A stretch of 64,000 bases of DNA. Origin: Gammaproteobacteria bacterium (lineage in GTDB: Bacteria > Pseudomonadota > Gammaproteobacteria > Steroidobacterales > Foliamicaceae). Position numbers and translations under genes: made by a program. Where the stretch lies: contig JAPOTY010000009.1 in NCBI GenBank assembly GCA_026708965.1, positions 42,951-106,950 of the forward strand. The letters are read 5' to 3'. The notes under the pieces were generated by a model. It was not told the DNA's origin, searched no databases, and worked only from the letters and a program-made list of their open reading frames with translations. Below, piece by piece: positions 1 through 64,000 of this stretch (the stretch's first letter is position 1; every line of letters starts with the position of its first letter).

Positions 1-411
1 TCGGCGCCTGCGGATTGGATGCGCGTGGCGCACCTGCTGATGAATGACGGGAGGCTGCCTGACGGCGCCCGGCTGCTGCCGGAAGGCTGGGTGGACGAGA
101 TGCTCGCCGGCTCGGCCGCCAATCCGAATTACGGATTTCAGATCTGGACCGACGCGGTGCATATGGAGCGGCGGCCCTACTTCCCCGGCCTGCCGCCTGA
201 ATTCGCCAACCACCATTCCGAGCCATTCGCTGCGGACGACCTGTTCTATCTCGACGGCGGCGGCAAGGTGCGCGTATGGATCAGCCCGGGGCTCGACCTG
301 ATCGTGCTGCGGATGGGCTATCCGCCGCCGCCCGGCAAGGGCTTCGACGAGGCCTTTATCCCCAACACGATCATCCGCGGCATTCTCGGCGCTGCGGACA
401 TCCCCGAATAA
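1..411 (+). CDS. Serine hydrolase, beta-lactamase family (C-terminal part, cut by window edge)
   Basis: The reading frame is open from base 1 and ends at 411; the N-terminal two thirds with the catalytic Ser-x-x-Lys lie outside the window. The visible 136 residues align by eye with the C-terminal part of the next gene: both contain a GWVDEM segment, an 'N-YG-Q-W' strand, an 'HSEPF' motif and a 'FxLDG' strand before an 'LIVLR' or 'LVILR' segment. That is the C-terminal end of the class C beta-lactamase / penicillin-binding fold used by many esterases and amide hydrolases. The substrate cannot be told. The gene lies 22 nt upstream of a same-strand paralogue, so the two probably form a tandem duplication in one transcript. 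Confidence 0.8.
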   Translation, partial: SAPADWMRVAHLLMNDGRLPDGARLLPEGWVDEMLAGSAANPNYGFQIWTDAVHMERRPYFPGLPPEFANHHSEPFAADDLFYLDGGGKVRVWISPGLDLIVLRMGYPPPPGKGFDEAFIPNTIIRGILGAADIPE

Positions 412-433
412 GGGCAAGACCCGGGTAGAGACC

Positions 434-1720
434 ATGCTCAAGCGAATATTCAGAGGACTTGCCAAAACCGGCAAGTGGACGCTCATCGTTATCGCCGTCA
501 TCGGCGTGCTGGTTTATCTGCCTTCCCGGCTCGGCTGGTACGGCATCTACGCCAAGCGCTACGTGATCTCGCTGTCCGGCAATCCCATGAGCCCGGCGCG
601 CGCCTGGTACGATCCGCAGGAGCGGGTGCCAGGCGGCACCCCCGCGCCGCTGGAGGCCTGGCCGGAGGCGGAAAACCCAATCGACCCGGCAGTCCGCGCC
701 CAAGCCGCCTCATGGGCCGAACAGCAGCGCAGCGATTCGTTGCTGGTGTTTTACAAGGGGCGGCTGGCGCATGCCAGCTATTTCAACGGCCGGACCCCGG
801 AGTCGGAGTTCAGCACCCACTCGCTCACCAAGGTCCTCAATTCGATCCTGGTGGGCCATGCGATCGCCGACGGCCGCATGCAGTCGGTCGATCAGCCGGC
901 GGCGGATTTCCTGCCGGAATGGGATACCGACGAACGCCGCGCCATCACGGTGCGCGATCTCCTCAACATGGCCGGGGGCCTTGAGGAAACGTTCGCCTTT
1001 TATCCGGGCTCGGCGCGGCTGGCGCGCACGATAGGAACCGATATCGTTGCCGCCAACCTCGAAGTGGGCATTTACGCACCGCCCGGAACCGCGTTCACGC
1101 ACGCCAATCCCAACAGCCAGGTGGCCGGAATCGTGGTGGAGCGGGCGGCGGGCATGCGCTTTGCCGAGTACCTTTCCGAGAAGCTCTGGGCGCCGCTGGG
1201 GCTGCGCGACGGCTGGCTGCTGCTCGACCGCGAGGGCGGCATGGCCCACACCGACTGCTGCATGTGGGCCGCGATCGAGGACTGGGCGCGGATCGGGCAG
1301 GCGCTGATGCAGAACGGCTGCTACGCGGGCGCCCAAGTGATTCCGGCGGGCTGGGTCGATGAAATGACCACGCCGTCGGCGGCCAACGAGAACTACGGCA
1401 TGCAGCTGTGGCTGGGAACATCGCATCAGCGCCTGCGCCAGTACGACCCGGGCATCGAGTTCATGGGCAACCTGCATTCGGAGCCGTTCGTGGCCAGCGA
1501 TGTGTTTTTCCTCGACGGCGCCGGCGACCAGCGGCTCTACATGATCCCGTCGCGCCAGCTGGTGATCCTGCGCACCGGCAAAAGCGGCCCCGAATGGGAC
1601 GACGCGCTGCTCCCCAACCTGTTCACGCGCGCCGTCGATTCGATTGGCGGCGAGCCGCCGGCAGCGCATCCCACGCGAGCCGACCTCAACGCCGCCTGCC
1701 TCAGCAACCAAACCCGCTAA
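434..1720 (+). CDS. Membrane-anchored serine hydrolase, beta-lactamase (class C) family
   Basis: 428 residues. An N-terminal hydrophobic segment (about 14-32) after a basic start suggests a signal anchor, with the hydrolase domain in the periplasm. The catalytic Ser-x-x-Lys is visible as S130-L-T-K133 within a typical 'THSLTKVL' context. The second active-site motif, usually Tyr-x-Asn after 'PGT', reads H-A-N here ('PGTAFTHANPN'), so the usual general-base tyrosine is not obvious. The C-terminal part is paralogous to the preceding partial gene. The family includes esterases, D-aminopeptidases and 6-aminohexanoate-dimer hydrolases; true beta-lactamase activity is unlikely but not excluded. The substrate is unknown. 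Confidence 0.85.
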   Translation: MLKRIFRGLAKTGKWTLIVIAVIGVLVYLPSRLGWYGIYAKRYVISLSGNPMSPARAWYDPQERVPGGTPAPLEAWPEAENPIDPAVRAQAASWAEQQRSDSLLVFYKGRLAHASYFNGRTPESEFSTHSLTKVLNSILVGHAIADGRMQSVDQPAADFLPEWDTDERRAITVRDLLNMAGGLEETFAFYPGSARLARTIGTDIVAANLEVGIYAPPGTAFTHANPNSQVAGIVVERAAGMRFAEYLSEKLWAPLGLRDGWLLLDREGGMAHTDCCMWAAIEDWARIGQALMQNGCYAGAQVIPAGWVDEMTTPSAANENYGMQLWLGTSHQRLRQYDPGIEFMGNLHSEPFVASDVFFLDGAGDQRLYMIPSRQLVILRTGKSGPEWDDALLPNLFTRAVDSIGGEPPAAHPTRADLNAACLSNQTR

Positions 1721-1805
1721 TCCTTCACTGTGTTGAGAAGATAAAAAGTGAAATTCTTGATCTTTAGCCATAAATAAACCAAAAATAGCTTTAATAGAAT
1801 GAATT

Positions 1806-1856
1806 ACTGCTTTTGATTTATAAATTCACCCTTATAATTCTATAAGCAGTGAATTT
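1806..1856 (+). promoter_or_regulatory. Putative fic promoter with two interlocking inverted repeats
   Basis: The 150-nt AT-rich gap before fic holds a consensus -10 hexamer TATAAT at 1833-1838, about 33 nt before the ATG; no good -35 is seen at normal spacing. Two inverted repeats overlap it: ACTGCTT (1806-1812) with AAGCAGT (1844-1850), and AAATTCAC (1822-1829) with GTGAATTT (1849-1856). The arrangement is what an autoregulatory operator would look like. The binding protein is not known. Confidence 0.45.
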
Positions 1857-1870
1857 TAGGCGGGAACGGC

Positions 1871-2755
1871 ATGGCCGTCAGTCAGTCCATCAAGAACCGC
1901 ATCCAGGCCCTGAAGCGCGGCTACGATACCCTGCGCCCCGGCAAAGCCGCCTTGCTGTCGATGATCGATGAAGTCGAGGTGAGCGAAAGCGTGTACAACT
2001 CCAATGCGATCGAGAACTCGACCCTCAGCTTGGAGGAAACGGAAAGAATCCTGCTGGAGCAGACGTTATCCCGAAATATCTCGATACGGGAAGTCTTCGA
2101 GGCGAAAAACCTCGCCCGCATCATCGAGTACAAGCGCTCCCGGATTGATGGCGGGGAGCTGAACAAGGACTTGATCCTGCTGCTGCACCGGATGCTGCTG
2201 GGGGGAATCGACGACACGATCGCCGGGCGCTTCCGCCGCGCAGGGGAATACGTGCGAATCGGCCTGCATATCGCCCCCGCGCCGGAACGCGTGGAAGGGA
2301 TGATGAGCGACGCGCTGGTGGAGTATTCCAGCAATCTCGATGCCTACTGCTTGGAAAAGATCGCGCGGTTTCATTTGGATTTCGAGCATATTCATCCGTT
2401 TTGCGACGGCAACGGGCGCTTGGGGCGCGTGCTGATGAATTTCCAACTCCTGCAACTGGGGCTGCCGCGCATCATTATCCGCAACTCCGAAAAGCGGCAC
2501 TACTATCGGGCGTTTCAGGACTACGATCGCGGCGGTTCAACCCGCGCCATGGAAGGCATCGTGGCGCGCGGCCTGATGGAGTCGCTGCACAAGAGATTGA
2601 GCTATCTGCGAGGAGAAACCATCGTGAAGCTTTCAGACTATATCCGCCAAAACAAACTCTCCGCGCCTGCCGTCACCAATGCCGCCCGCCGCCAGACCAT
2701 TCCCGCTTTCCGGGAAAAAGGCGTGTGGAAAATCGCTGCGGAATCCGCTCCCTAA
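1871..2755 (+). CDS. Fic domain protein with N-terminal inhibitory motif
   Basis: 294 residues. The Fic active-site signature is complete: H175-P-F-C-D-G-N-G-R-L-G-R186, with the catalytic His and the anion-binding GNGR. Fic enzymes transfer AMP (or related groups) from a nucleotide to a hydroxyl of a target protein. The class II inhibitory helix motif (S/T)xxxE(G/N) is seen as S44-N-A-I-E48-N49, whose Glu normally blocks productive ATP binding, so the enzyme is expected to be self-inhibited. The C-terminal 50 residues resemble a short or degenerate winged helix; many relatives are about 370 residues. The AT-rich upstream region and the convergent AAA gene 17 nt away suggest a small acquired patch. 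The target is unknown. Confidence 0.9.
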   Translation: MAVSQSIKNRIQALKRGYDTLRPGKAALLSMIDEVEVSESVYNSNAIENSTLSLEETERILLEQTLSRNISIREVFEAKNLARIIEYKRSRIDGGELNKDLILLLHRMLLGGIDDTIAGRFRRAGEYVRIGLHIAPAPERVEGMMSDALVEYSSNLDAYCLEKIARFHLDFEHIHPFCDGNGRLGRVLMNFQLLQLGLPRIIIRNSEKRHYYRAFQDYDRGGSTRAMEGIVARGLMESLHKRLSYLRGETIVKLSDYIRQNKLSAPAVTNAARRQTIPAFREKGVWKIAAESAP

Positions 2756-2771
2756 AAAAACGACAGTCCGG

Positions 2772-3929
2772 TTATTCGGCAGGAAGCGGGAACGCGCCGG
2801 GCCTCAGGCGGCGCAGGAAGTCGGCGACGGGCAGCAGCCAAATGCCGCCAATGCGCTCGCGGGCAGCGCCGCGGTGCAACAGCGCGGCATCGGCCTGGGG
2901 GTAGTCGTTGCGAAAGGCTCGCAGCGAGCGCAGATCGCCCGGCCCTATGCGCCGGGCATTCTTGACCTCGATCGCTTGCAAGCCGCCCTCGCCGTACAGC
3001 ACAAAGTCCACCTCGGTCCCGGCCGGGGTTCTCCAGTAAAACAATCGCGCGCCATCGCGGGAGTAAGCGGCCCAAGCGCGCAGGTGTTGAGCCACCAGGC
3101 CCTCCAGAGCCTGCCCATCCACTTCCGCAGGCGCATCCAGCGGGCCGCGCGGACGAAGCGAGCGAAAAACCCCGGCATCAAACAGATAGAGCTTGTCGCG
3201 CGCCACCGTCCGGCGCCGGGCCCGGCGGCGGAATACCGGCACCCGGAATGCCAGCAGCAAATCTTCCAAGATATTGATATAGCCCGCCACCACCTTGCGC
3301 TCAACCTCGCATTCCCGGGCCACCGAAGCCACGTTCAGCGGACTCCCATGGCTCAGGCTGATGGCTTCCAGAAAGCGGACGAAAGCGCCGATATTGCGGG
3401 TCAGCCCCTCCGCTTGGACCTCCTGCTCAAGGTACAGGCTTGCGTATGCGGCTAGCGCGTCAGCGGGGCGCGCCGAGCCGCGCACCAGCGGCAGAAGACC
3501 TAGCCGCAGAGCCTCCGACAACTCGAATTCCGGCATTTCAGCCGCCATGAAAGGATGAAAAGTGCGATGCAAAGCGCGTCCGGCAAGCAGGTCCACGCCG
3601 CCGCGCCGCAGCTTGCGGGCGCTTGAACCCGTCATAATGAAGCGTCGCGGCCGCGGCCCTTCCAAAACGGAATGGATGACAGTGAGTAAATCCGGCACGC
3701 GCTGGATCTCATCAACCACTATGGTTCCGGTGTCCGGCGAGCCTGAGAGCAAGTCATGCAGGCGTTCCGGGCGGGCGGTCAAGCCCCGGTAAAGTTCCGG
3801 ATCGAGGAGATCCAGATACAGCGCATCCGGAAGTTGGTGGCGCAGCCATGTCGATTTGCCGGTGCCGCGCGGGCCGAAGACAAAGCAACTCCCATCAGGA
3901 ATTCTAAAAAATCGACTTATTAATTCCAT
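2772..3929 (-). CDS. AAA family ATPase with C-terminal DUF4143 (PD-(D/E)XK-like)
   Basis: 385 residues. The Walker A is G19-P-R-G-T-G-K25-S-T, the Walker B is 'TIVVDEIQ', and 'MTGSSARKL' fits sensor 1. These place it in the AAA_14/DUF4143 family of ATP-binding proteins. The C-terminal part carries 'YWRTPAGTEVDFVL' followed by 'AIEVKNA', the spacing of a PD-(D/E)XK nuclease-like core seen in DUF4143. Members are common as lone accessory genes; a DNA- or stress-related role is often suggested but unproven. It is convergent with fic. An inverted repeat overlaps its start codon. Confidence 0.85.
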   Translation of the reverse strand: MELISRFFRIPDGSCFVFGPRGTGKSTWLRHQLPDALYLDLLDPELYRGLTARPERLHDLLSGSPDTGTIVVDEIQRVPDLLTVIHSVLEGPRPRRFIMTGSSARKLRRGGVDLLAGRALHRTFHPFMAAEMPEFELSEALRLGLLPLVRGSARPADALAAYASLYLEQEVQAEGLTRNIGAFVRFLEAISLSHGSPLNVASVARECEVERKVVAGYINILEDLLLAFRVPVFRRRARRRTVARDKLYLFDAGVFRSLRPRGPLDAPAEVDGQALEGLVAQHLRAWAAYSRDGARLFYWRTPAGTEVDFVLYGEGGLQAIEVKNARRIGPGDLRSLRAFRNDYPQADAALLHRGAARERIGGIWLLPVADFLRRLRPGAFPLPAE

Positions 3930-3950
3930 TTTATAGCCATATATGGAATT
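3922..3950 (-). promoter_or_regulatory. Inverted repeat over the start of the AAA/DUF4143 gene
   Basis: AATTCCAT (3922-3929) and ATGGAATT (3943-3950) form a perfect 8-bp inverted repeat; the left arm contains the start codon (complement of 3927-3929). A perfect palindrome CCATATATGG (3937-3946) lies inside and overlaps the right arm. The position suggests an operator or a 5' hairpin that hides the start codon. Confidence 0.4.
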
Positions 3951-4045
3951 TAGAGTTCCGCAATACTACTCTATTTCCCTATGCCGCGCCTTTCAGCGGA
4001 TGGCGATGCCCCCCGGCTAGAAAGCCTGCGCGAAGATGATCCCGC

Positions 4046-5197
4046 TCAGGCGAGAGCGTCCGCGAGGCCTAGGAGGCTGCTTACGTTATGAGCCGAGCGA
4101 TGTTCGTGGACGGCGGGAAGCAGGGCCTGCACGCCGCGCGCGCGCGGCTCGAAGCCTTCGTAGCCCAATAGCGGATTGAGCCACACCAGGCGCTTGCATG
4201 AGCGGCGCAGCCTAGCGGCTTCCATGCGAAGCTGCTTGACCTGGTCGCGCTCCAAGCCGTCGCTGAGCAGCAGCACCATGCCGGGGCGGGCCAGCACCCG
4301 GCGCGACCACAGCCGGTTGAACTCGCCCAGCGCGGCGGCGATGCGCGTGCCGCCTTCCCAGTCGGGCGCGGCCTTGAGCGCGGCGGCGGCGGCCACATCG
4401 CCGTCGCGCCCGCGCAATTCGCGGGTCACGCGGGTCAGCCGGGTGGCGAAAACGAAGGCTTCGACATGGCGGCGGGCGCTGCACAGCGCATGGGCGAAAT
4501 GCAGGGCCATGCGCGCATAGGTGGCCATGGAGCCGGACACGTCGAACAGCATCGCCAGCGCCATCGGCTCCAGGCGGCGAGCCTTGCGCTTCAGGCGCAT
4601 CAGCTCGCCGCCCGAGGCGAGGCCGGCCCGCAAAGTGGCCTGAAAGTCGATGCGCGGGCCATGCGCGGCGGGTTTGAAACGCCTTCCCAAGCGCGTGGGG
4701 CAAAATACCCCGCGCCGCAACAATTCCTGCGCCTCGGCCTGCTCCTCCGGCGACATCTGCGCGAAATCCTTGGTTGAAAGCGCTTCCTGCGGCGAATAAC
4801 CGGCGCCCACTGCGGCTTGTTCGGCCTCCGGCGCCGCCATCAGCTGCGAGCCGCTGTCGATGGCGCGAAGCAGGCGCAACGCCCCCGGCGGCGGCTTCGC
4901 CTCCCCCGGCGAACGCAAGCCTTGCGCCTGCAACCCGCCCAGCCGCGCGAACGCGTCCCGATTGCCGAAAAATATCGGAAACGCGCAGTCGAACAGCACA
5001 CCCTCGACCGGACTCGCGGTCAGCACGCAGCGCAGCGCGCCAGCGAACTCGGCGCGGCTGCCCATATCGACGCGCTCAACGGCTTGAAGCGCCAGCGCGC
5101 TCCTGCCTGCCCCCAGCGGCACGCCAGCCGCCCGCAGCGCGCGCACAAAACCCACAACGCGTCCGGCTAGACCAGCGCTCTGAGCGCCGTTTGGCAT
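4046..5197 (-). CDS. coxE: CoxE-like von Willebrand factor A protein
   Basis: 383 residues. The VWA domain is in the C-terminal half, with the metal-ion-dependent adhesion site D219-V-S-G-S-M224 and a later 'LLLSDGLERD'. The N-terminal part matches the CoxE-type extension ('RALRAAGVPLG...VDMGSRAEF'). In CO dehydrogenase clusters CoxE works with the MoxR-type ATPase CoxD in maturing the molybdenum-copper (or molybdenum) active site. Here it lies downstream of coxD on the same strand but is separated from it by about 450 nt that carry an opposite-strand antitoxin gene, so the usual coxDE coupling is broken. Confidence 0.85.
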   Translation of the reverse strand: MPNGAQSAGLAGRVVGFVRALRAAGVPLGAGRSALALQAVERVDMGSRAEFAGALRCVLTASPVEGVLFDCAFPIFFGNRDAFARLGGLQAQGLRSPGEAKPPPGALRLLRAIDSGSQLMAAPEAEQAAVGAGYSPQEALSTKDFAQMSPEEQAEAQELLRRGVFCPTRLGRRFKPAAHGPRIDFQATLRAGLASGGELMRLKRKARRLEPMALAMLFDVSGSMATYARMALHFAHALCSARRHVEAFVFATRLTRVTRELRGRDGDVAAAAALKAAPDWEGGTRIAAALGEFNRLWSRRVLARPGMVLLLSDGLERDQVKQLRMEAARLRRSCKRLVWLNPLLGYEGFEPRARGVQALLPAVHEHRSAHNVSSLLGLADALA

Positions 5198-5243
5198 TAC
5201 CCGTCCGGCCTCGGCGCCGGATCGCCGCTCCGAGCGAACGATG

Positions 5244-5249
5244 TATAGT
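5244..5249 (+). promoter_or_regulatory. Possible -10 element for the RHH antitoxin
   Basis: TATAGT lies 30 nt before the ATG of the antitoxin. No convincing -35 is seen at 16-18 nt. Weak call. Confidence 0.25.
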
Positions 5250-5278
5250 TCCGATATCTATTTCCGCAGAGATCAAGC

Positions 5279-5512
5279 ATGGTGCGCACTCGAATTTATC
5301 TTACGGAAAAACAGCGCAACGAGCTGATCGCCATGTCGAGGCGCCAAGGAAGGCGGCAGAGCGAGCTGATTCGCGAGGCCGTTGACCGCTTCATTGCAAG
5401 CGCCAGCAGCCGGCGCCGGAAAGATGCCATTCGCTCAGCCGCCGGAATATGGAAGCGCCGCAGCGATATTCCCGACTTCGGGGCCATCCGGGCGGAGTGG
5501 GACAGGGGCTGA
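5279..5512 (+). CDS. Ribbon-helix-helix (CopG-like) antitoxin of a VapBC module
   Basis: 77 residues. The N-terminus 'RTRIYLTEKQRNELIAMSRRQGRRQSE' is the RHH strand and first helix, followed by 'LIREAVDRFI'; the C-terminus 'AAGIWKRRSDIPDFGAIRAEWDRG' is the toxin-binding tail usual in VapB antitoxins of this type. Such antitoxins bind their promoter and neutralise a PIN RNase encoded just downstream. Here the toxin is only a 3' remnant, so the antitoxin appears orphaned. It sits on the + strand between the leftward coxD and coxE genes, indicating insertion into the cox operon. Confidence 0.85.
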   Translation: MVRTRIYLTEKQRNELIAMSRRQGRRQSELIREAVDRFIASASSRRRKDAIRSAAGIWKRRSDIPDFGAIRAEWDRG

Positions 5513-5518
5513 GCCAAT

Positions 5519-5662
5519 GCCGAGGCCGGCGCGGCCCACGGGCTCGGCTTGGCGGATGCGATCATAGCTGCCACCGCAACACTGGAAAACGCGTCGCTGA
5601 AGACGCTCAACACCAAGCATTATCCGATGTTCAAGGGATTGACGCCGGCCTATCACAGATAG
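5519..5662 (+). pseudogene. Remnant of a PIN-domain (VapC) toxin, N-terminal part deleted
   Basis: Directly after the antitoxin stop, and in the same frame, the sequence still encodes the last part of a PIN domain: 'GLGLADAIIAATA', then 'LKTLNTKHYPMF', ending at a TAG at 5660-5662. The third acidic residue region (LAD) and the TLNTKH strand are intact, but the first roughly 85 residues with the first two acidic residues and any start codon are missing. The remnant overlaps the 3' end of coxD on the other strand. An inactive toxin with a retained antitoxin is the simplest reading. Confidence 0.75.
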
Positions 5663-6558
5663 GAAGCGGCGAGCAGGCGCTCCACCATGCTGTCGTCCAC
5701 GGCGCCTAAGTCCTCCTGGTATTTGAGCAGCGCGCCCAGCGTTTGCGAAACGGACTCCGCGTCGATATCCTCGGCATCCCCGGCGCCTATCGCCATCAGC
5801 GCTTCGGCCCAGTCCAGGGTTTCGGACACGCCCGGGGCCTTGAACAAGCCTTCCTTGCGGAGCGCCTGAACGAAGCCGGCCACCTTGGCCCGCAGCGCCT
5901 CGGGCAGGCCGGGAACGCGCGCGGCCAAAATCCGCTCCTCGGCGGCCCGCGCGGGGTAATCGACCCAGCAATAGAGGCAGCGGCGCTTGAGCGCGTCATG
6001 CACCTCGCGGGTGCGGTTGGACGTGAGCACCACGATAGGCGGCTGCTCGGCCTCGATTTCGCCAAGCTCGGGAATGCTCATGCGGAAATCGGCCAGAAAC
6101 TCCAGCAGGTAGGCCTCGAACGGCTCGTCGGCGCGGTCGAGCTCGTCCACCAGCAGCACCGGCGGCCTCTGCCCGGAAGGCGCCAGCGCTTCAAGCAACG
6201 GGCGCTCGATCAGGAATTCGCGGGAATACAGGCTCCCGGACAGGTCTTTCACGCGCTCGCGGCCGCCGCCTTCGGCCAAGCGAATCGCCAAAATCTGGCG
6301 GGCATGGTTCCATTCGTAGGCGGCGCCAGCCAAATCCAGGCCCTCGTGGCATTGAAGCCGGATCAGGCGGCGGCCCAGCGCTGCGGCCAGCGCCCGGGCC
6401 AGCTCGGTTTTGCCCACGCCGGCCTCGCCCTCCAGAAACAGCGGCCGCTTAAGGCTCAAGGCCAGAAAAACGGCGGTGCTCAACCGCCCGCCCGCCACGT
6501 AGCCTTGGCGCGCAAGCAGCTCGTCCGTCCGTTCGACGGAATCGGGAAGCGCCGTCAC
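5653..6558 (-). CDS. coxD: MoxR-type AAA+ ATPase, CoxD-like
   Basis: 301 residues. The Walker A is G44-E-A-G-V-G-K50-T and the Walker B is 'VLLVDELDRADE'; the sequence has the MoxR 'SLYSREFLIERPLLEAL' segment typical of CoxD. CoxD is a chaperone-like ATPase needed to assemble the active site of CO dehydrogenase, acting with CoxE. It lies downstream of coxM, about 170 nt away across a large inverted repeat, and its 3' end runs 10 nt into the PIN toxin remnant on the other strand. The assignment rests on the Walker motifs plus the cox gene neighbourhood. Confidence 0.88.
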   Translation of the reverse strand: MTALPDSVERTDELLARQGYVAGGRLSTAVFLALSLKRPLFLEGEAGVGKTELARALAAALGRRLIRLQCHEGLDLAGAAYEWNHARQILAIRLAEGGGRERVKDLSGSLYSREFLIERPLLEALAPSGQRPPVLLVDELDRADEPFEAYLLEFLADFRMSIPELGEIEAEQPPIVVLTSNRTREVHDALKRRCLYCWVDYPARAAEERILAARVPGLPEALRAKVAGFVQALRKEGLFKAPGVSETLDWAEALMAIGAGDAEDIDAESVSQTLGALLKYQEDLGAVDDSMVERLLAASYL

Positions 6559-6584
6559 GCCGCGCCGCCTCGCCAGCCCGAGCT

Positions 6585-6686
6585 ATTTCTCCGCTCCTTT
6601 CCCGCAGGAGTGTCGGCGGCAGGACAGCCGCCGCCAAGCCCCATGGACGGGTTCATGCGTCTCCTGCGGGAAAGGGGCGGAGAAAT
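6585..6686. repeat. Large imperfect inverted repeat in the coxM-coxD gap
   Basis: The 26-nt arms at 6585-6610 and 6661-6686 are reverse complements with one mismatch, separated by a 50-nt loop that contains a smaller GGCGGC / GCCGCC hairpin. The left arm runs ATTTCTCCGC then TCCTTTCCCGCAGGAG. The size and GC-rich inner part look like a dispersed intergenic REP-like element, and it could also act as a processing site or attenuator between coxM and coxD. No second copy was noticed in this window. Confidence 0.7.
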
Positions 6687-6729
6687 GGCGGGGGAAGGAC
6701 GCAAGCGCCCAAGGATGCAAGCCGGCCTG

Positions 6730-7527
6730 TCAGTCGAGGGCCATGGCCACGGCGCGGCGGGCCATCACGCCCACCAGTTGGGCGCGGTACTCGGCGCTGG
6801 CGTGCATATCGTCGTTGAGGTTGGCGGCGGATACCGGAATGCCTTCAAGCGCGCCGGGCGAAAAATCCCGCTCAAGCGCCTCCTCGAAATCCTCCAGGCG
6901 ATGCACCGAAGACCCCGCGCCGGTCACCGCAACCCGCACGCCCGATTTGAACTGCGCCACGCACACGCCCACCAGCGCGTAGCGGGTGGCCGGGTTGGGG
7001 AACTTCGCGTAGCCGGCCCGCTGCGGAAGCGGGAACAGCACCTCGGTCACCACCTCGCCGGCGTTCAAGGCCGTTTCAAACATGCCAACAAAGAAATTAT
7101 CGGCGGAAATCTTGCGCTTGTTGGTAATGATCGTGGCTCCCAGCCCCAGCGCCGCCGCCGGGTAGTCCGCCGCCGGATCGTTGTTGGCCACCGAGCCGCC
7201 CAGCGTGCCGCGATTGCGCACCTGCGGGTCGCCAATGGATTCCGCGACCTGCGAAAGCACCGGAACGGCGGCGCGCAGCTCCACATTGCCGGCCACCTCA
7301 ACGTGCGTGGTGGCGGCGCCGATATGCGCTCCCTTGCGGCTCAGCTTAATGCCCTTCAGCTCGTTAATGCCGGCCAGATCGATCAGTTCCGAGGGCTGGT
7401 TGAAGCGCATCTTCAGCGCCGGCAGCAGCGTCATGCCGCCGGCCAGCAACATGGCATTGCCGCCCGCCGCAAGGCGCTTGGCCGCATCGCGCACCGAGCC
7501 GGCCCGGTAATAGTTGAATTCACGCAT
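6730..7527 (-). CDS. coxM: CO dehydrogenase-like FAD-binding medium subunit
   Basis: 265 residues, slightly short of the usual 280-290. Two FAD-binding motifs typical of molybdenum hydroxylase M subunits are visible: '[13 protein letters not shown]' near residue 30 and '[19 protein letters not shown]' near 105-125. The protein passes electrons from the CoxS iron-sulfur clusters to FAD and onward. A strong Shine-Dalgarno (AGGAGGG) lies in the 15-nt gap after coxL, so L and M are tightly coupled. The gene order S-L-M, not M-S-L, is the one known for form II clusters. Confidence 0.92.
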
Positions 7528-7542
7528 TGGCTTGGCCCTCCT

Positions 7543-9935
7543 CTACTCGCCGGACCGGGCCGCTTCGATGGCCCACCAAACGGCATTCGGCGTGGCCGGC
7601 ATATCGATATGCCTCACGCCCAGCGGCCGCAGCGCATCGAGCACGGCGTTGATGATCGCCGGCGGCGCTCCGATCGCGCCGGCCTCGCCGCAGCCCTTCA
7701 CGCCCAGCGGATTAAACGAAGTGGGCGTGCATCGGGTGGCCACCTTGAAAGACGGCAGGTCGTCGGCGCGCGGCATGCAGTAGTCCATGTACGAACCGGT
7801 CAGAAGCTGGCCCTCGGGCGTGTAGCGGCAATGCTCCATCAGGGCCTGGCCAATGCCCTGCGCCAAGCCGCCGTGAACCTGCCCTTCCACCACCATGGGA
7901 TTGATGATGTTGCCGAAATCGTCGGCAGCCGCAAAGTCGCGAATTTCCACCACGCCCGTTTCCGGATCCACTTCCACCTCGCAGATATAGCAGCCCGAAG
8001 GAAAAGTGAAATTCTCCGGATCGAAGAAGGATGTTTCCTCAAGCCCGGGCTCCAGCTCTTGCAGCGGATAGTTGTGCGGCACATAGGCCGCCAGCGCCAC
8101 GTCGCCGAACGCCACTTGGCGATCGGTGCCGGCCACCCGGAACTGGCCGTCGCCGAACTCGATGTCGCCGGCCGCCGCTTCGAGCAGATGCGCGGCGATC
8201 TTGCGGCCTTTATCAACCACCTTGTCCAGCGCCTTGACCAGCGCGCTGCCGCCCACGGCCAGCGAGCGCGAGGCGTAGGTGCCCATTCCGAAGGGAACCT
8301 CGCCAGTATCGCCGTGAACGATCTCCACATTGCTGAAATCCACCCCCAAGCGGTCGGCCACGATCTGCGCGAAAGTGGTTTCGTGGCTCTGGCCGTGGCT
8401 GTGCGTGCCGGTCATCACCTGCACAACGCCCGTGGGATGCACGCGCACCGTGGCCACTTCATAGAGGCCGGCGCGGGCGCCCAGCTGGCCGGCCGCCTGC
8501 GAAGGCGCGGCGCCGCAGGCCTCGATATAGAAGCTCATTCCGCGGCCGCGCAGCCGCCCGCGCGCTTCGCTCTGCTTGCGGCGCTCGTCGAAACCCGCGT
8601 AGCCGTTGATTTCCATGGCCAGATCCAGGCATCCCTCGAATTCGCCCGAGTCGTAGAGCTGCCCCACCGGCGACTGATAAGGAAATTCATCCGGCTGAAT
8701 AAAGTTGCGGCGGCGAATTTCGGCCGGATCCATGCCCAGTTGGGCCGCGGCCTCATCAACGATGCGCTCGATCAGGTAGCAGGCCTCAGGCCGCCCCGCG
8801 CCGCGATAGGCATCAGTGGGCGTGGTATTGGTGAACACGCCCTTGACGGTCACGTAGATATTGGGCGTCTTGTACACGCCGGCCAGCATGGGCGCGTAGA
8901 ACACCGTGGGTATGGCGGCCCCGAAAGTCGATACGTAGCTGCCGAGGTTGGCGATGGTATCCACCCTCAGGGCCGTGAAGCGCGCCTCGGCGTCCAGCGC
9001 CAGTTCCACGCGGGTCAGGTGATCGCGGCCTTGGGCATCGCCGAGAAACGACTCGCTGCGCTCGGCGGTCCACTTGACCGGCACGCCCAGTCGGCGCGAA
9101 GCCCAGCACACCGCCAGCTCCTCGGCGTAGTGATAGATCTTCGAGCCGAACCCGCCGCCCACGTCGGGCGCCACCACTCGCACCTTGTGCTCGGGCATCC
9201 TCAGCGTTGCCGTGCATAAAAGCAGCCGGTTCACATGCGGGTTCTGGCTGGTGGTGTAGAGCGTCAACTGGCCAGTGGCGGAGTTGAAATCGGCCAGCGA
9301 GGCCCGCGGCTCCATGGCGTTGGGCACCAAGCGGTTGTTGACCAGCTCCAGCGACACCAGATGCGCGGCTTCCTTCAGGGCCTTCTCAGTATTGGCCTTC
9401 GCGTCCGGCGCCATGACCGAGGGCAGCCACTCCCAGTTGAAGCACAGATTGCCTTCGGCGGCTTCATGGATCCGCGGGGCGCCCTCCTCCATCGCGGCCA
9501 CTGCGTTGGAAACCGAATCGAGTTCCTCGTAATGAACGTTGACCGCTTCCGCGGCGTCGCGCGCCGCGGCGCGCGTTTCCGCGATCACCACTGCCACCGG
9601 ATTGCCCACGTAGCGCACACGGCCGGTGGCCAACGCCGGAAACTCGGGCTCCACGGCCGGCGAGCCGTCCACGCTGGTAATGCCCCAGGCCACCGGCAGC
9701 GGGCCGATGCCGTCGGCCTCAAGGTCGGCGCCGGTGAGAACGGCGGTCACGCCGGGCATCCCCAGCGCCTGCCCGGCATCAATGCCCCGCAGCTCGGCAT
9801 GCGGATGAGGCGACCGGACGAACCAGGCGTACTGCTGCGAGCGCAGGTTGATATCGTCCACATAACGCCCCCGGCCGGTAATGAAGCGGCGGTCCTCGCT
9901 GCGCGGCGCGGATGCGCCTATGCCCATGCCGCCGC

Positions 9936-9939
<4 letters not shown>
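7543..9939 (-). CDS. coxL: Form II CO dehydrogenase-like molybdopterin large subunit
   Basis: 798 residues from the ATG at 9939, chosen because it overlaps the coxS stop (ATGA); a longer frame upstream is possible but would read through coxS. The protein has the xanthine-oxidase-family layout: an N-terminal '[14 protein letters not shown]', 'VGGGFGSK' near residue 270, and a C-terminal '[11 protein letters not shown]' holding the catalytic glutamate. The diagnostic active-site loop is A377-Y-R-G-A-G-R383. AYRGAGR marks the form II (putative) CODH clade, whereas true form I enzymes have AYXCSFR with the copper-binding cysteine. The enzyme needs molybdopterin cofactor. CO may not be the physiological substrate. 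Confidence 0.93.
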
Positions 9940-10415
<476 letters not shown>

Positions 10416-10508
10416 CCCCGCCCTCCATTCTAGTTTTCGATCGATGCCGGCAAAAGCCGACCTTAAGCCCGGATCATACCGCGTTCCGCAGCCTGCCGGA
10501 GGCGGCGC

Positions 10509-11099
10509 TCAGGCCAATACGCCAAAGGTCTTGAGCCCCCAGTAGATCACAAACCCGATGAAGGAGGCCGCAATCAACAGAGTCGCCCACCGCGGGGCGG
10601 GGCTCACGAGCCAGCGCCCCAAGCCCCAGCCCTTCCTGGATGGCGCGGCCAGCGACCGCCTTCCGTCCAGGATATCAGCAAGACACCCGAAGAAATGGGC
10701 CGCGATCTTGCGGGTCATGGCGGAAAGCAGCCGCGATCCCACCTGCCCCAGCTTGCCGCCAAGCGAAAGGTTCGCCGTGTAGCTGAGATTGGTGCCGCCT
10801 TTCCCGTCCTCGGCCAGATGCACATCCGCCGCCCCGCGCCCGAATCCCAGCGGCGACTTGGCGCTGCCCTCCAGGCGGTAGGCGTTCGGCGGATCGGGAT
10901 CGACAATGCGTATCTCCACCGAAAAGCTGGCGCTCACCGGCCCCACCTCGACCTTCGCCAACGCCTGGTAGGCGTTCTCGCTAACCTGATTGAAGGCGTC
11001 GCAGCCGGGCACGCAGGCGCCGAGCACTTCCGGGTCGAGCAGCGCCTCCCAAACCGCCTCGCGGGGATGCGCGAAAACCTGTTCTCCCTTGATCTCCAA
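10509..11099 (-). CDS. coxG: CoxG-like SRPBCC protein with C-terminal membrane anchor
   Basis: 196 residues if started at a TTG (11099) that follows an AGGGG; the start is inferred because CoxG proteins normally begin at 'EIKGEQVFAHPREAVWEAL', while the upstream extension to 11264 is low-complexity and unlike the family. The motif 'LLDPEVLGACVPGCD' is characteristic of the carbon monoxide dehydrogenase subunit G family (SRPBCC fold). A C-terminal hydrophobic helix ('LLIAASFIGFVIYWGL') fits the reported role of CoxG in anchoring the enzyme to the membrane or linking it to quinones. It is the first gene of the leftward cox operon. Confidence 0.85.
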   Translation of the reverse strand: MEIKGEQVFAHPREAVWEALLDPEVLGACVPGCDAFNQVSENAYQALAKVEVGPVSASFSVEIRIVDPDPPNAYRLEGSAKSPLGFGRGAADVHLAEDGKGGTNLSYTANLSLGGKLGQVGSRLLSAMTRKIAAHFFGCLADILDGRRSLAAPSRKGWGLGRWLVSPAPRWATLLIAASFIGFVIYWGLKTFGVLA

Positions 11100-11312
11100 T
11101 GTTACAGAAGCCCCTAAGCCTGCCTGTCGGACTGGCGGGCGGTGAATCGCAGCGGAATGCCGGCCCGGTTCATGCGGTAATCCTAACCGGCGCAGGCGGC
11201 TTTCGACAATCGCAGGCGAAGGTTCTCTTGGCGCAGGCCGTTTCCGACCGCCGCGCTGTCCCAAATAATAACTGCTATATGGTATTCACTTGCGGACAGC
11301 ACAGCGGGAGCA

Positions 11313-12620
11313 ATGCTTTTGGGAAACACGCCTCAAATAAGCCGGCAACCCGAGTGGCTCGCACCGCGGCTGGCGACCGGCGAAGTATCGAGCGAGCAGG
11401 CTGTGGAGCGTTGCATCGAGCGTTTCGAACAGCGCGAAAAGGCCGTGCGGGCATTTGCGGCATTCGACGCGGAGCGGGCGCTGGGCGAAGCGCGGGCGCG
11501 TGATCGGGAACGCGCCTCGCAAGGGCCGCGCAGCGTGCTTCATGGCTTGCCTTTCGCAGTCAAGGATGTGATCGACACGGTGGACCTGCCCACGCAGCGC
11601 AACTCGCCGCGTTACGAGGGCCGGCGCCCGGAGCAGGACGCCGCCTGCGTGCGGATGCTGCGCCAAGCGGGCTGCGTGCTGCTGGGCAAGGCAGCCACGG
11701 TGGAGTTTGCCGGCATCGGCCGCGATTCGCCAACGACCAATCCGCACGATCCCCAGCGCACCCCGGGGGGCTCGTCGGCGGGTTCCGCCGCCGCCGTGGC
11801 CGCCGGCATGGCGCCGATGGCGCTGGGCACGCAAACCGGGGGGTCGGTGATCCGGCCGGCCTCGTTCTGCGGCGTGGCCGGCTTCAAGCCCACCTACGGG
11901 CGGGTGCCGGTGCAAGGACTGTGGCTGCACGCGCCCAGCTTGGATACGGTCGGCTGGATAGCCGAGAACGTGGAGCTGCTTGCGCGCGCCGCCGAAGCGC
12001 TGAAGCTGGGCGAATGGCAGGCGCCGAAGGCATCAAGCCGCCTGCGAATCGGGCTCTATCGAACGCCCTACTGGCACGACGCGGAGCCAGCCAGCCGCTC
12101 GGCCGTGGAGCGCGCCGCCGATAGGCTCGCGGCGGCAGGCCACAGCGTGGAAAACGTGGACGAGATTCCGGGCGCGGAGCGCCTGAACGAGTGGCAGGAC
12201 GTGATCATGCATGGCGAAGCGCGGATTTCGCTTTTGGCGGACTACGGCGCCGGAAAGCAGGGCTTGCATGCGGACATTATCGAGGAGGTGGAGGTGAACC
12301 GCGAAATCACGCCGCGCGCAATGGCCGCGGCCTATGACGGCATCGGCGGCCTGCGCCCCGTATTCGACCAGCGCCTAGCCAGCTACGATGCCTGGCTCAC
12401 AGCCTCGGTTCCAAGCGAAGCCGCTCTGCGCGAAGAAGGCGACGGCGAAGCCACGTTCAACCGGCTGTTCACTGCGCTGCAGCTGCCTTGCGTGACGGTT
12501 CCGGGCTTGAAAGGTCCGGCCGGCTTGCCCATAGGCGTTCAGCTCGTGGCCGCCCGGTTTGCCGACATGCGGGTGCTTGCCGCCGCGCGCAGTTTGGAGA
12601 AATTGCTAGCAGAGAGTTGA
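11313..12620 (+). CDS. Amidase signature family enzyme
   Basis: 435 residues. The Ser-cisSer-Lys triad is visible: K84 in 'FAVKD', the Ser154/155 pair in 'PGGSSAGSAAAVA', and the nucleophile S178 in 'GTQTGGSVIRPASFCG'. The family hydrolyses amides (including GatA of the tRNA amidotransferase); no gatB or gatC is present, so a free-standing amidase is likely. The gene is transcribed away from the cox operon and could share its control region (11100-11312). Its position next to the molybdenum hydroxylase and hydantoinase genes suggests a shared catabolic role, with the substrate unknown. Confidence 0.9.
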   Translation: MLLGNTPQISRQPEWLAPRLATGEVSSEQAVERCIERFEQREKAVRAFAAFDAERALGEARARDRERASQGPRSVLHGLPFAVKDVIDTVDLPTQRNSPRYEGRRPEQDAACVRMLRQAGCVLLGKAATVEFAGIGRDSPTTNPHDPQRTPGGSSAGSAAAVAAGMAPMALGTQTGGSVIRPASFCGVAGFKPTYGRVPVQGLWLHAPSLDTVGWIAENVELLARAAEALKLGEWQAPKASSRLRIGLYRTPYWHDAEPASRSAVERAADRLAAAGHSVENVDEIPGAERLNEWQDVIMHGEARISLLADYGAGKQGLHADIIEEVEVNREITPRAMAAAYDGIGGLRPVFDQRLASYDAWLTASVPSEAALREEGDGEATFNRLFTALQLPCVTVPGLKGPAGLPIGVQLVAARFADMRVLAAARSLEKLLAES

Positions 12621-12640
12621 TTCCGAAACGGCGCTTCGCG

Positions 12641-14068
12641 CTATTCGGAGAATAAGCCCTCGAGCGGCAGTTCCGGCAAATCCTTCACGCTGTCCAGCTC
12701 CGCCAGCCGCTCAAGCCGCTCGAACAACTCGACCGCCACGGGAGGCGGGAGGACATCCTGCCCGTCGCGAACGTCTGGCGAAGGCGCGGCTTGCTCGCTC
12801 CTTTCCGAAAATACGGCGCAATTCATGAACTTGGCGCGCAGCTCGGGGCGGCTCAACGGGTTCCGTCCGTGACCGCGGTAACGGTAAACCGGCTCGCTGA
12901 CAATTTCGCTTCCTTCGGCAGGCAACAGGCTGACGGCGTCATAACGCGCCCCCACCGGATAAACCGGGTCGTCGTCCGGAACTTCCATGCGCTCAACCCG
13001 CTGCATAAGCGCCTGCACATCGCTGCGGCGCACCCAATCGTCGCGCATTTCCTTAAGCCCCAGGCGCCCGGACAGCAGCGCCGCGGAAACCGCGAACTCC
13101 AAGCTGAACTTGGCCTGCATGGCATCCGATGGCCGCCGGAACCGCATCACCGAGGAGTGGCCCTCGCTGATCCGCGCGGTCACGCGCTCAAGCGCGGCCG
13201 CATTGAAATCATGGTCGCCGCGCAACTGCAAGGCCGCGTCCACGCAGCGCTGGGCCGCCCCCACCACCGGATAGCGCTTGATATTCAGGCCGTGCCGGGC
13301 CATGTACCAGTCCTTGCCGAGTTCCGATGCCGGAGACGCGCAGTCAACGCGGCCCTGCGGGGAAATCGTTTGCAGGAAGCCGCCCGGGCCGTCCAGCGCA
13401 TGAGGGCCGGCATCCAGTCCGGCCAGCGCGCGGCGCACCGCCGCCAGGCCAGCTTCGGCGGCGCGCGCGGCCTGGTAGGGCTTGGCCTGGGTCCCGAAGT
13501 TATCCATCAGCCCGCCGCCCGCCGCCGCCGCCAGACCTAGGGCGTTGCGCGTTTCAGCGCGCGGCAGCCCGCGTAGCCAGCTCAGCGCCGCCGCTGCGCC
13601 CACGGGGCCATACACCCCCGTGGGATGCCATCCGGCAGCCTGCATGTAGTCCTGCTCGCGCCGTGCCAGCACGCCCCATACTTCGAACCCGGCTAGGTAA
13701 GCGCCGAGCATGCGCGCGCCGGACGCGCCCACAACCTCGGCCTCGGCCAGGATCGGCGGCACGAGCACGGCGCTGGTGTGGTTGGCAAAGGCGTAATCGT
13801 CGAGATCCAGGGCATGGGCGGCCGCCGAGCCAATCAGCGCCGCTCGCGCCGCCGGCAAGCGCTTGGCGCTCAGAAGCAGGCGCGACTCGGGGGAGCCGCC
13901 TTGCTCGGCGCGCCACAAGTTGCGCGCGACCGGCTGGACAGCGCCCGCCAGCGCCACCCCGATACAGTCGATAAAACCGGTAACGGCGATCTCGCGGGCC
14001 TTCTCCGGCGCGCGGGCCGGAGCGGGCCCGCAAAGGAAATCGATAATTGATTCGGTGAGCGCGCCCAT
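12641..14068 (-). CDS. MmgE/PrpD family protein (first copy)
   Basis: 475 residues from the ATG at 14068; ATGs at 14122 and 14281 give longer, less typical N-termini. MmgE/PrpD proteins include 2-methylcitrate dehydratase and cis-aconitate decarboxylase. Supporting features are 'HALDLDDYAFANHTSA' (the family 'HA-D-DD' segment), 'GWHPTGVYGPVGAAAA' and 'IKRYPVVGAAQRCVDA'. No prpB or prpC genes are nearby, so the methylcitrate cycle is not indicated. It is convergent with the amidase and divergent from hyuA; a second, dissimilar MmgE/PrpD gene lies at 18123-19499. Confidence 0.85.
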   Translation of the reverse strand: MGALTESIIDFLCGPAPARAPEKAREIAVTGFIDCIGVALAGAVQPVARNLWRAEQGGSPESRLLLSAKRLPAARAALIGSAAAHALDLDDYAFANHTSAVLVPPILAEAEVVGASGARMLGAYLAGFEVWGVLARREQDYMQAAGWHPTGVYGPVGAAAALSWLRGLPRAETRNALGLAAAAGGGLMDNFGTQAKPYQAARAAEAGLAAVRRALAGLDAGPHALDGPGGFLQTISPQGRVDCASPASELGKDWYMARHGLNIKRYPVVGAAQRCVDAALQLRGDHDFNAAALERVTARISEGHSSVMRFRRPSDAMQAKFSLEFAVSAALLSGRLGLKEMRDDWVRRSDVQALMQRVERMEVPDDDPVYPVGARYDAVSLLPAEGSEIVSEPVYRYRGHGRNPLSRPELRAKFMNCAVFSERSEQAAPSPDVRDGQDVLPPPVAVELFERLERLAELDSVKDLPELPLEGLFSE

Positions 14069-14197
14069 CGCCGGGCAAACGATACACGGTTCGCCCGCAA
14101 TAAACGGCGAGCAAGCCGCCATGATGAAACCCTCGGGCCGAAAGCCCGGCGCGCTGTGCGAAAATCCGCCGTCCTCATCAAGTCGCAGGAGCGCAGC

Positions 14198-16288
14198 TTG
14201 GCCCGGATCGGCATCGATATCGGCGGAACGTTCACCGACCTCATCGCCTGCGGCGGCGACGGGCAGGTGCTGGCCACCCATAAGCTGGCCTCCACGCCGG
14301 ACGACCCGTCACGCGCTGCCATGCAGGGCGCCGAGGAGCTTCTGCGCAAGGCCGGGCTGGGCTTCGGCGACGTGGAGTTCTGCTGCCACGGCACCACCGT
14401 GGCCACCAACGCGCTGCTGGAAAGCAAGGGCGCGAAGACCGGGCTTATCACCACCCGGGGCTTTAGGGACATCCTGCATATCGGGCGCAAGAACCGCCCC
14501 TACAACTTCTCGCACTCCCAGGAGATCGCCCGCCAGAGCCGCCCGCTGGCGCCCCGTCGCTGGCGAATGACGGTGCGCGAGCGGATCCGCGCGCCGGATG
14601 GCGCCGTGGAAGCGCCGCTCAACGAAGACGATGTGCTCGAAGCTCTCGCCCGGCTGAGGGAGGAAGGCGTAGAGGCGGTTGCGGTGTGCTGCTTGTTCTC
14701 GTTTCTTAATCCCGCGCATGAACAGCGCATCGCCGAGCTGGCGCGGCGCGAATTGCCCGGGGCCTACATCACCGCCAGCCACGAAATCGCCCCGCTGGTG
14801 CGCGAGTACGAGCGCTTCTCCACCACCGCGATGAACGCCTATGTGGGGCCGGCAACCGGGCGCTATATCCGCCGCTTCGCCGCCGCGCTGGAAAAGGCCG
14901 GCGTGCCCGCGCAGCTGCGGCTGATGACTTCCGGCGGCGGCATGGTTGCCCCCGCCGAAGCCGAGCGCCGCCCTGTAAACCTGCTGCTTTCCGGCCCGGT
15001 GGGCGCGCTCATCGCCGGCTTGGAAGCGGCCCGGGAAATCGGCCGCGACCGCGTGATCACGCTGGATGTGGGCGGAACGTCCGCCGATATCGGCGTTGCG
15101 CTGAACGGGGAAATGCGGATGCGCAGCCTTCTCGATACCCGGGTGGGCGATTACGACGTGATGACGCCCATGGCCGATATCGCCACGCTGGGCGCTGGCG
15201 GCGGCTCGCTCGCATGGCTGGATAATGAAGGCATGTTCCGCGTGGGGCCGCGCAGCGCCGGCGCCGCCCCCGGCCCGGCCTGCTATGCGAAAGGCGGCGA
15301 AAAGCCCACGCTCACCGACGCATTGGTCGTGGCCGGCTGGTATCGCGCCGGACACCTCGCGGCCTCCGTGCCGGGGCTTGATCCCGGCAAGGCCGAACAG
15401 GCAGTCCGCGAGCATATCGCCAAGCCCCTCGAACTCGAGCCTGGCCAAGCGGCGCTCGGGATTTTCGATATCGCCGTCAGCAACATGGCGGAGGCGATGT
15501 GCGTGGCCAGCGTCTCCAAGGGCTTTGACCCGCGCGAGTTCACGCTGGTAGCCTATGGCGGCGCGGGCGGCGCCTTCGCCGCCCCGGTGGCTGCGGCGCT
15601 GGCCATCGGCGAGGTGCTGGTGCCGCCGCACCCGGGTGTGGGCGCCGCCGCCGGCCTGCTTTCCGCGCAGGTGCGCTACGAGTTCAAGGCAACGCTCTGG
15701 AGGGAACTTGACGAACTGGACTGCGCCGGCGTGGCCGCGCGCTTCGACGAGATGACTGGAGAAGCGACCGCCCGCCTGGCCGGCGACGGATTCGCGCCCG
15801 GCGAGGTGCGCCTGAGGCGCTGGGCGGAATGCCGCTACGCGGGACAGGGCCATGAACTGGCCGTGGAAGCGCCGTCCGGCGAAATCAACGCAGCCTGGGC
15901 GAACCGGCTGCGCGAGCGCTTCGATGCCGAGCACCAACGGGCCTACCTGCGCGCCTGCCGCGATATCCCGGTGCGGATCATCAACCTGGGCGTGTCGGCC
16001 TGCGTGCCGGGCACCCCGCTGACGCCGCTCATAGGCGAGGCGGCGGACAGGGCGCGGCCCGAGCCGCTGCTGACGACGGACTGCTTGTTCCCAGGTGTGG
16101 CAAAGGCGCTGCCCGCAAGCTTCTATCGGCGCGCGGAACTCGAGCCCGGGCACCGGCTTGCCGGCCCGGCCATCGTTGAGCAAACCGATGCCACCACCGT
16201 GATTCCGCCGGGCTGGAGCGCCCGCGTGGACCGCTACGCCAACCTCCTCCTCACGCCCGAACCCGCCAGGAACGGGAACGCCGCATGA
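14198..16288 (+). CDS. hyuA: Hydantoinase A / 5-oxoprolinase-type subunit
   Basis: 696 residues from a TTG start at 14198, chosen because AGGAG (14187-14191) lies 6 nt before it and the protein then begins 'ARIGIDIGGTFTDL', the phosphate-binding N-terminus of the family. Later segments 'CCHGTTVATNALLE', 'TSGGGMV' and 'DVGGTSADIG' are typical of HyuA/OplA ATPase subunits. These enzymes act with HyuB in ATP-dependent opening of cyclic amides (hydantoins, 5-oxoproline) or as acetone/acetophenone carboxylase-like subunits; the sequence alone does not decide which. It overlaps hyuB by ATGA. Confidence 0.88.
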   Translation: MARIGIDIGGTFTDLIACGGDGQVLATHKLASTPDDPSRAAMQGAEELLRKAGLGFGDVEFCCHGTTVATNALLESKGAKTGLITTRGFRDILHIGRKNRPYNFSHSQEIARQSRPLAPRRWRMTVRERIRAPDGAVEAPLNEDDVLEALARLREEGVEAVAVCCLFSFLNPAHEQRIAELARRELPGAYITASHEIAPLVREYERFSTTAMNAYVGPATGRYIRRFAAALEKAGVPAQLRLMTSGGGMVAPAEAERRPVNLLLSGPVGALIAGLEAAREIGRDRVITLDVGGTSADIGVALNGEMRMRSLLDTRVGDYDVMTPMADIATLGAGGGSLAWLDNEGMFRVGPRSAGAAPGPACYAKGGEKPTLTDALVVAGWYRAGHLAASVPGLDPGKAEQAVREHIAKPLELEPGQAALGIFDIAVSNMAEAMCVASVSKGFDPREFTLVAYGGAGGAFAAPVAAALAIGEVLVPPHPGVGAAAGLLSAQVRYEFKATLWRELDELDCAGVAARFDEMTGEATARLAGDGFAPGEVRLRRWAECRYAGQGHELAVEAPSGEINAAWANRLRERFDAEHQRAYLRACRDIPVRIINLGVSACVPGTPLTPLIGEAADRARPEPLLTTDCLFPGVAKALPASFYRRAELEPGHRLAGPAIVEQTDATTVIPPGWSARVDRYANLLLTPEPARNGNAA

Positions 16289-18126
16289 ATATCAGCGAAC
16301 TCTGGCCCGGACTCGACCAGGCACGCAGCACAGGGCTGGGCGCGCATGCCGAGCGCCGCTGGAACAGGGTGGAAGTGGATCCGGTGTCGCTGCAGGTGAT
16401 AGGCGGCGCGCTGCATTCCATCGCGCGGGAAATGGCCGAACTTCTGGTGCGCATGGCCTATTCCAGCGTGATGCGCGAATCCCGCGACCTTGGCGCCGCG
16501 CTGCTCGATTTCGACGGTCGCCAGTTGTGCGAGAGCGACTCCACGCCCATGCACTGCGGCTCGCTGCCCGCCTATGTGCGCGGCATCGACCGAAAGCACC
16601 GCGGGCGCTACCGGCCGGGCGATGTCTATCTCCACAACCACCCCTACCACGGCGCCTCGCACAGCCCCGACTACGGCGTGCTGCTGCCGCTGTTCGCGGG
16701 CGATATGCATGTTGGGTTCGCCGGCTGCACCGGCCATATGGTGGATATCGGCGCCGCCGACCCGGGTTTTTCCGTGGACGTGCCGGATTGCTTCGCCGAG
16801 GGCCAGATCCTCGACGCGGTAAAGCTGCACGCCGCAGGCCAACGGCGCGAGGATCTGTGGTCGCTGATCATGGACAACGTGCGCACTCCCGAGGCCAACT
16901 CCGGCGATCTTGAGGCGATGATCGCCTGCTGCCGGCTCGGCGGAGAAAGGTTCGCCGAGCTGATCGCTAGGCACGGCCTGGACCAGGTGATGAGCGCCGC
17001 CGAGGAATGGATGAGCTACGCCGAGCGGCGGATGCGCTCGCGGATCAAGCAGTTGCCCGACGGCGAATATCCGGCCCCGGATGCCTGGCTTGAAGACGAC
17101 GGCAAGCATTTCGGCAAGCCGCTTAGGATCGCCACGCGGGTCATCGTGCGCGGCAGCGATATTTGCGTGGACCTGTCCGGATCCAGCGAGCAGACCAGCA
17201 CCGGCTTCAACTGTCCGTTCGAGGGCAGCGTGCTGCCGGCCGTGAACTTCGCGGTGCGCGCATTGTTGCTGGACGAGACCGCCGAGGGCGCAGGCGTGCC
17301 GCAAAACGACGGCGTGTTCCGGCCGGTATTCGCGCATGCGCCCAAGGGCAGCATCTTCAACCCTATCTATCCGCGCGGCTGCGAGGCCCGCTTCGCGCAA
17401 ATCAACCGCATTCCCGACCAGGTGCTGCGGGCGCTCAGCGGCGCGCTGCCGGAACGCGTCACCGGAGGCAACGCGGCCAATGTGTCGTGCTTCGTGTACT
17501 CCTTCGAGTCCGGCGAGGGAAAATACCGGATCAATGTGGAAATCAATGAAGGCTCGTACGGCGGCCGCAACGGGCGCGACGGCCTCGACGCGGTGGACAC
17601 GCTGATGGCCAATACCCGCAATAACCCGCTGGAGGAAATGGAACTTTCCGTGCCGATGCTCTGCGAACGCTACGAGCTGCGCGACGAGGCGCCGGCCGCC
17701 GGACGGTGGCGGGGAGGCATGGGCGCGGTCAAGACCTGGCGCTTTCTCGAGGACGCGGCGGTCAGCTCGACCGGCGACAACCGCTCAGGCGACCCGCCGA
17801 AAGGAATCTTCGGCGGCGCCGATGGCCTTCCCGGCCGCGTCACGGTCAATCCGCGCACACCCCGGGAGCGGGAACTGCCGGCCAAGGTGTCGCACGCGCG
17901 CTTCACCGCTGGAGACAGGCTGGAAATCACGCTGGTATCGGGCGGCGGCTATGGCGATCCGCTGGAGCGCGATCCGCGGCAGGTGGCGGAAGACAGGCTC
18001 GACGGCCTGCTTTCGATCAAACAAGCGCGCGGCAGCTACTGCGTGGTGATAGACCCCGTCAGCGGCTCGCCTGAAATCGCAGCCACCGAGTCGCTGCGCC
18101 GCAAACAAGCAGGTGAAGCCGCATGA
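16285..18126 (+). CDS. hyuB: Hydantoinase B / 5-oxoprolinase-type subunit
   Basis: 613 residues; the start ATG overlaps the hyuA stop and the stop overlaps the next gene's start (both ATGA), so three genes are translated in sequence. Typical family segments are visible: 'AYSSVMRESRDLGAALLDFDG', 'GDVYLHNHPYHGASHSPDY', 'NCPFEGS', 'GSYGGRNGRDG' and a C-terminal 'SGGGYGDPLERDP'. It is the partner of HyuA in ATP-dependent ring opening or carboxylation. A third carboxylase subunit, as in acetone carboxylase, is not seen, which favours hydantoinase or oxoprolinase-like chemistry. Confidence 0.88.
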   Translation: MNISELWPGLDQARSTGLGAHAERRWNRVEVDPVSLQVIGGALHSIAREMAELLVRMAYSSVMRESRDLGAALLDFDGRQLCESDSTPMHCGSLPAYVRGIDRKHRGRYRPGDVYLHNHPYHGASHSPDYGVLLPLFAGDMHVGFAGCTGHMVDIGAADPGFSVDVPDCFAEGQILDAVKLHAAGQRREDLWSLIMDNVRTPEANSGDLEAMIACCRLGGERFAELIARHGLDQVMSAAEEWMSYAERRMRSRIKQLPDGEYPAPDAWLEDDGKHFGKPLRIATRVIVRGSDICVDLSGSSEQTSTGFNCPFEGSVLPAVNFAVRALLLDETAEGAGVPQNDGVFRPVFAHAPKGSIFNPIYPRGCEARFAQINRIPDQVLRALSGALPERVTGGNAANVSCFVYSFESGEGKYRINVEINEGSYGGRNGRDGLDAVDTLMANTRNNPLEEMELSVPMLCERYELRDEAPAAGRWRGGMGAVKTWRFLEDAAVSSTGDNRSGDPPKGIFGGADGLPGRVTVNPRTPRERELPAKVSHARFTAGDRLEITLVSGGGYGDPLERDPRQVAEDRLDGLLSIKQARGSYCVVIDPVSGSPEIAATESLRRKQAGEAA

Positions 18127-19499
18127 GCATCAACCGGGACGCTTCGAGCCTGGCGTTGGCGGAGGAGTTGCTGGCCGCGGGCGGGACGCCGCCGGCGGCG
18201 CGCGATCTGGCGCAGATCCGCCATCTCATTCTCGATCATCTGGGATGCTGCTACGCCGGCTCCATGCTGGCTTGGGGGCGGCGCCTGCGCCAATGGGCGG
18301 CGCCGCACGCCGGCTCGGGCTACGCGCCGCTGCTGGCATCGGACCTGCGGCTGGCGCCGGCTTTGGCCGCCTTCGTGAATGCCACCTCGGCGCACGGCAT
18401 GGAACTGGATGATACGCACGACGAATCGGTCAGCCATCCGGGCGCCGCAGTGATCGCCTCCAGCCTGGCGCTGGCTGCGCATCACGGCCTGGGCGGCGGG
18501 CATACGGCGGCGGCCATTCTCGCCGGATACGAAGCCGCAGGCCGGGTGGGCGCCGCCGCCAACGCGGCTGAAACCATAGAGCTGGGATTCCATCCCACCA
18601 GCCTGTTCGTGGGCTTCGGCGCGGCGGCGGCGGCGGCCGTGCTTTTGCGCCTCTCGCCGCGCCAGCTGGCGCGCGGCTGGGGGCTGATGCTGTCGATGGC
18701 CGGCGGCTCGATGCAGTTCAGCCAGGAGCCGGAAGGCACCACGGTCAAGCGCCTGCATGGCGGCTACGCGGCGCTGCACGGCGTGATGGCCGCCGAGCAT
18801 GCGGCGCTGGGCATCGCCGGACCGGAGCAAGCCCTGGAAGGACGCTACGGCCTGATCCATAACTTTGGAGCGAATTCCGATCCCGGGCGGCTCAACCGAC
18901 CGCATCCCGACGGCCCCGAAATCCACCGCATCAGCTACAAGCCCTATCCCTGCTGCCGGCTGTTCCACTCGACGCTGGACGCGCTGGCCGAAGTGACCGG
19001 CAACTTCAACCTCGATCCGGGCGAAATCGAGTCGATCACCGTGGGCGGCCCTGATATCCTGGTGACTCAGCACATGCTGCGGCGGCCAACTTCGGAAATG
19101 GCCGCGCAGTACAGCCTGCCGTTCACGCTTGGCGCGGCGCTGCATTACGGTCCTGGCTCCGTGGCCGGCTTCATGGGCGAGGCGCTCGCCGACCCGCGCA
19201 CGCTGGCCATCGCCGACCGCGTGGAGGCGGTGGCCGATGCGGAGATGCAGGCGGCCTTCCCCGCGCATTTCGGCAGCTGGCTGGAACTGAAAACGCGCGG
19301 CGGGCAAATCCGCCGCTCGAATGTGCTCGACAGCCTAGGCACGCCGGCCAATCCTATGAAGCGCAATGATCTGCTCGTAAAATTCGCCGACCTCACCAAC
19401 GGAGACAACAGAATTGATGCCGCGCAAACCACCGCGACCTTGGACAGGCTGCAACAGCTTGACCGGATCGAGAGCCTTATCGCGCCTTTCTGCAAGTGA
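18123..19499 (+). CDS. MmgE/PrpD family protein (second copy)
   Basis: 458 residues, ATGA-coupled to hyuB. The family features are 'HGMELDDTHDESVSHPGAAV', 'GFHPTSLFVGFGAAAAAAVL' and 'SYKPYPCCRLFHSTLDAL'. It is clearly diverged from the copy at 12641-14068. Co-translation with hyuAB argues that it acts on the same pathway, perhaps as a dehydratase, decarboxylase or isomerase on a ring-opened acid. The specific reaction cannot be predicted. Confidence 0.85.
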   Translation: MSINRDASSLALAEELLAAGGTPPAARDLAQIRHLILDHLGCCYAGSMLAWGRRLRQWAAPHAGSGYAPLLASDLRLAPALAAFVNATSAHGMELDDTHDESVSHPGAAVIASSLALAAHHGLGGGHTAAAILAGYEAAGRVGAAANAAETIELGFHPTSLFVGFGAAAAAAVLLRLSPRQLARGWGLMLSMAGGSMQFSQEPEGTTVKRLHGGYAALHGVMAAEHAALGIAGPEQALEGRYGLIHNFGANSDPGRLNRPHPDGPEIHRISYKPYPCCRLFHSTLDALAEVTGNFNLDPGEIESITVGGPDILVTQHMLRRPTSEMAAQYSLPFTLGAALHYGPGSVAGFMGEALADPRTLAIADRVEAVADAEMQAAFPAHFGSWLELKTRGGQIRRSNVLDSLGTPANPMKRNDLLVKFADLTNGDNRIDAAQTTATLDRLQQLDRIESLIAPFCK

Positions 19500-19511
19500 C
19501 CGCGCCCGGCC

Positions 19512-20219
19512 ATGAACAAGGACCGAACCACCGCCGACCCCGTGCCTGCCAAACGGCTGCGGGCCGATGTGGCCCTGTTGCTCGACACCATCGCGGCGGG
19601 CAAGGTCGCCATCGCGCCGCTGGACGTGGCGTACGCCGTGAACGCCTGCACCGAGGCGGGCATCCGAGCCATCTACGCGGCCAAGAAGCGCAGCTACGAG
19701 AAGCCCGGCGGCCTGTTCGCCAACGTCGGGATGAGCCGCGCCATCCACACGATGGAAGACTGGAAGCACGACTTGGCCGAAACCATCGTGCGCGAGGAGA
19801 ACATCCCCTTCTCCATCGTCGCGCCATTCCGCGCCCGACACGAGTTCTTCGGCCGCATGGAGCCCTTCGTGATGGAATCCTCCACCAAGGCAGGCACCAT
19901 GGACATGCTGCTCAACGCCGGCCAGTTCCACAACGAGATCGCGCGGCAGTCCTGGCAACGCGGCATGCCGGTATTCGGCTCCTCAGCCAATACCTCGCTC
20001 CAAGGATCCAAGTACCGCTACCAGGACATCGAAGCCCCGGTGCGCGAGGCGGCCAGCGTCTATTTCGATTACGGCGCATCCAGATATGCCAATCCGCAGG
20101 GATACTCCAGCACCATCATCGATTTCCGCGATTTCTCCGTGATCCGCGTGGGCGTGGTGTTCGAGCAGGTCGCCGCCGCCTTCGAAAAGCACGGCAAGGT
20201 GGAACTGCGCCTCCCCTGA
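19512..20219 (+). CDS. YrdC/Sua5-like domain protein
   Basis: 235 residues, 12 nt after the MmgE/PrpD stop. Two hallmarks of the Sua5/YciO/YrdC family are visible: 'IYAAKKRSYEKPGGLF' (the K-x-R-...-KP substrate motif) and 'GSSANTS' (SAN-S). YrdC makes threonylcarbamoyl-AMP for tRNA t6A, but many paralogues have other roles, for example carbamoyl transfer. The pathway context (hydantoinase, amidase) makes a carbamoyl-related role tempting, but it is only a guess; the strongly altered N-terminal part argues against this being the essential tRNA enzyme. Confidence 0.7.
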   Translation: MNKDRTTADPVPAKRLRADVALLLDTIAAGKVAIAPLDVAYAVNACTEAGIRAIYAAKKRSYEKPGGLFANVGMSRAIHTMEDWKHDLAETIVREENIPFSIVAPFRARHEFFGRMEPFVMESSTKAGTMDMLLNAGQFHNEIARQSWQRGMPVFGSSANTSLQGSKYRYQDIEAPVREAASVYFDYGASRYANPQGYSSTIIDFRDFSVIRVGVVFEQVAAAFEKHGKVELRLP

Positions 20220-20356
20220 ACCCTGCGGCAGGCGGCATCCGCCGCCCGATCCTCCGCCCGCTGCCGGCAAGGCCCAGGCTGAAGGACTGCAACCCTCAAA
20301 CCAAAGAGCCAAAGCAGGAAAAACACTTGGAATGGTATTATTCGCTTCGCTAAATA

Positions 20357-20373
20357 GCGGCTCAAGAAGCCGC
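20357..20373 (+). other. Short hairpin before the TonB receptor gene
   Basis: GCGGCT (20357-20362) and AGCCGC (20368-20373) pair around a 5-nt loop, 45 nt before the TonB receptor ATG. No T-run follows, so it is not a typical intrinsic terminator; it may be a leader hairpin. The rest of the 198-nt gap shows nothing else clear. Confidence 0.3.
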
Positions 20374-20417
20374 CCGTTCCTGCATTTCGCGCTTGGCGCG
20401 CACCGGGAGATTTCTTA

Positions 20418-22592
20418 ATGACCCTTTCCGTCACGCGGCGGTCGCTTGCCGCCATACCCGCTATCTTGCTGACCGGCAGCCTGTCGGCGCAGGAAAACTT
20501 CCTCGAGGAAATCATCGTTACCGCTGAAAAACGCGAAGCGTTGATACAGGACACCGCGCTGGCCATCACCGCCGTGAGCGGCGACCTGCTGGAGAGCGGC
20601 GATCTTGACGAAATCGAGGACCTCAGCCTCGATGTGCCCTCGCTGGTTTTCAGCCGCGCCGGCGGCGAAGCGCAGCTCTACATCCGCGGCGTGGGCACCA
20701 ACCTGTTCGGCATCGGCCAGGATTCATCCGTGGCCGTGCATCAGGACGGCATCTATCAGGGCCGCGCCCAAATGGGCCTGACGCAGTTCCTGGACGTGGA
20801 GCGCGTGGAGGTGCTGCGCGGGCCGCAAGGCACGCTTTACGGCCGCAACGCCACCGCCGGCGTGATCAATATCATCCACCGCGCGCCCGGCGACGAACCC
20901 GAAGGCTATCTGAACCTCAAGCTCGGCAACTTCAACCGCTACGACGGCGAGTTCGCCTACGGCGGCCCGATCGGAGACGGCGCGGGCTTCCGCATCGCGG
21001 CCCGCTACGGCTCCGACGGCGGTTTCACCGAGGACCTCGATCCCAGAGGCGGCGACGAAGTGGATGGCGGCGAAACCATGGCGGCGCGGGGCACGCTCAC
21101 CTTTGCGCTTTCGGACGCGATCAGTGCAAAGATCATCGGCGATTACACCGATTTCGACGGCGACAACCGCACTGTCCGCCCCCGCGGCAACCTGCATCGC
21201 TCGGCGGCGGAAGGCGCCTTGCCGCTGCCGGACTTCGACCAGACCCGCAACGAGGTGGACAGCTTCCAGAAATGGACCATCTCCGGCATTGCCGCGGAGG
21301 TGACCGCGGACCTAGGCGGCGGGCTGACGCTCACTTCGATCACCGGCTACCGCCAATTCGAGGACAGCTTCCGTTTCAATACCGACGGCACCGAGGTGTT
21401 CGTGACCCAAACCCATTACGAGCGCGATACCGACCAGCTTTCCGAGGAAATCCGCCTGGCCTGCGCCTGCGAGACGTACGAATGGATCGCGGGTCTCTAC
21501 TACTTCAGCGAAGACAAGGAGGAAGCGCTCGGCCTGCCGGCGCTTAATTTCGGCGGCGCTTTCAATATCTTCGCCACCAACAAGACCGATGCCTGGGCCG
21601 GCTTCGGCGAGCTGACTTGGCATTTCAACGATCGCCTCGACGGCATCGCGGGGCTGCGCTACAGCAGCGAGGAGAAGGACGACTGGAATCTCCGCGGGCT
21701 CACCGGCGGCAACTTCGACGGCCTGTTCGGCGACAGCGATCCGCGCGCTTTCACCTTCGGCTTCCCGCCGCGCATGACCGTTGACGACTGGAACGCCCTC
21801 ACGCCCAAGCTGGGGATCAAGTACGACTATAGCGACAACGTGATGGTGTACGGCACGCTCACGCGCGGGTTCAAATCCGGCGGCACCAACTCCCTAAGCG
21901 GCGACCCGGCCTTTGATCCGGAATACCTCTGGAGCCTTGAGCTGGGCAGCAAATCGACGCTGGCCGACGGGCGCGCCACCGCCAACGCGGCATTGTTCTA
22001 TTACGACTACACCGACCTGCAGGTATCGACCTTCACCGAGGGCACGGTGAGCGTGGCCAACGCGGCCGAAGCCACTGTTGTGGGTTTGGAAGTGGATGTT
22101 TCCGCAGCGCTGTCCGATCAGTTCACTTGGACCGTGTCGGGCATGGCGCTCAATGCCGAATACGACGAGTTCATCACGCGATACGGCGGCGCAACCGGCA
22201 CTGTGATGGACGTGGCGGGCAACAACCTGGTGAATGCCCCCGAACTCTCACTCACCTCGACGCTGAACTTCAACGCGGATGTCGGCCCCGGGGAATTTTC
22301 GGCCATGGCCCAGATCGCCTACCGCTCCACCGTGCATCACAGCCAGTTCAACGAGGCGGAAGTGGGCCAAGGCAGCCTGATGCTGGCCAATATCCGCGCC
22401 GGCATCACCTTCCTCAACGGCGTGGAGGTGGCGTTCGTGGCGCGCAACCTGCTGGGCCGCGAGTACTATCAAAACTCCGTGCGCTTCACCTCGCTGAACG
22501 ACCGCGGCAAGGACCCCGCAGGCATCGGCGCGGCGCTGGGCTACCCCGGCGAGGGACGCTCAATGGCGCTGCAGCTGCACTGGGGTTTTTGA
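20418..22592 (+). CDS. TonB-dependent outer-membrane receptor
   Basis: 724 residues. A signal peptide (cleavage near 'LSA-QEN', residue 25) is followed by a TonB box-like 'EEIIVTAEKRE', the plug domain ('IRGVGTN', 'VEVLRGPQGTLYGRNATAGVIN') and a beta-barrel ending in the terminal aromatic 'LHWGF'. It imports a substrate across the outer membrane using TonB energy. The plug and barrel style is that of the IroN/FecA-like 'TonB receptor' group common in Sphingomonas and marine gammaproteobacteria. Its location between the hyu cluster and an MFS transporter suggests uptake of an organic substrate, not iron, but no direct evidence is seen. Confidence 0.9.
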   Translation: MTLSVTRRSLAAIPAILLTGSLSAQENFLEEIIVTAEKREALIQDTALAITAVSGDLLESGDLDEIEDLSLDVPSLVFSRAGGEAQLYIRGVGTNLFGIGQDSSVAVHQDGIYQGRAQMGLTQFLDVERVEVLRGPQGTLYGRNATAGVINIIHRAPGDEPEGYLNLKLGNFNRYDGEFAYGGPIGDGAGFRIAARYGSDGGFTEDLDPRGGDEVDGGETMAARGTLTFALSDAISAKIIGDYTDFDGDNRTVRPRGNLHRSAAEGALPLPDFDQTRNEVDSFQKWTISGIAAEVTADLGGGLTLTSITGYRQFEDSFRFNTDGTEVFVTQTHYERDTDQLSEEIRLACACETYEWIAGLYYFSEDKEEALGLPALNFGGAFNIFATNKTDAWAGFGELTWHFNDRLDGIAGLRYSSEEKDDWNLRGLTGGNFDGLFGDSDPRAFTFGFPPRMTVDDWNALTPKLGIKYDYSDNVMVYGTLTRGFKSGGTNSLSGDPAFDPEYLWSLELGSKSTLADGRATANAALFYYDYTDLQVSTFTEGTVSVANAAEATVVGLEVDVSAALSDQFTWTVSGMALNAEYDEFITRYGGATGTVMDVAGNNLVNAPELSLTSTLNFNADVGPGEFSAMAQIAYRSTVHHSQFNEAEVGQGSLMLANIRAGITFLNGVEVAFVARNLLGREYYQNSVRFTSLNDRGKDPAGIGAALGYPGEGRSMALQLHWGF

Positions 22593-22697
22593 ACGCAGCA
22601 AAGGCATCCTTGCCTGCCCCCAACTGCCCTCAAATCGAAGATTGGCTTGCTGCGGAATGAGTGCGGGATGCCCCTGTCCCCGCGCTGCCCGGCCTGA

Positions 22698-24014
22698 ATG
22701 AGCGCCAAACCTCCCGGCGGCTGGCGAAGCTGGTACGTGGTAGGCGTTCTCTCGGTCGCCTACATCTGCTCATTCATCGACCGCTCGGTTCTGGGCCTGA
22801 TGGTGGGCCCCATCAAGGAAGACCTGGGCATCAGCGATACCCAGTTCAGCCTGCTGCATGGCTTTGCTTTCGCGATCTTCTACACGCTGCTGGGCATACC
22901 CATCGCCTGGCTGGCCGACCGCGCCAGCCGGCGCAATATCATTGCGGCGGGAATCGCCGTTTGGAGCTTGATGACCGCGCTGTGCGGGCTGGCGCGCACC
23001 TTTGGCGCCATGTTCCTGGCGCGCGTGGGCGTGGGGGTTGGCGAGGCAGCGTTGTCGCCGGCCGCCTACTCGATGATCGCCGATCTGTTCCCGCGCGAGA
23101 AACTGGGCCGCGCGCTGGGCGTTTACTCCTCGGGCGTGTTCATAGGCATCGGCCTGAGCTTCATTATTTCGGCCCTCCTGATCGGCGCGCTGGAAACCAT
23201 GACTCTGCCGGTGGTGGGCGAGCTCACGCCCTGGCGGCTGACGCTGATCCTGGTGGGCGCGCCGGGACTCGCGATCGCGGCGCTATGCTTCACTTTCCGC
23301 GAGCCGCGCCGACTGGGGACGAAAGCCGGCGGTGTTCCATTGCGCGAGGCGAGCCGGTTCTTCGGACGAAACGCCAAGCTCTACCTTCTGCATTTCGCCG
23401 CTTTCTCTATGCTGACGCTGTTATTCAACGCGCAATTGACTTGGCTGGCCGAGTACCTGATCCGCATCCACGGCATGGAGCGCGGCGCCGTGGGCCCCTA
23501 CCTGGGCCTGATCGTTACTTTCTTCGGCGGCGGCGGCATCATCTGCGGCGGTTTGCACTCCGACTATCTCAAGCGCCGAGGCGACAACGGCGGCGCGATT
23601 CGCGCCGCGCTGCTGGGCGCTGTCCTGCTGCTGCCTTTCGCCGCCACGATCACGCTGATGCCCGGGGCCGGGCTGTCGCTGGCGCTTGCCGCGCCGCTGC
23701 TGTTCTTCTCGAGCTGGGTGTTTTCGCCTGCCACAACCGCACTGCAGCTTTTTTCCCCTCCCAGCATGCGCGCCCAATTCTCGGCCATATACCTGTTTGT
23801 GGTGAATCTCACCGGCATCGGCTTCGGCGGCACTGCCGTGGCCTTGATCACCGACTATGTGTTCCGCGATGACAACATGCTGCATTACTCCATGGCCATC
23901 GCCTCGACCTTGAGCGGAACCCTAGGCATCGTGCTGCTGTGGCTGCTGCTGTCGATCTACCGCCGGGCCATGAACGAGACCGAGCGCAAACTCGCAGCCC
24001 CGGCCAGGTCGTGA
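22698..24014 (+). CDS. MFS transporter (spinster-like)
   Basis: 438 residues with about 12 hydrophobic segments. The N-terminal 'FIDRSVLGLMVGPIKEDLGISDTQFSLLHGFAFA' and 'PIAWLADRASRRNIIA' (the loop 2-3 motif) are typical of the spinster-like MFS group common beside TonB receptors in proteobacteria. It probably carries an organic acid or similar small molecule across the inner membrane. It is GTGA-coupled to the VOC gene and follows the TonB receptor, so outer- and inner-membrane transport are probably co-expressed. Confidence 0.85.
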   Translation: MSAKPPGGWRSWYVVGVLSVAYICSFIDRSVLGLMVGPIKEDLGISDTQFSLLHGFAFAIFYTLLGIPIAWLADRASRRNIIAAGIAVWSLMTALCGLARTFGAMFLARVGVGVGEAALSPAAYSMIADLFPREKLGRALGVYSSGVFIGIGLSFIISALLIGALETMTLPVVGELTPWRLTLILVGAPGLAIAALCFTFREPRRLGTKAGGVPLREASRFFGRNAKLYLLHFAAFSMLTLLFNAQLTWLAEYLIRIHGMERGAVGPYLGLIVTFFGGGGIICGGLHSDYLKRRGDNGGAIRAALLGAVLLLPFAATITLMPGAGLSLALAAPLLFFSSWVFSPATTALQLFSPPSMRAQFSAIYLFVVNLTGIGFGGTAVALITDYVFRDDNMLHYSMAIASTLSGTLGIVLLWLLLSIYRRAMNETERKLAAPARS

Positions 24015-24787
24015 GCCGTCTGGCGCTGGACATCGATCACGTGGGTCTGGTGGGCCCGGACATCCACGCCACCGTTGCCGCATTCCGCAAGCTGGGTTTC
24101 CGAGTGACGGAGCCGGTGGAGCTGATGGGCACGGCGCCCGACGGCAGCGAGCAAAGCCTGGGCCAGCAAAGCGCGCACTTCGTGTTCGGGACCACTTACG
24201 TGGAGCTGAGCGAAGTCATCCGCCCCGGACCTGGGCACCATCTGGCCGCCTGGCTGGGCAGCGGGCACGCCTTGCGCATTCTGATCCTGCGCGCCGACAA
24301 TATCGAGGCGGTTCGCGAACATGCGGCACGGGCCAAACAGAGCCCCTCGCCGGTGGGCGAGGCCAGCCGCATCCTTCACTACGCCGGAGGCGCTGCGGCA
24401 CGCTTCCGCTGGCTGGCGCTGCCGGCGGAATGCTTCCCGGAAGCTCTGTGCGGCTACGTGCAGCACCTCACCCCCGAACTCGTGTTCTGGCCGCCCATGA
24501 ACAACCATCCCAACGGCGCGGCGGAACTGACCGGCCTGACCCTGCGCGCGCCCGATGCGGAAGACGCCGAACGCCGCTTTGGCTTGCTGGAACGCCCCGA
24601 TGCGCCTGGGCTTCTCGATATCCGCCCGGCCCAGGACGGCCGCCGCGGCTTCACCGGACTGCATTTGCGCACCCGCAGCCTGGAACAGACCGCCAAGGCC
24701 CTGAACGAAGCCGCCCAATCCTTCGAACGCACAACCGGCAGCATCCGTGTTCAAGCCCCCGGCATCCATCTGATCTTCTCTGAATAA
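24011..24787 (+). CDS. VOC (glyoxalase-like) family protein
   Basis: 258 residues from a GTG at 24011 that overlaps the MFS stop. The N-terminus 'ALDIDHVGLVGPDIHATVAAFRKLGF' and a later 'HFVFGTTYVELSEV' with 'HYAGGAAARF' and 'LVFWPPMNNHPNGA' mark a Glyoxalase_3-like VOC protein with two half-domains. The family includes metal-dependent dioxygenases, isomerases and lyases. Two N-terminal His/Glu-type ligands are plausible, but the metal site is not certain. Translational coupling to the transporter suggests action on the imported compound. Confidence 0.75.
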   Translation: MSRLALDIDHVGLVGPDIHATVAAFRKLGFRVTEPVELMGTAPDGSEQSLGQQSAHFVFGTTYVELSEVIRPGPGHHLAAWLGSGHALRILILRADNIEAVREHAARAKQSPSPVGEASRILHYAGGAAARFRWLALPAECFPEALCGYVQHLTPELVFWPPMNNHPNGAAELTGLTLRAPDAEDAERRFGLLERPDAPGLLDIRPAQDGRRGFTGLHLRTRSLEQTAKALNEAAQSFERTTGSIRVQAPGIHLIFSE

Positions 24788-24837
24788 CGCTAGGAAAGAG
24801 GATTTCCGGCCCTCATTGATCCCTCGCGGAGGGCAGG

Positions 24838-26082
24838 ATGACCTCCCTTTACCGGTTAGGCTATGCGCCAATGCAAACAGAGCTCACCGTCGCGCAGGCC
24901 GAAAGGCTGATCCTGAAAACCGTCCCGGTTTGGGCGGGCGAGCGAGCCCCGCTGCCCTCCGCCGCCGGACGCGTATTGCGCGAGAGCATCCGCGCCGAAC
25001 GCGACCTGCCGCCCTACAACCGCGCCACCATGGACGGCATCGCGCTGCGCTGGAAAAGCTGGCAGTCGGGCCGGCGGGCGTTCCCGCTCGAGGGCACGCA
25101 AAGCGCCGGCCAAGCCGCAGCGACGCTTATGGATCCGCACGCGGCTTGGCGCATAGCCACGGGGGCGCCCATTCCGAACGGGGCCGATGCTGTCGTTCCG
25201 GTCGAATATATGCGCGATGCCGGCAAAGGCGTGGAAATCGATAGCGGCTACCGCCCAAAGCGCGGCCAGTTCATCCATAAGAGAGGCTCCGACCGCCGCG
25301 CCGGCGCGCTGTTGCTGAAGGCAGGGCAGCGGATCGGCGGCGTGGAAATGGCGCTGCTAAGCGCCAACGGCGTGGCGAATCCGCGGGTTGCGCGCGCCCC
25401 CCGGATCGCGCTGATTTCCACCGGCAACGAACTGGTGGGGCTGGGGGGCCGTCCCCAACCCTGGCAGATTCGCTCCAGCAACGGCCCTGCCATGACCGCC
25501 CTGCTCAGCCGCCACGGCTACGCCGGCATCCGCGCCCTGCACGCGCCCGACGATCCCGGCGTGCTCGCGGATCGAATCGATTACGCGCTCTCCCAAAGCG
25601 ATGTGCTGATCCTAAGCGGCGGCGTTTCCAAAGGCGCGAAAGACTACGTCCCGGGCGTGCTGGCTGAACTGGGCGTAGCGCCCGTCCTCCACCGCGTGCG
25701 GCAACGACCCGGTTTCCCGTTGTGGTTCGGCATGCGCGGCGGCATCCCTGTGTTCGGGCTTCCCGGCAACCCTGTTTCCAGCCTCGTATGCCTGCGCCGC
25801 TACGTCATCCCCGCGCTCGACAAGGCGCAGGGCGCTCGCCGGGCCTATCCCGAAACCGCCGTCCTGGCCGAAGCTGTGATGTTCAAGCCGAGGCTCACCT
25901 GGTTCCTTCCGGTACGCCTGGCGGCCAACAAAACCGGACGGCTTATCGCCCACCCCCGGCAAACCAATACCTCTGGCGACTTCGCGTCGCTCGCGCGGAC
26001 CGACGGTTTCGCCCAGCTGCGCGCCAATCGCAGCCGCTTCCCGATCGGCTGCGCCGCGCGCGTTTTCCGCTGGAACGGTTAG
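24838..26082 (+). CDS. moeA: Molybdopterin molybdenumtransferase
   Basis: 414 residues; GGAGGG lies 4 nt before the ATG at 24838, and an internal ATG at 24871 is an alternative. Family motifs seen are 'LPPYNRATMDGIAL', 'IATGAPIPNGADAVVPVE', 'ALISTGNEL', 'SGGVSKGAKDYV' and 'PVFGLPGNPVSSLV'. MoeA inserts molybdate into adenylylated molybdopterin, the last step of cofactor synthesis. It is needed for the CoxL-type enzyme encoded 15 kb upstream, and moaB lies 1.5 kb downstream. Confidence 0.93.
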   Translation: MTSLYRLGYAPMQTELTVAQAERLILKTVPVWAGERAPLPSAAGRVLRESIRAERDLPPYNRATMDGIALRWKSWQSGRRAFPLEGTQSAGQAAATLMDPHAAWRIATGAPIPNGADAVVPVEYMRDAGKGVEIDSGYRPKRGQFIHKRGSDRRAGALLLKAGQRIGGVEMALLSANGVANPRVARAPRIALISTGNELVGLGGRPQPWQIRSSNGPAMTALLSRHGYAGIRALHAPDDPGVLADRIDYALSQSDVLILSGGVSKGAKDYVPGVLAELGVAPVLHRVRQRPGFPLWFGMRGGIPVFGLPGNPVSSLVCLRRYVIPALDKAQGARRAYPETAVLAEAVMFKPRLTWFLPVRLAANKTGRLIAHPRQTNTSGDFASLARTDGFAQLRANRSRFPIGCAARVFRWNG

Positions 26083-26117
26083 CCCGAAAGCCTGCGCGCG
26101 GAATGGATGGCGCACTC

Positions 26118-27452
26118 CTACGAAAGGGAGTCGAGAACGCGGGCGAGTTTTTCCACCAGCTCGGCAATATGCGATTCCTCAGCGATCAGGGCGGGGCATA
26201 CGGCGATAGTGTCGCCGGTGGTGCGCACCAGCAGGTTGTTGTCGAAGCAATGCCGGAAAGCCTCCTGCGCGCGGGCCGTGGGCTTATTCGGCAGCGGCTC
26301 CAATTCCACCGCGCCCAGCATCCCGAAATCGCGGATATCGATCACGTAGGGCTTGCCTCTCAGCGCCTGCAGCGCGTCGCCCAGCAGCTTGCCTGTTTCC
26401 TTCCCGCGCTCGAAGAGCCCTTGGTCCTGATACACGTCCAGCGCAGCATGCGCGGCCGCCACCGCCAGCGGATGGCCCGAATAAGTGTAGCCATGCGCAA
26501 ACTCGATGAGCTGCTCGGGGCCCTGCATGAAATCGTCGTAGATATCGCGGCGCGCCAGCACCGCGCCCATCGGCACGGAGCCGCTGGTCAGGCCCTTGGC
26601 CAGCGTGATGATATCGGGCGTCACGCCGAAGGTCTGCGAAGCGAACGCCTCGCCCGTGCGTCCGAAGCCCGTGATGACCTCGTCGAAGATCAGCAGCAGC
26701 CCGTGCTGATTGCAGATCTCTCGAATCCGTTCCAGATAGCCCTTGGGCGGGACTAGAACGCCGCCCGAACAGGCGATCGGCTCAATGATCACCGCGGCGA
26801 TGGTCGAGGCGTCATGCAGCGCCACGATCTCCTCCAGCTCGTCGGCCAGATGGGCGCCCCAATCCGGCTGTCCGCGGCTGAATGCCTGGCGCTCAAGGTT
26901 CTGCGTGTGCCCCAGGTGGTCCACGCCCGCCAGCAGCGACCCGAACAGCTTGCGGTTCGACGAGATGCCGCCCACCGAAATGCCGCCAAAGCCCACGCCG
27001 TGGTAGCCTTTCCGGCGCCCGATCAACCGCACCCGGTGGCCCTCGCCGCGCAAGCGGTGCCAAGCAAGCGCGATCTTAAGCGCCGTATCGACCGATTCCG
27101 AACCGGAATTGGTGAAAAACACGCTCGACAGGCCCTCCGGCGCGATTCCGGCCAGCCGGTTGGCCAGCGCGAAAGTGCGCGGATAGCCCATCTGGAACGC
27201 GGTGTAGTAATCCAGCTTCCCGGCCTGCTCCTGGATCGCGGCCACGATATGCGGATGGCAGTGCCCGGCGGCGCAGCACCAGAGCCCCGAAACGCCATCG
27301 AGCATCTGCTCGCCCTCGTGGGTCGTGTAGTGCATGCCCTGGGCATCCACCACGAAACGCGGATCGCGCTTGAACTGCCGGTTGGCCGTGAACGGCATCC
27401 AGTAGGCCTGCAAATCCGGCAGATCGGCCATCGCATTGTTACTCGTATCCAT
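26118..27452 (-). CDS. Omega-amino acid--pyruvate aminotransferase (class III PLP)
   Basis: 444 residues. The N-terminal 'YWMPFTANRQFKRDPR' and 'GLWCCAAGHCHPHIV' and the later 'FTNSGSESVDTALKIA' are very close to beta-alanine:pyruvate (omega-APT) aminotransferases. The PLP site shows 'LIFDEVITGFGRTG' (cofactor-binding Asp) and 'ITLAKGLTSG' (Schiff-base Lys). It transfers the amino group of beta-alanine or other omega-amino acids to pyruvate. Beta-alanine is a product of dihydropyrimidine breakdown, which makes a link with the nearby hydantoinase and amidase genes conceivable. It is convergent with moeA. Confidence 0.88.
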   Translation of the reverse strand: MDTSNNAMADLPDLQAYWMPFTANRQFKRDPRFVVDAQGMHYTTHEGEQMLDGVSGLWCCAAGHCHPHIVAAIQEQAGKLDYYTAFQMGYPRTFALANRLAGIAPEGLSSVFFTNSGSESVDTALKIALAWHRLRGEGHRVRLIGRRKGYHGVGFGGISVGGISSNRKLFGSLLAGVDHLGHTQNLERQAFSRGQPDWGAHLADELEEIVALHDASTIAAVIIEPIACSGGVLVPPKGYLERIREICNQHGLLLIFDEVITGFGRTGEAFASQTFGVTPDIITLAKGLTSGSVPMGAVLARRDIYDDFMQGPEQLIEFAHGYTYSGHPLAVAAAHAALDVYQDQGLFERGKETGKLLGDALQALRGKPYVIDIRDFGMLGAVELEPLPNKPTARAQEAFRHCFDNNLLVRTTGDTIAVCPALIAEESHIAELVEKLARVLDSLS

Positions 27453-27456
27453 AGCT

Positions 27457-27469
27457 TGGTAGCCTACCA
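27457..27469 (-). promoter_or_regulatory. Short palindrome just upstream of the aminotransferase
   Basis: TGGTAG (27457-27462) and CTACCA (27464-27469) form a 6-bp inverted repeat with a 1-nt centre, five bases upstream of the leftward start codon. It could be an operator or part of the ribosome-binding region. No regulator gene is adjacent. Confidence 0.3.
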
Positions 27470-27554
27470 GCCTTGATCGATAAAATGCGAGCGTAAAGCC
27501 CCGTCATTACGGGATCCGGTATCGTAGAATCATTTCGTTAAGGAGAGCGCAAGC

Positions 27555-28079
27555 TTGGGTGAAAAGCCAAACATATTTCTGCCCTTGAGCGTGGCCGTGC
27601 TAACGATTTCGGACAGCCGGACGCTGGCAACGGACGACTCGGGCGCGCTGCTGGCGGAGCGCATCGCCAGCGCCGGGCACAAGCTGCGCCAGCGGCTGCT
27701 GGAACCGGACCACCGCTACCGCATCAGGGCCGTGGTTTCGCAGTGGATTGCGGATGAAGGGGTGGATGCCGTCATCACCACGGGCGGCACGGGCCTGACC
27801 GGGCGCGACGGCACGCCGGAAGCGGTGGCGCCGCTGCTCGACAAGCGGATCGAGGGCTTCGGCGAGCTATTCCGGGTGCTGTCGTTCGAGGATATCGGCA
27901 CTTCCACGCTGCAGTCGCGCTGCCTGGCGGGTCTGGCCAACGGCACCTTCGTGTTCTGCCTGCCCGGCTCGCGCAACGCCGTGGCCACCGGCTGGGACCA
28001 GCTTATTAAGGCGCAGCTCGATACTCGCACCCGCCCCTGCAACCTGGCCGAACTCAGGCCCCGTCTCAGGGAAACGTAA
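27555..28079 (+). CDS. moaB: MoaB/MogA-type molybdenum cofactor protein
   Basis: 174 residues from a TTG at 27555, supported by AGGAG at 27541-27545 (9 nt spacing). The motifs '[18 protein letters not shown]', '[18 protein letters not shown]' and '[18 protein letters not shown]' are those of MoaB/MogA molybdopterin adenylyltransferases. It primes molybdopterin by adenylylation before MoeA inserts the metal. Its stop abuts the start of gloB. With moeA it forms a local cofactor-supply set. Confidence 0.92.
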
Positions 28080-28850
28080 ATGGCCCTGCTTCAGATCCAC
28101 CAATTCCCCTGCCTGTCGGACAACTACGGGTTTCTGATCCACGAGCGCCTGTCCGGCCTGACCGCCGCCATCGACACCCCCGACCCCAAGGCCATCCAGC
28201 GCGAACTTGAGCGCAAGGGCTGGCGCCTGACGCATATCCTCAACACCCACCACCATCCCGACCATGCCGGCGGCAACCTATGGCTGAAGGAGCACGCCGG
28301 CTGCATCATTGTCGGACCCAGCGCCGATGCCCAGCGCATCCCCGGCATCGACCTCCAGATTGGCGAGGGCGAAACGCTGGAATTCGGCAACGCCAAAGCC
28401 CAGGTGTTCGACACGCCCGGCCATACCCGCGGCCATATCGTCTATTACTTCCCCGACGAGGATGTCGCCTTCGTGGGCGATACCCTGTTCGCTATGGGCT
28501 GCGGCCGCCTGTTCGAAGGCTCGCCGAAGCAGATGTGGGCCTCGCTGCAAAAGCTGATGAACTGGCCCGGGCGCACCCGCATCTACTGCGCGCACGAATA
28601 CACGCAGGCCAATGGCCGCTTCGCGCTCACCGTGGACCCGCGCAACCAAGCGCTGATCAAGCGCATGGAGGAAGTAGCGCGCCTGCGCGCGGAGGGGCGC
28701 CCGACCGTGCCCACGACCCTATACCAGGAGAAACGCACCAACCCGTTCCTGCGGCCGGGCAGCAGGGGCATCCGCGCGCAACTGGGAATGGAAGGCGCCG
28801 CCGACGTTGAAGTCTTCGCGGAGGTCCGAAGGCGCAAGGACCGCTTCTAG
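28080..28850 (+). CDS. gloB: Hydroxyacylglutathione hydrolase (glyoxalase II)
   Basis: 256 residues, starting on the base after the moaB stop. The metal-binding motif T-H-H-H-P-D-H is present near residue 57, followed by '[12 protein letters not shown]' and '[17 protein letters not shown]', and the glutathione-binding C-terminal 'RTNPFLR'. It hydrolyses S-lactoylglutathione to lactate and glutathione in the cytoplasm, the second step of methylglyoxal detoxification. Length and motifs are standard. Confidence 0.95.
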
Positions 28851-28957
28851 CAGCGAATTGAGTATCCGCCCTGCTTGGGAAACGGGATGCTCGCAAGGTA
28901 GTCCGGAGCCTTGTCGTCCGCCGCTACACTTTAGTTTTCGGATAAAAGGGCGAAATC

Positions 28958-29206
28958 ATGAGGAAGCTGTCGTACTGGGGGGAGAATCTGCGGCTAGCGC
29001 TGATTTTGCTGGCCGCATGGTTCGCCATTTCCTTCGGCTGCGGCGTGCTGCTGGCGGACTTTCTCAACCAGTTCACGCTGGGCGGCTTCAAGCTGGGATT
29101 CTGGTTCGCGCAGCAGGGGAGCCTATACGGCTTTCTGGCGCTGATCTTCGTGTACGTGGCGCTGATGAACCGGATTGACCGCAAGCATGGGGTGAGAGAG
29201 GACTGA
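28958..29206 (+). CDS. DUF4212 small membrane subunit of a sodium/solute symporter
   Basis: 82 residues with two hydrophobic segments (about 12-34 and 52-70). The family (DUF4212) is found almost always directly before a large SSS-family symporter, as here, where the TGA and the next ATG share one base (TGATG). It is thought to be an accessory subunit of a sodium:substrate symporter, probably for acetate or related short acids. The ribosome-binding site is weak. Confidence 0.88.
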   Translation: MRKLSYWGENLRLALILLAAWFAISFGCGVLLADFLNQFTLGGFKLGFWFAQQGSLYGFLALIFVYVALMNRIDRKHGVRED

Positions 29207-30960
29207 TGGGCCTCAAGACCCTCACCTATATCGTTGTGGGGCTTTCATTCGCCCTCTACATCGGCATTGCGTTCTGGTCCAAGGCGCGCACCACCGGCGA
29301 TTTTTACGTGGCCGGCAAACATGTGCATCCGGTGGCCAACGGGATGGCCACGGCGGCCGACTGGATGTCGGCGGCCTCGTTTATCTCAATGGCGGGCCTG
29401 ATCGCCTTTCTCGGCTACGACAGCTCCGTTTACCTGATGGGCTGGACCGGCGGCTACGTGCTGCTGGCTTTGCTGCTGGCGCCCTACCTGCGGCGCTTCG
29501 GCAAGTTCACAGTGCCCGATTTCATCGGCGAGCGCTACTACTCGGACGCGGCGCGCGTGGTGGCGGTGATCTGCCTGATCGTGATCTCGTTCACCTACGT
29601 GGCGGGGCAGATGCGCGGCGTAGGCATCGTGTTCTCGCGCTTTCTGAGCGTGGATATCAGCGTGGGATTGGCGGTGGGCATGGGCGTGGTGTTCCTGTAC
29701 GCCGTTCTGGGCGGGATGAAAGGCATCACCTACACCCAGGTGGCGCAATACTGCGTGCTCATCTTCGCCTATACGGTGCCGGCGGCGTTTATTTCGCTTC
29801 AGGTCACCGGCATTGCCCTGCCCCAGGCGGCGTTCGGCAGCGAGGTGCTCGACGGCGGCGGGCGGCTGCTGGAAACGCTCGACCGCATCGTGACGGATCT
29901 CGGGTTCACGGCATTCACCAGCGGTTCGAAAAGCACTGCGGATATCTTCTTCATCACCTTGGCGCTGATGATCGGCACGGCCGGCCTGCCGCATGTGCTG
30001 GTGCGGTTCTTCACCGTGCCCAGGGTCCGCGATGCGCGCGCTTCCGCCGGCTACGCGCTGCTGTTCATCGCCATTCTCTACACCACGGCGCCGGCGGTGG
30101 GCGCGCTGGCGCGACTCAACCTCACCACCACGATACAAACCGGCCCGGTGTTCGAGGAAACGGCCAATCTGCGCTATGAGGACCGGCCCGGCTGGTTCCG
30201 CACTTGGGAGGAAACCGGGCTGCTGCGCTTTCAGGACCTGAACGGCGACGGGCGCATCCAGTACTACAACGATGCCAACCCGGAATTCGCCGCCCGCGCC
30301 GAAGCCGAGGGCTGGCGCGGCAATGAGCTGACCGTGGACCGCGACATTATCGTGCTCGCCAACCCGGAAATCGCGCAGTTGCCGAACTGGGTAATCGCGC
30401 TGGTGGCGGCGGGCGGCATCGCCGCCGCGCTATCGACCGCCGCCGGCCTGCTGCTCGTGATCTCGGCCGCCGTATCGCACGATCTGATCAAGAGCGTGTT
30501 GGCGCGCAATATCTCGGAGCGAGCGGAATTGCGCGCCGGGCGGATCAGCGCCGCCGTGGCGGTGCTTCTGGCCGGCTATCTGGGCTTCAACCCGCCCGGC
30601 TTCGTGGCCGAAGTGGTGGCGCTGGCCTTTGGACTGGCCGCCGCCTCCCTGTTTCCCGCCATCCTGCTGGGCATCCTGTCGCTGCGCGTGAACAAGCAGG
30701 GCGCGATTGCCGGAATGCTGAGCGGGCTGGTCTTCACCATGGGCTACATCGTTTATTTCAAGGGCTTGTTCGTGGCGCCGTTCGCCGCCAACGTGCCTGG
30801 GAACTGGCTATTCGGCATTTCGCCCGAAGGCATCGGCGCGCTGGGCGCCGGACTGAACCTAGCCGTAACGCTGGCCGTTAGCGCACTCACTCCGGCGCCG
30901 CCGGCGCCCGTGCGCGAACTCGTGCGCCGAATCCGCGTCCCGTCAGGCAGCGGGAACTGA
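29206..30960 (+). CDS. SSS-family sodium:solute symporter (VC_2705 type)
   Basis: 584 residues with about 13 hydrophobic segments. 'TTGDFYVAGKHVHPVANGMATAADWMSAASFI' and 'SGVFVG'-like loop regions match the ActP/VC_2705 subgroup of the sodium:solute symporters that pair with DUF4212. A hydrophilic insertion at about 310-385, containing an EF-hand-like D-L-N-G-D-G-R stretch, lies between membrane segments, as in this subgroup. It is likely an importer of acetate or another monocarboxylate driven by sodium. Confidence 0.9.
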   Translation: MGLKTLTYIVVGLSFALYIGIAFWSKARTTGDFYVAGKHVHPVANGMATAADWMSAASFISMAGLIAFLGYDSSVYLMGWTGGYVLLALLLAPYLRRFGKFTVPDFIGERYYSDAARVVAVICLIVISFTYVAGQMRGVGIVFSRFLSVDISVGLAVGMGVVFLYAVLGGMKGITYTQVAQYCVLIFAYTVPAAFISLQVTGIALPQAAFGSEVLDGGGRLLETLDRIVTDLGFTAFTSGSKSTADIFFITLALMIGTAGLPHVLVRFFTVPRVRDARASAGYALLFIAILYTTAPAVGALARLNLTTTIQTGPVFEETANLRYEDRPGWFRTWEETGLLRFQDLNGDGRIQYYNDANPEFAARAEAEGWRGNELTVDRDIIVLANPEIAQLPNWVIALVAAGGIAAALSTAAGLLLVISAAVSHDLIKSVLARNISERAELRAGRISAAVAVLLAGYLGFNPPGFVAEVVALAFGLAAASLFPAILLGILSLRVNKQGAIAGMLSGLVFTMGYIVYFKGLFVAPFAANVPGNWLFGISPEGIGALGAGLNLAVTLAVSALTPAPPAPVRELVRRIRVPSGSGN

Positions 30961-30988
30961 AAAGCCCCTGCGCGCCTCCCTGTGCCGC

Positions 30989-32254
30989 CTACCACTGCCA
31001 GCCGAGCATCAGCCAAGCCTTGGTGGTGTCGGTGGCGAACTCATCCGCCGAATAGTGCGCCACCTTGAACAAAAGCGACAGGTTGTCGCGCACCGGATAG
31101 GTGACAGCAAGGCCTAATTCCTGGCCGTAATCCGCGCCCCCGGAATCGGCGCGAAAATCGTGGAACACTCCGGTTACGGTGGCGCCGCCGAGCTTGCCGC
31201 CCACGCTCACCCAAGCATCGCGCACACCCGTGGGCGGCGCAATCAGGAACCTGTCCGTCCAGCCTTGGAACTTGTGCAGAGTGGCGGCCGGAAAACGGAA
31301 TTGCGCGGCGCCATCGTCGCTTCCCACCACCTCGTAGGCCGCCGTAACGCTCAAGCCCCCAAGTTTGAGATCGCCCTGGATCAGGTAGTGCATGGCATCG
31401 TACGCCACTGGATTTTCGCCGTAGTCGCTTTGGCTTGAAACCGCCGCCGTAATCGTGAGCGGATCGAAAGCGCCCACATACTCCAAGCCGTAAGTGGAGT
31501 TGGCGTTGGCGGGGCCATTATCGTTTTCCAGATCCCAAAGGTAGGCGTAGCCGACCAGCGTGTGCCCGGGCGCGGCGGCCAAAGTGGCGCGCAAGACATG
31601 CGAATTGCCGTGCCAGTCGCCGGGCTGCGCGCCGTCGCCGGGCCCGAAAATCCGGTTGATGTTGCCCACGTAGGCGTAGTCCAGGTTGATCGCGCCGGCG
31701 GAAGCCTGCACGCGAACGCCGTCGTAGGTCTGCTCGTTGTTGCGGTAGGCCACGCCGCCCATAAAGCGCTGCGTCCCATGATTGATCCGCTGGCGGCCCA
31801 GCGTAAGCGTGAGATTGTCCTGGCTGTATTTCAGGAAGGCTTGGTTAAGATCGAATCCTTCCGGATCGGCCACGACCGGGTATTGCGTCTTGCCGTTAGT
31901 GGTGGAATTGAAATCCTCAATGCCGAGAATCAGCGAGTAGTCGGTTTCGGCGCCGAAAGCGAAGCCATTCGATTCGGCGGAATTCCACGTGAGGCGGGCG
32001 CGGGCGGTTGACGCCAGCGCGTCCTTTTGGGTTCCGTCCTGGGAAACCGATTCAATGCGATAACGAAAACCCAGCGCAGTATCTCCGCCGGCAACCGCTT
32101 CGCCAAAGTCCAGCGCCCGAACGGGCAACGCGGCCAGAGCCGCCAGCATGGCCGCGCAGACAAAGAGGCCAGCATAGCCGCTCCGGGAAAATCGCTCCTG
32201 CGTATATTTAACACGCCTTCCAAGGCGTTCATGATTTGCAAATCGCATAGGCAT
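30989..32254 (-). CDS. Outer-membrane beta-barrel porin (alginate-export-like)
   Basis: 421 residues. A signal peptide with a hydrophobic core around 28-45 ends near 'VRA-LDFG'; the start at 32254 gives a long basic n-region, and no better start was found. The mature part is a series of alternating strands ('LGFRYRIESV', 'LTLTLGRQRINHGTQRFMGGVAYRNNEQTYDGVR') ending in an aromatic residue ('MLGWQW'). The 'GRQ-I' and 'YDGVR' pattern is that of alginate-export/OprD-like porins of marine bacteria. The solute is unknown. It is convergent with the symporter. Confidence 0.8.
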   Translation of the reverse strand: MPMRFANHERLGRRVKYTQERFSRSGYAGLFVCAAMLAALAALPVRALDFGEAVAGGDTALGFRYRIESVSQDGTQKDALASTARARLTWNSAESNGFAFGAETDYSLILGIEDFNSTTNGKTQYPVVADPEGFDLNQAFLKYSQDNLTLTLGRQRINHGTQRFMGGVAYRNNEQTYDGVRVQASAGAINLDYAYVGNINRIFGPGDGAQPGDWHGNSHVLRATLAAAPGHTLVGYAYLWDLENDNGPANANSTYGLEYVGAFDPLTITAAVSSQSDYGENPVAYDAMHYLIQGDLKLGGLSVTAAYEVVGSDDGAAQFRFPAATLHKFQGWTDRFLIAPPTGVRDAWVSVGGKLGGATVTGVFHDFRADSGGADYGQELGLAVTYPVRDNLSLLFKVAHYSADEFATDTTKAWLMLGWQW

Positions 32255-32517
32255 CCAAGTATCTTGCCACGGCTAGCTGCCCAAGTTTACAGCCTATCCG
32301 CCGCGCTGGCACCCTGTTGCGCTCAGGCCCAACCCCTTTCAGTCGCATTTTCGCATGAAAATAGCCTCCGTGGCCCCTCTTCGAGCCCGTCGGCAGCCCC
32401 GGATGGCCATCGTTCGCTGATGCCGCCAAGCCGTGGCGCGGAACCGCCCCGCTTGCCCCGCTCCGGCCTGATGCGGATAATTCCGCCGCATCATTGACGA
32501 GTATCAGGATCGGTGGC

Positions 32518-33807
32518 ATGCAGATTCCGCAAAACGGCGAAAAGATCACGATGAACGGCACGGCGATCAGCGTGCCCGACCGCCCCGTCATCCCCTTCAT
32601 CCGCGGCGACGGCACGGGGCCGGATATCTGGCGCGCCGCCGTGCGGGTGCTGGATGCGGCAGTGGCGGCGGCCTACGGCGGGCAGCGGCGGCTGAGGTGG
32701 ATGGAAGTGTATGCCGGCGAGGCGGCGTTCAGGAAATTCGATAACTGGCTTCCCGACGAAACCATCGAAGCCATCCGCGAGTACCGCGTGGCCATCAAGG
32801 GGCCGCTCACCACGCCCGTGGGCGGCGGCATCCGTTCACTGAACGTGGCGATACGGCAGATTCTAGATCTATACGTGTGCCAGCGGCCGGTGCGCTGGTT
32901 CGAGGGCGTGCCCTCGCCGGTGCGCGATCCCGGCGCAGTGGACATGGTGATTTTCCGCGAAAACACGGAAGACATCTACGCCGGCGCGGAGTTCGAGGAG
33001 GGCCAGGAAGACACCGCGCGCTTTCTGGCCCTGCTCAAGGAGCACTTCCCCCAACGCCATGCCAAGATACGCTTCCCGGATTCCTCCGGCATCGGCTTGA
33101 AGCCCGTGTCCCGCGAAGGCACCCGGCGGCTGGTGCGCGCCGCCTTGGATTATGCCGTCGCCCAGCAGCGCCGCAGCGTCACCTTGGTCCACAAGGGCAA
33201 TATCATGAAATACACCGAAGGCGCCTTCCGCAACTGGGCCTACGACTTGGCCGAGAACGAATACGGCGGGCGGTTCTACACTTGGCGGCAATGGGACCGC
33301 GCCAAGGAGCGGAAAGGCGAAGCCGCCGCGAACGCCCAGCAAAAGGCGGCGCTGGACGGCGGCGCCATACTGATGAAGGACGCAATCGCCGATATCGCCT
33401 TGCAGCAAGTGCTCACCCGGGCGCATAGTTTCGATGTGATCGCCACCACCAACCTGAACGGCGACTACCTGTCCGACGCGCTGGCGGCGCAGGTGGGCGG
33501 CATCGGGATCGCCCCGGGCGGCAATATCAACAGCGACACCGGCCATGCCGTGTTCGAGGCCACGCACGGGACCGCGCCCAAGTACGCCGACAAGGACATG
33601 GTCAACCCGGGATCGCTGATCCTGTCCGGCGAAATGATGCTGCGGCATCTAGGCTGGAACGAAGCGGCCCAAGCGATTATCGAGGCCATGAATGCCGTGA
33701 TCGGCCAACGCGCCGTCACTTACGATTTCCACCGCCTGATGGACAACGCCACCAAAGTCAAATGCAGCGAGTTCGCCGACCGCCTGATCGCCAGCATGCA
33801 GGCCTGA
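32518..33807 (+). CDS. icd: NADP-dependent isocitrate dehydrogenase
   Basis: 429 residues from the ATG at 32518, which has AGGA 8 nt upstream; a TTG 24 nt earlier is less likely. Substrate-binding '[13 protein letters not shown]' includes the serine (about S107) that AceK phosphorylates in E. coli. '[17 protein letters not shown]' has the Lys-Tyr pair that gives NADP preference. It converts isocitrate to 2-oxoglutarate in the TCA cycle. Length and motifs fit the E. coli type. Confidence 0.95.
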
Positions 33808-33851
33808 GCCTCCAGCCTAGGAAGCCGTTGGCAAACATGCCAAGTGCTATG

Positions 33852-35090
33852 TCATGCGCCATCTTGGCTTTTCCACAGACGCACAATAAAGCGGTCGTCC
33901 TCCTCGACCAGCTCCGCCTCAGTTCCATTATGGCGGCGCATCGACTCGACAATCCGACTGCGCACGCCCATGCCTTGGTGTTCGATGTACCGGTAGTCTC
34001 GAAGAATCTCCTTGATCAGTTCGTTGCGGGCCACGCGCACTACGCCCTCGCGCATCTTCTCTACCGTGACGCCGTTGGGCAAACGTCCCGGAGAAATCAC
34101 CTCCAAGCGATCAACGTAGAGCGATACCTCGATGTCGGTGCCCTCGCGCGCGTAGTCACGGTGCGCCACGGCATTCACAACGGCCTCGCGCACCGCGTCC
34201 AGCGGCAGCGCCGGTTTGCTCCGGCGCCGCGCGCCGTCGAGCCAAGCAATGCTGCCCATGTTTCGGCTGACAAAGCCCACCGCGCGGTCGATCACGCCTT
34301 CTTCCGTCAATTCGCCGCTATCGGAAACCACGGGCGCAAGCGGCCCGCGAATCCGCTCTTCATCCATGGTGTTGTAGTCCTTGGCGGAGTTTGGAAATGC
34401 GGCGGCCGTAACGCCGGCCTGCGGCAGGCGGCGATTGGGGCTCAGGCCAAACAGAAGCAAGCCTGCGACCGAAGCGCAGGCACCGTCCCCCGATTCGGAC
34501 ATTAGATCCGAGTTGATCAAAAGTTGCTGCCAGCCACCGAGGTCGGAGCGGCTTGGCGCAGCGCGTCGCAGCACGCTGCAAAAATAGTTCTCGATCCGGC
34601 GCAAGTCCAAGCTGTCCAGCCTCATATCCGGCACGGACTTGATTTCATATCGAACCAAACCTGCGGATTGGTACAACCGTCCCTCCTCGTCCCGAGTTGC
34701 CTCTCGCGAATGGCTGCCCGCGCGGGTGTAAGTGACCCAAGCCTTGCCGCGCCTCGCCTTGTGCGGCTTGCTCAAGCTGTCAGCAGGGCATTCGACCACG
34801 CCAACCAGCTTGTCCCCGGCAGTAGCAGTGGCGCTCCATACGGGTATAGCCGGCGGCTGAAGACCATTGCGCGCAATGTTGATAACCCACTGCTCCGCTT
34901 CCGCACGGCTTCTGGCGAGGCCGGAAATAGTCCCGTCATCCTCAACGCCAAGCAAAATCACGCCGCCGACGAGATTCAATAGCGCGGACATTTCCTTTGA
35001 AAGGTCATCGGGATGACAATCATCCCTTTTGAATTCAACGCGCGAGTTCTCGCCGTTGGCGATGAGTTCAAATAACTGATCCTTATTCAT
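33852..35090 (-). CDS. AlbA_2 domain / RecG-like ATP-binding transcriptional regulator
   Basis: 412 residues. The N-terminal AlbA_2 (Schlafen-type) domain shows 'ESRVEFKRD' or rather 'NSRVEFKRDD' followed by 'ALLNLVGGVILLGVEDDG'. The C-terminal half has the HATPase_c_4-like 'PLDAVREAVVNAVAHRDYAREGTDIEVSLYVDRLEVISPGRLP' segment, common in proteins annotated as ATP-dependent DNA helicase RecG-related. The usual C-terminal winged helix is not evident. Such genes are typical mobile or accessory genes of unknown role. Base composition looks lower in GC than the neighbours. Confidence 0.8.
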   Translation of the reverse strand: MNKDQLFELIANGENSRVEFKRDDCHPDDLSKEMSALLNLVGGVILLGVEDDGTISGLARSRAEAEQWVINIARNGLQPPAIPVWSATATAGDKLVGVVECPADSLSKPHKARRGKAWVTYTRAGSHSREATRDEEGRLYQSAGLVRYEIKSVPDMRLDSLDLRRIENYFCSVLRRAAPSRSDLGGWQQLLINSDLMSESGDGACASVAGLLLFGLSPNRRLPQAGVTAAAFPNSAKDYNTMDEERIRGPLAPVVSDSGELTEEGVIDRAVGFVSRNMGSIAWLDGARRRSKPALPLDAVREAVVNAVAHRDYAREGTDIEVSLYVDRLEVISPGRLPNGVTVEKMREGVVRVARNELIKEILRDYRYIEHQGMGVRSRIVESMRRHNGTEAELVEEDDRFIVRLWKSQDGA

Positions 35091-35240
35091 TGCCTAGGAG
35101 CCATGCTCTGGAAACCAAATGCACCCAGCGCGCCGCGCAGGAAGTCATGCGCGGCGCAAGCCTGATTGTCCACCACGCGCCGGTTCGCCACTGGGCGCAT
35201 GGGCAACGCAAGCCGGAGTTGCAGCCTTTACGGGCAGGCG

Positions 35241-36125
35241 CTACTGCTTGCGCGACTCCATCACTTTCTTGAAGTAGGTCCAGCTCGTTTCGTTCGGTCG
35301 GGCGTCGTCCATGGGCGGCGCGTGGCGATAGAGCGGGAAATGCTCCTCGATGATGGCGCGAAACGCGGCCGGCACGTTTTCGTAGTCGCCGACCTTCTTG
35401 CCGCCGGCATGGAAGTACATCTTGCCGACGCGCGAGCCCATCTCCATCCATGGCAGCCATTGCGCGAGCCGCACCCAGCCCACGAACAGGGTCGCCGAAT
35501 CGCTGTCCGCCGCCAGCAGGTTATCGAGCTTGCCCTTGAAGTTGAACATTTCCGTGGCGTGATAGGCGCCGCCCACGTATTTCTGGTAGTCGCCTCCGAG
35601 CGGATTCGGATAGAACAGCGGCACCGCCGCCGACCACCACCAGTCGTTCCCCTGCGTCACCAGCGGCAACTGATATTCCGAGCCGTCGCGCCGCAGCGGA
35701 TGCTGGGCCGGCTGATTGACAGGGTCGTTGGCGACATGGATCACTTCCACCGTTTCGCCGGTATAGGGGTTCTCCCACGTGTGCAGCATTTCGCCCGTCT
35801 TAATATCCTGGTACACGAGAATCTCCCGCGAAATCAAGCGGAAGCCGTCGCCGCGCTCGGCGTGGGGCACGCTGGCGCAGCGGCGCACGTTAATCCCCTC
35901 CACGCGAAACAGCCGGATATCCGGCTGTCCGGCAATATGGCCGAAAGCGGTGCCTGTCCACCAGAAAAACGACTCCTTGCCGTCGGTCATCGAGCATTGC
36001 ATCCTGCGATAGGCGGCCAGCCGCCCCTCGGCGGTCTCCAGCCCGGCGGGCGTATCGGCGTAAGCCATGCCCGCCAGCGCAACGCATGCCGCAAGCGGCG
36101 AGCACATTCGAATCAGAGCTCTCAT
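35241..36125 (-). CDS. DUF1838 family exported protein
   Basis: 294 residues. A signal peptide ends near 'GMAYA-DTPAG' (residue 24). The 'WENPYTGETVEVIHVANDPVNQ' segment and the aromatic-rich 'SFFWWTGTAFGHIAGQPD' are characteristic of DUF1838, a family with no established function found mainly in sphingomonads and marine gammaproteobacteria. It is probably periplasmic. It is divergent from the DUF1295 gene. Confidence 0.75.
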   Translation of the reverse strand: MRALIRMCSPLAACVALAGMAYADTPAGLETAEGRLAAYRRMQCSMTDGKESFFWWTGTAFGHIAGQPDIRLFRVEGINVRRCASVPHAERGDGFRLISREILVYQDIKTGEMLHTWENPYTGETVEVIHVANDPVNQPAQHPLRRDGSEYQLPLVTQGNDWWWSAAVPLFYPNPLGGDYQKYVGGAYHATEMFNFKGKLDNLLAADSDSATLFVGWVRLAQWLPWMEMGSRVGKMYFHAGGKKVGDYENVPAAFRAIIEEHFPLYRHAPPMDDARPNETSWTYFKKVMESRKQ

Positions 36126-36192
36126 CGGATCCTCCCGTCAAAGCGAAAAAATCGCCGCGTTCGGCCAGCGGCGGATGTATAGAATAACCGCC

Positions 36193-36996
36193 ATGAACGA
36201 TACCGCAACCGGGATCCTCTTCGGAAACTTGGCGCTGGTTCTGGGCATCATGGCGGCGCTTTGGCTGCTGAGCCTGCGGCTGCGCGACAGCAGCATCGTG
36301 GACCTGTTCTGGGGGCTGGGTTTCGCCGTGATCGCGCTGGCCACGCTGTGGCGAACCGGCGGCATGTCGCCGCGCGCCTTTCTGCTGGCGCTGCTCACCA
36401 CTGTGTGGTCGCTGCGCTACAGCTGGCATTTATGGCGGCGCAATATCGGCCACGGCGAGGATTACCGCTATGCCGCCATGCGCGAACGGACCGAAGCCGG
36501 CGGCCGGTCCTGGAACGCGCGCAGCCTGTATGTGGTGTTCCTGCTTCAGGGCTTCATCATGTGGCTGGTTTCGCTTCCGGTGCAGTTGGGGCAGATCGGC
36601 CGGGAGCCCGTCACGCTGGGCTGGCCGGTGATGGCGGGTTTGGCGCTATGGCTGACGGGTGTGCTTTTCGAGGCCGTGGGCGACCGGCAACTGAAGCGAT
36701 TCCGCGCCAATCCGGATAATCGCGGCAAAGTGCTGGACACCGGGCTTTGGCGCTACACCCGCCACCCTAATTACTTCGGCAACGCCTGTTTGTGGTGGGG
36801 CATCTGGCTATGCGCCATGGAGGTCGATGCTGCGGCCTGGGCGTTTTTCAGTCCCGCGCTGATGACCTGGGCGCTGCTGAAATTCTCCGGCGTGCCGATT
36901 CTCGAGAAGCATCTGGCGGCCACCCGCCCCGGCTATGAGGACTACATGCGCCGCACCAGCATGTTCTTCCCGCTGCCGCCCAAAGCGCAAGCTTGA
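36193..36996 (+). CDS. DUF1295 membrane protein (steroid 5-alpha-reductase-like)
   Basis: 267 residues from the ATG at 36193. It has six or so membrane segments and the family C-terminus 'LWRYTRHPNYFGNACLWWGIWL', matching the DUF1295/isoprenylcysteine methyltransferase-like fold. The family is often annotated as oxidoreductase, with the substrate unproven. Its stop overlaps the TTG start of the VWA gene by TTGA. Confidence 0.85.
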   Translation: MNDTATGILFGNLALVLGIMAALWLLSLRLRDSSIVDLFWGLGFAVIALATLWRTGGMSPRAFLLALLTTVWSLRYSWHLWRRNIGHGEDYRYAAMRERTEAGGRSWNARSLYVVFLLQGFIMWLVSLPVQLGQIGREPVTLGWPVMAGLALWLTGVLFEAVGDRQLKRFRANPDNRGKVLDTGLWRYTRHPNYFGNACLWWGIWLCAMEVDAAAWAFFSPALMTWALLKFSGVPILEKHLAATRPGYEDYMRRTSMFFPLPPKAQA

Positions 36997-38000
36997 GCAT
37001 GCCCGGCAAGCGGGCGAAGCAGGCCGAACAGGGGCTTAACCTCTCGTTCCTCGATGTGGTCTGCTGCGGCTTCGGCGCCGTTATCCTGCTTCTGGTGGTG
37101 ACCAAGATCCACGAGCCGGTCATCATCGAACGCAGCCGCGAGGAGCTTGAAGGGCTGATCCTGCTGCTGGAGCGGGAGCTGTTCGAGATCCGCGGCGAAA
37201 CCTCAGTGCTGAAACGCGACCTCGAGCCCTTGCGCGCGGAAACCGCCGAGAGAACGCGCCGCGTCGCCGCCACCCGGCGCGAAGTCGAAGAGGCCGAGGA
37301 GCGTTATTTCGCCGCCCGCGAGGAGGCCGAGCAGGGCAACGACGAGGCCGGCAAGCTGCTGGCCGCCCGCCAGTCGCTCACCGAGGAAATGGAACGGCTG
37401 CTGGCCGGCTACCAGCCGCCTCCCAACGACACCACGGTGGGCGGCATCCCGGTCGATAGCGAATACATTATTTTCGTGATTGATACCTCCGGCAGCATGC
37501 TGGCCAATGCCTGGCCCGCCGTGCAGCGCCTGGTATCCGAAACGCTTCGCGTTTACCCCACGGTCAAGGGCATACAGGTGCTCAACGACGAGGGCCAATA
37601 CCTGTTTTCCTCCTTCGCGGGCCGCTGGATACCCGATTCCGCTTCACGTCGGCAATCAATCGTGCGCGCCATCGCCAACTGGCAGGCCTATTCGGATTCC
37701 AATCCGGCTGAGGGAATCGCCCAGGCCATCAGCACCTTCTACGACGAAACCCGGAAAGTAAGCATCTACGTGTTCGGGGATGATTTTTCGCAGGGCTCGG
37801 CCGAGGCGCTGGTGCGTTACGTTGAACGAATCAACCAAGCCGACCGCTTCGGCAACCGGCTGGTGCGGATTCACGCGGTGGGCTTCCCCGTGCAGCTTTA
37901 CGGAGGCGCCTTCGGCCAGTTCAGCCGCTTCGCCAACCTGATGCGGGTGCTTTGCGAGCGCAACGGCGGCACCTTCGTGGCACTCCCTTCCCTCAATTGA
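36993..38000 (+). CDS. Membrane-anchored VWA protein with coiled coil
   Basis: 335 residues from a TTG at 36993 that overlaps the upstream stop; an ATG at 36999 is an alternative. An N-terminal membrane segment 'LSFLDVVCCGFGAVILLLVV' is followed by a long charged coiled coil (about 45-135, repeated E-R-E-x pattern) and a VWA domain with the D-x-S-x-S motif 'IDTSGSM' near residue 164. The single N-terminal helix and coiled coil resemble MotB/TolR-style partners of ion-channel motors; no partner channel gene is seen beside it. The function is unknown. Confidence 0.75.
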   Translation: MSMPGKRAKQAEQGLNLSFLDVVCCGFGAVILLLVVTKIHEPVIIERSREELEGLILLLERELFEIRGETSVLKRDLEPLRAETAERTRRVAATRREVEEAEERYFAAREEAEQGNDEAGKLLAARQSLTEEMERLLAGYQPPPNDTTVGGIPVDSEYIIFVIDTSGSMLANAWPAVQRLVSETLRVYPTVKGIQVLNDEGQYLFSSFAGRWIPDSASRRQSIVRAIANWQAYSDSNPAEGIAQAISTFYDETRKVSIYVFGDDFSQGSAEALVRYVERINQADRFGNRLVRIHAVGFPVQLYGGAFGQFSRFANLMRVLCERNGGTFVALPSLN

Positions 38001-38009
38001 AAGCGGCCC

Positions 38010-38274
38010 TTAAGACTGGCGGTACGCCACGCTGCGATGCAGGATGCCCGCAACGCAAATGGCGCCCTCATCCGCCTCGTATTGAAAAAAGATCCGCCAA
38101 TCTCCCGCCCTGAGGCGCCAGAATCGCTCTCGCTGCCCCTTTACCTGCCTGATGTCTCCCGCCTCCGCGCTAGCCAACCGGACAAGCGCTTCAATAACGC
38201 GGCGCCGTTCGGACCGGGGGCAAACGCTTAAGGTGCCGACGCGCCTTGGCTGTGTAGCGAATGCTCCGAGTCAT
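38010..38274 (-). pseudogene. RelE/ParE-type toxin with a single-base frameshift
   Basis: From an ATG at 38274 the minus strand encodes 'MTRSIRYTAKARRHLKRLP', the normal RelE N-terminus, overlapping the 3' end of the antitoxin by 47 nt. At a run of five C (complement of 38216-38220) the frame shifts; the next frame continues with 'RSERRRVIEALVRLAS' and 'ERFWRLRAGDWRIFFQYE', ending 'LHRSVAYRQS' at a TAA (38010-38012). The span of 265 nt is 88 codons plus one base, so removing one C restores an 87-residue protein. Either the toxin is inactivated or the base is a sequencing error. Confidence 0.85.
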
Positions 38275-38497
38275 CCTCTAACTCTTGCATGACTTCCTCA
38301 TGGCTGAATAGAAGCCCCGCTCCGATATCCCTCTCCGCCTCATCCAGAAGGCGCTCGCACTCTTCGCTGATTTGCTCGTCCTCCTCTGGGGCTTCGAGCA
38401 AGCTCCTAATAAAGGGATCTCCTGAAACCAAGCATTCCAAGTATCGGGTGGCCGATGCAATTTCCTGTTCCGGCACCTTTCTGGCAAGATCCAGCAA
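38228..38497 (-). CDS. Antitoxin of a RelE/ParE-type module
   Basis: 89 residues from a TTG at 38497 preceded by AGAGG. The segment 'LLDEAERDIGAGLLFSHEEVMQELED' is the toxin-binding C-terminal helix pattern common in antitoxins paired with RelE-like toxins ('E--R-I--G---SHEEVM'). The N-terminal part is not a recognisable DNA-binding domain. The downstream toxin overlaps its end but is frameshifted. Confidence 0.75.
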   Translation of the reverse strand: MLDLARKVPEQEIASATRYLECLVSGDPFIRSLLEAPEEDEQISEECERLLDEAERDIGAGLLFSHEEVMQELEDDSEHSLHSQGASAP

Positions 38498-38854
38498 CTA
38501 GCCTCTGGCGCATTCAGAAGAACTATCCATAAGATTTTCCGTCAACCAAGCGCAGCCTGAGTCTAGCACAGGCGATCCCTTCAAGAACAAACGCAGCGTA
38601 ATCCAATACGGACATGAGCCTGAAGGGATGGGTATTGTCTGAGCGGCGGGCGTGGCTGGGATGGTTGCTGAGAGGGCATCTATCTTGAGGTCTGGGCGCT
38701 GGGTGTTCAAGGGTTCTGCGCCGGTTTTTCTTCCTGATCCGGAGATATTGATGGCGGGTCCTGCGGAGTTGTGGCCGAGAGGCCCGCGAGCGGGGCCGGG
38801 CGGCGGTACAATTTCCGCAGGCCATGCCAGCCCGCCAGAGTTCCGCCGCAACGC
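38498..38854. other. Gap without a recognisable gene
   Basis: This 357-nt stretch between the antitoxin and mtaD shows no convincing coding region on either strand. A minus-strand frame is open here but is low-complexity (Arg-rich) and unlike any family I know. The right end should contain the mtaD promoter. Confidence 0.5.
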
Positions 38855-40204
38855 ATGCAAGCCCCCGATTTCCTGATCTTCGCCCGCTGGATCGTTCCCG
38901 TGGAGCCGCATGGCGCGGTGCTGGAGGATCATGCGCTGGCGGTATCCGGCGATACCATAAGCGGACTGCTCCCTCGCTTGGAGGCCGAGGCGCGCTGGCC
39001 GGACGCGCGGCGCATCGATCGCCCCAACCATATCCTCATGCCCGGGCTGGTGAACGCGCACACGCACGCCGGGATGACGCTGCTGCGCGGATATGCGGAT
39101 GACCTGCCGTTGCAGAAGTGGCTCCAAGAGCATATCTGGCCCGCCGAGTCGCAGCATATGAGCGAGGATTTCGTGCGCGCCGGAACGGAACTGGCAATTA
39201 TCGAAATGCTGCGCTCCGGCACAACCTGTTTCGCCGACATGTATTTCTTTCAGGATATCGCCATCGAGGCCGCGTTGCGGCGCCGCATCCGGATCGTGGT
39301 GGGCCTCACGATGATCGACTTCCCCACCCCTTGGGCGGCCAACCGAGAGGAATCGCGGCGAAAAAACGGGAACCTCTACCGGCGCTATAGCGAGCAAGCC
39401 GGCGTTGCCTTCGCGATCGCGCCCCACGCGCCCTACAGCGTCGATGACGAAGGCCTTCAGTGGTGCGCGAAATGGTCCGAAGAGCGGAGCCTTCCGATCC
39501 ATATCCATGTGCATGAAACCGCCAGCGAGGTGGCCGAATCGCTCAAGCGTTACCAACGCCGCCCCTTGGAGCGGCTGGACAAGCTGGGGCTGGTGAACGG
39601 GCGGCTGATGGCTGTGCATGCCACCCAGCTTGAGCCGGAGGAAATTGCGCTGCTGGGCGAACGGGAAAGCGCCGTGGCGCACTGCCCGCGGTCGAACCTG
39701 AAGCTGGCCAGCGGCTTCTGCCCGGTGCAGGCTCTGCGCGAAGCGGGCGTCACGGTGGCTTTGGGCACCGATAGCGCCGCCAGCAATAACAACTTGGACA
39801 TGCTGGCCGAAATGCGAACCGCCGCCTTGCTGGCTAAAGGGGTGTCCGGCAATGCGGAAGCGGCCACAGCGGCAGAGGCGCTGGAAATGGCGACGCTGTC
39901 CGGCGCCCGGGCATTGGGGCTGGATGGGGAAATCGGCTCGATCCGCGCGGGCAAGTCGGCCGATATCGTGGCTGTGGATCTTTCACCAGCCAACACCCAG
40001 CCCGTTTTTGATCCTTTGTCGCAGTTGGCTTACGCCTGCAATGCCTCCCAGGTAAGCGACGTGTGGGTGCGCGGAGAGCGGCTGCTGTCCAACGGCTTGC
40101 TTGAACTCAAGGATGAGGACGACATCCTTGAGCGGGCGCAAGCCTGGGGGGCGAAGATCGGCAGGCGGAAACAGGCAAGCGCAAAGCGGGCCGAAACGCC
40201 ATGA
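38855..40204 (+). CDS. mtaD: TRZ/ATZ family deaminase (5'-methylthioadenosine / S-adenosylhomocysteine deaminase)
   Basis: 449 residues from the ATG at 38855; a longer upstream frame is unlike the family. It has the amidohydrolase metal motif 'LVNAHTHAGMTLLRG', the conserved 'WLQEHIWPAE' (typical of MtaD), 'HVHET', 'AVHATQL' and 'TDSAASNNNLDM'. It deaminates methylthioadenosine or S-adenosylhomocysteine. It is ATGA-coupled to ubiG, the order seen in Pseudomonas and relatives. Confidence 0.9.
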   Translation: MQAPDFLIFARWIVPVEPHGAVLEDHALAVSGDTISGLLPRLEAEARWPDARRIDRPNHILMPGLVNAHTHAGMTLLRGYADDLPLQKWLQEHIWPAESQHMSEDFVRAGTELAIIEMLRSGTTCFADMYFFQDIAIEAALRRRIRIVVGLTMIDFPTPWAANREESRRKNGNLYRRYSEQAGVAFAIAPHAPYSVDDEGLQWCAKWSEERSLPIHIHVHETASEVAESLKRYQRRPLERLDKLGLVNGRLMAVHATQLEPEEIALLGERESAVAHCPRSNLKLASGFCPVQALREAGVTVALGTDSAASNNNLDMLAEMRTAALLAKGVSGNAEAATAAEALEMATLSGARALGLDGEIGSIRAGKSADIVAVDLSPANTQPVFDPLSQLAYACNASQVSDVWVRGERLLSNGLLELKDEDDILERAQAWGAKIGRRKQASAKRAETP

Positions 40205-40917
40205 GCGAATCCGCCGCAAGAACAAACGCCGATCCGGCCGAGCTGGAGCGCTTTTCCGCGATGGCGGCGCAGTGGTGGGATCCGAAGGGCCCGAACCGCG
40301 CGCTGATCGCCATGAACCCGGTGCGGGTTGGATATATCGCCGAACGGGTGGGCGGACTGGTCGGCAAAAGCTGCCTCGACGTGGGATGCGGCGGCGGATT
40401 GCTCGCCGAGGCGCTGGCCGCGGAAGGCGCCGAGTCGGTGCTGGGGCTGGATGCCTCCGAGGAAATGCTTGAAGTGGCGCGGCTGCACGCGATGGACGGC
40501 AACCTGCCCGGCCTCGATTACCGCCATGGAACCGCCGAGGAAATCGACGGCCAATTCGATGTGGTGTGCTGCCTGGAGGTGCTGGAGCATGTTCCGCGTC
40601 CCGGCGAACTCATCGCTGCCTGCGCACGGCTGACGCGCCCCGGCGGGCACCTGCTGGCATCGACGCTGAACCGCACTCCCAAAGCGTTCGCGCTGGGCAT
40701 CGTCGCGGCCGAATTCGTGCTGGGGCTGCTGCCGCGCGGCACGCACCGCTACGAGAAGTTCATCCGGCCTTCGGAACTTGAAGACTGGGCGCGCCCCGCC
40801 GGCTTCACGGCCGAGGATTTCACCGGGCTTCAATACAATCCGCTGCATGGCGGCTTCCGGCTGGGCGGCGGGCTTGACGTGAACTATATCGCGCACTTCG
40901 CCAAGGCGGACGGCTGA
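40201..40917 (+). CDS. ubiG: Ubiquinone biosynthesis O-methyltransferase
   Basis: 238 residues. The SAM-binding motif is 'LDVGCGGGLLAEALA', preceded by 'MAAQWWDPKGP', a UbiG hallmark, and followed by 'LEVLEHVPRPGEL' and 'HRYEKFIRPSEL'. It does the two O-methylations of the ubiquinone pathway. Its stop and the next ATG share one base (TGATG). Confidence 0.95.
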   Translation: MSESAARTNADPAELERFSAMAAQWWDPKGPNRALIAMNPVRVGYIAERVGGLVGKSCLDVGCGGGLLAEALAAEGAESVLGLDASEEMLEVARLHAMDGNLPGLDYRHGTAEEIDGQFDVVCCLEVLEHVPRPGELIAACARLTRPGGHLLASTLNRTPKAFALGIVAAEFVLGLLPRGTHRYEKFIRPSELEDWARPAGFTAEDFTGLQYNPLHGGFRLGGGLDVNYIAHFAKADG

Positions 40918-41684
40918 TGGCGGCCGCCATGCGACCGGTGCGCGCCGTGCTGTTCGATCTGGATGGCACGCTGGCGGATACCGCGCCCGACCTGGTGGGC
41001 TGCGTTCAGGAGGTCATGCGCGAGCGCGGTTGCCCTCCGCGCCCGTTTGCGAGCCTGCGCGCTTGCGCCTCCCAAGGAGCAAAGGGCGTGCTGGCCGCCG
41101 GCTTCGGAGAAGCGCTCGTGGAGAGCCCGGAGTATCCCGAAGTGCTCAAGCAGTGCCTCGCCCTCTATTCCACGCGCTTGGCGGACCGCTCGCGGCTGTT
41201 CCCCGGCATGCGGGAGGTGCTGGATGAACTCGGGCGCCGGGGCATCCGCTGGGGCGTGGTCACCAACAAGCCCGAATACCTGACCCGGCCCCTGCTTGAG
41301 GCGCTGGATGTGGCGCGGGAATGCGAGGTGACGGTGGGCGGCGACACCACCGCCCGCCTCAAGCCCCATCCCGAACCCATGCTGCACGCCCTGCGGCATC
41401 TGGCGCTGGACGCGACCGACTGCATCATGCTGGGCGATGCCCCGCGCGATATCCAGGCAGCCGCCGCCGTTGGAATGGCCGGCCTCGCCGCCGCCTGGGG
41501 CTACTTTCCGCCCGACGAGGACTTAAGCGCCTGGGGCGCCGCCGCCATCCTGCAATCGCCGGAGGATCTGCTGCGCTGGCTCAGTGAAAAGCAGGCTGGG
41601 GCCGATACCAGCACGGCGCGCCCGGAGCTACAATGCGGCGGGTTGGCAGGGTCGGCGCTCCATCCTCGCTGCATCAGCCCTTAA
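40917..41684 (+). CDS. HAD phosphatase (Gph- or MupP-like)
   Basis: 255 residues. The HAD motifs are 'LFDLDGTLADTAPDL' (nucleophile Asp), 'VTNKP' (motif II) and 'MLGDAPRDIQAA' (acidic motif). Such genes are usually named phosphoglycolate phosphatase. In Pseudomonas the HAD gene right after ubiG is MupP, the MurNAc-6-phosphate phosphatase of cell-wall recycling (from memory); the same order here makes MupP a serious candidate. The C-terminal 25 residues look non-conserved. Sequence alone does not decide. Confidence 0.85.
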   Translation: MAAAMRPVRAVLFDLDGTLADTAPDLVGCVQEVMRERGCPPRPFASLRACASQGAKGVLAAGFGEALVESPEYPEVLKQCLALYSTRLADRSRLFPGMREVLDELGRRGIRWGVVTNKPEYLTRPLLEALDVARECEVTVGGDTTARLKPHPEPMLHALRHLALDATDCIMLGDAPRDIQAAAAVGMAGLAAAWGYFPPDEDLSAWGAAAILQSPEDLLRWLSEKQAGADTSTARPELQCGGLAGSALHPRCISP

Positions 41685-41699
41685 ATCCAGGAGACACTA

Positions 41700-41918
41700 A
41701 TGTCTGGCACCGAGATTATCTTTGAGGTCAACGAAGACGAGTCCAACGGCGGCTACTCTGCGAGCGCTCTAGGATATGGCATCCACACGCAGGGCGATTC
41801 CATCGAAGAACTCCGCCGCAATGTAAAAGAGGCGGTTGACTGTTATTTCGACGAGACCATGGCGCGCCCGCGGCTCATCCGGCTGCACTTCGTGCGCGAC
41901 GAGGTGCTGGCAGCTTGA
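41700..41918 (+). CDS. hicB: HicB-like antitoxin
   Basis: 72 residues; AGGAG (41689-41693) lies 6 nt before the ATG. It has the HicB partial RNase-H-like fold signature 'GGYSASALGYGIHTQGDSIEELRRNVKEAVDCYFD'. It is a short form with no C-terminal DNA-binding domain. Its stop overlaps the TTG start of hicA (TTGA), and the antitoxin-first order is less usual than hicA-hicB. Confidence 0.88.
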   Translation: MSGTEIIFEVNEDESNGGYSASALGYGIHTQGDSIEELRRNVKEAVDCYFDETMARPRLIRLHFVRDEVLAA

Positions 41919-42157
41919 AGCTGCCCCGCGATGTTAGGGGAATCGCCCTCCAAACCGCTTTGCAACGACTTGGCTACCAAGCATCAAGACAACGCGGCTC
42001 GCATGTGCGGATAACAACAAAGCTTAACGGCGAACACCACGAAGTCATCCCGCTGCACAATCCCGTGCGGATCAAAACCCTCGCGTCCATTCTGCGCAGC
42101 GTGGCTCGGCATCATGGCCTGACCACCGAGGAATTGCTGCGTCAACTCGACCTCTAA
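41915..42157 (+). CDS. hicA: HicA-like mRNA interferase toxin
   Basis: 80 residues from a TTG that overlaps the hicB stop. The double-stranded-RNA-binding-like HicA fold shows 'LQRLGYQASRQRGSHVRI' with the catalytic His in G-S-H, and 'VIPLHNPVRIKTLASILRSV'. HicA cleaves mRNA when free of HicB. Length and motif are complete, so it is likely active. Confidence 0.9.
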   Translation: MKLPRDVRGIALQTALQRLGYQASRQRGSHVRITTKLNGEHHEVIPLHNPVRIKTLASILRSVARHHGLTTEELLRQLDL

Positions 42158-42211
42158 CTACGGGGGCAAGCGCATGCCTGCGAGGCCGCACCATCCAGTT
42201 TGCTAGCTGGA

Positions 42212-45200
42212 TTAGGGTTTCTCTGCGGAAGACCCCCGCCCCCACGCCTGCCATCGCCGTACGCATTCGGCGGCGACGGCAGCCGAAAGATGGCCGGCAG
42301 CCGGGGTAGCCATGCACCGGAGCCGCAGTTCGCCTTCGTCAAGCACCGGACGATCGTCAAGGTATTCGTGCTCAATCAAGTAATTCCGCAGCTGCTCAAC
42401 GCTTTTGTTGCGAAATCCCCTCAGGCGCTCATCCTCACGACTGCCCAGCGCTTCTAAAAGCCGCTCCGGGCTCCCGCCAAGTTCCTTTGCCATCTCAACC
42501 ACGCCCTCAAGGTAGCGTTCGCTCAGAGCGCCGCTGTTGGTCAACACATCCCGGTCCACCGGCTTGCCCCGCCCTTGTTTCCAGAGATCGCAAAAAATCT
42601 CAAGCAATTCGATGCGGCGAGTGATCCGCTGCGGATCAATCACTTGGGAAGCAAGCTTGCCCGCAAGCTCCGTACCCGCAACTGTTTTCCACTGCCCTGC
42701 CCGTTCAAGGCCGCAGGCCAGAAAAGCATCTAGCACGGCCAACTCGTCCGACAGCACATAAAAGAAGTGCTGATCCGCATAGCCTTGCGCCGGCCGAAAC
42801 TTTGGCACGCGCAGCAGCGCGCCGTACTCTTCAGGCGTCAACCCTTCAGGTGAAATCCTGTCCGGCGCGGGTGGAACACGAAGCGTGACTGGCTCGCCGA
42901 CGCTTTCGGCAAGGCTTCGGATACGCCCAAGATCAATAGGATCAGGAAGCTCGATACCGTCCTTGCTGAGCGCATGCCGAATGCGGTCAACATCAAGCGG
43001 GTCGCTGGTGAGGTAGAAGATTTGGCGTTTCTGCTTATCTGCAATCCTCCCAAGGCTGCGGGCTATATCCTCGAATCGCCGCGGATCGCTCTGGTCGAGC
43101 GCTTCGTCGAGAAAAAGCGGCAGCGCCTCTGCCTGCTCCACCTCCTGCGCGTAGGCGATGCGGGCCGCGAGCAGCAACTGCGACCGGGTGCCGTCAGAAA
43201 GCTCCCCCAACTCCCGATTTTCCCGCCGGATCAGGTCGTGCGCCCATAGGCGCGGCGCATCGCCGCCCGCATCCAAGCGCAATCCCAATTCGTAGCGATT
43301 AAGAGTGAACTCGGAAAAATGGCTTCTTGCTTTTTCATAGACGCGAGGCATGCGTGCCTGCTCATACGCCTGCTTGACGTGCCCGAGAAGAAAATTCCCA
43401 GCTGCCGCAAACAAAGCTTCGCTGCGGACGCGGCGCAAACTTGCGCGGGCCTGCTCGCGAGCGGCGAGGCGATCCTGCAAGCCGTGGCTGCCCCTTGCTT
43501 GCTTTACTTGCGCGGAAACCTCGGCGATCTCGTCTCGCAACCGCTGCGCTTGCGATGATTGCGATGAGGCTTGATCCAATTGCGCCTTGAGGTCTTGCAG
43601 GCTCAGACCGTTCTTCTGGGCCAAACCGAACTCGCCGACTTTTTCCAGATCGGCGCAATCCATATTGATCTCGATATCTAGTTGCTCTTTTGCCTTCGCC
43701 CGCTCGCGGTATTTTGGCAAGGCCTCCAGCAGCGAGGCAAGGCCGCGCGCGTCGCCGTCCGCCAGTCCGGCTTTGGCGTAGATAGCAGCGATCTCAGCAC
43801 GAGCGCGCGCTTGATCCTCTTCGTTTTGCTCCAGCGCGCTGCTCTCCTTTTGCGTATCGGCGAGGGCTCTTTCCAGCCGAGCGCTCCGGTCAGCAAGCCG
43901 GTTCAGGCGGGCCTTGGCCTGCGCCGCGTCCTGAGGCCGCGGCTCTCCGTATCTATCCAGAACGTCCGCCAATTGCCTCAGAATTTTCTCGTGATTGGAT
44001 TCGTGGCGGTCGGCCTGCCCACCGGCGGCAGCGAACTCAGTTCGGGCCACACGCAGCTGGTCCAGCGCCCGGGCCATGTCCACCAGTTCCGCATCCTGCG
44101 GAAGATGGTCGATGCCGAGTGCTTCCGCAAGATGCTGCCTGCGGCCGTCAAGCTCCTGTTTCTGCTCGGCCAAAATGCTCTGCCGGTTCCGCAGGTTTTC
44201 CAGCTCCACCGCCCGGTCGCGTGACCGCATGAGAGAAGCTTCGCCCTTAGCAATGCGGCTCTCCAAGCCGCGCAAGCTGGATGAGACGGAGGAAGCATCC
44301 CAGCAAACAGGCTCCTCCAGCCCCAATTCCCTGAGCTTGCGCTGCGCGTTCCGCCTTTGGCTCCGTGACTGCCCCGCGCCGCCTGGAAACAACGCCGCGC
44401 AGCCGATCCCGAAACCCGGCATTGCCAGCAGAGCAAGCCGCGGATCAACGAAGAAAGCCAGCGCAGCGGCGACCACAAGGGTCGCGCATGACAGCGCAAG
44501 CCAAGGCCAGCGTATTCGAGTTCGCGCAATAATGGATTCCGGCTCCGCTTGGCTCAGCCAGCGGCGCAGAGCATCCGCTCCGCCGCGCAAGGTATCCATA
44601 TCCTGTTCGACCGACAAGGGCGCATCAACGCCCTCAAGCAGCCGCAACCGCTCAGCGACCGCGTCTGCCTCGGCGGCATGCGAATTAGCGGATCGCAGGA
44701 ACTCGAATACTTTGGCATGCTCATCCAAATTGAACGCCTTGGTTCCGGCATTGGCGTTGCCCTCGCCTACGGCTTTCAGGGCCGAGGCTAGTTTTCGTTG
44801 CGCGGCCTCGCTGTTGACTTGCGCCGACTCAAACTCCATTTCCACACGCTCAAGCTCATTGGCCTTATTGCGCCAAGCCTCCAGATCGGCGCCATCAAGC
44901 GGACCGTCAAGCCCCAAGCCGCTTATCTCTTCCTTCGCTGCATCGTGAATGCGCCTGTGCTCGCGGGCTCGCTCCTTGAGCATGGAAACCTCCTGCTGGC
45001 GTTGCTCAACCTCCTTGCACTCGCCTCCTCCCAGCTCGGCAAGCGCATCCGGCATGGCCGCGAGTCGATCCTCAACGCGAGCCATTTCATCCCGGCTCTT
45101 GGCAAGCCTCATGGCGCGCTCTATGCGAGGCAGTCTTTCGGCAGCATCCTCGGCTTCCCTAAGCTGCCGTTTCATGCCCTTCAGCTTGTCCGCACGCTTG

Positions 45201-45730
45201 CGGAGGCCCGCTTGCTCGTTTTCAGCGCGCCGCACCTCTTGCTCTGCGTCATTAAAGCGCTTCCGCTCCGTCCGAATTCCTCGAATTGTGACGGCGGCGA
45301 ACAGGTTCGAAGCAATCTCTTCCAGATCGAATCCGCCCGAAAGCTGGCGGCGAATCTCCTTGGCGATATCTTGGGTGCTGTCTGGCGACAAATCGACGAG
45401 GTCCCGCAGGCGCAGGAAAAAACAGTGATGGTTTTGCGGCGCGGGAAAAACTGGCGAACCGGCGTTTTCGGCGCCGCGGCTCCAACGCACATCCCCCCCC
45501 TCGCGCTGGGCGCGCCAAGTTTCTCCCCGGAGCGCAAACTCTCCGACCACCGACGTTTTCCAGTCTGCCCCCCGACTCTGCCAATACAACCCCTCGACCG
45601 CACGGCAAATGCTTGATTTTCCGATTCCGTTGGGACCGAAAATCACTTGGATGCCCTGTTCGACCGGCGCTATTTCAAAGGCCCCCTGGATTCCCGGCAG
45701 ACGGTTGATCTTCAGATATTTGAGAATCAT
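42212..45730 (-). CDS. SbcC/YhaN-like coiled-coil ATPase
   Basis: 1172 residues. The Walker A is 'FGPNGIGKSS' (about 31-40) at the N-terminus; a long coiled-coil region fills the middle, with two hydrophobic segments around 405-450 ('WPWLALSCATLVVAAALAFF'); the C-terminal half has the ABC signature-like 'LGELSDGTRSQLLLAARIAYA' and Walker B 'LPLFLDEALDQSD'. This matches the AAA_27 YhaN type, with a membrane hairpin in the coiled coil, not the cytoplasmic SbcC. Its ATG overlaps the metallophosphoesterase stop (ATGA). The pair is Rad50/Mre11-like. An in-frame run of eight C occurs at 45493-45500. Confidence 0.85.
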   Translation of the reverse strand: MILKYLKINRLPGIQGAFEIAPVEQGIQVIFGPNGIGKSSICRAVEGLYWQSRGADWKTSVVGEFALRGETWRAQREGGDVRWSRGAENAGSPVFPAPQNHHCFFLRLRDLVDLSPDSTQDIAKEIRRQLSGGFDLEEIASNLFAAVTIRGIRTERKRFNDAEQEVRRAENEQAGLRKRADKLKGMKRQLREAEDAAERLPRIERAMRLAKSRDEMARVEDRLAAMPDALAELGGGECKEVEQRQQEVSMLKERAREHRRIHDAAKEEISGLGLDGPLDGADLEAWRNKANELERVEMEFESAQVNSEAAQRKLASALKAVGEGNANAGTKAFNLDEHAKVFEFLRSANSHAAEADAVAERLRLLEGVDAPLSVEQDMDTLRGGADALRRWLSQAEPESIIARTRIRWPWLALSCATLVVAAALAFFVDPRLALLAMPGFGIGCAALFPGGAGQSRSQRRNAQRKLRELGLEEPVCWDASSVSSSLRGLESRIAKGEASLMRSRDRAVELENLRNRQSILAEQKQELDGRRQHLAEALGIDHLPQDAELVDMARALDQLRVARTEFAAAGGQADRHESNHEKILRQLADVLDRYGEPRPQDAAQAKARLNRLADRSARLERALADTQKESSALEQNEEDQARARAEIAAIYAKAGLADGDARGLASLLEALPKYRERAKAKEQLDIEINMDCADLEKVGEFGLAQKNGLSLQDLKAQLDQASSQSSQAQRLRDEIAEVSAQVKQARGSHGLQDRLAAREQARASLRRVRSEALFAAAGNFLLGHVKQAYEQARMPRVYEKARSHFSEFTLNRYELGLRLDAGGDAPRLWAHDLIRRENRELGELSDGTRSQLLLAARIAYAQEVEQAEALPLFLDEALDQSDPRRFEDIARSLGRIADKQKRQIFYLTSDPLDVDRIRHALSKDGIELPDPIDLGRIRSLAESVGEPVTLRVPPAPDRISPEGLTPEEYGALLRVPKFRPAQGYADQHFFYVLSDELAVLDAFLACGLERAGQWKTVAGTELAGKLASQVIDPQRITRRIELLEIFCDLWKQGRGKPVDRDVLTNSGALSERYLEGVVEMAKELGGSPERLLEALGSREDERLRGFRNKSVEQLRNYLIEHEYLDDRPVLDEGELRLRCMATPAAGHLSAAVAAECVRRWQAWGRGSSAEKP

Positions 45731-47070
45731 TGCGGCTCGCGCTCAGCGAGACTGGCGGTCATGGCGCTCAGGGCGGCCTTGCCGGAACGCAACAGAACAT
45801 CACGCAGGGCATCATCCGAAAGCGGGTCGCTTGCGTTGCGATGTTCGGCCACTGGGCTCCACACGTCCTGACCGGTGATTGCCTCCAACTGCTCCCGCGC
45901 AGATGCCAATAGCCCCCGGGATTGATCGTTTTCCTCGCTTAGCAGCAGCAAGCTCTTGGCAAGCAGCGCGGCAGGATCATCTCCAGAGGCGATTGCGTGC
46001 ATATCCAGCACGAGTTCCATTGCATCCGATACCTTGCTGAAGAAGACCACCACCGTATCGTCCACGAGCCTCGGCGCCAAGAGGGTCCACTTACGGCCTT
46101 CAATCCAGCGCCGGATATCCTCGTACGCCGTGGGCGAGCCGGTAAGCTTCACGCGCAGGCCCAGCGCGGCTGGCATCCTCCCGCCCCGTCCCATCTCCTG
46201 GGCGAATTTTTTAGCCTCGTCTAGCAGGCGGTCGCACACATCCTCGATATTCTCGATGCCTCCCACTGACACCTCGATGGTTTCCCATCGCACCGGGGCC
46301 AACGGAACTTGCTCCAGCTTGATGCCGCCATCACCGGACACCTCCACCAGCCACGGCCCATGCGGCCCCGTTTCGGAAGGATCAAGCCCCACCAGCGAAC
46401 CCAAGTAGCCGCAAGGGCGCGGTCGCGTCCGGCTGCCCTGCGTGTCTAGCGAGGGCTTGTGAATGTGGCCCAGCAACCAGGCGTCGAAGTTGGCATCGTC
46501 CAACTCCGTCTGCCTCACGGGTGCATAGTGGCCGCCGGACGCTCCAAGGTCGCAATGCAGAAGTCCGATCCGCGGCACCGCCGCAGATGGCGGCGGCTCT
46601 TTGAGAAGCTGCGCCACCGGACTCTGGCGAACACGCTTTTCGCCGAAGGACCAGCCGACGATCTGAACCTGCGGCGCACCCGCCCTCGGCAACATGACCT
46701 CCTCCCAGCGCCCCCCCGCGCCTAGCAGCTTGAAGCCGTCGATCAGATTCGCAAGCCGGGGCAGCGCCTCAACATCGTGGTTCCCGGCAACAGCGACAAC
46801 CTCGATTCCGGCTTCCAGCAAACGCCGAACACTTTCCTCCAGCGGCGCCAGCGCCTCGAATCGGGCGTTGGCGCTCTCCACCACATCGCCGGCGAATAGA
46901 ACCGCCGCCACCTGCCGATCGATCGCCAAACGCACTGCTGAGCGCAAAGCGGCGGCGGGCGTGAGTTCCTTGGGATCAACACCCTGCTCCGAAATTGCGC
47001 TTGGAATCCCCGAGCAGGCCGTGCCTAGATGGACATCGCCAATCGCCAAAATAAGCGTTTTTTCGTTCAT
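45727..47070 (-). CDS. SbcD/YhaO-like metallophosphoesterase
   Basis: 447 residues. The calcineurin-type metal motifs are in order: 'GDVHLG' (about 11-16), 'LFAGDVVESA', 'VAGNHDVEALP', 'LLHCDLG' and 'LLGHIHKP'. It resembles the nuclease subunit of Mre11/SbcD-like complexes. It is translated ahead of and coupled to the YhaN-like ATPase. Such pairs process DNA ends; a defence or repair role is possible. The pair lies between two toxin-antitoxin modules. Confidence 0.88.
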   Translation of the reverse strand: MNEKTLILAIGDVHLGTACSGIPSAISEQGVDPKELTPAAALRSAVRLAIDRQVAAVLFAGDVVESANARFEALAPLEESVRRLLEAGIEVVAVAGNHDVEALPRLANLIDGFKLLGAGGRWEEVMLPRAGAPQVQIVGWSFGEKRVRQSPVAQLLKEPPPSAAVPRIGLLHCDLGASGGHYAPVRQTELDDANFDAWLLGHIHKPSLDTQGSRTRPRPCGYLGSLVGLDPSETGPHGPWLVEVSGDGGIKLEQVPLAPVRWETIEVSVGGIENIEDVCDRLLDEAKKFAQEMGRGGRMPAALGLRVKLTGSPTAYEDIRRWIEGRKWTLLAPRLVDDTVVVFFSKVSDAMELVLDMHAIASGDDPAALLAKSLLLLSEENDQSRGLLASAREQLEAITGQDVWSPVAEHRNASDPLSDDALRDVLLRSGKAALSAMTASLAEREPQ

Positions 47071-47147
47071 CGCTTACAGCCGGATGGAATTTCGCCAATA
47101 ATATCTTGGTTCGGCTTGGAAAGATATAAACTATTCCGCCTGACAGA

Positions 47148-47153
47148 TATAAT
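47148..47153 (+). promoter_or_regulatory. -10 element for vapBC
   Basis: A perfect TATAAT lies 28 nt before the vapB ATG. No good -35 is present at standard spacing. GGAG at about 47170 serves as the ribosome-binding site. Confidence 0.4.
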
Positions 47154-47181
47154 CGAAGCATCGCCATAGCGGAGCAGCGCG

Positions 47182-47391
47182 ATGAGAAAAACCAGCGTTG
47201 ACATTGACGAACGCCTTGTTGAACAAGCCAAAGCGCTGCTCGGCACCCTATCGATCAAGGAAACAATCAACGTGGCCTTGCAGGAAATTGTCCGCATGGA
47301 TATGCGCCGCCAGGAAATCCGGGCGCTGGCGCGAATGGACGGGCTTGACCTCGCCGATGCGAAAGCAATGGCCAAGGCTTGGCGGTCCTGA
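47182..47391 (+). CDS. vapB: VapB-family antitoxin
   Basis: 69 residues. 'RKTSVDIDERLVEQAKALLGTLSIKETINVALQEIVR' is the RHH-like DNA-binding N-terminus of VapB family antitoxins (DUF2191 type). The C-terminal 'LARMDGLDLADAKAMAKAWRS' is the toxin-binding tail. The PIN toxin follows 22 nt later. It is transcribed divergently from the SbcD-like gene. Confidence 0.88.
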   Translation: MRKTSVDIDERLVEQAKALLGTLSIKETINVALQEIVRMDMRRQEIRALARMDGLDLADAKAMAKAWRS

Positions 47392-47413
47392 TTCAGCATC
47401 AAGGCTTGCGGCC

Positions 47414-47821
47414 ATGCCCTGCCTGATTGACAAAAGCGCCTTGGCGCGGATGCAGCATCCTCGTGTTCGGGCCCGCGTGGCACCGATAATCGAAGCGGGC
47501 GAAGCGGCGACTTGCGCGATCGTCGATCTTGAAGTGCTATTTTCCGCCCGCAGCCACGATGACCATTCACGCGCGCGAATGCGGCGGAAACTTGCGTACC
47601 GCCGCATCGAGTTGAGCGAAGCAATATTCGAGCGCGCCATCGAAGTTCAGGGCTTGCTGGCCCGCCGCAGACTCCACCGCCTGCCGCTACCGGATCTCAT
47701 CATTGCGGCAGCAGCCGAAAGCGAGGGCATGGCCGTGCTTCATTACGATGCTGATTTCGACACGATAGCGGGCGTGACAAAGCAGGTGACAGAGTGGGTG
47801 GCGCCCCGGGGCACGCTGTAA
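47414..47821 (+). CDS. vapC: PIN-domain RNase toxin
   Basis: 135 residues from the ATG at 47414. It shows 'CLIDKSALARM' (first Asp), 'CAIVDLEVLFSAR' (Glu), 'LPLPDLIIAAAAE' (Asp) and 'HYDADFDTIA' (Asp), the four acidic residues of an intact PIN active site. It is an endoribonuclease that usually cuts tRNA or rRNA. It is paired with the upstream antitoxin. Confidence 0.9.
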   Translation: MPCLIDKSALARMQHPRVRARVAPIIEAGEAATCAIVDLEVLFSARSHDDHSRARMRRKLAYRRIELSEAIFERAIEVQGLLARRRLHRLPLPDLIIAAAAESEGMAVLHYDADFDTIAGVTKQVTEWVAPRGTL

Positions 47822-47865
47822 CCGGAATCCACTTCCAGTGCAGAGGCTGGCTTGCGGGCCGGCCC

Positions 47866-48576
47866 TCATGCGAACAGCGCGGGGTCGAGTTCGCGCCAGC
47901 GGCCGCGGGGGAGGTCGCGCGGCAGGCGCGCCGGACCGTAGCGAATGCGGATAAGGCGGCTCACGGCGTAGCCTTGGGCGCTCCATAATCGCCGCACAAC
48001 GCGGTGGCGGCCTTCGCTCAGCACGGCGCGGTACCAGCGGTTGGCGCCGCTGCCGCCCTGTTCGGCGAGCGAATCGAAACGCGCCGGCCCGTCGTCCAGC
48101 ATCACGCCGCCCGTCAGGCGCTGCAAAACCGCAGCGCCTGGCTGGCCCAGCACCCGCACCAGGTACTCACGCTCGATGCCGAACGACGGATGCATCAGGC
48201 GGTGCGCCAGTTGCCCGTCGGTGGTGAGCAGCAGCAGGCCGCTGGAGTTCAGATCGAGCCGGCCCACAGCCACCCAGCGCTGGCCTTGCAAACGCGGCAA
48301 GGCGGCGAAAACCGTTGGATGCCCGCCCCGGCGGTCGCGCGTGACCAGTTCGCCCTCGGGCTTGTTGTAGGCGATCACCCGGACGGCGGCGGACGCGGCT
48401 GAAGGGCGAACCGGCAGCGGCCGCCCATCCAGCCGAAACCGCTCGCCGCCGGCCACGCGCAACCCGGGAACCGCCGCGCGACCGTTTACAGTGAGCCGGC
48501 CGGCGGCGATCCAGCCCTCCACTTTGCGCCGCGAGGCGACTCCGGCATCGGCCAGATATTTCTGAACCCGAATCAA
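47866..48576 (-). CDS. rluB: 23S rRNA pseudouridine synthase
   Basis: 236 residues. The S4-like N-terminus 'RVQKYLADAGVASRRKVEGWI' precedes the catalytic motif 'VGRLDLNSSGLLLLTTDG' (Asp) and 'GIEREYLVRV'. It modifies uridine 2605-type positions of 23S rRNA. It overlaps scpB by ATGA, a common rluB-scpB arrangement. The C-terminal extension of E. coli RluB is absent. Confidence 0.92.
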   Translation of the reverse strand: MIRVQKYLADAGVASRRKVEGWIAAGRLTVNGRAAVPGLRVAGGERFRLDGRPLPVRPSAASAAVRVIAYNKPEGELVTRDRRGGHPTVFAALPRLQGQRWVAVGRLDLNSSGLLLLTTDGQLAHRLMHPSFGIEREYLVRVLGQPGAAVLQRLTGGVMLDDGPARFDSLAEQGGSGANRWYRAVLSEGRHRVVRRLWSAQGYAVSRLIRIRYGPARLPRDLPRGRWRELDPALFA

Positions 48577-49226
48577 TCTCGGGCCGGATTGGGGCCGGCC
48601 GATTCCGCCGTTTCGTCGAACAGCCCGGCGCCCTGCTCCGCGGCGATGCCGGCAGGAAACCCCTGCGCGCCGCCCGGCGGTTTAGCGTGCGGCGCATCCT
48701 CGGCCGAGCCGAATTCTCCCGACGACGGCAGCTCGTCGAGCCGCTTGAGACCGAAGTAATCCATGAAGTCGCGGGTGGTTCCATACAAGGCAGGCCGGCC
48801 CGGTGTTTCCCGATGGCCCACCACTTCGATCCAGTTGCGCTCCATGAGCGTTCGCATAATGTGCCCGCTCAGGCGCACGCCCCGCAGCTCCTCGATTTCG
48901 GCCCGCGTGATCGGCTGCCGGTAGGCGATGGCGGCGAGGCTCTCAAGCAGCGCGCGGGAAAATTTCGGCGGACGGAATTTCTCCAAGCGCGCCAGCCGCT
49001 CCGCCGCGGCGCTGCCGGTTTGAACACGCCAGCCGCCGGCCACCTCCGCCAGTTGGATTTCCCGGCCGGCATAGTCGCGCTCCAGCTCGCCCAGGGCCTG
49101 GCGCACATCGCCTTCGCCAATTTCCTCCAGCGGGTCGAACAGAGCCAGCAACTGGGTCATGCTCAATGGATGCCCGGCGCCAAGCAGCGCCGCCTCCACC
49201 AGGTTCCGCGTGTCGGCGGCAGTCAT
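48573..49226 (-). CDS. scpB: Segregation and condensation protein B
   Basis: 217 residues with two winged-helix domains: 'LLGAGHPLSMTQLLALFD' and 'LESLAAIAYRQPITRAEIEELRGV', followed by 'LYGTTRDFMDYFGLKRLDELP'. It is a kleisin partner of SMC in chromosome organisation. The C-terminal 45 residues are low-complexity. It is ATGA-coupled to scpA upstream and rluB downstream. Confidence 0.92.
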   Translation of the reverse strand: MTAADTRNLVEAALLGAGHPLSMTQLLALFDPLEEIGEGDVRQALGELERDYAGREIQLAEVAGGWRVQTGSAAAERLARLEKFRPPKFSRALLESLAAIAYRQPITRAEIEELRGVRLSGHIMRTLMERNWIEVVGHRETPGRPALYGTTRDFMDYFGLKRLDELPSSGEFGSAEDAPHAKPPGGAQGFPAGIAAEQGAGLFDETAESAGPNPARD

Positions 49227-50113
49227 TTCAGCGAGGCCTCCCGGGCGCTGGCGGAGGTGACATAGATGGGCGCATAAGGCCCGTTCTGAACCGCCTGCAC
49301 CCCCTTGTCGCGAACCAGCTCCAATAAAGCCGAAAACGTTACGGCGGCGCCCATGCGGCCCTCGCGGGCAGGAAACAGATCCGTAAACTCGGTAAAGTCC
49401 CGACCGGACACCTGCTTGAGAATATCCGCCATCCGTTCACGAGTCGATAGTTGCTCGGTCTGAACCGCCCACCCCACATGGAAACGGACGCGCTCAACAA
49501 TCCGGGCATAGGCCAGAACCAGCTCGTTGAGCGTGGCTTGCGGTAATTCGCAGGGTTGGCGCTGTTCGGGCGCTTCGGCCGAGGCATGCAAAGCATCCCG
49601 CTCCAAGCGGGGCATTTCGTCCAGCGAAGAAGCCAGCTGCTTGAGACGCTCGTACTCCAGCAGCCGCTGGAACAACTGCGCGCGCGGGTCCGCCTCGTCA
49701 TCATCCTCAAGCGGCAGCTGGGGCACCAGCATGCGCGATTTGATCTCCGCCAGAGTCGCGGCCATGACAAGGTATTCACCGGCCAGTTCAAGCTGCATTT
49801 CCCGCATCAGCTCGATGTATTGCGCATACTGCTCGCAGATCTCGGTGATCGGCACTTCCATGATGTCCAAGTCATGCCGGCGAATCAGGTACAGCAACAG
49901 GTCGAGAGGCCCCTCGAAGGACTGCAGGAACACCCTGAGGGCCTCCGGAGGGATGAAGAGGTCGGCCGGCGCCTCCACGTACGGCTCGCCGGACACGATG
50001 GCCAACTCCGCCGCCGCGGCGGAAGCGGGCTGCTCAATGAATTCCCGTTCTTCAGCCATCGCGGCGCTCCCCTCCGGAAAAGGAAACATCTCCGCGCCAG
50101 CGGGCGCGGGCAC
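49223..50113 (-). CDS. scpA: Segregation and condensation protein A
   Basis: 296 residues from a GTG at 50113; an internal ATG (residue 19) could be the true start. The kleisin N-terminus is 'FEGPLDLLLYLIRRHDLDIMEVPITEI', followed by 'EYLVMAATLAEIKSRMLVPQ'. It links the SMC heads. It is the first gene of the scpA-scpB-rluB operon. Confidence 0.92.
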   Translation of the reverse strand: MPAPAGAEMFPFPEGSAAMAEEREFIEQPASAAAAELAIVSGEPYVEAPADLFIPPEALRVFLQSFEGPLDLLLYLIRRHDLDIMEVPITEICEQYAQYIELMREMQLELAGEYLVMAATLAEIKSRMLVPQLPLEDDDEADPRAQLFQRLLEYERLKQLASSLDEMPRLERDALHASAEAPEQRQPCELPQATLNELVLAYARIVERVRFHVGWAVQTEQLSTRERMADILKQVSGRDFTEFTDLFPAREGRMGAAVTFSALLELVRDKGVQAVQNGPYAPIYVTSASAREASLK

Positions 50114-50146
50114 GATGCCCTCGTTCGTCGCGTTGAAGAAAAGCGG

Positions 50147-51205
50147 CTAGCATCGGTTGGACTCTACTACTATTTTAGGAAACACGCTGCGCGCGCCGCG
50201 CGCCCGGCCGGCCAGACGCGCGGCCACGGCGCGGGAGAGCGCCCGGTAATGGCCGCCTGAATCCGGCTCGCCCGGCGCCGCCAGCCGCCCATCGTCGGTG
50301 GCGGCGCGCACGCCCGCCGAAAGCGGCAGCTGCGCCAGAAGCGGCAAGTCGAACTCCCCGGCCAGCCGCGCGCCGCCGCCGGCGCCAAACAGCGGCTCGC
50401 TGTGGCCGCACTGCGGGCACTCATGGGCGCTCATATTCTCCACCACGCCGAGCACCGGCACTTTGACTTTGCCGAACATGGCGATCCCCTTGCGCGCGTC
50501 GGCCACCGCCAGTTCCTGCGGGGTGGTCACCACCACCGCGCCCGCCACCGGCACGCGCTGCGACAGCGTCAGTTGAATATCGCCGGTGCCGGGCGGCATA
50601 TCGACGATCAGATAATCGAGGTCCTTCCAGCGCGTCTGGCCGAGCAGCTGCATGAGCGCCTGCGTCACCATAGGGCCGCGCCACACCACCGGGCTGCGCG
50701 TATCGACCAGAAAGCCGATGGAGCTGGCCTGCAGGCCATGAGCGCGCAGCGGCTCGAAGCTCTTGCCGTCGGCGCTGCGCGGCCGCTCGCCCTCCAGGCC
50801 CAGCATTCGCGGCACGCTGGGACCGTAGATATCGGCATCGAGAATGCCCGCGCGCGCCCCATCCATGGCCAAACCCGCCGCCAGATTGGCCGCCACCGTC
50901 GATTTGCCCACGCCGCCCTTGGCCGAAGCCACCGCCACGATATTCTTGACGGCCTCCAGCCTTTGCACTTGCGGCTGCACCGCGTGCGCGGCAATATCCG
51001 TTCGCACGACAACCTGCTCCACGCCGGTTTGCTCCTGCACAGCCGCGCTCAGTTGCCCCGCGAAACCCGCGCAGGGGAAGCCCACCGTGATCTCGGCACC
51101 CTGACCGCGGCGCGACAGGCGCACACGCGCGCCGGCCTCGCCGAGAGTCAGCCCGCCGAACGGCGCTTCCACGGCCAGAATAGATTTTTCGAGGTTCGCC
51201 GGCAT
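50147..51205 (-). CDS. mrp: Mrp/ApbC iron-sulfur cluster carrier ATPase
   Basis: 352 residues. The deviant Walker A is 'SAKGGVGKSTVAANLA' (about 94-109), with 'DADIYGPSVPRMLG', 'DMPPGTGDIQLTLSQ' and the cluster-binding 'ECPQCGH' (C-x-x-C). It carries [4Fe-4S] clusters to apoproteins; several iron-sulfur proteins are encoded in this window. The N-terminal DUF59-like part is partly degenerate. Confidence 0.92.
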   Translation of the reverse strand: MPANLEKSILAVEAPFGGLTLGEAGARVRLSRRGQGAEITVGFPCAGFAGQLSAAVQEQTGVEQVVVRTDIAAHAVQPQVQRLEAVKNIVAVASAKGGVGKSTVAANLAAGLAMDGARAGILDADIYGPSVPRMLGLEGERPRSADGKSFEPLRAHGLQASSIGFLVDTRSPVVWRGPMVTQALMQLLGQTRWKDLDYLIVDMPPGTGDIQLTLSQRVPVAGAVVVTTPQELAVADARKGIAMFGKVKVPVLGVVENMSAHECPQCGHSEPLFGAGGGARLAGEFDLPLLAQLPLSAGVRAATDDGRLAAPGEPDSGGHYRALSRAVAARLAGRARGARSVFPKIVVESNRC

Positions 51206-51321
51206 CCGGGTTCCAAAAGCCTAGGCCGAATTTTATGCGCGCTGAAAGACAGGCTCCGGCCCGCTGCGCCGACACGCCCCCCTGGAAGCGGCTAAACTGA
51301 TTCCTTTGCGGGCGGACGGCA

Positions 51322-52725
51322 ATGAACCAGCCGGAAAAACAAACTTCCGACCAAGGACTTCGCACGGACTCTTCCGGCCAAGCGGTTGCAACCAGCCTGC
51401 GGGTCAATTTCGGCACGGGCGCCCTGGGCATGGCGATCGTGCTCAATACGCTGGGGGGCATCCTGGCGCCGTTCATGACCAATTTCCTCGGCATCAGCGC
51501 CAGCGCAGCGGCCGCCCTGATCCTGGCGTCCAAGCTCTACGACATGGTGACCGACCCGCTGATGGGCGTGATCAGCGACCGAACCAGAACCCGCTGGGGG
51601 CGACGCAGGCCGTACCTGCTGCTGGGCGGCGTGCTCACGGCGGCCGGCTTTGCGCTGATCTTCAATCCGCCGGCATTCGACAACAGCGCCTTTTTGGGCG
51701 CCTGGGTGCTCGGCGCGCTGCTGCTCACCTACACCGGCTACACGCTGTTCAACGTGCCTTTTCTGGCCATGCCCGCCGAAATGACCACCCACTACCATGC
51801 GCGCACCTCGCTGATGTCCTGGCGCACCCTTTTCATCAATATCGGCGCGCTCATCGCCGTGTTTTCATACGCCCTGGTGGAATGGCTGGGCAACGACCGC
51901 GCGGCGCATGGCGTGATGGGCCTCATCTACGCCATGCTGATTGCCGGCGGCTCGATCTACTGCTTCTTCGGCTTGGCATCCGCCCGCCAGACCACTGCGG
52001 CAAGCGCGGCAAAGCGACCTTCAATCGGGCGGCAGATCAGCACCATCATCGAGAACCGGCCGCTGATGAACCTGCTGGGCGCCAAGCTCTGCCAGTTGCT
52101 GGGCCTAGCCTCGGCCAGCGCGGCGGGCGTTTACTTCAAGGTCGTGATCCTCAAGATGAGCTACACGCTCACGAGCGTATTCCTGTTCGTGAACATCGGC
52201 GTGATCCTAGCAGCCATTCCGCTATGGAACCGCGTATCGCGCAAGTACGGGAAACGCTCCGCCTACATGGTCGCGACAGCCTGCTTCGCGCTGACCACCT
52301 CCACTTGGCTGCTGGCCACGGCGGCCGATCCGCTGGAGTACATTTTCGTCCGCGCCGTGTTCCTCGGCTTCTTCGCCAGCGGCGTCATCATCCTAGGCGC
52401 CGCGCTATTGCCGGACGCGGTGGAATACGACTACATCCGAACCGGAATGCGGCGCGAGGCCACCATGTCCGCGTTCTACGCCACGGTGGAGAAACTCGCG
52501 TTCGCCGCCGGCCCCGCCCTGGCGCTGTGGCTGCTCAGCGCTTTCGGCTACCAATCGGGCACCGAAGGCATGCAGATCGAACAGCCCGACAGCGCCATTA
52601 CCGCCATTTACGTGAGCGCGGGCCTAGCCCCGGCATTGCTCTACGGCTTGAGCCTCATCTTCCTGTCCCGTTACGACCTGACGGAAGAAAAACTAAAGGC
52701 CGCGCGGGACAGCGCCTCGCCTTAG
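51322..52725 (+). CDS. GPH-family (MelB-like) sugar/cation symporter
   Basis: 467 residues, about 12 membrane segments. The motif 'KLYDMVTDPLMGVISDRTRTRWGRRRPYLL' is the GPH/MFS_2 signature. Relatives import glycosides or glucuronides with cations. No glycosidase gene is adjacent, so the substrate is unknown. Its 3' end overlaps the end of bolA by 4 nt in a convergent arrangement. Confidence 0.88.
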   Translation: MNQPEKQTSDQGLRTDSSGQAVATSLRVNFGTGALGMAIVLNTLGGILAPFMTNFLGISASAAAALILASKLYDMVTDPLMGVISDRTRTRWGRRRPYLLLGGVLTAAGFALIFNPPAFDNSAFLGAWVLGALLLTYTGYTLFNVPFLAMPAEMTTHYHARTSLMSWRTLFINIGALIAVFSYALVEWLGNDRAAHGVMGLIYAMLIAGGSIYCFFGLASARQTTAASAAKRPSIGRQISTIIENRPLMNLLGAKLCQLLGLASASAAGVYFKVVILKMSYTLTSVFLFVNIGVILAAIPLWNRVSRKYGKRSAYMVATACFALTTSTWLLATAADPLEYIFVRAVFLGFFASGVIILGAALLPDAVEYDYIRTGMRREATMSAFYATVEKLAFAAGPALALWLLSAFGYQSGTEGMQIEQPDSAITAIYVSAGLAPALLYGLSLIFLSRYDLTEEKLKAARDSASP

Positions 52726-52997
52726 CTTTGCTCGCCTGGAGCCAAGGCAGTGATGGCCAGCGCATGAATCGGCCCCTGCATCATGTCGTCGAGCGCAGCA
52801 TAAACAAGGCGGTGGCGTGCCAGCGGCGCATGGCCGCGAAACCGCTCGGCCACGATGCGAACCGAAAAATGCCCGCCGCCTTCGCGGGCGCCTACATGCC
52901 CGATGTGCAGGTGCGAGTCGTCCTGCACCTCGACCTCGCAAGGCGCCAATGCCTCCAGAAGCCGGGCGCGGATCAGGGACGGGCGATCAGCGGTCAC
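52722..52997 (-). CDS. bolA: BolA family protein
   Basis: 91 residues from a GTG at 52997 overlapping the yciB stop (GTGA). The BolA motif 'DDSHLHIGHVGAREGGGHFSVRIVAERFRG' and 'RHRLVYAALDDMM' are visible. It works with monothiol glutaredoxins in iron-sulfur or stress regulation. The yciB-bolA order is common in proteobacteria. Confidence 0.92.
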   Translation of the reverse strand: MTADRPSLIRARLLEALAPCEVEVQDDSHLHIGHVGAREGGGHFSVRIVAERFRGHAPLARHRLVYAALDDMMQGPIHALAITALAPGEQS

Positions 52998-53551
52998 TTG
53001 CTTTCTGCCGTCTTCAATGACCGCACCAACCACAGGCCCTGCAAAAGGCCGAAAACCAGCGTCAGCCCGGTCAGTCCGAACAGCTTGAAGTACACCCAGG
53101 CGGACTCGCTGAACGTGTAGGCCACCCAGATATTGAGCGCGCCCATGGCCGCGAGAAAGATCGCCCACGCCCAGTCCAGCACGGATGCCGCGCGGGCCGG
53201 CAGCGACGCGAATCCTTCCGCCTGCGAGGCCAGAAGCGCATGCACCACGCCCTTGCGCTTCCACGCCCTCGCGCCAAGCAGGCCCAAGCTCATGGCCCCG
53301 TAAAGCACGGTGGGCTTCCACTTGATGAACAGCGGATCGTTGAGCGCCACCGTGAGCGTGCCGAACACCAGCACCAGCCCCGCCGAGGCCAGCGTGACCG
53401 GCTTCGGCTTGTAGGCGCCGCCGATCAGCCATTGCGCTCCAACCTGCAAAACCACCGCGCCCATGAGCACCCAAACGGCCGGGATCAGCCCCCACAGCAG
53501 ATAGGCCGCGAGAAACGGCGCGAGAAAGAAAAAATCCAGAAGAACCTGCAC
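52994..53551 (-). CDS. yciB: Inner-membrane septation protein YciB/IspZ
   Basis: 185 residues with about five membrane segments. The start 'LLDFFFLAPFLAAYLLWG' and 'NDPLFIKWKPTVLYGAMSLGLL' are diagnostic. It is an inner-membrane protein linked to cell-envelope synthesis and division. It is coupled to bolA. Confidence 0.93.
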   Translation of the reverse strand: MQVLLDFFFLAPFLAAYLLWGLIPAVWVLMGAVVLQVGAQWLIGGAYKPKPVTLASAGLVLVFGTLTVALNDPLFIKWKPTVLYGAMSLGLLGARAWKRKGVVHALLASQAEGFASLPARAASVLDWAWAIFLAAMGALNIWVAYTFSESAWVYFKLFGLTGLTLVFGLLQGLWLVRSLKTAESK

Positions 53552-53695
53552 GGCGGCGGCAATGATATGGCAAGCAGGTCATCGTCGTTCGACCGGGCTG
53601 GCCATAGCCAGCGTGAGCGGCGGCTTATAATAATCCGCGCCCGCCAAAGCCAGCGTCCCTTCGCCCGCCGCCGATACCGCCTGAGGAATCAAACC

Positions 53696-54694
53696 ATGTC
53701 GAAACTCGCAGTGTGGAGCATTGAGGAGGGTCTCGGCGACAACGGCTCCGAGTTGGCGGAGCCAAAGAGAGTCGGGCGGTCCAGCGTCGGATTGGAGAAG
53801 CACCTCGAAGACTGGATCGTCAAGGACGCATCGCTGATAGGCGAAGGATTGACTCTCGTAGGACGGCAAGTCTCCATTCACGACGGACGGCTTGATTTGC
53901 TCGCTATCGATTCGAAGGACCGCTGGATAGTGATCGAAGTGAAACCAGACGCACTTGGATCCGGTGCCTTGATGCAGGCGCTTTACTACGCCTCATCGCT
54001 TGCCTGCCTCAGCGCAGAAGAATTGCTGGCGAAGCTGCAAGATAAAAACAGACTCGACAAGTTCGTCAACTCGAAAGAGCTTTCCGAGAAACTCCAGCAG
54101 CATCTGGACAACGAAGTTGAACCAAGAGAGATCGCCTTGATGGTCGTCGGCGCAGGCATCACCGATGGCCTGCACCGGACCAACGAGTTTCTCGCACGGT
54201 TCGATATCCCCATCGAGATCGTCAGCTTCGAGGTTTTCAAGCCTGAAAACGGTGCCAAGCTTTTGATCCGCGAGGTGTTCGAGAAGCCAGACGAGCCGGC
54301 TCCTGAAAAACCCAAGCTCACCGTTGAGGCGATCAAGAGCCGGGCTGTTGAGATTGGCGTCGTCGAGCCATTTAACCGCTTTATCGAAATGTTCAAAGAG
54401 GCCGGCCTGGCTGTGCAACCGCAAAGAGCGTCGGTCAGGATCGCGCCACCGCAAAAACGCACTCGATATCTGGCGTACGCACGACCTTGGACCCACGCAA
54501 ATGGCGCTGGACTTTGGATCTCAGTGGGCGGCAAGCAGTTAGTCGAGTTCTTCCCTAAAAAAATAAACGAACAGCAAGCCGATGCGATCAACTGCGACGG
54601 CTACTTTACTGGGGAGGAGCTTTGCGGACGGCTTGATCAGATCGAGGCTTTCCTCAAAGAGCACTTTCCGAAAGCTGACAATGATTCTGGCTAG
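53696..54694 (+). CDS. NucS-like (DUF91) endonuclease domain protein
   Basis: 332 residues from the ATG at 53696. The nuclease core is 'GRLDLLAIDSKDRWIVIEVKPD' (D-x(n)-E-x-K), preceded by 'LEKHLEDWIVKDASLIGEGLTLVGRQVS', both typical of the DUF91/NucS family. NucS cuts mismatched or branched DNA in archaea and actinobacteria; lone bacterial homologues like this have unknown roles. The gene is less GC-rich than its neighbours, which suggests transfer. Confidence 0.8.
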   Translation: MSKLAVWSIEEGLGDNGSELAEPKRVGRSSVGLEKHLEDWIVKDASLIGEGLTLVGRQVSIHDGRLDLLAIDSKDRWIVIEVKPDALGSGALMQALYYASSLACLSAEELLAKLQDKNRLDKFVNSKELSEKLQQHLDNEVEPREIALMVVGAGITDGLHRTNEFLARFDIPIEIVSFEVFKPENGAKLLIREVFEKPDEPAPEKPKLTVEAIKSRAVEIGVVEPFNRFIEMFKEAGLAVQPQRASVRIAPPQKRTRYLAYARPWTHANGAGLWISVGGKQLVEFFPKKINEQQADAINCDGYFTGEELCGRLDQIEAFLKEHFPKADNDSG

Positions 54695-54906
54695 CCAAAT
54701 AATCTGGCTGAATCAGGCAGGCGGAGAAAGCTAATGGCTTAATGGGCGCTTCAGGACGAAGAAAACCAACCGGAACGAGGCGGCCCGCCAGGACGAAGCA
54801 ACACCTCCGTCACACCCGGCAGCAGGGATTCACGAAGATCAGTTCCACCAGTTCCCGGGAGTAGATTTTCGGCAGCTTCTCTCGACCGGCTGCATATAAT
54901 GCGCGG

Positions 54907-56379
54907 ATGCTGAATTTCTTCCAGCATCCGCGGGGGCTTGTCACCCTGTTCTTCACCGAGATGTGGGAGCGCATGAGCTACTACGGCATGCGCGCGCTGC
55001 TGGTGCTGTTCATGGTCGATCAAGTGCAGCGGGGCGGCATGGGCCTGACCGACGAAATCGCCACCGCCATCTACGGCGTCTATACGGCCGCCGTTTACCT
55101 CGTCGCCCTGCCGGGCGGCTGGATGGCGGACCGGCTGCTAGGCGGGCAGCGGGCTGTTTGGGCGGGCGGCATCATCATCATGTGCGGGCATTTCGTGCTT
55201 GCCGTTCCCAGCGTCGCGGCCTTCTATCTGGGGTTGATCCTGGTGGTGCTGGGCACCGGCTTGCTGAAACCCAATATCAGCGCGCTGGTGGGCCAGCTCT
55301 ACGCGCCCAACGATCCGCGCCGCGACGGCGGCTTCACGCTTTATTACCTGGGCATCAACGTGGGCGCCTTCATCGGCCCGCTGGTGTGCGGCTGGCTGGC
55401 CGACTACAACTGGCATTACGGATTCGCCGCGGCCGGCGTGGGCATGCTCTTCGGCCTGGTCCAGTTCCACTACACCCGTAAATACTTGGGCGAGGCGGGC
55501 GCCCGCCCTGAATCCGCCGCTTCCGCCGCCTATCGCAGGAGGGTATGGCTGGGCGTGGCGGCGGCCCTTGCGGCGCTGGCGGCTGTTTACGCCGGCGCGC
55601 TGGGCGGCGCCATCGAGCTGAACGCGCGCGCGATCGCGGAAGCGAGCGCCGTGGTGATCGTGGCCGTGGCGGCGATCTATTTCCTTTGCCTGCTGTTGTT
55701 CGGAGGGCTTGCTCGCGACGAGCGCCTGCGCGTTTTTGGCATCATCGTCCTGTTCTTCGGCGCCGCCATGTTCTGGGCCGGCTTCGAGCAATCCGGCTCG
55801 TCGCTCAACCTGTTCGCCGAGCGCTACACGATCCGCGAGTTCGGCTCGTTCAGCTTCCCGGCCGAGTGGTTCCAATCGCTCAACCCCTTCTTCATCATTG
55901 TTTTAGGGCCATTGTTCGCGATGCTGTGGACGGCCTTGGCGCGACGCAACCTCGATCCCTCCACGCCGCTTAAATTCGCCTTCGGGCTTATCCAGCTGGG
56001 GCTGGGCTTCCTCGTGATGATCGGCGCCGCCACGCTGGTGGCCGAGGGCAACCCGGTGCTGCCCACCTGGCTGTTCTTCACCTATTTGCTGCACACCACC
56101 GGCGAGCTTTGCCTAAGCCCGGTGGGCCTTTCCGCCGTCACGCGGCTGGCGCCGAAAAAATACGTGGGCCAGATGATGGGCATCTGGTTTTTGGGCGCAT
56201 CGCTGGGCAGCCTGATCGCCGGCCTGATCGCCGGCGAATTCGATCCCGAGGCGCTCAGCGACATGCCCGGCCTCTACTGGCAGATCGTGCTGACCACGGT
56301 GGGCAGCGGCTTGATCCTAGCGGTTTTCCTCAAACCTTTTAAGAAATGCATGACCCCTGCGGAGGAACAAGAAAAGTGA
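54907..56379 (+). CDS. POT/PTR2 family proton-coupled peptide transporter
   Basis: 490 residues, about 14 membrane segments. The proton-coupling motif E18-M-W-E21-R22 in 'FTEMWERMSYYGMRALLVLF' and 'LVVLGTGLLKPNISALVGQLY' are diagnostic. It imports di- and tripeptides with protons. Its stop overlaps the GTG start of the M2 peptidase, so transporter and peptidase are translated together. Confidence 0.93.
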   Translation: MLNFFQHPRGLVTLFFTEMWERMSYYGMRALLVLFMVDQVQRGGMGLTDEIATAIYGVYTAAVYLVALPGGWMADRLLGGQRAVWAGGIIIMCGHFVLAVPSVAAFYLGLILVVLGTGLLKPNISALVGQLYAPNDPRRDGGFTLYYLGINVGAFIGPLVCGWLADYNWHYGFAAAGVGMLFGLVQFHYTRKYLGEAGARPESAASAAYRRRVWLGVAAALAALAAVYAGALGGAIELNARAIAEASAVVIVAVAAIYFLCLLLFGGLARDERLRVFGIIVLFFGAAMFWAGFEQSGSSLNLFAERYTIREFGSFSFPAEWFQSLNPFFIIVLGPLFAMLWTALARRNLDPSTPLKFAFGLIQLGLGFLVMIGAATLVAEGNPVLPTWLFFTYLLHTTGELCLSPVGLSAVTRLAPKKYVGQMMGIWFLGASLGSLIAGLIAGEFDPEALSDMPGLYWQIVLTTVGSGLILAVFLKPFKKCMTPAEEQEK

Positions 56380-58250
56380 AAACACGAATCACCATTGCGG
56401 CCTTGGCACTGGCCGTGTGCGCGACCGCATCCATATCCACCGAAAGCGCCTCGCAGCCCGAAGCGAACGCGCAGCCGGAAGAAATGCTGATGACCCTCAT
56501 CCCCCCTTCCGCCGAAGAATCCTGGCACAGGGCAGCAGAGGAATTCGTCGGCCAGACCAACCGGAAATTCGATGAAATTCGGTTGGAGCGCGCGGCGGCG
56601 GCCTGGGCGCATGCCACATACATCAACCAGGATACCGCGCTGCTGAACGCGCGCGCCCAGGAACGCTGGCTGAAGCTCCAAAGCGGCGCGGTCGAGGAGG
56701 CCAAGCGCTACGACGGCATCGAACTGGAGCCGCTCGCGCGGCGGGCCATCAACTCGATCAAATGGGGCGCCACGCTGCCGGCGCCGGACAACGATGCCAA
56801 GCGCCGGGAATTATCCGAAATCATGACCCGCATGAAAGGCGCATACGGAAGCGGCAAGCATTGCCCGGAAGGGCCGGAAAGCTGCCGCGATCTGGAGACG
56901 CTCAGCAAGGTGATGGCCTCCAGCCGCGACCACGACGAGCTTCTTGATGCATGGCGCGGCTGGAGAACCATTTCGCCGCCCATCCGCGCCGACTACCAGC
57001 GGTTCGTGGAACTGGGCAACGAGGGCGCCCGGAGTTTGGGCTTCAACGACATGGGCGAGTTATGGCGCTCCGGCTACGACATGCCCGTGGCCGACTTCAG
57101 CGGCGAGGTGGAGCGGCTTTGGAGCCAGGTTGCTCCGCTTTACGAGGAATTGCACTGCTACACGGCCGACAAGCTGCGTCAGGCCTATGGCGAGCAGCGG
57201 GTTCCCGCGGGCGAGCCCATCCCGGCCCACCTGCTGGGCAATATGTGGTCGCAAACCTGGGGCGAAATCTACGACCTGGCCGAGCCGTACGCGGGCATTG
57301 CGGAACTGAACGTGACCGGGGCCATGCAAGAGCAGGAATACAGCGCGGCTTACATGACCGAGCTGGCGGAGGACTTTTTCGTTTCGCTGGGCATGCCTGA
57401 ACTGCCGGACAGCTTCTGGAAACGTTCGCTGCTGGTGAAGCCGCGCGACCGCGAGGTGGTCTGCCACGCCAGCGCCTGGCATATGGACGGCAAGGACGAT
57501 GTGCGGATCAAAATGTGCATCGAGCCCACCCAGGAAAACCTGTTCACGATCTACCACGAGCTGGGCCACATCTATTACTACCTCGCCTATCGCGACCTGC
57601 CCGTCATCTTCCAGCGGGGCGCGCATGACGGCTTCCATGAAGCGGTGGGCGACACGGTGACGCTTTCGATCACGCCCGCTTTTTTGAAGAAGCTGGGACT
57701 GGCGGAGGAATTGGAGAGCGGCCACGAAGCGCTGATCAACACGCAGATGAGGCTGGCGCTGGACAAGATCGCCTTTCTGCCGTTCGGCAAGCTCATGGAC
57801 CAGTGGCGCTGGGGCGTGTTCTCCGGGGAAATCGCGCCGCAGGACTACAACGCCGCCTGGTGGGACTTGAGAACCCGCTACCAAGGCATCAGGCCGCCGG
57901 TGGAGCGCAGCGAGGCCGATTTCGATCCGGGCGCCAAGTACCATATTCCCGGCAACACGCCCTACACGCGCTATTTCCTCGCCTTCGTGCTGCAATTCCA
58001 GTTCCAGAAGGCGCTGTGCGAAGCCGCCGGGTTCGAGGGGCCGCTGCACGAATGCTCGATCTACGGCAACAAGGAGGCGGGCGCTTTGCTCTGGAAAATG
58101 CTGCGGCAAGGCTCGAAGGAACCTTGGCAGGACTCGATGCAAGCGCTGACGGGCCAGCGCGAGATGGACGCCTCGGCGCTCGTCGCCTACTTCCAGCCGC
58201 TAATGGACTGGCTTAAGACCGAAAACCAGGGGCTTGCCTGCGGCTGGTAG
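56376..58250 (+). CDS. M2 family peptidyl-dipeptidase (ACE-like), exported
   Basis: 624 residues from a GTG at 56376 with GGAGG 10 nt upstream; it overlaps the POT stop. A signal peptide ends around residue 25-30. The zinc site is H394-E-L-G-H398 with the third ligand E422 in 'FHEAVGD'. '[16 protein letters not shown]' and '[22 protein letters not shown]' are typical ACE-family segments. It removes dipeptides from the C-termini of oligopeptides, probably in the periplasm, supplying the POT transporter. Confidence 0.93.
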
Positions 58251-58405
58251 TTTCCGCCATCCCTTCATCGAGGGAGCGGGAGCGGGAAGCGAAAACAAAG
58301 CGGCGCAAGCATGCCGGCGGCGCACCATCTCCCGCCCGCAGTTACGGAAACGGATGCAACGCGCGGGCTAACGCCGGAGGCGGGATTGCGGGATAATCCG
58401 CGCTT

Positions 58406-60403
58406 ATGACGCGGAAGATTCTTGTGACGGCGGCGCTGCCTTACGCCAGCGGCCGGATCCATCTCGGCAATCTGCTGGAGATGGTGCAAACCGATATCTG
58501 GGTGCGCTACCAGCGGCTGTCCGGCGCCGACTGCGCGTTCGTGTGCGCCACCGACGCGCACGGCACGCCCACCATGCTCAAGGCGCGCGAGGAAGGCGTG
58601 GAGCCGGAGGCGTATGCCGAGTCGTGCCGGGCGGCGCATATGCGCGACTTCGAGGCCTTCGGAATCCGTTTCGACAACTACCACACCACCCATTCGCCGG
58701 AAAATCGCGCGCTGGTGGAGCGCATCTACAAGCGGCTGGCGGACGGCGGGCATATCCGCACCCGAACGATACAGCAGGCCTACGACGAGCAGGCGGGCAT
58801 GTTCCTGCCGGACCGCTACGTGCGCGGCGAATGCCCTTCCTGCGGGGCAGCGGACCAGTACGGCGACAGCTGCTCGGTTTGCGGCGCCACCTATGCGCCG
58901 TCGGAGCTGGTCAATCCGCGTTCGATCCTAAGCGGGCTGCCGCCGGTCACGCGGGAATCGGAGCATAAGTTCTTCAGGCTGGGGCCGTTCGAGGAGCCGC
59001 TGAAGGCCTGGATGCGGGCCAGCAACCTCGACCGCGGAGCGCGCAACAAGCTGGCCGAATGGTTCAAGGAAGGGCTGAAGGATTGGGACATCACCCGCGA
59101 CGAGCCTTATTTCGGCTTCAAGGTGCCCGGCGAGGAAGGCAAGTACTTCTACGTGTGGCTGGACGCGCCGGTGGGCTACATGGCCAGCTTCAAGAACCTG
59201 TGCGGGGCCGGCAAGGACGGCGAGGAGCGCTTCGAGCGGTATTTCGGGGCGGACAGCGAGGCCGAGCTCTACCACTTCATCGGCAAGGACATCCTCTACT
59301 TCCACGCGCTGTTCTGGCCGGCGGTGCTGATGGGGGCGGGCATGCGCACCCCCAGCGGCGTGTTCGTGCATGGCTTTTTGACCGTGGACGGGCAGAAAAT
59401 GTCGAAGTCGCGCGGCACCTTTATCACCGCCGCGGATTACGTCGCCGCTGGCCTCGACCCGGAATACCTGCGCTATTACTACGCCGCCAAGCTCGGCCCG
59501 GGGCTGGACGATATCGATCTGAGCCTTGAGGATTTCGCCGCCCGGATCAACTCCGACCTGGTGGGCAAGCTGGTGAATATCGCCAGCCGCTGCGCCAGCT
59601 TCATCAGCCGCGGATTCGAGGGCAGGCTGGGGCCGCAGCTGCACGACCCGTCGCTGCACGAGGAGTTCGCGGGGGCCCGCGACGAGATCGGCGAACTCTA
59701 CGAATCGCGCCAGTATGCGAAAGCAATGCGCGCCGTGATGGCCTTGGCCGACCGCGCCAATGTGTGGATCAACGAGCAAAAGCCTTGGGAGCTGGCGAAG
59801 GATTCGAGCCGGGCCGGGACGCTGCAAGCCGTCGCCACCCAAGGCGTCAATCTGTTCAAGGTGCTGATAACCTACATGAAGCCGGTGCTGCCGCGCGTCG
59901 CTTCCGACGCGGAGGCCTTCCTGCGCTGCGAGCTCGCCTGGAGCGAGGTGGCGGCGCCGCTGCTGAACGCACGGATCAATCAGTTCAAGGCGCTGGCGCA
60001 GCGCATTCAGCCCAAAACGCTGAAGGCGCTGGTGGAGTCCAGCCAAGAGCAGGCCGAATCCGGCAGCGGCCGGTCCGCGCCCATCGATATCGAGGAGTTC
60101 CTGCGCACCGACTTGCGGGTGGCGCGCATCGTGAAGGCGGAGCGCGTTGCCGGAGCGGACCGCCTGCTGCGCTTAACGCTGGACGACGGCGGCAAGGGCC
60201 GCACGGTGTTCGCCGGGATTGCCGGCGCCTACGCGCCCTCCATGCTGGTGGGCCGCAAAGTGGTGCTGGCGGCCAACCTCAAGCCGCGCAAAATGCGTTT
60301 CGGCGTGTCCGAAGGCATGGTGCTGGCCGCGGGCGAAGACGATTCGCGCGTCTTCCTGCTGTCCCCGGACGAAGGCGCCGAACCCGGCATGCGCGTGCGC
60401 TAG
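58406..60403 (+). CDS. metG: Methionyl-tRNA synthetase
   Basis: 665 residues. The HIGH-type motif is '[16 protein letters not shown]'; the four-cysteine zinc knuckle is '[18 protein letters not shown]'; the KMSKS loop is K331-M-S-K-S335. The C-terminal tRNA-binding (Trbp111-like) domain runs from about 560 ('[17 protein letters not shown]'). It charges tRNA-Met. A ferredoxin gene follows, as in many gammaproteobacteria. Confidence 0.96.
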
Positions 60404-60489
60404 CCGCTCGTGGCAGGCCCCTGTTGCCAGATATTTGCCAAGCGGATGCGGCCTGATCCGCTTGGCGCGGCACTGGCCCCTCGAGTCTG

Positions 60490-60894
60490 ATGCAGCCTTC
60501 AGTGGCGCGAATCGACGAAGCGGCCTGCGTGGGCTGCGCCCGCTGCCTGCCGGCCTGTCCGGTCGATGCGATTATCGGCGCCCGCAATTTCACCCACACG
60601 GTCATCCACGACGAATGCGTGGGCTGCGGCCTGTGCCTGCCGCCCTGCCCCGTCGATTGCATCGCGCTTGAGCCGCGCTTCGCCGCGCCGCCGCTGGATG
60701 CCGAAGAGCAAACGAGGCGCCAAAACCGCCTGCGGCGCCTAGGCCGAACCGCGCAACAACGCTTCCGCGCCCGCAAAAAGCGGCTGAAAGCCCTCGGAAA
60801 ACGCGCCGAAGCGCGCATATCCGGCGCTCCGCCCGCCACCGCCCCCACGCCCAGCGATGCCGAAATCGAAGCCCTCATCCGCCGCCTCTCCTAA
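60490..60894 (+). CDS. 2[4Fe-4S] ferredoxin, RnfB-like C-terminal domain
   Basis: 134 residues. Two cluster motifs '[16 protein letters not shown]' and '[16 protein letters not shown]' bind two [4Fe-4S] clusters. They match the ferredoxin part of RnfB/RsxB, but the N-terminal hydrophobic helix and first cluster are absent. The tail (70-115) is very basic ([11 protein letters not shown]). The position after metG is where rnfB-like genes occur in Pseudomonas. It may serve as a soluble electron carrier. Confidence 0.85.
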
Positions 60895-60955
60895 CCCGCC
60901 CTTCCGCAGGAAAACCTCTTCCCGCTAGCAACGAACAGAGTGAGGAGGCCGGACA

Positions 60956-60999
60956 TTGACGAAACGCTATATGGCCATATACTTCGAGTATGGCCATAC
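60956..60999 (+). promoter_or_regulatory. Promoter with two palindromic operators over the vapB start
   Basis: TTGACG (60956-60961), 16 nt, then TATACT (60978-60983) is a strong sigma70-type promoter. The expected start site is about 60989-60991, that is at the ATG (60990), so the mRNA may be leaderless; no Shine-Dalgarno is seen. A perfect 14-bp palindrome TATATGGCCATATA (60968-60981) overlaps the -10, and a second, GTATGGCCATAC (60988-60999), covers the start codon. Their centres are 19 bp apart. They are likely sites for autorepression by the antitoxin. Confidence 0.65.
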
Positions 61000-61274
61000 C
61001 CACTATCAAGTCAACCTATACTCTCGATTTAGGTTCAGTCCGTGCGCTTGAATCGCTGGCGCAGCAATGGCAGGTTTCCAAATCCGAAGTGCTGCGGCGA
61101 GCCATTCGCATGGCAGCTTCCATAGCCTACCCGGATAAGACAGGCCCTCTGCAAGCGCTAGACCGGCTGCAATCCTCCGTGCGGGAGCGCGGAGTTGATC
61201 TTTCCAGTTGGGAGCAGGAAGTCATTGCTGAACGCCGCGAAACCGGAAAGCGGGCATTCCCGAATGCTCCATGA
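60990..61274 (+). CDS. RHH antitoxin of a VapBC module
   Basis: 94 residues. 'STYTLDLGSVRALESLAQQWQVSKSEVLRRAIRMA' is a ribbon-helix-helix domain, and the C-terminal tail 'LSSWEQEVIAERRETGKRAF' would contact the toxin. It is ATGA-coupled to the PIN toxin. The ATG lies inside a palindromic operator. Confidence 0.85.
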   Translation: MAIPTIKSTYTLDLGSVRALESLAQQWQVSKSEVLRRAIRMAASIAYPDKTGPLQALDRLQSSVRERGVDLSSWEQEVIAERRETGKRAFPNAP

Positions 61275-61645
61275 TCCAACTAGACACTAGCTTTCTGATT
61301 CGGGCTCTTGTCCGGGGGGCGCCGGAGGACCGGAAGCTGCGACGGTGGCTCGAAGCCGGCCAATCCCTGAGCATGAGCGCGGTTGCCCGGGCCGAACTGC
61401 TGTGCGGACCACTAACCCCGGATGAGTTGGAATTCGCCTCGAAAGCGGTTGGGCAACGCCACGAGTTCACGGACGACCAAGCGGTGATCGCAGCCCGTCT
61501 TTTCAACGAATCAGGCCGCCGCCGCGGGTCTTTGCCCGATTGCATGATCGCGGCCACGGCCCTGTCTCACGGCGCCGCATTGGCCACCGCAAACGAAGCC
61601 GACTTCCGTCGGCTGGAAGGCTCAGGAATCACCTTGGCCGACTGA
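61271..61645 (+). CDS. PIN-domain RNase toxin
   Basis: 124 residues. 'QLDTSFLIRAL' (first Asp), 'MSAVARAELLCG' (Glu), 'GSLPDCMIAATA' (Asp) and 'TANEADFRRL' (Asp position, here D in 'EADF') give an apparently intact active site. It is translated from an ATG overlapping the antitoxin stop. It is probably an RNase that inhibits growth when free. Confidence 0.87.
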   Translation: MIQLDTSFLIRALVRGAPEDRKLRRWLEAGQSLSMSAVARAELLCGPLTPDELEFASKAVGQRHEFTDDQAVIAARLFNESGRRRGSLPDCMIAATALSHGAALATANEADFRRLEGSGITLAD

Positions 61646-61822
61646 AATCTTTTCCGCGCCTTGTAGCCGCAAGTTCGGGAAATCAGAATCTCGGATTGCA
61701 AAACGGTTTCTCAGACAACCCAGTTGACGAGATCGGCGAAACAACTCATCACCCCGACATCAGTCTCACATGTGTCTGAACCCGGACACTATTCTGTTCC
61801 TAACAGCTTGGCCCCACACCCC

Positions 61823-61853
61823 TTGAAAACGGGGGGGGGGGGGGGGGTATAGT
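61823..61853 (+). promoter_or_regulatory. Putative phase-variable promoter: poly-G spacer
   Basis: TTGAAA (61823-61828, 5 of 6 matches to the -35) and TATAGT (61848-61853, 5 of 6 to the -10) are separated by 19 nt, of which 17 are G (61831-61847). The optimal spacing is 17, so loss of two G would make a strong promoter, and further changes would weaken it. This is the design of phase-variable promoters such as Neisseria porA. An AGGGG ribosome-binding site follows 7 nt before the ATG at 61885. Confidence 0.6.
61831..61847 (+). repeat. Homopolymer tract of 17 G
   Basis: An uninterrupted run of 17 G in a region otherwise AT-richer than the genome. Tracts this long are hypermutable by slipped-strand mispairing, and their length in an assembly may represent a mixture. 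Confidence 0.9.
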
Positions 61854-61884
61854 CAATCCTGTTGTAGCTGACAGGGGATGCGAC

Positions 61885-62616
61885 ATGACACGACTGATGA
61901 GGACGGGCGCGGCGACGCTGGTGGCGCTTGGGATCGCTGGGCTGCTGCCCCTCGCCGCCTTGGCGCAAACGATCGGGTTCAAAGAGCGAACTCAGACTGA
62001 GTTTGAAGAGGTGCACACAAGTGAGCATTTAAAATGCATGAGAATGGACGGTCGCAATCATCTCAAACTTACCTCCGATACAAGTATTCCAAATGGAACG
62101 GAAGTCACGTATGTGGTGCGAACTGTGGAAGGGCATGACATGTTCCGTAATCATGGCGTCCAAGCATGGCTGGCCCCAGGAAGTAACCTTTCAGAATTGC
62201 CAGGTAATGTCATAACCGCTATGACCTCTGGGTCTGGCACAGAAGTGTATTTACCAGGTTTATGCTGGGCGGATAACCTTATTGACGGTAGTAGGCCACC
62301 TCGATTCTATTCCGTTATTGAAGTCTCTCTGGTCAGTGTAAGCGGCTTTTCGATAGACTTTGGGTCGCATAGTGCACGTTACGTTATTGCTGACAACGAT
62401 GTATGCGACAGGATTGATTTAGAACCCAAGAATAATAATGGTATCGTCTATCAGATAAGAAATGGACGTTCCTGCGTCTGTGCCAAAAAGAGCACGGTCG
62501 TTCAGGCAGGCATCGACGACGGGGAAACGGAATCCTACGCCACGACGGCCTTGAATTGGCGCACCGATTCCACAAACTACTGTCCGGACTCCCCCTACCA
62601 GAGGCCAAGGAACTGA
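61885..62616 (+). CDS. Secreted cysteine-containing protein, poly-G-controlled
   Basis: 243 residues. A clear signal peptide (basic n-region 'MTRLMR', core 'ALGIAGLLPLAA', cleavage near 'LA-QTIG') precedes a mature domain with six cysteines ('LKCMR', 'GLCWAD', 'DVCDR', 'SCVC', 'NYCPD'), an even number that suits disulfide bonds outside the cytoplasm. I do not recognise the family. Codon use is AT-richer than the surrounding genes, implying recent acquisition. Its 3' half is duplicated at 63619-63956. Expression is likely set by the G tract in the promoter. Confidence 0.8.
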   Translation: MTRLMRTGAATLVALGIAGLLPLAALAQTIGFKERTQTEFEEVHTSEHLKCMRMDGRNHLKLTSDTSIPNGTEVTYVVRTVEGHDMFRNHGVQAWLAPGSNLSELPGNVITAMTSGSGTEVYLPGLCWADNLIDGSRPPRFYSVIEVSLVSVSGFSIDFGSHSARYVIADNDVCDRIDLEPKNNNGIVYQIRNGRSCVCAKKSTVVQAGIDDGETESYATTALNWRTDSTNYCPDSPYQRPRN

Positions 62617-62780
62617 GCGGGACACGGATCCGCCCGACACCCCCAAGCGGCTGGCCGGTAATTGGAAGACCGCCCGTATGGTTTCTCACTATTCCGCCGG
62701 GGCCAAAGCGCAACGCGGGGCAGTAGCCAAGTTTCTCTAAACTCGCAATAGGGGCGTTCTATGCGCCTCTAGCAACCATG

Positions 62781-62806
62781 AAAAAGGGCGATCCGAAGAC
62801 CGCCCT
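62781..62806 (-). terminator. Intrinsic terminator with UUCG loop for the leftward secreted-protein gene
   Basis: On the minus strand AGGGCGGTC, a TTCG loop and GATCGCCCT form a 9-bp stem (one G-T pair) followed by TTTTT. It lies 16 nt past the stop at 62822. This is a textbook rho-independent terminator. Confidence 0.85.
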
Positions 62807-62821
62807 GTGTGTATCACGGGG

Positions 62822-63545
62822 TTATTGAAGCGTCACGGTTACGAAACAATAATACCCGTGGCAACCGTTCCCCCTGGGGAAGGGATAATCATATACCATA
62901 CCCCGCTTGAAGCCTCCCTGTTCGCCCCGAAGCTCGACCCGGAAAGTCGTCCCCGGCTGGGGGTTGCCGCACAGAAATTTGTTCATGTCGAACTGCTTGG
63001 ACATACCCCATTCAGTCCATTCGAAATGGCCGATTTCCTTGAAAATCCCCGTTCGATGCGCCGCGCTGATCTGATCCCCCGATTGGCACGCGCCACGGGC
63101 ATAGTTCGCGCTGCCGTGAGGTGTCCCGTAAATTTCCGTATCATTGTATTTGCCAAAATCTTTGATGCTCCCGTCATCACCATCCCGGTAAGCAACGATA
63201 TTGACCACATTGCTAAACTTGACGTTGATTCTATTGGCTCTCATCGTTGTGCCGCGAACAACGCGGGCTGGCGGCATGGTAAGTGTCATAATGCCGGAAT
63301 TGATATTGAGAGTGGCGTTTGGGTTACGCGTGTTGGGGTTTTCGCCTTCGATCGGACAGTACCGCATCGAAACGGGAACCCTCTGCTCCCCCTTGGACGG
63401 GTGATTGTATATCCGGTATCCACGCTCGCAGTCTTCAGCAGTGTAGGCGTACACCGACCCCGTCATAAGCAACGCCACCAGCGCGGCGGTGATTGTTGCT
63501 AATTTAGCAAGGGGGGGGGGGGTATTTACTGGTTATTCGTTTCAT
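62822..63545 (-). CDS. Secreted cysteine-containing protein, out of frame by a poly-G tract (phase OFF)
   Basis: The ATG at 63545 has a perfect Shine-Dalgarno (AAAGGAGC, 8 nt spacing). It begins 'MKRITSKYPP' and then meets a run of 12 C (complement of 63511-63522), after which the frame hits TAA ('PPPPC' stop). With 11 C the frame continues as 'LAKLATITAALVALLMTGSVYA-YTAEDC', a normal signal peptide and a 240-residue protein ending at 62822. The span is 724 nt, 241 codons plus one. The mature part has six cysteines. A GTG at 63478 is the only in-frame start in this state and would lack the signal's n-region. Family unknown. Confidence 0.8.
63511..63522 (+). repeat. Homopolymer tract of 12 G inside a signal-peptide coding region
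   Basis: Twelve G on the + strand are 12 C in the leftward gene, covering about codons 8-12. Length modulo 3 decides whether the protein is made. Confidence 0.9.
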
Positions 63546-63566
63546 GTTGTTTGCTCCTTTCGGTTA

Positions 63567-63586
63567 GCCCTCCGGCAAAGGAGGGC
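63567..63586 (-). other. Perfect 7-bp hairpin in the leader of the leftward gene
   Basis: GCCCTCC (63567-63573) pairs with GGAGGGC (63580-63586) around a 6-nt loop, about 10 nt before the Shine-Dalgarno. There is no T-run, so it is a leader hairpin (stability or attenuation). Confidence 0.5.
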
Positions 63587-63615
63587 ACCAGCGGGCGGTT
63601 GAAAGAGATGCCAAG

Positions 63616-63630
63616 CGTGATTCTATCACG
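63616..63630 (-). promoter_or_regulatory. Palindrome upstream of the leftward phase-variable gene
   Basis: CGTGAT-TCT-ATCACG is a perfect 6-bp inverted repeat with a 3-nt centre. On the minus strand it contains TAGAAT, one mismatch from a -10 hexamer. It lies about 70 nt before the ATG and may be an operator or promoter element. No good -35 is visible. Confidence 0.35.
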
Positions 63631-63956
63631 GTTTTATTGAAGTCTTGCTGATCAGCGTAGGCGACTTTTCGATAGATTTCCCTCGGAGCAGAGCACGTTA
63701 CGGTATTACTGACCTCGATATATGCGAAAACCCCGATCTTCTTATGCAAAATGAAGGCAAATTCTTTCAGATAAGAAATGAACGCACCTGCACCTGCACC
63801 ACAAAGAGCACGATCGTTATGCAAGGCATGGCCGAAGGGGAGACTGAATCTTACGCCACGAGCGCGCTGAACTAGCGCATTGATTCCACGAACTACTGTC
63901 CGGACTCCCCTTACCAGAGGCTAGGGAACTGAGCGGGACGCGGATCCGCCCGACAC
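63619..63956 (+). pseudogene. Silent 5'-truncated copy of the 61885-62616 gene
   Basis: This stretch aligns with 62302-62640 over about 338 nt. In frame it reads 'FIEVLLISVGDFSIDF', 'RARYGITDLDICENPD', 'FFQIRNERTCTCTTKSTIV', 'EGETESYATSALN', then a TAG where the intact copy has Trp, and continues 'STNYCPDSPYQR' to a TGA. It has no start, signal peptide or promoter. The cysteine positions and reading frame are kept, so it is either a recent pseudogene or a donor cassette for gene conversion. Confidence 0.75.
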
Positions 63957-64000
63957 GTCCTTCGTTCTGCTTTTGTCAAGATTCGCGCATGGCGACCACC

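What the first reader, a model, noticed from the sequence alone, without database searches (positions are those of the whole stretch)
62822..63545. Second poly-G switch, inside the signal peptide, captured in the OFF state
A perfectly placed Shine-Dalgarno and ATG at 63545 lead into 12 C, after which the frame stops. With 11 C it reads straight into a textbook signal peptide and a 240-residue secreted protein. Two independent long homopolymers controlling two convergent secreted-protein genes are very unlikely by chance in a GC-rich genome where other genes lack such tracts.
Basis: seen in the sequence. Interest (0 to 1): 0.9.

Follow-up and report, generated by a model that had tools for sequence, protein, structure and literature searches.

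The report
Portable on/off switch for secreted proteins
An uncultured bacterium carries, inside the predicted export signal of at least seven different genes, a run of 9 to 14 cytosines that would slip in length and so likely switch each protein's export on or off, and the same gene-start-plus-run also sits on unrelated proteins in a distant bacterium, so it has likely spread as a portable switch.

Summary
In detail: 63511-63522 is 12 G (12 C in the gene), the ATG at 63545 has a good ribosome site, its frame stops just after the tract, and another frame is open for 228 codons beyond it. It is not a lone oddity. The same leader (start, poly-C, xKL signal peptide) heads seven genes with different mature proteins here, and about 19 in a distant genome, JAPOSW (MutS 48% identical). 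Tracts of 9-16 C give both states: 4 of 26 are in frame. A natural relative, P0065, carries this gene's own leader in frame, and 26 of 159 relatives have a proline run there. The cassette pattern is absent from 395 other genomes of the order, eight of the same genus included. The partner tract at 61831-61847 lies between -35-like and -10-like boxes of the convergent, Calx-beta-like gene. Mismatch-repair genes are present. Best explanation: slipped-strand phase variation of a repertoire of exported proteins through a horizontally spread, switchable leader. No reads were available, so switching itself is inferred.

The parts
63554..63559 (-). Shine-Dalgarno AAGGAG of gene 2
   Evidence: sequence
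63504..63545 (-). gene 2 start and present (out-of-frame) reading, MKRITSKYPPPPC then stop
63511..63522 (-). poly-C tract of 12 in the signal-peptide n-region: predicted translational switch of gene 2
62822..63508 (-). post-tract open frame of gene 2 (AKLATITAALV..., 228 codons plus stop): rest of the signal peptide and the mature protein
   Evidence: homologues
61823..61853 (+). predicted switched promoter of gene 1: TTGAAA (61823-61828), 19-base spacer, TATAGT (61848-61853)
   Evidence: control
61831..61847 (+). poly-G tract of 17 in that spacer: predicted transcriptional switch
61885..62616 (+). gene 1, predicted secreted protein with a Calx-beta-like predicted core
63619..63956 (+). remnant of another gene-1 copy (3' part, 77% identical DNA, one TAG)

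Best explanation
The 12-base poly-C run lies in the predicted signal peptide of a likely exported protein and, as assembled, puts the start codon out of frame with the rest, so it is likely a slipped-strand phase-variation switch that turns export on when the run changes length. It is one of at least seven such genes in the genome: all share one leader (ribosome site, short start, poly-C, xKL signal peptide) joined to different mature proteins, one family of which has a Calx-beta-like predicted core. The run lies in the n-region, so the number of prolines should matter little for export (inferred). The convergent gene 1 is likely switched at transcription instead, by a poly-G run that sets the -35 to -10 spacing. 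Leader and genes have likely moved between distant bacteria and recombined with each other. Each cell would then export a random subset of the repertoire, probably in answer to changing host or phage pressure (untested).
For: Same leader with 9-14 C on seven genes here and 17 strictly defined plus 2 more loci in G760. Lengths vary and both states occur: 4 of 26 in frame (L137 counted by hand). Orthologues L094 (14 C, out of frame) and L198 (12 C, in frame), 78% identical. P0065 has the window gene's leader in frame; 26 of 159 relatives have a proline run there. Identical leader DNA before the tract on unrelated proteins L045, L040 and, in another lineage, L199. Post-tract frames intact over 218-252 codons while the other two frames hold 126 stops in 3232 codons. 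All 7 clean tracts of 12 or more lie at the 5' end of a predicted secreted-protein gene. Cassette in 1 of 396 genomes of the order. mutS and mutL present.
Against: No reads or population data. All seven loci here are out of frame from their SD-linked starts, though an upstream TTG at L094 would be in frame. In-frame loci are fewer than one third: 3 of 23 by the strict rule, P 0.026. None of 10 gene 2 relatives has a proline run, and some have tract-free signal peptides. Some loci in G760 are broken (L158, L165). Signal peptides were judged by hydropathy rules, not by a trained predictor.
Confidence: 0.85

Rival explanations
1. The tract lengths are sequencing or assembly errors and the genes are simply in frame and constitutive.
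For: Both genomes are draft assemblies; 15 of 22 long tracts of the own genome lie near contig ends, many in garbled strings.
Against: The leader with a run recurs at 26 clean loci in two distant genomes and as proline runs in 26 of 159 relatives from several sources. An error of one base at a given locus stays possible; it would change the state, not the switch.
Confidence: 0.04
2. Translation starts at the internal GTG 63478 and the upstream start and tract are irrelevant.
For: The GTG frame is open; the 95% identical P0001 is annotated from an internal Met.
Against: No SD-like sequence before the GTG, a good one before ATG 63545; the GTG start would cut the signal peptide that homologues keep; P0065 uses the upstream start.
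Confidence: 0.03
3. The genes are decaying pseudogenes and the tracts are relics.
For: A broken gene-1 copy lies next door; L158 and L165 in G760 are broken; dN/dS is about 0.83 between gene 2 and L062.
Against: All seven post-tract frames here are intact, gene 2 and L062 share 203 codons without a stop, and in-frame natural copies exist.
Confidence: 0.04
4. The tract acts by transcriptional or ribosomal slippage, making a fixed low level of in-frame product from an out-of-frame gene, not by inherited length change.
For: Most assembled loci are out of frame yet open; slippage on long C runs is known in general (recalled).
Against: Lengths differ between loci and orthologues in all three classes, as inherited variation would give. 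Both may act together.
Confidence: 0.04

Closest known systems
Helicobacter pylori sabA (PMC2715451, abstract and passages)
   Same: [quoted passage not shown] in- and out-of-frame alleles by slipped-strand mispairing.
   Different: One gene, CT repeat in the coding part and poly-T in the promoter; here poly-C in a shared leader of many unrelated genes, with the promoter-type tract on another gene.
Neisseria meningitidis phase-variable homopolymer loci (PMC5084427, passages; porA-type promoter spacers are recalled, no call)
   Same: G/C homopolymers at gene starts and promoters of surface proteins; tracts of 8 or more are mostly variable there.
   Different: No portable leader shared by unrelated genes is described in the passages seen; different proteins and lineage.
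Calx-beta and other eukaryotic-like proteins of sponge symbionts (PMC9531527, passages)
   Same: Calx-beta motif proteins are enriched across bacterial phyla there; gene 1 has a Calx-beta-like predicted core.
   Different: The text has no mention of phase variation (0 hits; likewise PMC8163846). That the window's organism lives in a sponge is shown by no call.

Membership tests
Slipped-strand (homopolymer) phase-variable gene | Homopolymer beyond chance, placed so that a length change alters frame or promoter spacing | tested here: met
Slipped-strand (homopolymer) phase-variable gene | Length differs between related loci or strains, with on and off states | tested here: met
   9-16 C over 26 loci, 4 in frame; orthologues L094 and L198; P0065 in frame. 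Between loci and species, not between strains.
Slipped-strand (homopolymer) phase-variable gene | Mixture of lengths within one population, reversible switching | not testable with these tools
   no reads available
Sec-exported protein | Positive n-region, hydrophobic core, A-X-A-like site | tested here: met
   by hydropathy rule and by alignment to homologues; no trained predictor was used
Calx-beta domain (gene 1) | Profile match to the Pfam family | tested here: not met
   no Calx-beta hit for gene 1 or any of the 22 aligned members
Calx-beta domain (gene 1) | Fold similarity to solved Calx-beta domains | tested here: inconclusive
   four best hits are integrin beta4 Calx-beta domains, E 7e-4 to 9e-4, but TM-scores by query length are only 0.27-0.33, the model's mean pLDDT is 65, and p53 core domains follow at E 2e-3

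The most novel reading that the evidence does not exclude
A horizontally shared pool of switchable export leaders: one poly-C signal-peptide cassette recombines onto unrelated secreted proteins and travels between distant, probably sponge-associated, bacteria, giving each cell a random combination out of tens of independently switching exported proteins.
Probability: 0.6. Interest if true: 0.8.

Novelty: new variant of a known kind. Interest (0 to 1): 0.7.

Why it matters
Homopolymer phase variation is best known from mucosal pathogens (recalled). Here it appears as a whole repertoire in uncultured environmental bacteria, with the switch carried by the export leader itself and reused across unrelated proteins and distant genomes. 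If true, the partner-facing proteins of such bacteria are random within a population, single-consensus metagenome genomes misreport them (by a rough rule 36 of 159 relatives are annotated from inside the signal peptide), and the state of each switch can be counted in existing metagenome reads.

Tried and rejected
Viral origin: no relative of either family in IMG/VR. The samples are even draws, so carriers elsewhere are easily missed. Pfam gave nothing for six other tract-headed proteins, nothing for gene 2, and nothing for the long protein at the C33 end, which by eye I had taken for Calx-beta repeats. Gene 2's fold stayed unresolved (mean pLDDT 57.5, best Foldseek E 0.046). Loss of mismatch repair as cause: mutS and mutL are present. 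A fixed OFF state, suggested by seven of seven here, is weakened by the in-frame loci of G760 and by P0065. Habitat: the paper search for CAR2 found nothing; sponge origin is a guess from what I recall of such MAG series. Papers: no phase variation in sponge or marine symbionts in the listings of searches (15 of 146 listed; 15 of 17; 10 of 253); no shared phase-variable leader in those of 31 (12 of 12) and 86 (3 of 3). One of the 90 tract sites of G760 (C67:1383) was left out of the stretches by my oversight; contig-end sites were partly unreadable.

Full report
Observation. From ATG 63545 the assembled sequence reads MKRITSKYPPPPC and stops; after the tract another frame is open for 228 codons to 62822 and begins with a signal-peptide core. 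A tract of 17 G at 61831-61847 precedes the convergent gene 61885-62616. The only other G/C run of 8 or more in the window is one of 8, and no A/T run reaches 8. Models from the window expect 0.03 to 0.8 runs of 12 or more in the whole genome; the genome has 22, 15 of them near contig ends and mostly garbled, 7 with clean flanks. All nine genomes of the genus, the own one included, have at least one such run, against 8 of 49 other genomes of the order; several of the genus mates' runs are also in garbled or contig-end sequence, and none of the genus mates has the cassette.

The tract belongs to a cassette. The flanks of the genome's other tracts show the same start on other genes: C3 (L034, 12 C), C14 (L040, 9 C), C22 (L051, 12 C), C26 (L054, 11 C), C27 (L058, 12 C) and C36 (L094, 14 C), besides the window gene. 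Each has an SD-like site, a short start, poly-C, then AKLA or a variant (ARLA, TKLA) and a hydrophobic core. L040 shares the window gene's leader DNA letter for letter from ATG to tract, yet the two mature proteins give no BLAST hit to each other. C20 ends in the same ATGAAACGA start, followed by 26 C and unreadable sequence. From the SD-linked start all seven are out of frame; at L094 a TTG 50 bases upstream would be in frame. Their post-tract frames run 218-252 codons without stops, while the two other frames of the same stretches hold 126 stops in 3232 codons. Of the 7 clean tracts of 12 or more, six are in a leader (C1, C3, C19, C22, C27, C36) and one in a promoter-like spacer. C1 (L032) differs: a complete signal peptide with its own Met follows the tract. 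With the limit lowered to 9, 15 of 22 such tracts have a signal-peptide-like frame just downstream, against 426 of 2000 random positions; some of the 15 look accidental (L038, L039, L042, L060).

A second genome. The only hit for gene 2 in the named genome collection is JAPOSW010000100.1, 'Gammaproteobacteria bacterium isolate CAR2_bin_8', 87% identical over 203 residues; its contig begins inside the gene. That genome (G760) has 90 tracts of 9 or more; I read 89 of the sites. Its MutS is 48% identical to the own one, against 81% and 86% for two genus mates, so it is a distant lineage. A strict rule (start with SD-like site, run of 8 or more C, then xxx-AAA-YTA) finds 17 cassette loci there and 6 in the own genome, 3 of 23 in frame (chance of so few at one third, 0.026). 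Adding L051 and L122 (out of frame) and L137 (in frame, counted by hand) gives 4 of 26. I do not lean on the shortage of in-frame loci. Of the 17, L158 and L165 have early stops, L141 is short, and five are cut by contig ends. One orthologue pair differs in length and state: own L094 (14 C, out of frame) and L198 (12 C, in frame), 78% identical. L199, of another protein family, has the window gene's leader DNA before 16 C. Leader-only similarity between otherwise dissimilar proteins recurs (own L058 with the window gene; own L094 with own L054; L116 with L121); at the protein level part of that could be shared signal-peptide composition, so the identical DNA is the stronger evidence.

Natural in-frame copies. 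Among 159 relatives of three families (10, 30 and 119), 26 carry a proline run near the N-terminus (0, 4 and 22). P0065, MKRITSKYPPPLAKLAAVTAALVALLMTG, is the window gene's leader read in frame, on a protein of the L040 family; P0111 and P0115 begin MKRLMRLPPPP. In a few (P0023, P0124, P0154) the run precedes a complete signal peptide with its own Met. By a rough rule 36 start inside the signal peptide, as out-of-frame or cut genes would, 39 have a signal peptide without a run and 58 fit none of these. In the gene 2 family no proline run was seen, and P0002 begins MKRIT and goes straight to the hydrophobic core, so a version without a switch exists.

Gene 1. TTGAAA and TATAGT flank the 17-G tract with a 19-base spacer, two over the usual 17 (recalled), which would predict weak transcription in the assembled state. 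One other of 145 tracts scores as high: G760 L119, TTGAAA-16-TACAAT, before another protein with a signal-peptide-like stretch. Random junctions reach that score 26 times in 20000. Gene 1's predicted core resembles Calx-beta domains, with modest scores and no Pfam match. Its family in this genome comprises gene 1, L051, L094 and the remnant at 63619-63956.

Mechanism. Slippage in poly-C during replication would change the tract and put the start in or out of frame; slippage at gene 1 would change promoter spacing. MutS and MutL are present in both genomes, so absent repair does not explain the tracts. Shown: tracts, frames, recurrence, length differences between loci and orthologues, natural in-frame copies. 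Inferred: slippage in living cells, export in the on state, benefit to the bacterium, horizontal movement of the leader (87% identical gene 2 and identical leader DNA against 48% identical MutS). dN 0.087 and dS 0.105 between the window gene and L062 with no stop in 203 codons fit a fast-changing exposed protein, but the counts are small.

Comparison. It works like H. pylori sabA (tracts in promoter and 5' coding region; passages) and like meningococcal homopolymer loci (passages). What I did not find in the listings of searches is one phase-variable signal-peptide leader reused across unrelated proteins and distant bacteria.

Noticed in passing
60990-61645: A small ribbon-helix-helix gene overlapping a PIN-domain gene, arranged like a VapBC-type toxin-antitoxin pair (arrangement recalled), just upstream of gene 1's switch.
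   Followed up: no
63619-63956: A degraded third copy of the gene-1 3' end, 77% identical in DNA with one TAG, beside gene 2 and close to the contig end.
   Followed up: partly
L092 (G000 C33 end): Garbled poly-C runs directly before the open frame of a long predicted secreted repeat protein of at least 546 residues; no Pfam match.
   Followed up: partly
L046, L061, L097, L099 and other contig ends of G000: Several contigs end in long, garbled C/G runs, so assemblies may break at the longest switches.
   Followed up: no
L157 (G760): A sense poly-G tract of 13, in frame between MTYINKN and a signal-peptide core, so the switch may not be limited to poly-C.
   Followed up: no
P0046, P0047, P0048, P0050 (N-termini): A second shared leader type, MSLSFLSAVRRFPLFLPSAKLA and variants, on the L040 and gene-1 families; its DNA was not seen.
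   Followed up: no
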